A stretch of 21,228 nt of DNA from a virus. The notes under the pieces were generated by a model. It searched no databases. It had not been told where the DNA came from and saw only the letters and a program-made list of their open reading frames with translations. Position numbers and translations under genes: made by a program. Numbering within the stretch: position 1 is the first letter of the stretch; each line of letters starts with the position of its first letter. The stretch spans positions 1 to 21,228 of IMG/VR virus record IMGVR_UViG_3300032315_000691; one strand, given 5' to 3'. Of the stretch, positions 1 to 21,228 are shown one piece after another.

Positions 1-1
1 T

Positions 2-112
2 ACAAACGCCACTGGTGGTGTAACTGCAAGAGCTCTTGGAACTTCTGGTTATGTCGTGCAGTCTAACGGTACTGCTATCGTTTATGATACTCTAGACGGT
101 GGAACTTTTTAG
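2..112 (+). CDS. C-terminal end of a phage structural (probably tail/fibre) protein, 5' truncated by window
   Basis: Only the last 36 codons are present, read in the frame starting at base 2 and ending in TAG at 110-112. The peptide contains a GYVVQSNGTAIVYDTLDGGTF-like tail; the ending LDGG(T/N)F is common at the C-terminus of tail and fibre proteins of T4-like marine phages, and the phrase 'G..G.V..SNGT' echoes the 'AGQVL.SNG' fibre motif found repeatedly further downstream. The composition (Thr, Gly, Ala, Val) also matches the fibre genes of this window. Nothing can be said about the domain content upstream. Function is inferred from this short tail and from the neighbours. Confidence 0.6.
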   Translation, partial: TNATGGVTARALGTSGYVVQSNGTAIVYDTLDGGTF

Positions 113-127
113 TACACTATACTTTTG

Positions 128-135
128 ACTAAATA
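128..135 (+). promoter_or_regulatory. Late-promoter-like box (ACTAAATA) before the homing endonuclease
   Basis: The octamer ACTAAATA differs from the T4 late consensus TATAAATA at its first three positions but keeps the AAATA core. In T4 the box spans about -13 to -6, which would place the start of transcription near base 141. That is the inner end of the left arm of the hairpin at 131-165, so a late transcript would lack that arm. This position is what makes the weak match worth annotating. Confidence 0.45.
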
Positions 136-165
136 CTCCCTGAGATAACCTCAAAGGGAGTATTT
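131..165 (+). promoter_or_regulatory. RNA hairpin covering the ribosome binding site of the GIY-YIG gene
   Basis: AAATACTCCCT (131-141) is perfectly complementary to AGGGAGTATTT (155-165), an 11-bp stem with a 13-base loop. The right arm contains the Shine-Dalgarno AGGGAG (155-160), 7 bases before the ATG at 168. A read-through transcript from upstream would hide the ribosome binding site, while a transcript starting near 141 would expose it. T4 I-TevI and some other T4 genes are controlled by this kind of early-transcript hairpin. There is no T-run after the stem, so a terminator is less likely. Confidence 0.65.
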
Positions 166-167
166 AA

Positions 168-917
168 ATGGAAAAGTATGGATTTGTTTATATTTGGTTT
201 GATCGTAAACATAAAAGATATTACATCGGATGTCATTGGGGTAAAATCGAAAACTCTTATATTTGTTCATCTAATTGGATGAGAGATGCATATCGTAGAA
301 GACCTAATGATTTTAAACGCAAAATATTAAAAACAAATATTACATCCATCAAAGAAATGTTTGATCTAGAAGCCGAATTTTTAGCCCTAGTTAAACTGAA
401 TGAACTTGGTAAACGATACTATAATCTACATAATGTGAATAAAAATCATTGGTCTGCTAATGAAACATCTAAACTAACTGTCGGTCAAAAGATATCCGCC
501 TCACCATTAAGAAACCAGAGAATATCTGAAGCCAACAAAGGAAAAGTTGTTTCAAAAGAAACCAAACAAAAACTTCGCGAGGCCAACCAAAAACAGTTCC
601 AAGACCCTGCACAAGTTCAGTTAAGAAAACAAAAATCTAAAAAACTTTGGTCTGACCCTGATTATCTAGATCGTCAACGACAAGTGAGAGCAAAAGAAGG
701 ATTTTACAAAGGGTTTACAGGTTCTCACACAGAAGAGACCAAGCGTCGAATATCCGAACAAAAGATGGGCGTTAAGCAATCTGAAGAATCTAGAGGTAAG
801 ATTTCTCAATCCGTATCTAATCTTATCTGGATAACTAACGGTGAGACAAACAAGAGAATAAATAAGCTTGAACAGTTACCAGAAGGTTATAGAAGAGGAA
901 GAACCAAACAACTTTAA
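168..917 (+). CDS. GIY-YIG homing endonuclease with NUMOD3 repeats
   Basis: 249 aa. The GIY-YIG nuclease core is at the N-terminus: GFVY at residues 5-8 stands for GIY and YYIG at 18-21 for YIG. The LEAEF stretch at 67-71 supplies candidate metal-binding Glu (E68 or E70). After residue ~90 come Lys/Arg-rich NUMOD3-type DNA-binding repeats (SEANKGKVVSKETKQKLREA and a second around HTEETKRRISEQKMG). The C-terminus WITNGETNKRIN...LPEGYRRGR is a recurrent DNA-contact tail in phage homing nucleases. The family makes site-directed breaks that let the gene spread to related genomes. It stands alone between two structural genes rather than in an intron. The start ATG is set by AGGGAG at 155-160. Family assignment is firm; the target site is unknown. 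Confidence 0.93.
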   Translation: MEKYGFVYIWFDRKHKRYYIGCHWGKIENSYICSSNWMRDAYRRRPNDFKRKILKTNITSIKEMFDLEAEFLALVKLNELGKRYYNLHNVNKNHWSANETSKLTVGQKISASPLRNQRISEANKGKVVSKETKQKLREANQKQFQDPAQVQLRKQKSKKLWSDPDYLDRQRQVRAKEGFYKGFTGSHTEETKRRISEQKMGVKQSEESRGKISQSVSNLIWITNGETNKRINKLEQLPEGYRRGRTKQL

Positions 918-985
918 TCTAATAGCTTCATTGGTTCATTACTGATTATACTGAAATCTAAATTAAAGTAAATTGGAAAATTGTC

Positions 986-1195
986 ATGGGTCCTGAATTT
1001 GTAAATTTATACATCGAAAGATTACTTAACGACGTTACGGAGGGTGTGAAATCTCGCATCCTCCTAGAAACGCAATTAAAATATACTGAATTGATTAACT
1101 CTCAACTTCAAACAAAAATAAATGAATTAGAGTCTCAAGTTGAGAAACTAAATAAAAAGAAAACAAAAGAAGTAAATACTTCTGATAACTTTTAA
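986..1195 (+). CDS. Small predicted coiled-coil protein of unknown function
   Basis: 69 aa. Residues ~20-60 are rich in Leu, Glu, Lys and Gln with heptad-like spacing (ILLETQLKYTELINSQLQTK, then INELESQVEKLNKKK), so an alpha-helical coiled coil is expected. The N-terminus EFVNLYIERLLNDVTE is also helical. There is no signal peptide or membrane segment. The Shine-Dalgarno is poor (TTGGAAAA about 10 bases before the ATG), so expression may be low or may depend on read-through. It precedes a large fibre gene, and a role in fibre trimerisation or assembly is possible but not shown. The preceding 68 bases (918-985) carry no clear promoter or terminator. Confidence 0.7.
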   Translation: MGPEFVNLYIERLLNDVTEGVKSRILLETQLKYTELINSQLQTKINELESQVEKLNKKKTKEVNTSDNF

Positions 1196-1198
1196 CCT

Positions 1199-1238
1199 CG
1201 CTTATATAAGCGATTGATTGAGGAGAGCCAATATTGGC
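1199..1238 (+). promoter_or_regulatory. Two adjacent palindromes around the ribosome binding site and TTG start of the 768-aa fibre
   Basis: CGCTTATATAAGCG (1199-1212) is a perfect 14-base palindrome that can fold as a 5-bp stem with an ATAT loop. GCCAATATTGGC (1227-1238) is a perfect 12-base palindrome that contains the TTG start codon at 1234-1236. Between them lies the Shine-Dalgarno AGGAGAG (1221-1227). The arrangement suggests translational or transcriptional control, but no T-run follows, so it is not a typical terminator. Confidence 0.4.
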
Positions 1239-3540
1239 CAATAACGTCTTTCAGGTAAAGCGCACCAGCACAACTGGTCGCACCCCGAATACAACGGGGT
1301 CATACGCCACAAATTCCCAATACATCGCTGCAGGTGAATTCGCCCTTAATATGGCGGATGGTATTCTTTACACATCTAACGGTTCTGCTGTTATTACAGT
1401 TGGTGCAAATCTTGTTAATCAAAGAATAACAAATTCAGTTAGTATTGATAATAATAAAAATATAAGATTCCAAACTGTCAACACGGCTTCTTATGTCGGT
1501 ATGAGACAGCAGAATGATGACAACTTCGTCTTTTATTCAACAAATACCGCATATGGTGAAAGAGCAATTTGGTCAGTTTTTGCTAATAGTATTACAAGTG
1601 CTTTTAGTGTTTCTTCACCAACAATATTTAATGCTAATATTAATTTGGGTCAAGTTGCTGTTACTGCAAATAGTAGCACGGGATCTGCAGGTCAAGTTTT
1701 AACAACTAATGGATCTTCTACATATTGGTCGACTGTAAGTGGATCGGGTAGTGTTAACACAGCCGCTCAGTTCGCTTGGACAAATATCCACACATTCTCC
1801 GCAAACGTATCATTTACCGGAAATGGTATTGGTATTACTACAAATACTGGCGCGATTTATCTTGGTGGTCTTGCTGACAACAATTGGAAAATAGGTCGTA
1901 ATACTGGATCTACCACAAAGTGGAGATACACCAATAATAGTATTGACATCATCACTGCTAATTCGAACCTTGAAGGTATGTCAATAGGTCTTATTAATGG
2001 TAATAGCTATTTTGAAACTGGATACCTTGGTACATTTATTGCTAGTAATGTAACTATCGGTAATACAACAGTAAACGTTACAATTAATTCTACATCATTT
2101 ACTGGAACGGCAAGTAATGCTTCGTTACTGAATAATAAGACCGAAGGCAACCTAAACGTTAATAACGCAACAACAGCATATAGTAAAGCTGAATCTGCGC
2201 TGAATGTCAATAGTGCATTAACTGCAAATAATTCCACCAATTTAGGTGGTCAAGCAGCTTCTTATTACACTAACGCTACTAACATAACAACTGGCACTCT
2301 TCCATATGCTCAAATACCTGCTAACGTAATCAATACAACAGCAGCATTTACACGCACTGGCATTACTACTTTTTCTGCTAACGTTGTTTTAGGAAGTTCG
2401 GGACTATCAGCAAATGGTGGGTTTGGTACGGCTGGTCAAGTACTACACTCAAATGGCACAGCTGCTTATTGGGCTGCGGATGATAATGCCGGAGGTACCG
2501 TAACTTCTGTTGCTACTGGTAACGGTATGACAGGTGGTACAATTACTACCACAGGCACCGTTTCTATCTTAGCAAATACTGGTGTTGTAGCTAATGCGAC
2601 TGGTTTGTTTGTCAATGCTACTTACATCGGCACAATATCTGCAAACAACGCATCGTTCCTTGGTGGTACTGCCGCTGCTAGTTATGCACTTCTTGCTGGA
2701 CCAACATTTACTGGAACTGTTAACGTTAGTTCTGGTAATTTTTACTCTAATAATCTCCTATTACAAGGAGATGGAACGGACGCCTATATTAGACCTATTA
2801 ATTCAGGTAGTGTGTTATACCTTGGCGCAAATAATAACAATCATCTTTCTCTTGTTGCGAATGGTAATCTTGGTGTCGGTACGAGCTCACCAAGCTACAA
2901 GCTCCACACCTCTTACAGCGGTGGCACAGCATCGCCGTCCGCCCTCTATCGCAGCGCCGTGTTTTTTGCGGACTACACCCGCTCCGACAATTCCCAGTAC
3001 GTTGGCCGCCGTGTCGCTGCTGGCGCCACGGACTATGCAAGCTTCCTGCAAGCGGAAGACGGAGGCGCTGCTGTCATGCCGCTGGCACTCAACCCCTCTG
3101 GCGGCAATGTAGGTATCGGTACCACATCTCCAGCATATAGACTTGAAGTAAACGGTTCATTCGCAGCTACTACAACAGGGCAGTTCGGTGGTAACGTAGC
3201 AATTGCTGGCATAGCAACACTATCTGCAAACGTTGTTCTTGGTACAACAACTATAACAGCAAACGGTGGTGTTGGAACTGCAGGACAAGTTCTTACATCG
3301 GGTGCTACAGGAAATGTGTACTGGGCAGCTGCTGCTGGCGGCGGTTATTATAAAGGCGGTTCAGCAACAGTAGGAACATTAGCAGCTGGTGGACAAAATT
3401 TGTTTCGCGTAAATGCCAATACATTAAATTTTAATACAACAATCGCAGCTGGAGAAAATGCGCAAGCAACAGGACCAATCGCAGTAGCGGCTGGAATAAC
3501 ATTAACGGTTGCGTCAGGAGCAAGGGTGGCTATAGTATGA
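1234..3540 (+). CDS. Repeat-containing tail fibre / adhesin, 768 aa, TTG start
   Basis: The TTG at 1234 follows AGGAGAG (1221-1227) with 6 bases spacing; no ATG lies near a good ribosome binding site. The N-terminus MANNVFQVKRTSTTGRTP resembles fibre N-termini of marine T4-like phages. The body is low-complexity beta-rich sequence (Asn, Thr, Ser, Ala, Gly) with recurring modules: 'TAGQVL.SNGT..YW' (three times), 'LGGQAASYYTN..N.TTGTLPYAQIPANVINT', and 'G(N)LGVGTSSP.Y.L' / 'GNVGIGTTSPAYRLEV'. Residues ~549-627 are encoded by a GC-rich segment (see 2881-3115). The last ~65 residues (GGYYKGG... to ...GARVAIV) are homologous to the C-terminus of the 1363-aa fibre. No enzyme domain was seen. Likely a trimeric fibre or baseplate-attached receptor-binding protein. 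It overlaps the next gene by ATGA. Confidence 0.8.
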   Translation: MANNVFQVKRTSTTGRTPNTTGSYATNSQYIAAGEFALNMADGILYTSNGSAVITVGANLVNQRITNSVSIDNNKNIRFQTVNTASYVGMRQQNDDNFVFYSTNTAYGERAIWSVFANSITSAFSVSSPTIFNANINLGQVAVTANSSTGSAGQVLTTNGSSTYWSTVSGSGSVNTAAQFAWTNIHTFSANVSFTGNGIGITTNTGAIYLGGLADNNWKIGRNTGSTTKWRYTNNSIDIITANSNLEGMSIGLINGNSYFETGYLGTFIASNVTIGNTTVNVTINSTSFTGTASNASLLNNKTEGNLNVNNATTAYSKAESALNVNSALTANNSTNLGGQAASYYTNATNITTGTLPYAQIPANVINTTAAFTRTGITTFSANVVLGSSGLSANGGFGTAGQVLHSNGTAAYWAADDNAGGTVTSVATGNGMTGGTITTTGTVSILANTGVVANATGLFVNATYIGTISANNASFLGGTAAASYALLAGPTFTGTVNVSSGNFYSNNLLLQGDGTDAYIRPINSGSVLYLGANNNNHLSLVANGNLGVGTSSPSYKLHTSYSGGTASPSALYRSAVFFADYTRSDNSQYVGRRVAAGATDYASFLQAEDGGAAVMPLALNPSGGNVGIGTTSPAYRLEVNGSFAATTTGQFGGNVAIAGIATLSANVVLGTTTITANGGVGTAGQVLTSGATGNVYWAAAAGGGYYKGGSATVGTLAAGGQNLFRVNANTLNFNTTIAAGENAQATGPIAVAAGITLTVASGARVAIV
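2881..3115 (+). other. GC-rich inserted module inside the 768-aa fibre gene
   Basis: My count gives about 62% G+C over 2881-3120 (148 of 240), against about 40% in 2821-2880 and 45% in 3121-3180. Codons switch to C/G-ending forms (CTC, CGC, GCC, TCC). The segment encodes roughly residues 549-627 and stays in frame. It is bounded by two similar sequences, one encoding GVGTSSPSYKL (from ~2873) and one encoding GIGTTSPAYRLEV (from ~3112), which are natural sites for homologous exchange. The most economical reading is a fibre module acquired by recombination from a GC-rich phage. Confidence 0.75.
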
Positions 3541-4451
3541 GTACGATTTCAGTATCTAATATTGTTACAGAAAATGGCTTAACTTCATTAACAATTACGA
3601 CTGGTAACACAGATGCTAGTGATATTATTTTACCAGCAGCTGGTGGCGTTGTTATTGGATCAAATTCTACAGTAAATGCAATTACAATTTCTACAGGTTC
3701 AGTAGCTAATACTTTAGTTACTAATGCTACTGGATTTTTTGTTTCTACAAATACATCTTTGTCTAGTAATTTAACGGTTACAAACAACATCACAGCTAAT
3801 AATTTTTCTGGATTTGGTATCGGGTTTGGTTCAAACCTTCAAATTCTTGATACAGGAACTTCTTGGTCAGTTCCGGCTGGCGTAAGACGTTGGAAAGTTA
3901 CTGTTGTCGGTGGTGGTGGACAAGGCGGAGGATCTGCTGCTACTGCAGGTCACGTTGGTAATGGCGGTGGTTCTGGAGCAGTTGTTGTAGGGTTTTACAA
4001 CTTTGTTTCTGGTCAAACTTCAATGACTTATAACATTGGTGCAGCGGGTTCTGGTGCGGGTACTAACGCTCAAGGAACTGCGGGTGGTGCATCAAATACA
4101 ACATATAACGCAGTTGTATATAATGCTGGTGGTGGTGGCGGAGGTAATACTTCTGCTACAATCAGCGGTGGTGGGATCGCAGGAACAGGTACTGGTGGAA
4201 CTTGGAACTTTACTGGTGATAAAGGACACTCTGGTGGTGTTGCTGCTGCAACTAACCCTGTAAGTGGAGTAGGTGGAAGTACAAATTTTGGGTTAGGTTT
4301 TGGTGGCGGGCATCCAGGAACTGCTGCTGGTGCAACTGGTGACGTTGCTGAAGGATATGGAGCAGGTGGTGCTGGTGGTAAATCTGGTTCGTCCGCGACC
4401 GCTCGCGCAGGAGGCGCTGGTGTCCAAGGCATAATTATTGTGGAGTGGTAA
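3537..4451 (+). CDS. Glycine-rich receptor-binding adhesin, 304 aa
   Basis: The N-terminal ~100 residues (MSTISVSNIVTENGL...) form a short fibre-like stalk of the type shared with other small fibre proteins here. A Gly-rich domain starts at W110 (SWSVPAGV) and continues with WKVTVVGGGGQGGG, then long Gly-rich loops, and ends with the strand GVQGIIIVEW. This 'W.VP.G...W.V.VVGGGG ... G.I.VE(W/Y)' pattern is the Gly-rich tail domain common in phages; the T-even-like adhesin gp38 of phage S16 shows that such Gly-rich loops can form a polyglycine-II core carrying exposed receptor loops. The ATG overlaps the upstream stop (ATGA) and AAGGGTGG at 3522-3529 is a suitable ribosome binding site. It is followed at once by a tail assembly chaperone. 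Confidence 0.82.
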   Translation: MSTISVSNIVTENGLTSLTITTGNTDASDIILPAAGGVVIGSNSTVNAITISTGSVANTLVTNATGFFVSTNTSLSSNLTVTNNITANNFSGFGIGFGSNLQILDTGTSWSVPAGVRRWKVTVVGGGGQGGGSAATAGHVGNGGGSGAVVVGFYNFVSGQTSMTYNIGAAGSGAGTNAQGTAGGASNTTYNAVVYNAGGGGGGNTSATISGGGIAGTGTGGTWNFTGDKGHSGGVAAATNPVSGVGGSTNFGLGFGGGHPGTAAGATGDVAEGYGAGGAGGKSGSSATARAGGAGVQGIIIVEW

Positions 4452-4452
4452 T

Positions 4453-4815
4453 ATGAGAATTTGTATTTTAGATAGTAACACCAAAATTTGCGTAGCAGCT
4501 GTTATGCTGGATACCCCAGAACAGTGGATACCAGTTGAAGGTCAAGAGGTAGCCAATAATCACGATGGTGGTATTGGTATGCAATTAACAGAAAATGGTT
4601 GGATTAGTTTAGATCCTCCAACACCAATGTCATGGGATTTAGTAAGAGAATCTAGAAACTTGTTACTTTCAGAATGTGATTGGACGGTTTTACCTGACTC
4701 ACCACTTACTGAATCTAAAAAACAAGAATGGATAGTTTATCGTCAAACATTGCGCGATATTACCGAAACATTTTCTAATACAGAAGATATTGTTTGGCCT
4801 TCTAAACCCGAATAA
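4453..4815 (+). CDS. Phage tail (fibre) assembly chaperone, 120 aa
   Basis: The start is taken as the ATG at 4453 (MRICILDSN), one base after the upstream stop, with GGAG at 4442-4445 inside the end of the preceding gene. The C-terminal half carries the signature of the Phage_tail_APC family: RESRNLLLSECDWTVLPDSP, then W..YRQTLRDI and a final IVWPSKPE. Members are small proteins encoded next to fibre genes and help fibres fold or assemble; they are not expected in the virion. The N-terminal half (residues 1-60) contains a beta-rich segment ending in GWISLDPP. Its position right after the Gly-rich adhesin suggests that adhesin or the neighbouring fibres as clients. Family assignment is good; the client is an inference. 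Confidence 0.82.
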   Translation: MRICILDSNTKICVAAVMLDTPEQWIPVEGQEVANNHDGGIGMQLTENGWISLDPPTPMSWDLVRESRNLLLSECDWTVLPDSPLTESKKQEWIVYRQTLRDITETFSNTEDIVWPSKPE

Positions 4816-4816
4816 A

Positions 4817-4824
4817 TATAAATA
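4817..4824 (+). promoter_or_regulatory. T4-type late promoter (TATAAATA)
   Basis: Perfect match to the T4 late consensus, in the 40-base gap before the 1363-aa fibre. With the T4 spacing transcription would begin near 4830, leaving a short leader with AGGGGAAAGGG (4841-4851) before the ATG at 4856. A second related box, AATAAATA (4811-4818), overlaps it. It defines a separate late transcript for the fibre genes from 4856 onward. Confidence 0.8.
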
Positions 4825-4855
4825 GTTATAGAACGCTATTAGGGGAAAGGGAACC

Positions 4856-7800
4856 ATGGCAGAAAAAGACTTTGTCGTTAAAAATGGTTTAATAGTAAAC
4901 ACCAGCTTGATTTTCGCTAATGGCGATATAGCTCGTGTAGGTATTAACAACACATCACCAGATGCATCATTAACAGTTACAGGAACAGCCAATGTTTCCG
5001 GCAACGTTACATTAAGTTCGAATCTAACTGTTGTTGGTACAGTTGTTCCTGGTAGAATCCTTGTTGGTAATACAACAATAAATGCCACACAAAACAGCTC
5101 CCTTTTACAAGTTTCGAATTCAACAGCCACAGCTAATCTAACTGCAGTTGACTTGAAAATCGGTACAACAACAGTTAACACAACTGCAGTTTCTGTCGGC
5201 GTTTCTCAGTTATCTAGCGATAGAATATCAGTTGGTAATTCTACTACCAATGCGTTCATGGGAAATAATGGCGTTAATACGGTATTACTAACTGTCGCCA
5301 ATTCAACAATCGAAGTTGACATTACACCCGCTAGTATTACCATTGGTAATTCAGTTGTCAATTCAACTGTAAATTCTACTGCTTTTAATGGTACATCGAA
5401 TAATTCAACTAATTTTGCTGGACAAGCGGCTTCTTATTACGCAAATGCAGAAAACTTAACAATCGGCACATTACTCAATGCTCGTTTGTCTGCTCAAGTC
5501 GTAAATACTTCTGGATCATTCACACTTTCTGGAAACACATCGTTAGCTGGCACAAATACAACTATTTCTAGTAACGTTAATATTACTGGGTCTTTCTTAA
5601 ACGTAGCTTCAGCTTTTGTTACAAATTCTACTGGTGCTTATCACACAGGAACTATAAACGCTGCTTCACATACTGTTGGAGCAAACATTGTAGCTAATAG
5701 TACAGGTATTACATTTGTTGGAAACACTACAAAACCAACCATTGCGATTTCTAATAGTGGTTCTATTGCTATTGGTAACAGCACTACAAATACCACAGCA
5801 ATTTCTATATTATTAGCTAACGATTCTACAAGCGCAAGCATATCACCTGCTGGGTTTACTGGTAATGGATTTAACTTAACTGTAGCTGCCGCTAATATTA
5901 CCAGCGGAACAATTGCCTCAGCTAGAATTTCGGGCGCATACACTGGTATAACTTCTGTTGGAACATTATCTACTCTAACATCAGGTAATGTCTCTTTAGG
6001 TTCTTCTTTACTACAAGTAAATTCTTCTGCTGGTAACATTAATACCGTTTCTATCGGAACTGCTAATGTCAACGTTGATTCCGGTGTTCTGTTTGTAGAT
6101 AGTATTAATAACAGAGTTGGTATCAATAATACTGGACCAGATGCTGCGCTAACAGTAACAGGATCTGCTAATGTTTCTGGTGATTTGAGAGTTCAAGGTA
6201 ACTTCTTTATCACAGGTACAACTACACAAACTGGTACAACAGAATATACTGGTTCTTTAACTCCTACTGCAAATAATATAAATCTTGGTAATGCGTCACA
6301 ACTTTGGATCTTGTACGCCAACACTGGTTATTTTAACAGTAACGTTAATTTTGGGGCTAATCTATTAATTAATTCTGCTGCAGTGGTATGGACTGGTAAT
6401 TCAACTACTTCGCCAACAATAACATTCGCAAATAGTGGTAATGTTACCATTGGTAACAGTACAACAACTCAAACTTCTGGTCGTTTAAATATCAGTAATA
6501 CAGCTGGTAACGTTAATATTACTACTGTTAACGTTTCTGTATCTAATTCTACAACAAGCGCGAATATCACAGCTGCTGGTTTCTTCGGAAATGGCTCTGC
6601 TTTAACTTCACTGAATGCTGATAACTTGACAACAGGAACTCTCGCATACGCTAGAATTCCTGCCAATATTGTTAACACTACTGGTTCGTTCACGCTTTCT
6701 GGTAATACTGTTCTGGGTGGCACGGCAACTTCGCTAACAAGTAATATAAACCTTGGTGGTGCTTCTTTACTGATTGATGCTAATACAACTTCAATCGGCA
6801 TAGTTGCAAACACAACAGGATTTAATAGCGCAACTGATACTTTGTCTGTATCTAATGCTAACATTAGAATGCAGCTGAATGACAGAGTGTATTATTTTGT
6901 GCCTTCAGGTAATACACCTATTGCTTCATTATCTGGTAACACGTATTATTTCGTTTCGTTTGTTAACAGCTCTGCGGTTGCGTTTTCTACGACAGCTGGC
7001 GGTTCTAACGTTGACATAACCGATGTTCGAACAACCAATCCTGCTGAATCACACAGTATAAAATTCGACGCTTTAATTGTTTATAACTCAGCATCCAATA
7101 ACTCTATATTTACAGTAAATGCAAGCCTTCTTTCTCATACAGGAAGAATAAATGCTGCTTCACACACTGTTGGCGCTAATATTGTTGCTAACAGTACAGG
7201 CATTGTTTTTGTAGGTAATTCAACTACTTCACCGACAGTAACTCTAGCTAACACTGGCTCGTTTACTGTTGGTAATAGCACAACCACTCAAACCACTTCT
7301 ATCATTTCTATCGCTAACAGCGCAACTAGCGCAAACATTACACCAGCTGGTTTCTTCGGTAATGGCGCAAGTTTAACTTCGTTAAATGCTGATAATTTAA
7401 CAAGCGGTGCGTTGGCTTATGCTAGAATACCAGCCAATATCGTTAATACAACAGGATCGTTTACACTATCAGGCAACACTACTCTTGCTGGAACAAATAC
7501 AGCAATATCGTCAAATGTTAATATCACCGGAGCATTCCTAAACGTAGCTTCTTCGTTCCTTGCTAACTCTACTGGAGCTTATCATACGGGAACAGTCAAT
7601 GCTGCTTCGCACACAGTAGGAACATCTACAGTTGCTAACTCTACTGGTGTGTATACAGGCATTGTTAATGCTGCTTCGCATACTGTTGGCGCTAATATTG
7701 TTGCTAATACAGTTGGTATTACTTTTGTAGGAAATACAACAACTTCTCCTACAATCGCATTAGCTAATACTGGTTCGTTTACTATCGGTAGTGGTACCAC

Positions 7801-8947
7801 TACACAAACCACTTCTATCATTTCTATCGCTAATAGTGCCGGTTCTGCTAACATTTCTCCAGCTGGATTTGCTGGTAGCGGTGCGTTGCTTACTTCATTG
7901 AACGCTGATAATATTTCTAGCGGTACTTTAGCATATGCTAGAATACCTGTTAATATTGTCAATACTACTGGCAGCTTTACATTATCCGGCAATACCACAT
8001 TAGCTGGAACTAATACAACTATATCTTCTAATGTTAATATTACTGGATCGTTCTTAAACGTAGCTTCTTCATTCCTTGCTAACTCTACTGGTGCTTATCA
8101 TACTGGTCTAGTTAATGCAGCTACACTAAGCACAGGGGCTTCTTTCTCTGCTAATACTACTAGAATTACTTTCTCTAATTCTATCTCAGCAAATGGTGGT
8201 GTAGGAACTGCTGGACAAGTATTGACTTCTGGTGCTGCTACTAATGCTTATTGGTCTACTGTAGTTACTTCTGTAGCTTCTGGAAACGGATTATCTGGCG
8301 GACCAATAATAAGTACTGGAACAGTATCAGTTCTAGCAAATACAGGCATCGTTGCTAATTCTACAGGGTTGTTTGTCAATGCTACATATATTGGAACGCT
8401 AACTTCTAATAATGCTACCAATTTTGCTGGCCAACCAGCATCTTACTATGCTAATGCTGAAAACTTAACTACTGGCGTGTTGCCAACAGCTAGGCTTTCT
8501 GGTGCATATACTGGAATTGGTCAGGTTGGAACACTTAGTACGTTAAGAACTTCTGGAAGCTTGGGTGTGAACACAACTTCGCCAGCAGTTACGCTTGACG
8601 TTTCGTCTAATGATGCTATCTTTGTTCCTAGAGGTACTACTGCGCAAAGACCTAGTGGCGCAAACGGTATGTTGCGTTTCAATACAGACAGTAGTAGTTT
8701 TGAAGGGTTCTCTAACAGTGCTTGGGGTAATATTGTAAGCACTAGCTCTGGTGGTTACTACAAGGGTAATAACGGCGCAATTGGTGCAACCGATAGCAGA
8801 AATAATTTATATAGAATAAATTCTAATACACAAAGTAATAACATAACAATTATTGCAGGTGAAAATGCACTTACAGTAGGTCCAATGACCATTGCAGATG
8901 GATTTAACTTGACAATTGATACAGGTGGAAGGGCAGTGATAGTCTAA
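4856..8947 (+). CDS. Giant repeat tail fibre / adhesin, 1363 aa
   Basis: The N-terminus MAEKDFVVKNGLIVNTSLIF followed by 'RVGINNTSPDASLTVTGTANVSGN' is characteristic of large marine T4-like fibre proteins. The body is a chain of beta-rich modules: 'NADNL(T)TGTLAYARIPANIVNTTGSF', 'LSGNTTLAGTNTTISSNVNI', 'NSTGAYHTGTVNAASHTVGA' and 'GNSTTTQTTSIISIANS' recur several times (see repeat entry). A non-repeat domain at ~650-740 (RVYYFVPSGNTPIASLSGN...) interrupts the chain. Near the C-terminus, 'AIFVPRGTTAQRPSGANGML' followed by RFNTDSSSFEGF..SAWG is a common phage fibre-tip motif, and the final ~65 residues repeat the C-terminal domain of the 768-aa fibre. It is preceded by a perfect late promoter and a strong ribosome binding site. 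Probably a long homotrimeric fibre; no enzymatic signature. Confidence 0.85.
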   Translation: MAEKDFVVKNGLIVNTSLIFANGDIARVGINNTSPDASLTVTGTANVSGNVTLSSNLTVVGTVVPGRILVGNTTINATQNSSLLQVSNSTATANLTAVDLKIGTTTVNTTAVSVGVSQLSSDRISVGNSTTNAFMGNNGVNTVLLTVANSTIEVDITPASITIGNSVVNSTVNSTAFNGTSNNSTNFAGQAASYYANAENLTIGTLLNARLSAQVVNTSGSFTLSGNTSLAGTNTTISSNVNITGSFLNVASAFVTNSTGAYHTGTINAASHTVGANIVANSTGITFVGNTTKPTIAISNSGSIAIGNSTTNTTAISILLANDSTSASISPAGFTGNGFNLTVAAANITSGTIASARISGAYTGITSVGTLSTLTSGNVSLGSSLLQVNSSAGNINTVSIGTANVNVDSGVLFVDSINNRVGINNTGPDAALTVTGSANVSGDLRVQGNFFITGTTTQTGTTEYTGSLTPTANNINLGNASQLWILYANTGYFNSNVNFGANLLINSAAVVWTGNSTTSPTITFANSGNVTIGNSTTTQTSGRLNISNTAGNVNITTVNVSVSNSTTSANITAAGFFGNGSALTSLNADNLTTGTLAYARIPANIVNTTGSFTLSGNTVLGGTATSLTSNINLGGASLLIDANTTSIGIVANTTGFNSATDTLSVSNANIRMQLNDRVYYFVPSGNTPIASLSGNTYYFVSFVNSSAVAFSTTAGGSNVDITDVRTTNPAESHSIKFDALIVYNSASNNSIFTVNASLLSHTGRINAASHTVGANIVANSTGIVFVGNSTTSPTVTLANTGSFTVGNSTTTQTTSIISIANSATSANITPAGFFGNGASLTSLNADNLTSGALAYARIPANIVNTTGSFTLSGNTTLAGTNTAISSNVNITGAFLNVASSFLANSTGAYHTGTVNAASHTVGTSTVANSTGVYTGIVNAASHTVGANIVANTVGITFVGNTTTSPTIALANTGSFTIGSGTTTQTTSIISIANSAGSANISPAGFAGSGALLTSLNADNISSGTLAYARIPVNIVNTTGSFTLSGNTTLAGTNTTISSNVNITGSFLNVASSFLANSTGAYHTGLVNAATLSTGASFSANTTRITFSNSISANGGVGTAGQVLTSGAATNAYWSTVVTSVASGNGLSGGPIISTGTVSVLANTGIVANSTGLFVNATYIGTLTSNNATNFAGQPASYYANAENLTTGVLPTARLSGAYTGIGQVGTLSTLRTSGSLGVNTTSPAVTLDVSSNDAIFVPRGTTAQRPSGANGMLRFNTDSSSFEGFSNSAWGNIVSTSSGGYYKGNNGAIGATDSRNNLYRINSNTQSNNITIIAGENALTVGPMTIADGFNLTIDTGGRAVIV
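5504..8110 (+). repeat. Divergent in-frame protein repeats within the 1363-aa fibre
   Basis: A module beginning N-T-(S/T)-GSFTLSGNT starts at 5504, 6674, 7445 and 7961. The third spans 516 bases (172 codons) and is followed directly by the fourth, which is cut short near 8110. The first two are longer because extra domains are inserted. The sub-unit 'TG..NAASHTVGA' appears near 5645, 7140, 7585 and 7663; the last two form a short tandem duplication. Copies are close at protein level but differ at many synonymous positions in DNA. Confidence 0.85.
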
Positions 8948-9444
8948 TGTCAAGCTTAACAACAACTACAGTAAACACCAAAGATGGTGTAACAAATTTA
9001 ACTATGCAAACAGGCAATTCTGCAGCTGCTAGAATTGTTTTAGGTTCTGCTGGTGGCATAACTCTAGGCGCAAATTCTTCAGCAAACGTTATAGTTGCCA
9101 ACTCTACCCTGATTAACGTTTCAGCAAATGCCAATATGCTTACTGTTAATGCTTCGGCTTTAAACTTATCAGGCGCGAGTATCACTACTAGTGGATATAG
9201 CAGACTACCAAATGGATTACTTTTACAGTGGGGATCAGTTGTAGCAAACTCTACTTCAGGAACAATAACATTCCCAATTACATTTGCTGCTACGCCATAT
9301 TCAGTGCAAATCACACCGCAATCGACTGGTGGCACTAACACTGCAGTAGGTCATGCGGTAACTGCATCAACAACCACTACTGCAACAGTCAGAACCACTA
9401 ATGCAGTATCATTCACATATTATTATATGGCTCTAGGAGTTTAA
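8947..9444 (+). CDS. Small tail fibre with gp53-like C-terminal domain, 165 aa
   Basis: The ATG shares its A with the upstream stop (TAATG), so translation is probably coupled. The N-terminus MSSLTTTTVNTKDGVTNLTM matches the short stalk type seen in the other small fibres. Residues ~80-165 (SGYSRLPNGLLLQWGSVVA, then FPITFAATPYSVQITPQS) match the 'G...LPNGLI.QWG....' pattern of the putative tail-fibre gp53-like C-terminal domain, a beta-sandwich found at the tips of many phage side fibres. The last residues, YYYMALGV, form the closing strand. No chaperone domain is attached. Likely a receptor-binding tip protein; the ligand is unknown. Confidence 0.8.
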   Translation: MSSLTTTTVNTKDGVTNLTMQTGNSAAARIVLGSAGGITLGANSSANVIVANSTLINVSANANMLTVNASALNLSGASITTSGYSRLPNGLLLQWGSVVANSTSGTITFPITFAATPYSVQITPQSTGGTNTAVGHAVTASTTTTATVRTTNAVSFTYYYMALGV

Positions 9445-9447
9445 TTA

Positions 9448-9960
9448 ATGTCAACATTACAGGTCGCAAACATACATCTTGAATCTACAGCCAATAACAG
9501 ATTTCAATATATGGGATCTAACACCATAACAATGTTTACTGGTGGTTTAGCTGCCTTTACTGCTAATGACACTACATCTGTTGTGGCAGGAAACTTTATT
9601 GGTAGCAACACTCTTATTGGTCCAGGAACTGTAAGCAATGGTTACAGATTGTATGTTAATGGAACTATCTACGCAACAGGCGATATCACTGCTCTTTCGG
9701 ATATTTCTGTTAAGGACAATATCATGACAATAACAAACGCCCTTGATACTGTAGGTAATCTAAGAGGCGTTTCTTATACAGTTAAGGAAACTGGCGAAGA
9801 AAAAATAGGTCTTATTGCTCAGGAAGTTAAGAAAGTATTGCCTGAAGTTGTTGTGGAAAATTCTGACAATATTGGTATTGCTTATCAAAACATAGTAGCT
9901 GTTCTGATCGAAGCGGTGAAAGAATTGAAAAAGAAAGTGGAAGATTTGGAGTCTAAGTAA
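9448..9960 (+). CDS. Small fibre with peptidase S74 intramolecular chaperone domain, 170 aa
   Basis: Residues 1-83 are a short fibre segment (MSTLQVANIHLES... GYRLYVNGTIYATGDITAL). Residues 84-170 form an S74 / intramolecular chaperone of endosialidase type: S84-D85-ISV-K89-DNI holds the Ser/Lys dyad used for self-cleavage, followed by ALDTVGNLRGVSY, IGLIAQEVKKVLPEVV and a C-terminal helix (IAYQNIVAVLIEAVKELKKK). Such domains trimerise the upstream fibre, then cut themselves off just before the Ser. AGGAG at 9435-9439 sets the ATG at 9448. The passenger left after cleavage would be only ~83 residues, unusually short. It may serve in cis for this small tip, or act on a neighbouring fibre (speculative). 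Confidence 0.88.
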   Translation: MSTLQVANIHLESTANNRFQYMGSNTITMFTGGLAAFTANDTTSVVAGNFIGSNTLIGPGTVSNGYRLYVNGTIYATGDITALSDISVKDNIMTITNALDTVGNLRGVSYTVKETGEEKIGLIAQEVKKVLPEVVVENSDNIGIAYQNIVAVLIEAVKELKKKVEDLESK

Positions 9961-9963
9961 ATT

Positions 9964-11154
9964 ATGGTAGCAACAACTAATGTTTCTTTTGCAGCAATAT
10001 CTTTAGAACTAGACGGAACTCCTGGTACTGCATTTAGCATGAGTAATGCTTTTATGAGGTCTACTCTTAGTACTGGTCCTTCGACTCCAGGTACAGCTAT
10101 TAGTGTATCTGATGTTGCTGGTGCATTTTATAAAACGTTTACCATTAGCACAAACACAGCCAATTATAACATATATGACGCAATTGCTGCAGCTGGATGG
10201 ACTGGTATTAAAAGAGCAACAGCAAACGTAACTCTTGTTTCTCCTTCACCAACTACTGTTCAAACTGTGTTATATTCATCATCAACTGCAAATGCTGCTT
10301 TAGAATCTGGATCATTTCCTGGTTCAGCGCCCGCAAATGTCAGAATCGTTACTGGTGTAAACACATTTATCGTAGGTATGGGAGGTGCAGGCGGTGCTGG
10401 TGGGCTTGCTTCTGCTCCTGTTCCACCATCAGGAACAAATTACGCTACCGATCCTGGTGATCCTGGATCGCCCGGAGGCCATGCAATACGGCTAACCTCT
10501 GCAGCAACATATACTATCGTAAACTCCGGTACTATTGGTGGCGGTGGTGGAGGTGGAGGTGGAGGTGGAGATTGGGATTCTGCGACAGCACCATCCCCGT
10601 CACCACCATCACCGCCTTGTTTAGCTGCTGATAGTCAAATATTAATGTATGATGGCACTACAAAAAATATCTGCGATATAGTTTCTGGAGATAAATTAAA
10701 AACGCTCACAGGCGAAATAGGTACTGTGCTTTATTTAAATCCAACTACGTTAAAACGACACAGAAAAATTGTTCGTCTTAAAACTAATGAAAATGCAAAA
10801 CCATTAAGAATAACAGATGATCATGAGTTGTGGGTTAAAGACGAAACAGGCGAACGTTTTGGTATTTACAATTATAACAGCTGGTTACAAGACGAAATTG
10901 TATTGCCATCGCATAAATCTGGCGACCCGATATATGATATGAAAATTTTATCTCCTTTAGGTGTTCATAATTTTGCTACTGTAGATGGATGGACAAAAAC
11001 TAGCTGCGAATGGGAAATAAACTCTGATCCCGATGAACCTGTTTATTGTATTATGTTAGACAAAGGAGTAGGTTTCATAGCGGATGGTTTTGTTGTCGGT
11101 AATGATGACTGGTATGATAAACAATTGATAGGTGTTTCTTGGAAAGGCGTATGA
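9964..11154 (+). CDS. Gly-rich tail adhesin fused to a Hint (intein/hedgehog-type) domain, 396 aa
   Basis: Residues 1-190 look like a Gly-rich phage tail protein (AGAFYKTFTISTNTANYNI, later GVNTFIVGMGGAGGAGG and GGHAIRLTSAATYTIVNSG). A run of 11 Gly (encoded at 10537-10569) and a Pro/Ser linker (APSPSPPSPP, residues 209-218) lead to C219. From there CLAADSQILMYDGTTKNICD and VSGDKL match the N-terminal splicing block of Hint domains; TDDH at 284-287 matches the T-x-x-H motif; VYCIMLDKGVGFIADGFVVG then N380 matches the C-terminal block. The usual penultimate His is Gly (G379) and residue +1 is Asp (D381), not Cys/Ser/Thr, so normal splicing is unlikely while cleavage at C219 remains possible. 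A 16-residue tail follows. The Gly-rich fold lacks its usual C-terminus, which seems to be the ORF at 11803. The stop overlaps the next ATG. Confidence 0.85.
   Translation: MVATTNVSFAAISLELDGTPGTAFSMSNAFMRSTLSTGPSTPGTAISVSDVAGAFYKTFTISTNTANYNIYDAIAAAGWTGIKRATANVTLVSPSPTTVQTVLYSSSTANAALESGSFPGSAPANVRIVTGVNTFIVGMGGAGGAGGLASAPVPPSGTNYATDPGDPGSPGGHAIRLTSAATYTIVNSGTIGGGGGGGGGGGDWDSATAPSPSPPSPPCLAADSQILMYDGTTKNICDIVSGDKLKTLTGEIGTVLYLNPTTLKRHRKIVRLKTNENAKPLRITDDHELWVKDETGERFGIYNYNSWLQDEIVLPSHKSGDPIYDMKILSPLGVHNFATVDGWTKTSCEWEINSDPDEPVYCIMLDKGVGFIADGFVVGNDDWYDKQLIGVSWKGV
10618..11103 (+). other. Hint domain coding segment
   Basis: Encodes residues 219-380 (162 aa). That is the size of a mini-intein or bacterial intein-like domain without a homing endonuclease. 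Present: Cys1, the T-x-x-H block and a terminal Asn. Absent: the penultimate His and a +1 nucleophile. The residue before Cys1 is Pro, which is generally unfavourable for the first acyl shift. Confidence 0.82.
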
Positions 11155-11801
11155 ATTATATTTTCTCTATGGGGTTGTATAGATCTGGTACTAACTATCT
11201 ACAACAACTTTTTGATAAAAATTTTAAAAACAATTCTGGTAAAATTCAAAAATATATTTTAGAAGGAAAGTTAAATAGGCATAGTTTACACGATAGTTGG
11301 TATAATAAGATGCCAAACGATCTTGTTCCTGTAATTATATATAAAGATCCATTTAAATGGATTGATAGTCTATACCGAAAATCTTATGACTTAGAATTGT
11401 TTTATGACGTACATTATGAAACAGGGCATACAGAGATATATTTACCGTTTGAAGACCCTGATAATGAAGGGTATATTGCAGAAGTTCGTTGCAGCGTAGA
11501 AAAACTTTGTAAACTGTACAATAGGTATTTTACATATTGGTCGAATAAAAATGTTGAAATGGTTTCACATAAAAAAATGATTTGTGAAACTGAAAATTGT
11601 TTATCTTATTTTCAAAATAAATATTCTTTACAAAGGATAAATGAAAATTTTACCATGTTGGAAGTTGATGAAGTAGATGGATCAAGACCGTTTACTCAAC
11701 AGGTAAAATTGTACTATGATACTAATGAAATTGAAAATTTAAACGATGTTCAAATTAAAACAATAAAATCAACTATTGATGTAAAGTTAAAGGAGTTTTA
11801 A
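11151..11801 (+). CDS. Sulfotransferase-like protein, 216 aa
   Basis: The ATG at 11151 overlaps the upstream TGA (ATGA) and is preceded by GGAAAGG (11141-11147). The N-terminus MNYIFSMGLYRSGTNYLQQL matches the 5'-phosphosulfate-binding loop of PAPS-dependent sulfotransferases ('G..RSGT..L'). VIIYKDPFKWIDSLYR at 61-76 matches the 3'-phosphate-binding segment (usually R-D-P....S..R; here K65-D66-P67 and S73). The remainder is shorter than typical cellular sulfotransferases. The gene is very AT-rich (some 60-base lines near 18-25% G+C) and lies between the two halves of a Gly-rich adhesin. Its substrate could be the adhesin, another protein or a host glycan. The family call is fairly good; an adhesin substrate is inferred from position only. 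Confidence 0.72.
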   Translation: MNYIFSMGLYRSGTNYLQQLFDKNFKNNSGKIQKYILEGKLNRHSLHDSWYNKMPNDLVPVIIYKDPFKWIDSLYRKSYDLELFYDVHYETGHTEIYLPFEDPDNEGYIAEVRCSVEKLCKLYNRYFTYWSNKNVEMVSHKKMICETENCLSYFQNKYSLQRINENFTMLEVDEVDGSRPFTQQVKLYYDTNEIENLNDVQIKTIKSTIDVKLKEF

Positions 11802-11802
11802 A

Positions 11803-12108
11803 ATGGCCGGAGGAGGCGGAGGCGGAGGTAGAGGAGGATTAACCAATTCTGCAGGAGGAGGACCTGCCGGAGGCGCTGGAACGTTTGCAGCAGCTGGCGC
11901 TGGCCAAGGAGCGCCTGGAGCTCCAGGTGATGGTGGAAATGGAGGAAATTGGGGTGCAAATGGAAGCAGCGGAAGCCCAACCAGTCCTCCAGGACCAGCA
12001 CCTTCAGCTACAGGTCCTGGAGGATCTGGTGGAACTTCTGGTAATGCAATTTCAAATTCTGCAGGTATAACTTTTACATATTCTGGCTCAGGTAGTAGGT
12101 TCGCATAA
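11803..12108 (+). CDS. Gly/Pro-rich ORF, apparent C-terminal half of the Gly-rich adhesin, 101 aa
   Basis: Translation is expected from ATG 11803 with AGGAG at 11791-11795, one base after the sulfotransferase stop. The protein opens with M-A and seven Gly, continues with Gly-rich blocks (GGNGGNWGANGSSGS) and a collagen-like stretch (GAPGAPGDGG), then SPTSPPGPAPSATGPGGSGG, and closes with GNAISNSAGITFTYSGSG. The closing strand resembles the GHAIRLTSAATYTI segment of the upstream adhesin and the usual ends of full-length Gly-rich tail proteins. It has no stalk or attachment region of its own. I read it as the missing C-terminal part of the protein at 9964, separated by the Hint and sulfotransferase insert. 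Whether it is made and joins its partner, covalently or not, cannot be told here. Confidence 0.7.
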   Translation: MAGGGGGGGRGGLTNSAGGGPAGGAGTFAAAGAGQGAPGAPGDGGNGGNWGANGSSGSPTSPPGPAPSATGPGGSGGTSGNAISNSAGITFTYSGSGSRFA

Positions 12109-13113
12109 ATGTTTGACAAAGAATGGGCGTTTAAAAATGGTGATGATATTTCACCAAGAAAGTTACCATATTTTTATACAGATCCTGTAACAAACACAGT
12201 TATAGAAATGACAAATTGTGACTATGACACTAAAAGAAACCTTGGTTGGTATCAAATTGAATTTAAAAATAATTACGAAAATAGACCTAACACTCATTGG
12301 GAAAGTGTTGGAACATTATACTATAACAAATTAAATGACTCTGTAGAATGCCATTCTTTTGTTTTAAAAGATGGTTGGAGAAATATGTTATATCAAGAAA
12401 TTGAAGCATTAATACTAAGTTATCTAGGCGAGCCAACAGAAAAAATTACGAATTTACTATTAAAAATAAATTCGTATTTTATGAATGAGAAATATGACAA
12501 TTATCAATTAGTGGAATATTACAAGATATTTAAAAATTCTGCTTATGACATAGCCATATTCGTTGATAATGTTAACGAATATGAAATAGATGGTATTACT
12601 GCTTTTGAATTATTATTTTTTGCAGAACCTAATTTTAGACAACAACCTATATTAATGAATTACATCAAGCAAAATTTAAACGATTTTGCTGGTAAAAACA
12701 TAATTTCTTTAGGTTTAACTTCTAGTTTAACAGCTGCGTATTTAAATAAAAATAACTTCAGTAGTAAAGCTCTAGATAACATTTTCTACTATTCAACGAA
12801 ATTTAGAAAATTTCATGTCAATTTAAATTGCGTTTTGACAGCAATAAACAACGATTTATATTTTGATGTACTGACAAAGGATAATTTTGATGATATTGAC
12901 GGGGATATTTTCATATTCGCTAATCCATTTTATGATAAGCAATCTGCAGCTATCAATTTACAGTACATGCAATTATTAAAACAAAAAGGCAAAAGAACTA
13001 TTATTCTTTCGCCTCCATTGTGGGACGGAAATAATGAATTTATTACGTTTCCTAAAGAAAATCTACAAGAGCTTTACACAGAAAACGGAATTACTTTATT
13101 TACTCTCAAGTAA
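12109..13113 (+). CDS. Protein of unknown function, 334 aa
   Basis: The ATG directly abuts the upstream stop. I do not recognise the family. Residues ~1-100 are rich in aromatic and charged residues (FKNGDDISPRKLPYFYTDPV, then NTHWESVGTLYYN). Residues ~190-334 alternate hydrophobic strands and helices (GKNIISLGLTSSLTAAYL, then DGDIFIFANPFYDKQSAAI, then GKRTIILSPPLWDGN), a pattern that could be a Rossmann-like alpha/beta fold such as a methyltransferase, although no clear cofactor loop is present. No signal peptide or membrane segment. It is very AT-rich, like the sulfotransferase-like gene. It ends 8 bases inside the 3' end of the minus-strand oxygenase gene. A role with the Hint/sulfotransferase cassette is suggested only by its place. 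Confidence 0.7.
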   Translation: MFDKEWAFKNGDDISPRKLPYFYTDPVTNTVIEMTNCDYDTKRNLGWYQIEFKNNYENRPNTHWESVGTLYYNKLNDSVECHSFVLKDGWRNMLYQEIEALILSYLGEPTEKITNLLLKINSYFMNEKYDNYQLVEYYKIFKNSAYDIAIFVDNVNEYEIDGITAFELLFFAEPNFRQQPILMNYIKQNLNDFAGKNIISLGLTSSLTAAYLNKNNFSSKALDNIFYYSTKFRKFHVNLNCVLTAINNDLYFDVLTKDNFDDIDGDIFIFANPFYDKQSAAINLQYMQLLKQKGKRTIILSPPLWDGNNEFITFPKENLQELYTENGITLFTLK

Positions 13114-14308
13114 AATGCGGACCGTGAATCCAACCAACTAAAGATTTTCTTACACCTTTTGTAACAGGAGTTACTTCGTGTTCAGTGTAGGCGGGAAAAA
13201 ACGCAATTAATCCTTTTTTCTTAGGCATGGCTTCTGCTCCATTAACAGTCCAAATTAATAGATCTCCGCCTTCATATTCGCTAGGATCAGAGAGAAGCAA
13301 GCTGAAAGAAAGCTTTCTTGTTTTGTGTATCACTCCGTCCGTATGTTTGGTGTATTTGCCAGGAGTTTTATCATCAGCATGATATTCAATATACGTCAAG
13401 TGTTCTATTTTATCTAGATTAAATTTGTAGTTTTCTAAATTTTGTTTTGCGATTTCTTTTTCAATTAACTTATATAACCATTCGAAATTTTTAGGATCGA
13501 TACCAGCAACATATGCGTTTCTTATGTCTTTGTTTATTGATTCCCCTTTGCCGCCGTAACCTATGGTAGCTTGTTCTAGTTCTTTTTTACCACCCTCAAC
13601 AATTAAATCAATTAATCCGCTAGACAAAAATTTTTCTTCGTAAACCCAAAGATGTTTTTCTTCCTGTTTATTACCAAAGTACCAAAATCTATCATCATAT
13701 TCTTTTCTTGGTTTTTGGGCTTGTACAATTGGTTGTTTTTGTGTTTTTAAAGATTTTCTTCCATCATACTCTAAATCTTTATACTTACCATTAGCATCGA
13801 CATAATGTAAGAAAACCTGGCACTGCCAATTTCCTTCCTTGTATGGTTGTCTCCAATGATTGATTTCCATACCTCTATAGATAAGAGCATCGCCTAATTC
13901 GACTCTATATTCTTTAGGGTTGTCTCTTTCATCAGTAGATTCTGACAGCCATATTGGCCATAAGCCGCCATCGAATCCTAGCGTAATCGTTGCGCTAATT
14001 TCGCATTCTCTTCTGTCGGTGTGAGGTTTTAGTTTTTCTCCAGGCTTATAAAAACGAGCGTAAGAGTAAGTAGGATTTAACTTCAACCCTGTTGATTCTT
14101 CCATTGCTGGCTTTAAATCTTCCAACAAAGTGTCAAACACCGGATCTCCATAAATAGAGGGCGATAAGGGACACTGATGGTCTCCTTCTTTTAAATCTTT
14201 TGATATTTTGATAAGATGTTCAGATAACATTGAACAAGTTTTATCATCAAGAATTTTGGTGATATGGACATACTTGTTGTTTTTGAAGTATTCTTGTGGC
14301 GTGCTCAT
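13106..14308 (-). CDS. Tandem 2-oxoglutarate/Fe(II) oxygenase (prolyl hydroxylase-like), two domains, 400 aa
   Basis: This is the only minus-strand gene of the window. Its ribosome binding site AGGAGAG lies at 14313-14320 (plus coordinates), before ATG 14308-14306. Domain 1 (about 1-175): ARFYKPGEKLKPHTDRRECE gives the H96-x-D98 iron ligands, and H151 (INHWRQP) is the likely distal His. Domain 2 (about 210-400): GKYTKHTDGVIHKTRKLSFS gives H322-x-D324, GLIAFFPAYTEHEVTPV the distal H377 and KGVRKSL the 2-oxoglutarate Arg R387, as in PKHD/prolyl-4-hydroxylase-type enzymes. Both metal triads look intact. A Lys/Gln-rich linker joins them. Such enzymes hydroxylate Pro, Lys or Asp residues or small molecules. 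The Pro-rich and collagen-like segments next door are possible substrates (inference). Confidence 0.87.
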   Translation of the reverse strand: MSTPQEYFKNNKYVHITKILDDKTCSMLSEHLIKISKDLKEGDHQCPLSPSIYGDPVFDTLLEDLKPAMEESTGLKLNPTYSYARFYKPGEKLKPHTDRRECEISATITLGFDGGLWPIWLSESTDERDNPKEYRVELGDALIYRGMEINHWRQPYKEGNWQCQVFLHYVDANGKYKDLEYDGRKSLKTQKQPIVQAQKPRKEYDDRFWYFGNKQEEKHLWVYEEKFLSSGLIDLIVEGGKKELEQATIGYGGKGESINKDIRNAYVAGIDPKNFEWLYKLIEKEIAKQNLENYKFNLDKIEHLTYIEYHADDKTPGKYTKHTDGVIHKTRKLSFSLLLSDPSEYEGGDLLIWTVNGAEAMPKKKGLIAFFPAYTEHEVTPVTKGVRKSLVGWIHGPHFT

Positions 14309-14325
14309 CTCGCTCTCCTATGATA

Positions 14326-14333
14326 TATAAATA
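14326..14333 (+). promoter_or_regulatory. T4-type late promoter (TATAAATA) in the divergent gap
   Basis: Perfect late consensus in the 60-base gap between the minus-strand oxygenase and the 622-aa adhesin. With T4 spacing transcription starts near 14339, giving a short leader with GAAGGG (14356-14361) before ATG 14369. No TATAAATA is found on the minus strand of this gap, so the oxygenase gene may depend on a different class of promoter. Confidence 0.8.
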
Positions 14334-14368
14334 TTAAAAACTAATTTGAGTTTCCGAAGGGTGTCTTT

Positions 14369-16237
14369 ATGTCAGAACTACGAGTTCCAACTTTAAATGT
14401 TACAGGTAATTTATCTGCTAACACTATTTATGATCCTAATTATGCAAAGAGCATAAACTCTACTAGCGTAGGTATAGATCCTGGTTCTTACATTGGGTTT
14501 ACCAGTAACGTTGCTTCCATTAAGTCTAGTTCTGTTACTCTAAAAACACCAGTTGCATTTTCGAATTTAACTGTCAATAGTATATCTGTAACAAAAGTTT
14601 ATTCAGAAACAGTAAACGCACAAATATTTACTGCCAATGGAACTTGGTCAAAACCAACTTGGGCTACCACAGGCAACGAACTTGTTATGGTTCAACTATG
14701 GGGTGGTGGTGGTTCAGGCAGTCATGATCCTGGAGCAACTGCTTCTGGCGGTGGAGGCGGTGCTTATGTGCAAGGGTATTTCAAAGCAATTCAGTGTAAT
14801 TCTGTTTGTAACGTTGTTGTTGGAGTAGGTGGAGCAGCACCTGCCGACGAAAATCCAGGAAACAATGGTGGAAACTCTATTTTTTATGCTAATACCACAA
14901 TCAGTTTAGTTGCTTACGGTGGAGCTGGTGGGTTTGCTAACACTACTGCCACAGGCGGTGGTGCTGGTGGCGGTTGGTTGGGTGTTGGAACATCTACGGG
15001 TGTTGCAGCTACTGGTGGTGCACCACTAGGAGGAACTATAAGTGCGACAGAATCTACAAGAACTTCTACATTTGGTGGTGGAGCTGGATCAAATTCTTCT
15101 ACGGGCGGTATAGGCGGATCCTCAGTTTATGGTGGAGGTGGTGGCGGTTTCAATACATCTAATGCTGGTTCTTCTATTTTTGGCGGTGGTGGTGGTACTT
15201 TTACCGGAGCTTTTGGAACATCCATATATGGTGGACGTGGTGCTAATGCAACTAATACTACTGCCGGAATTCCTGGTGGTGGTGGAACTATTACTGGTGC
15301 TGGAGCTCGTGGCGAAGTTAGAGTATACACATTTAGATATCTAGACGAAATTCAAACAAGATACGTTCTTACTACTCCTGGTGAAACAGCAGTAAAAGTT
15401 CCTGCAGGATACACAACAGCCACAATTAAACTTTGGGGTGGTGGAGGAGGCGGAGGCGCTTCTTGGGATGGTTTAGGTGGTATTGGTGGTGCTGGAGGAT
15501 TTGTAAAAGGTACAGTTTCAGTTACTGCTGGCGAAACATTGTTTGCATTTACTGCTGAAGGTGGAGAAGGTGGGCTTACTGCACCAAACGGTGGTGGTTC
15601 AGGTGGATCTTGGTCTGGTGTTTTCAGAGGTTCAACTCCGTTACTTATAGCTGGTGGTGGAGGCGGCGGAGGTGGTGGTCGTGATGCCACAGTCGCTGGC
15701 GGTTCTGGTGGAGGTGGTGGTGGAACTACAGGTCTATCAGGCGGCAATGGTGGTGCTGCAGGCGGTGGTGGTGGATCTCAAGTTGCTGGCGGTTCTGGTG
15801 GCAATGGTGATGGTGCTAATGCATCAGATGGTGGTTATCTTGTCGGTGGTGATGCTGTCAACGCAAGTAGAGCAGCTGCTCTAAATGGTTCCGATGGTAT
15901 TATAACATCTACTTCAGGTTTATCCGGAAGAGGCGGCTATGAAAGTGGTCGTGGCTCCGGTGGTGGTGGTGGTGCTGGTTACTACGGAGGCGGCGGTGGT
16001 GGTCGTGGCGGTAACGGTAACGATGACTCTGGTGCTGGAGGAGGTGGCGGTTCAAGTTACGTTACTGGCGCAACATCAGTAACAAACACTCAAGGTTCAT
16101 CCGGATCTACTACTGCTCCTGGAACTGCAGATGCTGATTATATAAGCGGTGTTGCTGCTGGTGGTAATAGAGGCGCAGCTTCTGGAAATTCAGGATCTTA
16201 CGGTGGTAATGGATTGGTAGTTATAGAGTTTGCATAA
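14369..16237 (+). CDS. Two-domain glycine-rich adhesin with an ALK/LTK-type Gly-rich domain, 622 aa
   Basis: Residues 1-85 are a short stalk (MSELRVPTLNVTGNLSA...). Domain 1 (about 85-325) starts at AQIFTANGTWSKPTW (W93), has VMVQLWGGGG, a C-N-S-V-C motif in FKAIQCNSVCNVVVGVGG, Gly-rich loops with repeated SS(I/V)(F/Y)GGGGG blocks and ends GARGEVRVY. Domain 2 (about 328-622) starts VKVPAGYTTATIKLWGGGG and contains PLLIAGGGGGGGGG, GGAGYYGGGGGGRGGNGND and AGGGGGSSYVTG, ending GGNGLVVIEFA. That order (AGGGGGG, G-YYGGGGG, GGGGSSY) matches the Gly-rich domain shared with ALK/LTK receptors and many bacterial and phage proteins. Domain 1 is paralogous to the next two genes. It has its own late promoter. 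Probably a host-recognition tip protein. Confidence 0.82.
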   Translation: MSELRVPTLNVTGNLSANTIYDPNYAKSINSTSVGIDPGSYIGFTSNVASIKSSSVTLKTPVAFSNLTVNSISVTKVYSETVNAQIFTANGTWSKPTWATTGNELVMVQLWGGGGSGSHDPGATASGGGGGAYVQGYFKAIQCNSVCNVVVGVGGAAPADENPGNNGGNSIFYANTTISLVAYGGAGGFANTTATGGGAGGGWLGVGTSTGVAATGGAPLGGTISATESTRTSTFGGGAGSNSSTGGIGGSSVYGGGGGGFNTSNAGSSIFGGGGGTFTGAFGTSIYGGRGANATNTTAGIPGGGGTITGAGARGEVRVYTFRYLDEIQTRYVLTTPGETAVKVPAGYTTATIKLWGGGGGGGASWDGLGGIGGAGGFVKGTVSVTAGETLFAFTAEGGEGGLTAPNGGGSGGSWSGVFRGSTPLLIAGGGGGGGGGRDATVAGGSGGGGGGTTGLSGGNGGAAGGGGGSQVAGGSGGNGDGANASDGGYLVGGDAVNASRAAALNGSDGIITSTSGLSGRGGYESGRGSGGGGGAGYYGGGGGGRGGNGNDDSGAGGGGGSSYVTGATSVTNTQGSSGSTTAPGTADADYISGVAAGGNRGAASGNSGSYGGNGLVVIEFA

Positions 16238-16246
16238 GGGTTAAAC

Positions 16247-17281
16247 ATGTCACAAGTAAATACTGCTAAATTATCGACAGATAGTGTAATTATTGCTGGT
16301 AACTTAATTATTACCAGTGCTACAAGTAATTTGACTATTCAAGCAAACACAACAACTATGATAGTTGGTAATAGCACAGCAAATGTTACAATAAACACAA
16401 CTGCGATTAGTTTAGGAAATTCTACTTCTAATACAACAATTAATACTACTGCGTTTTCGACCTCTAATTTAACTTATAATAGTGTAACCTATGACCGCAT
16501 ATCAAACAGTTCAAATATATCAAACGCACAAATTTTTACTGCCAATGGAACTTGGACAAAACCATCATGGGCTACTGCTAATGATTTAGTAACAATCATG
16601 CTTTGGGGTGGTGGTGGTGGAGGAACAAACGTTCCAGCCGTAGGTTCTGGCAGCGGTGGGGGTGGAGCGTGTGTTATAGTCTCCAAGCTTGCTGGAGAAT
16701 GTAATGCTATTTGTAATGTTGTGGTGGGTGCAGGAGGAATATCAAATATTGCAGCATCAGCAGCTGCAGCTGGTAATGCTACAAGTGGTGGTAATTCAAT
16801 ATTCTGGTCCAATAGTAGTTTCTCAATAATAGCGTATGGTGGAGCTGGATCTTTTGCTAATAGCACATCCGCTGCAGGAGGTAGTGGTGGTGGTTGGTTT
16901 AGTGCAGGAACTATTTTAGGTGCTGGTGGTGATCCTTTAGGTGGTGCTCGTGGAACAGCAGCGAGTGCTACTGGTGGAGCATCTACTTTTGGAGGAGGAG
17001 GTGGTGCAGGACCTGGATCAACTACAGCAAATAACAACCAATCAGGGGGCGACTCTGTTTATGGTGGTGGTGGTGGTGCCAATTACAGTACTGGAAATGG
17101 TGGTGATTCAATTTTTGGAGGAGGCGGTGGTTCATACAACACACCAGGTGGTTCTTCGATATTTGGGGGTCAAGGTGGCAACGTATCAATAGCTGCAACA
17201 GCTCCAGGTGGTGGAGCAGGTATCAGTAGCAATGGCGCTCGCGGCGAAGTTCGTGTGTTTGTAACAAAGACAGCAGGTTAA
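16247..17281 (+). CDS. Glycine-rich adhesin, 344 aa, paralogue of domain 1 of the preceding gene
   Basis: AAGGG (16236-16240) overlaps the upstream stop and precedes ATG 16247. Residues 1-95 are a stalk of short Asn/Thr/Ser repeats (VGNSTANVTINTTAISLGNS). From ~96 it follows the preceding protein almost step for step: AQIFTANGTWTKPSWA, LVTIMLWGGGGGG, a CNAICNVVVGAGG stretch with the same C-x3-C pair, GNSIFWSNSSFSIIAYGGAG, a GWFSAGT block, then SVYGGGGG, SIFGGGGG and SSIFGG repeats and GARGEVRVF near the end. It has only the one Gly-rich domain. The parallel arrangement points to tandem gene duplication followed by divergence of the loops, as expected for receptor-binding proteins. The receptor is unknown. 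Confidence 0.82.
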   Translation: MSQVNTAKLSTDSVIIAGNLIITSATSNLTIQANTTTMIVGNSTANVTINTTAISLGNSTSNTTINTTAFSTSNLTYNSVTYDRISNSSNISNAQIFTANGTWTKPSWATANDLVTIMLWGGGGGGTNVPAVGSGSGGGGACVIVSKLAGECNAICNVVVGAGGISNIAASAAAAGNATSGGNSIFWSNSSFSIIAYGGAGSFANSTSAAGGSGGGWFSAGTILGAGGDPLGGARGTAASATGGASTFGGGGGAGPGSTTANNNQSGGDSVYGGGGGANYSTGNGGDSIFGGGGGSYNTPGGSSIFGGQGGNVSIAATAPGGGAGISSNGARGEVRVFVTKTAG

Positions 17282-17282
17282 A

Positions 17283-18806
17283 ATGTCAACATTAAATGTA
17301 GCTAATGCAACAGTAACAGATACAGGATTATCTGGTAGCGTTATTGTAAACTCTTTAAACGTATTAAACAATGCAATTATTTTAGGCAATTCCTCAGTAA
17401 ATAGCTCTGTAATTACTGTTGGTAATGTAGTAGCTAATTCTTCTGGATTAAATACTCCATTATTGGTTGTTGGTGGTCAATCGTTTAATGGATTTTATGG
17501 TGGAATCCTTGATTATCAAGAATTTGCTCTTAGCGGCACATGGAATAACCCATATTATGCATCGGCTGGTTTAACTTACACATATTATACACAAAGTTCA
17601 AGTACAAACCCAACGACTGAAGCTGGATTAGATGCGTTATTTAACACTGTAACAGTCAGTCCAACAGTAACTTTCGGTGGTTCCGGAACACATTCTACTA
17701 CCATAAATTGGGCAGATGTAGCTACTACTGGAGCTGGAGGTGCTACAGGATCTAAACCTGCATATCTTCCGGCTGGTCAATTTTCTTGGATGGTAGAGGG
17801 ATATATACTTGCTCCCGAAACTGGTACATACTTTTTTGGTTGTGATGGCGACGATGCTATGGATGTTTTTGTAAATGGTGTTAATGTTGCTAATTTTTAT
17901 GGTGGTCACGGGTTCGCAGCTTCATGGACGGCTGGCGTAGGACAAGTTTCTGGCTCAATAAGTTTAACAGCTGGACAATACTACACGTTTAGAGCAAGAA
18001 TGCAAGAAGGTGGAGGTGGTGATGGATTTCAGGTCGGTTGGAGAAAACCAAGCGATGGTTCTATTGCATTAATCCCTTCTAGTGTATTTTTTAAAAGTAC
18101 AACTGGAGCTCCAGCAGGATTAACAGGAACAGAGCAAGTAATAGTTTATGCTATCGCTGGTGGCGGTGGCGGTTCTTCTAACAACACTGTCTCAATTGGT
18201 GGTGGTGGTGGTGGTGCTGGTATTATAACATATGAATTGTCAGATTTAGGAACAACTGTTGCAGTAACTGTTGGTACAGGAGGAAGTGCTTCTAGAACAA
18301 CAACAACAGCCACAGGCACTGCTGGTAGCGGATCAAATTCTTCTTTCGGATCTTTTACTGTTTGTGGTGGTGCGGGTGCATCTCCAACTACTGGAGGCGG
18401 TGGTGGTGGAACATTCAGTAATGGAGCTACTACTGGAGCAGGTGGAACTCCATTGGGTGGTGCTACAGGAGCTCCTGGAGGCGCATCAACTTACGGAGGT
18501 GGTGGAGGTGGTAATGCATCTGGTGCTGCTGGTGGATCAAGTATATTTGGAGGCGGTGGTGGCGCAAGAAATGCTAACTCTGGCGGTAATTCAATATACG
18601 GCGGTGGTGGTGGCGCTGCTGCAAACTCCAACCAAACAATGGTTGGTGGAACTTCTGCATTTGCAGGTTCTGGCGGTGCTGCTAACACTTCGGGCGCATA
18701 CGCTGGAATTATCCCAGGAGGCGGTGGCGGAGCATCTAATAATGCAGCAAACACAGGCGCGCGAGGTGAAGTTCGCGTGTGGGTAATAGGATTACAAGCA
18801 ACATGA
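17283..18806 (+). CDS. Glycine-rich adhesin with an inserted PA14-like domain, 507 aa
   Basis: The ATG lies one base after the upstream stop. Residues 1-80 are the usual stalk (MSTLNVANATVTDTGLSGSV). A strand like the start of the Gly-rich domain follows (YQEFALSGTWNNPYYA, W87), then a PA14-like module at about 96-272: FSWMVEGYILAPETGTYFFG, C-D-G-D-D-AMDVFVNG, ISLTAGQYYTFRARM and FQVGWRKPSDGSIALIPSSV match the 'G.I..P.TG.Y.F...SDD....V.G' pattern of PA14/GLEYA carbohydrate-binding domains. The Gly-rich domain resumes at TEQVIVYAIAGGGGGS, runs through repeated S(S/N)I(F/Y)GGGGG blocks and ends GARGEVRVWVIGLQAT. The module therefore appears to be inserted in the Gly-rich domain between its first two strands. 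Carbohydrate binding is likely for PA14 but the sugar is unknown. Confidence 0.83.
   Translation: MSTLNVANATVTDTGLSGSVIVNSLNVLNNAIILGNSSVNSSVITVGNVVANSSGLNTPLLVVGGQSFNGFYGGILDYQEFALSGTWNNPYYASAGLTYTYYTQSSSTNPTTEAGLDALFNTVTVSPTVTFGGSGTHSTTINWADVATTGAGGATGSKPAYLPAGQFSWMVEGYILAPETGTYFFGCDGDDAMDVFVNGVNVANFYGGHGFAASWTAGVGQVSGSISLTAGQYYTFRARMQEGGGGDGFQVGWRKPSDGSIALIPSSVFFKSTTGAPAGLTGTEQVIVYAIAGGGGGSSNNTVSIGGGGGGAGIITYELSDLGTTVAVTVGTGGSASRTTTTATGTAGSGSNSSFGSFTVCGGAGASPTTGGGGGGTFSNGATTGAGGTPLGGATGAPGGASTYGGGGGGNASGAAGGSSIFGGGGGARNANSGGNSIYGGGGGAAANSNQTMVGGTSAFAGSGGAANTSGAYAGIIPGGGGGASNNAANTGARGEVRVWVIGLQAT
17568..18098 (+). other. PA14-like domain coding segment
   Basis: Covers about residues 96-272 of the 507-aa adhesin. 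It is bordered by two stretches encoding AGLT (17565-17576 and 18114-18125) with different codons. The CDGDDAMDVFVNG segment corresponds to the Asp-rich, often Ca-binding, loop of PA14 domains. Confidence 0.75.
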
Positions 18807-19579
18807 TAACCAAGCAACAAATAAAGCAAATAGCACCAAACTCAAAGGACGAGATTATTGATCCTTTGGTTCAGTATCTAAACATTCATATGCCAAAATA
18901 TGAAGTAAACACATACCTGCGTGTATGTCATTTTCTTTCACAAGCTGCTCACGAATCTGCATCTTTCCGCACACTTGAAGAATATGCCTCCGGCGCTGCT
19001 TATGAAGGTCGTAAAGATTTAGGTAACACAAAGCCTGGAGATGGTGTTCGTTACAAAGGTCGTGGTATTTTCCAACTTACAGGCAGAGCAAACTACCGCA
19101 CTATCGGTGCTAAGATTGGTATGGATCTTGAAAACAATCCTGAGCTTGCTGAGACTCCAGAAGTTTCAGTTTTAACTGCTCTTGAATATTGGCAGTCAAG
19201 AAAGCTTAACGCTCTTGCTGACGCTGATAATGTTGAGCTCATTACTCGTCGTATTAACGGTGGTCTAAACGGGTTCGACGACCGTAAAAAATACTTGGCT
19301 AGATCTAAACAAATTATACCTAAAAACTTCAATTTTGTTCCACCTCCTGCACAACCAATGGATCCTATTGTGCCACCTATCGTGGTTGCTAAAGTTGGTG
19401 ATGACTCTCCTTACGTTGCTGACCTTCAAAATATGTTAATTAGGAAGGGCGCTAAGATAACTGCTGATGGAGCGTTTGGTCCTAAAACAGAACAAGCAGT
19501 TAAAGAATTTCAACAAAAAAACGGTTTAACAGTAACAGGTTCTATCAATACTGATACTTTAAACAAACTAATGGTGTAA
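18803..19579 (+). CDS. Endolysin: GH19 chitinase-type muramidase with C-terminal peptidoglycan-binding domain, 258 aa
   Basis: The start is ATG 18803, overlapping the upstream TGA (ATGA). Residues ~1-175 form a glycoside hydrolase 19 domain: CHFLSQAAHESASFRTLEEY contains the catalytic Glu E51 and the second acidic candidate E60; RYKGRGIFQLTGRANYRTIG is the conserved GH19 core; EYWQSRKLNALAD and TRRINGGLNG complete the fold. A Pro-rich linker (FVPPPAQPMDPIVPPIV, ~178-194) leads to a PG_binding_1 domain (residues ~198-258: SPYVADLQNMLIRKGAKITA, DGAFGPKTEQAVKEFQ). There is no signal peptide, so export would rely on a holin, which fits the next gene. It cuts the glycan strands of host peptidoglycan at lysis. 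Confidence 0.93.
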   Translation: MITKQQIKQIAPNSKDEIIDPLVQYLNIHMPKYEVNTYLRVCHFLSQAAHESASFRTLEEYASGAAYEGRKDLGNTKPGDGVRYKGRGIFQLTGRANYRTIGAKIGMDLENNPELAETPEVSVLTALEYWQSRKLNALADADNVELITRRINGGLNGFDDRKKYLARSKQIIPKNFNFVPPPAQPMDPIVPPIVVAKVGDDSPYVADLQNMLIRKGAKITADGAFGPKTEQAVKEFQQKNGLTVTGSINTDTLNKLMV

Positions 19580-19581
19580 AC

Positions 19582-19863
19582 ATGGAAGAAAGCTGGATCA
19601 AACAATATTGGAGACCTGCAATTGCATGGCAGTATCTTGCTGTCTGTATTTTTGATTTCATTATTTTCCCCGCAACTTATATGTATTTCTCTCAACAGCA
19701 ATGGAATCCCATTACGCTGAAAGAAGGCGGTTTCTATCATCTTGCTATGGCAGCAATCATTGGTGTTGCAGCATGGACTCGCGGGCAAGAGAAAATCACA
19801 AAAATAATGAATGGTGAAGAAATAGAAAAAACAACAACTCAAACACCAACAGGTAAGAAATAA
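19582..19863 (+). CDS. Holin-like membrane protein, 93 aa
   Basis: It begins two bases after the endolysin stop. MEESWIKQYWRPAIAWQYLA opens a first hydrophobic helix (about 12-36, ending PATYMYF) and a second runs about 51-66 (YHLAMAAIIGVAAW), followed by the basic end TRGQEKITKIMNGEE. The pattern 'W.KQYWRP...', 'ITL..GG..HLA..AI.GV.AWTRGQEK' is that of small holins of marine T4-like and related phages. The protein would form lesions in the inner membrane that release the endolysin. Place and topology support this, but size and topology alone do not exclude another small membrane protein. Confidence 0.78.
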   Translation: MEESWIKQYWRPAIAWQYLAVCIFDFIIFPATYMYFSQQQWNPITLKEGGFYHLAMAAIIGVAAWTRGQEKITKIMNGEEIEKTTTQTPTGKK

Positions 19864-21228
19864 TGAAAAGACTAAGAGATATTTTAGAACAATCCGCCGC
19901 TGATGAAGGACGAAATCAAGTTCAGCGAAAAAGATTAGACATTCCAGTAAATGAAAAAGTAGTATCTAATTCTTGGAAAACAACAAAAGATCTTCCAGTT
20001 CCAAAATTTGATAAATATCAAGACGCCCCTAAAGCTGAAACTTCAAAAAATTCTTTTACAGATAACATTAAAAGTTTTTTTGGCTATGGTAAAATTCAAG
20101 ATAGAGTTCCTAAGTCTGAAATACAAGTGGATAAACCTTTACCACCACCACAAAAAACAAATCGCATTTTTCCTGATGTTCCACCAAAAAAACAGTTTGG
20201 TGATGACACAAAGATGAGATTACTTTCTAAAGGTATAAAACCACCAGAAGAAAATCCTAATGCACCAAAAGCATCACCAGTAGCGGCAGATAAACCTACT
20301 CAAGTAACTTTTCCGATGCCCGCTGCTGATGGAACAAGTAGAATTACACCAAATGATAATGTAGATTTTACTGGTTCAAGATATGATCTTGGTAACGGAC
20401 AAACTGTTGATCCTTCAAAAGTTACCAATAAAATAAATCCTCAGCGTGAAATTAAACTTCGCAAAGATTATCGTTCGCCTCCTGCTGGATATCCAGACTC
20501 AATTAAAGATCGTCTTGCTGCGGCAGAAGCTGGTAATGAACCACCAATGCCAGGTTCTGGTCCTTACAAGACAAAGCAGTCTGATCCATTAAAAACTCCT
20601 CCAATAATTGTTACACCTGATAAACCTTTAGTGACTAGCAAACCCAATAGTGCTTTGACTGCTGCTGGTTATGATCAATCGGGTAAAAAGATTACCGCTA
20701 TACCAAAACCAAAGTTGAGACCTGAAAGACCCTCTGATGTAATTCCCAGTGGTCCTGGAATTACAACTCCTGGTTCTATGATTTACATTGAGCCAAAGCA
20801 ACAAAAACTTCAAGATCGTGTACCACAGCAGAAAATACAAGATCGTGTACCACAGCAGAAAATACAAGATCGTGTACCACAATCTGCAATTAATCCAAAA
20901 CCAACTTCAGCTGGTCCTTATGCTCCAGCGCAATCTGATGATCCATTTCATCAGCGTTATGCGAAAACTGCTTCTTATCTTGGACAAGTTCCTCGTGATA
21001 GAAAACCACCAGAAAAACAAAAACCTATTCAGAACCTATATCAAATTAATAAGGGCGACACTCTTGAGAAAGTTGCTAGAAGATTTGGTGGTAAAAACTG
21101 GAAAGAAACTCTTAAAGGTATAAGAGAGAAAAATCCAAATATTAAAGAAAGAGCATTGAAGATCGGAAGCGAATTGTTATTACCTGAAGCCGCAAAACCA
21201 ATTACTGATCGTATAAAACAAGATCAAA
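19863..21228 (+). CDS. Pro/Lys-rich protein with LysM-like domain, 3' truncated by window
   Basis: The ATG at 19863 shares its A with the holin stop (TAATG). The frame stays open to the last base (455 codons visible). MKRLRDILEQSAADEGRN is followed by ~370 residues of low-complexity, probably disordered sequence rich in Pro, Lys, Gln and Asp. The heptad KIQDRVP occurs at ~76 and again in a tandem 9-residue repeat near 317-340. A LysM-like domain begins at LYQINKGDTLEKVARRFGG and continues NWKETLKGIREKNPN and LKIGSELLLPE (about 390-440). LysM binds N-acetylglucosamine polymers such as peptidoglycan. The context next to the lysis genes suggests a cell-wall or virion-associated role, but the product may continue into a catalytic domain beyond the window. 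Function uncertain. Confidence 0.75.
   Translation, partial: MKRLRDILEQSAADEGRNQVQRKRLDIPVNEKVVSNSWKTTKDLPVPKFDKYQDAPKAETSKNSFTDNIKSFFGYGKIQDRVPKSEIQVDKPLPPPQKTNRIFPDVPPKKQFGDDTKMRLLSKGIKPPEENPNAPKASPVAADKPTQVTFPMPAADGTSRITPNDNVDFTGSRYDLGNGQTVDPSKVTNKINPQREIKLRKDYRSPPAGYPDSIKDRLAAAEAGNEPPMPGSGPYKTKQSDPLKTPPIIVTPDKPLVTSKPNSALTAAGYDQSGKKITAIPKPKLRPERPSDVIPSGPGITTPGSMIYIEPKQQKLQDRVPQQKIQDRVPQQKIQDRVPQSAINPKPTSAGPYAPAQSDDPFHQRYAKTASYLGQVPRDRKPPEKQKPIQNLYQINKGDTLEKVARRFGGKNWKETLKGIREKNPNIKERALKIGSELLLPEAAKPITDRIKQDQ
20811..20881 (+). repeat. 27-bp tandem repeat, about 2.6 copies, in the LysM protein gene
   Basis: Two identical 27-base units (20811-20837 and 20838-20864) and 17 bases of a third (20865-20881). 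The unit is a multiple of three and encodes the nonapeptide QDRVPQQKI in frame. Exact identity between units points to recent slippage or duplication. A single diverged version of the heptad (KIQDRVPKS) occurs near 20088. Confidence 0.95.

What the first reader, a model, noticed from the sequence alone, without database searches (positions are those of the whole stretch)
9964..12108. Gly-rich adhesin split by a Hint domain and a sulfotransferase-like gene
The adhesin at 9964 stops its Gly-rich fold after an 11-Gly run (10537-10569) and a PSPSPPSPP linker, then enters a Hint domain. The ORF at 11803 starts with a 7-Gly run (11809-11829) and ends with the kind of strand that closes full-length Gly-rich tail proteins, but has no attachment region. 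Joined at the Gly runs the two pieces make one ordinary-looking protein; about 1.24 kb carrying Hint plus sulfotransferase lies between them. The GGN-repeat DNA at both borders could have guided the insertion. The product may be two proteins that reassemble, or an adhesin whose N-part is released or ligated by the Hint domain. I do not know a described system with this arrangement.
Basis: partly seen in the sequence, partly recalled or inferred. Interest (0 to 1): 0.88.

Follow-up and report, generated by a model that had tools for sequence, protein, structure and literature searches.

The report
Split phage adhesin with Hint domain
A bacterial virus encodes the host-recognition tip of its tail fibre as two separate proteins, cut exactly at a receptor-contacting loop, with a self-processing (Hint) domain fused to the first part; related phages split the same protein at the same loop with other enzymes nearby, which points to an undescribed way of building and decorating phage adhesins.

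Summary
The 396-aa ORF (9964-11154) is the N-terminal half of a gp38-type polyglycine adhesin fused to a C-terminal Hint domain. The 101-aa ORF (11803-12108) is the missing C-terminal half. Dozens of uncultured-phage relatives encode both halves as one protein. Against a profile of their C-halves the 101-aa ORF scores 28.2 bits; the best of 1000 glycine-preserving shuffles scores 9.6. The break lies between glycine motifs 3 and 4, which is loop B of solved gp38 structures, a receptor-recognition loop. The flanking Gly runs belong to the ancestral fold. An independent contig has the same arrangement, and all parts are under purifying selection. The Hint fold is confident and keeps Cys1 and the TxxH His, but its splicing end is degraded, so N-terminal self-cleavage is likelier than splicing or ligation. 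Unexpectedly, at least 12 other phage loci split the same adhesin at the same loop, mostly with a Cys-motif leader on the C-half and a nearby radical-SAM gene. I read this as a two-chain adhesin whose free ends at the receptor loop are processed or decorated. The split is well supported; reassembly and chemistry are inferred.

The parts
9964..10569 (+). N-terminal half of gp38-type polyglycine adhesin, ending in the 11-Gly run (glycine motif 3)
   Evidence: PF05268 E 1.8e-7; aligns with unsplit homologues at 34-44% identity; dN/dS 0.07 against L001
10570..10617 (+). Linker DWDSATAPSPSPPSPP at the position of receptor loop B; differs in L001 (DWDSSSALPDPSP)
   Evidence: sequence; L001; loop B position from S16/T2/T6
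10618..11103 (+). Hint domain, Cys1 (C219) to Asn380; predicted N-terminal autoprocessing
   Evidence: AF2 pLDDT 81, pTM 0.80; best PDB match BIL2 Z 18.5, rmsd 2.0 A over 141 residues; Cys1 and block-B His invariant in 10 relatives
11104..11151 (+). 16-residue tail after the Hint domain (DDWYDKQLIGVSWKGV); the VxW element recurs in several Hint-tail relatives
11151..11801 (+). 216-aa ORF with sulfotransferase-like motifs (RSGTNYLQQL, YKDPFKWIDSLY); start ATG overlaps the adhesin stop (ATGA)
   Evidence: Pfam Sulfotransfer_3 E 0.19 here, 0.006 in L001; dN/dS 0.19; fold model too poor to use
11791..11796 (+). AAGGAG Shine-Dalgarno-like element for the C-half
   Evidence: sequence; conserved in L001
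11803..12108 (+). C-terminal half of the adhesin (glycine motif 4 onwards)
   Evidence: profile score 28.2 bits against a maximum of 9.6 in 1000 Gly-fixed shuffles; dN/dS 0.45
9448..9960 (+). S74-chaperone-type fibre C-terminus directly upstream, as gene 37 precedes gene 38 in T-even phages
   Evidence: Peptidase_S74 E 2.6e-15

Best explanation
This is a gp38-type polyglycine adhesin encoded as two genes and split at receptor loop B. Shown: the two ORFs are complementary halves of one known fold; the first carries a C-terminal Hint domain with its N-terminal catalytic residues intact; all parts are conserved and under purifying selection. Inferred: the two chains co-fold on the fibre tip, the second completing the polyglycine lattice; the Hint domain makes a thioester at P218-C219 and removes itself by hydrolysis or transfer; loop B is left as two free, possibly modified chain ends at the receptor-facing tip. 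ORF220 may modify or assist this tip.
For: Profile and shuffle tests for the C-half. N-half homology to unsplit proteins and PF05268. Break maps between glycine motifs 3 and 4, S16 residues 151-158 and 167-171, i.e. loop B, which PP01 needs for adsorption (PMC12892980; S16 fold in PMC6851490). Same layout in an independent contig. Purifying selection. Hint fold and BIL/intein/hedgehog matches. Cys1 and His invariant while the C-terminal Asn is lost in the tail-protein relatives L010, L011, L012, L015 and L036. At least 12 other phage loci split the same adhesin at the same loop into N-half and C-half ORFs.
Against: No direct evidence that the halves associate or are in virions. Pro at -1 of the Hint Cys (P in both contigs) usually slows the N-S acyl shift (from general intein knowledge, not tested here). 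Terminal Asn380 is kept, so some C-terminal cleavage is possible. The 101-aa C-half ends SGSGSRFA rather than the usual GTRLGxIx. The Hint version is known from only two related contigs.
Confidence: 0.62

Rival explanations
1. Hint is a transfer (conjugation) domain: it moves the C-terminus of the N-half onto an amine or other nucleophile, on the fibre or on the host surface, as BIL2 of Tetrahymena does with ubiquitin-like domains.
For: Best structural match is BIL2 of the BUBL1 locus (Z 18.5), described as forming isopeptide bonds with lysine (PMC8616854); degraded splicing end; conserved tail after Hint.
Against: Structural similarity among Hint domains is broad (88 chains with Z 5 or more) and does not specify chemistry; no acceptor is identified; the C-half has no lysine.
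Confidence: 0.15
2. Protein ligation or trans-splicing rejoins the two halves into one chain.
For: Hint between two halves of one protein is the layout of a split-gene intein; Asn380 is kept.
Against: The C-half starts MAGGG, with no intein fragment and no Cys/Ser/Thr at its start; +1 residue after Asn380 is Asp; penultimate His is Gly (Ala in L001); 12 other split adhesins have no Hint at all.
Confidence: 0.05
3. Hint plus ORF220 arrived as a mobile insertion that broke the adhesin; the C-half is a remnant.
For: Unsplit relatives exist; loop B of a cyanophage-like relative also carries a ~1600-aa repeat insertion.
Against: No endonuclease in the insert; C-half has its own ATG and AAGGAG; dN/dS 0.45 and intact in both contigs; uniform third-position GC; the split recurs without Hint.
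Confidence: 0.1
4. The two ORFs are separate Gly-rich tail proteins that never formed one unit.
For: Gly-rich tail genes are common in this window.
Against: The C-half matches the C-half profile specifically while other Gly-rich window proteins do not; the N-half fold stops at the same point as in 12 other loci where a C-half ORF follows.
Confidence: 0.06

Closest known systems
gp38 adhesins of T2/S16/PP01 (PF05268)
   Same: Fibre-tip position after an S74/gp37-type gene, polyglycine motifs, closing strand, variable loops
   Different: Here two genes, broken at loop B, with a Hint domain on the first
Bacterial intein-like (BIL) domains and BIL2 of Tetrahymena BUBL1
   Same: Hint fold, Cys1, TxxH, no +1 nucleophile
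   Different: Attached to a phage adhesin at a receptor loop; penultimate His missing; in tail-protein relatives the Asn too
Hedgehog Hog-Hint
   Same: C-terminal Hint with a short tail, N-terminal cleavage predicted (Z 14.8 to 1at0)
   Different: No sterol-recognition region seen; no cholesterol context
Hint-ended tail proteins of Providencia phage PSTNGR1 and Achromobacter phages JWF and 2-1
   Same: Hint at the C-terminus of a tail protein; VxW-like tail in the Achromobacter phages
   Different: No gp38 N-half and no separate C-half; Achromobacter ones have a CxCxC stretch and a radical SAM gene
Split gp38-type adhesins with radical SAM genes in IMG/VR contigs (L062, L073, L123, L185 and others)
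   Same: Same break point, separate C-half ORF
   Different: No Hint; C-half has a leader with CGAC or CxCxC; radical SAM instead of ORF220

Membership tests
gp38-type polyglycine adhesin (PF05268) | Profile match above curated cut-off | tested here: met
   31.7 bits against cut-off 25, N-half only, profile 32-118
gp38-type polyglycine adhesin (PF05268) | C-terminal glycine motifs and closing strand | tested here: met
   Present in the separate ORF 11803-12108; alone it gives no Pfam match
gp38-type polyglycine adhesin (PF05268) | Single polypeptide | tested here: not met
   Two ORFs separated by Hint and ORF220
gp38-type polyglycine adhesin (PF05268) | Binds gp37 and the host receptor | not testable with these tools
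   Needs protein work
Hint superfamily | Hint fold | tested here: met
   pLDDT 81; Z 12-18.5 to inteins, BIL and hedgehog
Hint superfamily | Cys1 and block-B His | tested here: met
   Invariant in 10 sequences; eight of them share only 24-32% identity with the window
Splicing intein | Penultimate His, terminal Asn, +1 Cys/Ser/Thr | tested here: not met
   GN-D (AN-D in L001): only the Asn is present
B-type BIL / Hog-like N-terminal cleaver | N-terminal cleavage without splicing | not testable with these tools
   Residues fit; activity not assayed; Pro at -1 argues for slow cleavage
Sulfotransferase (ORF220) | Family match above cut-off | tested here: not met
   12.4 and 17.3 bits against cut-off 27; no PDB sequence match; fold model unusable

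The most novel reading that the evidence does not exclude
Tailed phages repeatedly build two-chain polyglycine adhesins, cut at receptor loop B, so that the exposed chain ends can be chemically elaborated: by a Hint autoprocessing domain here, and elsewhere by radical-SAM enzymes (closest named family: PapB ranthipeptide maturases, far below its cut-off) acting on a leader with CGAC or CxCxC motifs. Host recognition would then depend on a post-translationally made, RiPP-like tip.
Probability: 0.35. Interest if true: 0.93.

Novelty: new variant of a known kind. Interest (0 to 1): 0.78.

Why it matters
gp38 loops decide which bacteria a phage can infect. A recurrent, precise split at one of these loops, coupled to self-processing or modifying enzymes, would mean that phages can display chemistry beyond the 20 amino acids at the receptor contact. 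It also gives a natural split point for polyglycine sandwiches and makes the function of Hint domains on phage tail proteins directly testable.

Tried and rejected
tblastn of the N-half, C-half and ORF220 against isolated phages found nothing; low-complexity masking is one reason. Profile scan of viral contigs with the C-half found only the sister contig, and ORF220 likewise. No radical SAM of the split-adhesin kind lies in the 38-kb sister contig, so the radical-SAM reading cannot be applied to this phage on present evidence. The close radical-SAM family was found in one genome contig only. ORF220 structure failed (pLDDT 41). One pair listed (L123, gap 2621) is a false pair: its first ORF is an unsplit protein. 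Two runs were wasted on a wrong hmmsearch option and one mixed alignment misplaced the Hint rows, so it was used for the N-half only. Literature searches for Hint tail fibres, radical SAM tail fibres and split Gly-rich receptor-binding proteins gave no description of the arrangement; the library is open-access only.

Full report
1. The observation. The window is a 21.2-kb fragment of an uncultured tailed phage. Its tail genes and the 2OG-oxygenase neighbour resemble those of T4-like marine phages. The ORF at 9964-11154 (396 aa) matches GP38 (PF05268, E 1.8e-7) over aa 98-203, profile positions 32-118 of 218, and stops matching at the 11-Gly run 10537-10569. A Pro-rich linker and a Hint domain follow. 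The ORF at 11803-12108 (101 aa) begins MAGGGGGGGRGG. The distance between the Gly runs is 1239 nt.

2. Are the two ORFs halves of one protein? A DNA pattern for N-x-G-T-I-GGGGGG in IMG/VR returned about 80 loci. Most encode one continuous protein: NNGTIGGGGGGGG, a short variable loop (median 15 aa), a second Gly run often followed by RTG.TNSAGG, then GGNWG, and a closing GGAAGAAV.GNS.ITW.ATGTRLG. I cut 52 of these after the first Gly run and built a profile of the C-parts. The 101-aa ORF scores 28.2 bits with composition correction. 1000 shuffles that keep every Gly in place give a mean of -3.4 and a maximum of 9.6. The other Gly-rich proteins of the window score below zero. The N-half aligns with unsplit homologues at 34-44% identity.

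3. Where is the break? The N and C profiles were aligned to gp38 of T2, S16 and T6. The first Gly run is glycine motif 3 (S16 151-158) and the second is motif 4 (S16 167-171). The segment between them is a distal loop; in PP01 gp38 it is loop B (Q161-V170), and residues 158-170 are needed for adsorption (PMC12892980). The S16 structure and its variable distal loops are described in PMC6851490. The Gly runs at the borders are therefore ancestral parts of the fold. They are not evidence that GGN repeats guided an insertion.

4. Is it real and maintained? A second contig, IMGVR_UViG_3300042326_001025, has the same order: N-half plus Hint, 220-aa ORF (216 aa from its ATG), C-half. Between the two contigs dN/dS is 0.07 (N-half), 0.19 (Hint), 0.19 (ORF220) and 0.45 (C-half). 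The C-half is the fastest changing, as expected for a receptor-facing part, though the sample is one pair of sequences. Starts are coupled: ATGA overlap at 11151, and AAGGAG a few bases before the C-half ATG. Third-position GC is 0.18-0.24 in all parts, so there is no sign of recent import.

5. The Hint domain. AlphaFold2 with an alignment of 10 sequences gives pLDDT 81 and pTM 0.80. The best solved matches are the BIL2 domain of Tetrahymena BUBL1 (Z 18.5, rmsd 2.0 A, 141 residues), then inteins, a bacterial BIL domain (15.2) and hedgehog (14.8). Cys1 and the block-B His are invariant in all ten sequences, eight of which share only 24-32% identity with the window. The terminal Asn is kept here (GN-D; AN-D in the sister) but missing in the tail-protein relatives L010, L011, L012, L015 and L036, and there is no +1 nucleophile. 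By the classification in PMC7765530 this fits an N-terminal cleaver rather than a splicing intein. Two cautions: the residue before Cys1 is Pro, which in known inteins disfavours the acyl shift (general knowledge, not tested), and activity was not measured. Hint domains end many phage tail proteins, among them those of Providencia phage PSTNGR1 and Achromobacter phages JWF and 2-1. Only the window and its sister carry Hint on a gp38-type N-half in the loci examined.

6. The split recurs. Five of the pattern loci stop right after the first Gly run, and in each the C-half follows as its own ORF. A scan with the leader motif and one with the radical-SAM protein added more. A uniform count gave 12 distinct further pairs of N-half and C-half ORFs on one strand (one listed pair there, L123 with gap 2621, is false), and L070 is one more. 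The N-half ends a few residues after the Gly run. The C-half has its own start, often with a Shine-Dalgarno-like element, and in most cases a leader such as KRLIACGAC or a CxCxCxC stretch before its Gly run. A radical-SAM gene lies between the halves in three loci (L073, L185, L194) and nearby in most others. These radical-SAM proteins are related to those next to the Hint tail proteins of Achromobacter phages (E 6e-22). Their nearest named families include RiPP maturases such as PapB, but far below the curated cut-offs. Three points limit this: the contigs were collected partly through the leader and radical-SAM searches, so their co-occurrence is not an unbiased rate; no such gene is seen in the 38-kb sister contig of this window; and the chemistry is unknown.

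7. Loop B as a site for additions. In a cyanophage-like contig the gp38 fold is interrupted at the same place by about 1600 residues of YTKxW repeats. Five unsplit relatives have a Cys-rich loop B. So this loop accepts long inserts, Cys clusters, splits and Hint.

8. Mechanism. Most likely the two chains co-fold into one polyglycine sandwich at the fibre tip, and Hint removes itself from the N-half, leaving loop B as two chain ends. Shown: complementarity, conservation, break point, Hint fold and residues. Inferred: co-folding, cleavage, display. Rejoining the halves is unlikely, because the C-half has neither an intein fragment nor a Cys/Ser/Thr start. Transfer of the N-half C-terminus to an amine, as BIL2 does (PMC8616854), is a serious rival. 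ORF220 has sulfotransferase-like motifs by eye but failed every family cut-off, so its role is open.

9. Verdict. Each component belongs to a known kind; the two-gene adhesin cut at a receptor loop, with processing or modifying enzymes, was not found described in the papers searched, which cover open-access work only.

Noticed in passing
L073 (1961-5367, minus), L185 (5635-8110), L062, L119, L123, L186, L192, L194, L196, L227, L089, L184, L070: Split gp38-type adhesins with a leader (KRLIACGAC or CxCxC) on the C-half and usually a radical-SAM gene between or near the halves.
   Followed up: partly
L005 5077-8583, L007 3071-6592 (Achromobacter phages 2-1 and JWF): Tail protein ending NCNCDCNCSC then Hint, followed by an unknown ORF and a radical-SAM gene related to that of the split adhesins.
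   Followed up: partly
G006 contig 9603-20835 (minus), also L078 and L088: gp38-type fold interrupted at loop B by about 1600 residues of YTKxW repeats in one 3744-aa frame.
   Followed up: partly
L064, L065, L066, L087, L093: Unsplit homologues whose loop B is Cys-rich (GGCFTQCRQVGCCEQRCDTACAD); no radical-SAM gene of this family in the DNA held.
   Followed up: partly
L014 and L016, around 5001-6500: Large structural-looking protein with two Hint domains in tandem.
   Followed up: no
window 168-917: ORF that reads like a GIY-YIG/NUMOD-type homing endonuclease, next to the fibre genes; judged by eye only.
   Followed up: no
window 13106-14308 (minus): Two-domain 2OG-Fe(II) oxygenase on the opposite strand inside the fibre cluster; similar genes flank fibre genes in marine T4-like phages.
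   Followed up: partly
L185 8770-10080, L123 5760-7035: ATP-grasp-like gene (YheC/D-like, below cut-off, in L185) near split adhesins with radical-SAM genes.
   Followed up: no

Follow-up and report, generated by a model that had tools for sequence, protein, structure and literature searches.

The window considered here, that is, the whole stretch of DNA that was analysed, is a linear phage record of IMG/VR with a length of 21,228 nt from end to end, and it contains a tail locus whose features are collected in Table 1. A tail-fibre gene in the position of gp37 is followed by a gene encoding an adhesin of the gp38 type, and the last part of this adhesin is a Hint domain. The fibre gene matches tail fibre and long tail fibre distal subunit entries of PHROGs and has a stretch of 46 bases in common with the gp37 genes of phages like T4. 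The adhesin passes the gathering score of PF05268 (31.7 bits vs 25), the match covering profile positions 32-118 of 218 only. After the linker (...SPSPPSPP) the Hint domain starts with C219LAADSQILMYDG, block B reads RIT284DDH287ELW, and the end is VYCIMLDKGVGFIADGFVVG379N380 (N380 codon, 11101-11103), after which only 16 residues, D381DWYDKQLIGVSWKGV, remain before the stop. All the residues that had been named in the earlier note (C219, TDDH at 284-287, N380, P218, G379 and D381) are present in the translation.

Table 1. Features of the tail locus, in positions of the window
Feature	Positions	Strand	Basis
Tail-fibre gene with S74 (chaperone of endosialidase) domain at its end, gp37-like position	9448..9960	+	PF13884 E 2.6e-15
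gp38-like adhesin with C-terminal Hint domain, 396 aa	9964..11154	+	ORF; PF05268 GP38
gp38-like Gly-rich adhesin segment, residues 98-203	10255..10572	+	PF05268 E 1.8e-7
Pro-rich linker before Cys1, ends SPSPPSPP, P218 at -1	10573..10617	+	sequence
Hint domain, C219-N380	10618..11103	+	profiles, AlphaFold model, structure matches
C219 (Cys1), predicted N-S acyl-shift nucleophile	10618..10620	+	22/22 in family
Block B, T284-D-D-H287	10813..10824	+	S/T 22/22, H 22/22
G379-N380-D381, decayed block G: Asn without penultimate His or +1 nucleophile	11098..11106	+	His 0/22, Asn 2/22
Conserved C-terminal tail, DDWYDKQLIGVSWKGV; relatives ...D[YW]...W	11104..11151	+	alignments
Next gene, P-loop/sulfotransferase-like by motif only	11151..11801	+	sequence; PF13469 E 0.19, sub-threshold
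101-aa Gly-rich ORF	11803..12108	+	ORF list

The stop of the Hint gene is overlapped by the start of the next gene (ATGA at 11151-11154). The assignment of the latter as a sulfotransferase was set aside, as it stays at the level of a motif, with a sub-threshold Pfam score and no PDB or phage match, and its AF2 model (pLDDT 41) is too poor for use. The Gly-rich ORF has a tail-like terminus and is kept in the near twin of this phage, L002, under weaker constraint (dN/dS 0.45). Elsewhere in the window there are a homing-endonuclease-like gene with a NUMOD3 motif (168-914; PF07460; phrog_314 E 1e-22) and, antisense to the tail genes, a 2OG-Fe(II) oxygenase whose N-terminal part forms a second half that is also oxygenase-like (13106-14308, minus strand).

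Membership of 10618-11103 in the Hint superfamily, as proposed in the earlier note, is settled by relatives, profiles and predicted structure. Taken alone, the window gives only sub-threshold matches (intein_Nterm E 2e-4, intein_Cterm E 0.02; in Pfam, Hint 0.003 and Hom_end_hint 0.002). All 15 aligned relatives match both Hom_end_hint and Hint of Pfam, with a best value of 7.5e-13, and a family profile (window and 14 relatives), which could have placed the segment outside the superfamily, matches PI-SceI, Prp8 inteins and BILs in the PDB, and Hedgehog weakly. The AlphaFold model of the domain (pLDDT 82.5, pTM 0.81) was compared with solved Hint structures, and the closest folds are BIL2 of Tetrahymena BUBL1 (6y75/6tmm; Z 18.2, 143 residues, 2.1 A) and the C. 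thermocellum BIL (2lwy; Z 14.9), with further matches to the gp41-1 intein (Z 15.3) and Hedgehog-C (1at0; Z 14.4). The C-terminal Asn of the BIL2 construct (N143) was mutated in the crystal; the window family has not kept an Asn of this kind.

Searches with the window, an alignment and relatives gave 22 distinct Hint domains that sit at the extreme C-terminus of phage-type tail proteins. The proteins bearing them (fibre, collagen-like, central-fibre-like and gp38-like) differ in architecture without relation to one another, and named members come from Achromobacter phages JWF and 2-1 and from Providencia phage PSTNGR1. Identity to the window is about 25-30%. In the alignment of all 22 members, to which the residue counts given here refer (an earlier version had 17), Cys1, the block-B His and a Ser or Thr three residues before that His are found in 22/22, and both Cys1 and the His are among only 6 invariant columns of about 178 window columns. 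Because SCF or SxEH was part of the search patterns that yielded some later members, the invariance of Cys1 and His is partly biased; nevertheless, both are kept by all members reached without such patterns (the window, L002, L018, L022, L043, L056, JWF, PSTNGR1 and six found via the neighbouring gene). Further invariant residues lie away from the active site, and the tail, about 17 residues long, is conserved as well. The penultimate His is present in none of the 22, and the terminal Asn only in the window and its 92% twin L002, elsewhere being mostly Ala or Gly; N380 is there, as the earlier note said, but it is not a conserved feature of the family. Reading of the same alignment finds the block-F Asp in no member, the window having C362 there. 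The oddity of Pro at -1, also remarked on earlier, is borne out by its rarity: of 143 block-A matches at the collected loci only 5 have it, and this phage and its twin account for two of these; literature searches gave nothing usable on Pro at this position.

Between the window and L002 the Hint domain is under purifying selection (dN/dS 0.19). The tree places the window together with PSTNGR1 and L290 (98/90), the latter being radical-SAM-linked and having CFVKGS at Cys1 and a tail ...NWKGLN vs ...SWKGV in the window; this group lies within one side of the tree (87/95) that is formed by 14 of the 22 members. Monophyly of all 22 was not recovered in this tree, where the other eight are mixed with phage Hints bearing His-Asn, so block G may have been lost more than once. 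Several observations were made in passing at the loci of relatives. A small gene near a Hint tail gene matches the pyruvoyl-dependent aspartate decarboxylase PanD (L043:6359-6733; PF02261 E 4e-25) and has a homologue near another Hint tail gene (L176:5534-5908); one phage carries two tandem collagen-like tail genes, each ending in a Cys-x-Cys (CxC) run and a Hint (L239:2181-3362 and 4052-5242); a single tail protein of 1838 aa holds about seven tandem Hints, most ending in His-Asn-Lys directly before the next Cys1 (L088:1553-7066). Oxygenases of the 2OG-Fe(II) type are found close to the Hints of the window, L056 and L190; as other phage Hints have them nearby too, this link was discarded as uninformative.

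Class 1 inteins have Cys or Ser as residue 1, a block-B His, a C-terminal (His-)Asn and a Cys, Ser or Thr at +1 with a C-extein. In the window Asp is at +1, Gly is penultimate and only the short tail follows, which, with the penultimate His lacking throughout the family, makes canonical cis-splicing impossible, in agreement with the earlier note. Class 3 inteins have a non-Cys residue 1 together with the WCT motif (block-B Trp, block-F Cys, block-G Thr); this class, conceivable via C362, was rejected since residue 1 is Cys and C362, which comes after the block-F Tyr, is not conserved in relatives. A-type BILs are defined by a conserved C-terminal His-Asn (PMC4031507, PMC7765530), which the family lacks (His 0/22, Asn 2/22). 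B-type BILs are defined by a missing block G and N-terminal cleavage (PMC4031507, PMC7765530), and the window has the intein-like motifs except the C-terminal one, so that by the motifs of the published definition alone it falls here. The Hog domain of Hedgehog uses the first acyl shift only (PMC7664689), and its sterol-recognition region after the Hint has no counterpart in the window, where N380 is followed by 16 residues only.

The residue counts of the family show that selection keeps the machinery of the N-terminal acyl shift and drops block G. As the residues of the first step are held, those of Asn cyclisation are free to drift and there is no C-extein, N-terminal cleavage or transfer appears to be the best mechanism for the family, and this outcome, which the earlier note had preferred, remains the best reading because the relatives keep only the residues of the N-terminal step. 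The window Hint itself is somewhat more probably than not a cleavage- or transfer-only domain at the C-terminus of a tail-tip adhesin, like a B-type BIL or a Hedgehog Hint. Once the protein has folded, C219 would, with the aid of H287 and T284, attack the P218-C219 bond with formation of a thioester; without a penultimate His, a conserved Asn and a +1 nucleophile neither Asn cyclisation nor ligation would be expected, so water or some other nucleophile would open the thioester. The adhesin of the gp38 type would thereby lose its Hint, which is about 180 residues long, and its linker would become the new C-terminus. Pro at -1 hinders the first step in several inteins, and the block-F Asp aids the N-terminal step in many; the presence of the former and the absence of the latter lower the confidence for the window.

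The same two features, Pro(-1) being shared by the window and L002 and rare elsewhere, are the first grounds for supposing that the Hint is inactive in this phage, Pro(-1) having switched cleavage off, and is retained for folding, capping or assembly of the tail tip or as a recognition handle for modifying enzymes. Cys1 and His could then be kept for structure, which is in line with the invariant residues beyond the active site and the conserved C-terminal tail, and structural selection by itself would yield the dN/dS of 0.19. However, Cys1 and the block-B His stay invariant at this level of identity while block G decays, and a pure scaffold has no obvious need of exactly these two residues; inactivity is taken as a real possibility and not as the likely state. 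Acyl transfer to a specific nucleophile (a sugar, a lipid, an amine or another tail protein), by which the adhesin would become covalently attached as in Hedgehog, is distinctly improbable. It follows the same residue logic as Hog, it suits the tail-tip position, and an acceptor might be bound by the conserved C-terminal tail; however, no acceptor partner is conserved family-wide, sequence cannot tell transfer from hydrolysis, and for attachment to a cell-surface nucleophile, the striking use imagined in the earlier note, nothing was found, and beyond the Hint there is only the conserved tail and no sterol-recognition-like region. That the domain is a former intein on its way out is very unlikely and already contradicted: block G has decayed and the NUMOD3 gene lies in the same window, but the loss of block G is common to the whole divergent family with Cys1 and His intact, no extein follows the domain, and selection is purifying. 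It is barely conceivable that the Hint thioester joins the adhesin to the separate Gly-rich protein encoded two genes downstream in both the window and L002, as that protein has no N-terminal Cys and is under weaker constraint, and on PF05268 the joined sequence reaches only 19.7 bits where the first part by itself reaches 31.3; the same score led to rejection of the ORF as the C-half of a split gp38 adhesin, and searches for relatives found no uninterrupted version of the two.

A partner gene was recognised beside many members of the family. In 14 of the 22 cases the Hint gene has, downstream of it, a gene for a radical-SAM enzyme that also contains a SPASM domain (both PF04055 and TIGR04085 score above cut-off), a fraction inflated by the search because 6 of the 22 were found via this enzyme. 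Among named models it comes nearest to those of peptide maturases such as PapB, without reaching the cut-off of any of them, and in the first set of loci it was found only beside this Hint family (14 matches, all family loci). Directly before Cys1 a CxC run (for example NCNCNCQCPCS, then CFPAG) is present in 13 of the 14 enzyme-linked Hint genes vs none of the 8 without the enzyme (Fisher p 2.8e-5), an association that the manner of search does not inflate. Relatives of the enzyme occur in at least 582 viral stretches, and among the best 80 of these (L239-L318) a family Hint lies upstream in 7, and a nearby tail-type ORF ends in a CxC run in 62, as in ...NCNCNCNCGG followed by the stop. As controls, there are 12 CxC-ending ORFs elsewhere in the same 80 loci, and in loci without the enzyme such an ORF is met in 29 of 215, on either strand, many of them probably false frames. 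The radical-SAM/SPASM gene beside CxC-ending tail proteins looks like an unstudied system of modified tail tips that is independent of Hint. Cleavage before Cys1 would give the Hint proteins the same end as the Hint-less ones, which is the strongest indirect argument for cleavage; in the relatives, the most likely role of the Hint is to free a C-terminal tip that has been modified, since the Hint-less relatives end in the same run.

A radical-SAM gene is absent from the window and from the L002 record (38 kb), both of which are fragments, and the window adhesin has no CxC run, its Pro-rich linker standing where the enzyme-linked relatives have the run. The window phage thus seems to use the Hint module without the radical-SAM partner. 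A tentative and rather unlikely scheme of tail-tip maturation would have the radical-SAM/SPASM enzyme modify the CxC run and a first-step-only Hint later free or re-esterify the modified end, the window carrying an offshoot of the same Hint clade (with L290) on an adhesin of the gp38 type, whose linker is Pro-rich, as well as other candidates for modifying genes.

The comparison with BILs and Hedgehog made in the earlier note holds as a general likeness; what it missed is that the domain belongs to a family which recurs in phage tail tips and which in many members is partnered by a radical-SAM/SPASM enzyme. With B-type BILs the family shares the Hint fold, Cys1, block B, the lack of an intein-like C-terminal block, the expected N-terminal cleavage and an occurrence in variable surface-type proteins, whereas its place at the extreme C-terminus of phage tail fibres and adhesins and its own conserved C-terminal tail are different. 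The Hedgehog Hint is likewise a C-terminal autoprocessing domain with Cys1, Thr and His and no C-terminal splice chemistry, but the family lacks the sterol-recognition region and belongs to bacterial viruses, and the equivalent of the catalytic Asp46 is not conserved in it (Asn in the window, by eye). The gp38 adhesins are not otherwise known to carry a Hint. In its Gly-rich gp38 match and in the gene order after a gp37-like fibre the window protein is otherwise like the T4-like gp38 receptor-binding adhesins (e.g. PP01 gp38, PMC12892980). Achromobacter phage JWF gp028 is of the same family and also at a tail-fibre C-terminus, and it differs from the window in having a CxC run, a radical-SAM gene downstream (gp030) and Ser at -1, which PSTNGR1 has as well; its GenBank record names it a 'Hom_end-associated Hint family protein' and gives no mechanism.

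The fold and its chemistry are already known, and the Hint annotation of this one relative exists. What appears to be new is a recurrent family of C-terminal, putatively first-step-only Hints in phage tail tips, tied to a CxC run and a radical-SAM/SPASM gene; the literature search, subscription papers being outside its coverage, found no description of such a tail-tip Hint family or of such a use. Hint-bearing and Hint-less proteins that end in the same CxC run offer a natural comparison for the role of Hint. If the proposed reading is true, the family would offer protein chemistry a source of small Hint domains that are cleavage-only by nature, and phages would finish the receptor-binding end of their tails by the chemistry of Hedgehog and inteins.
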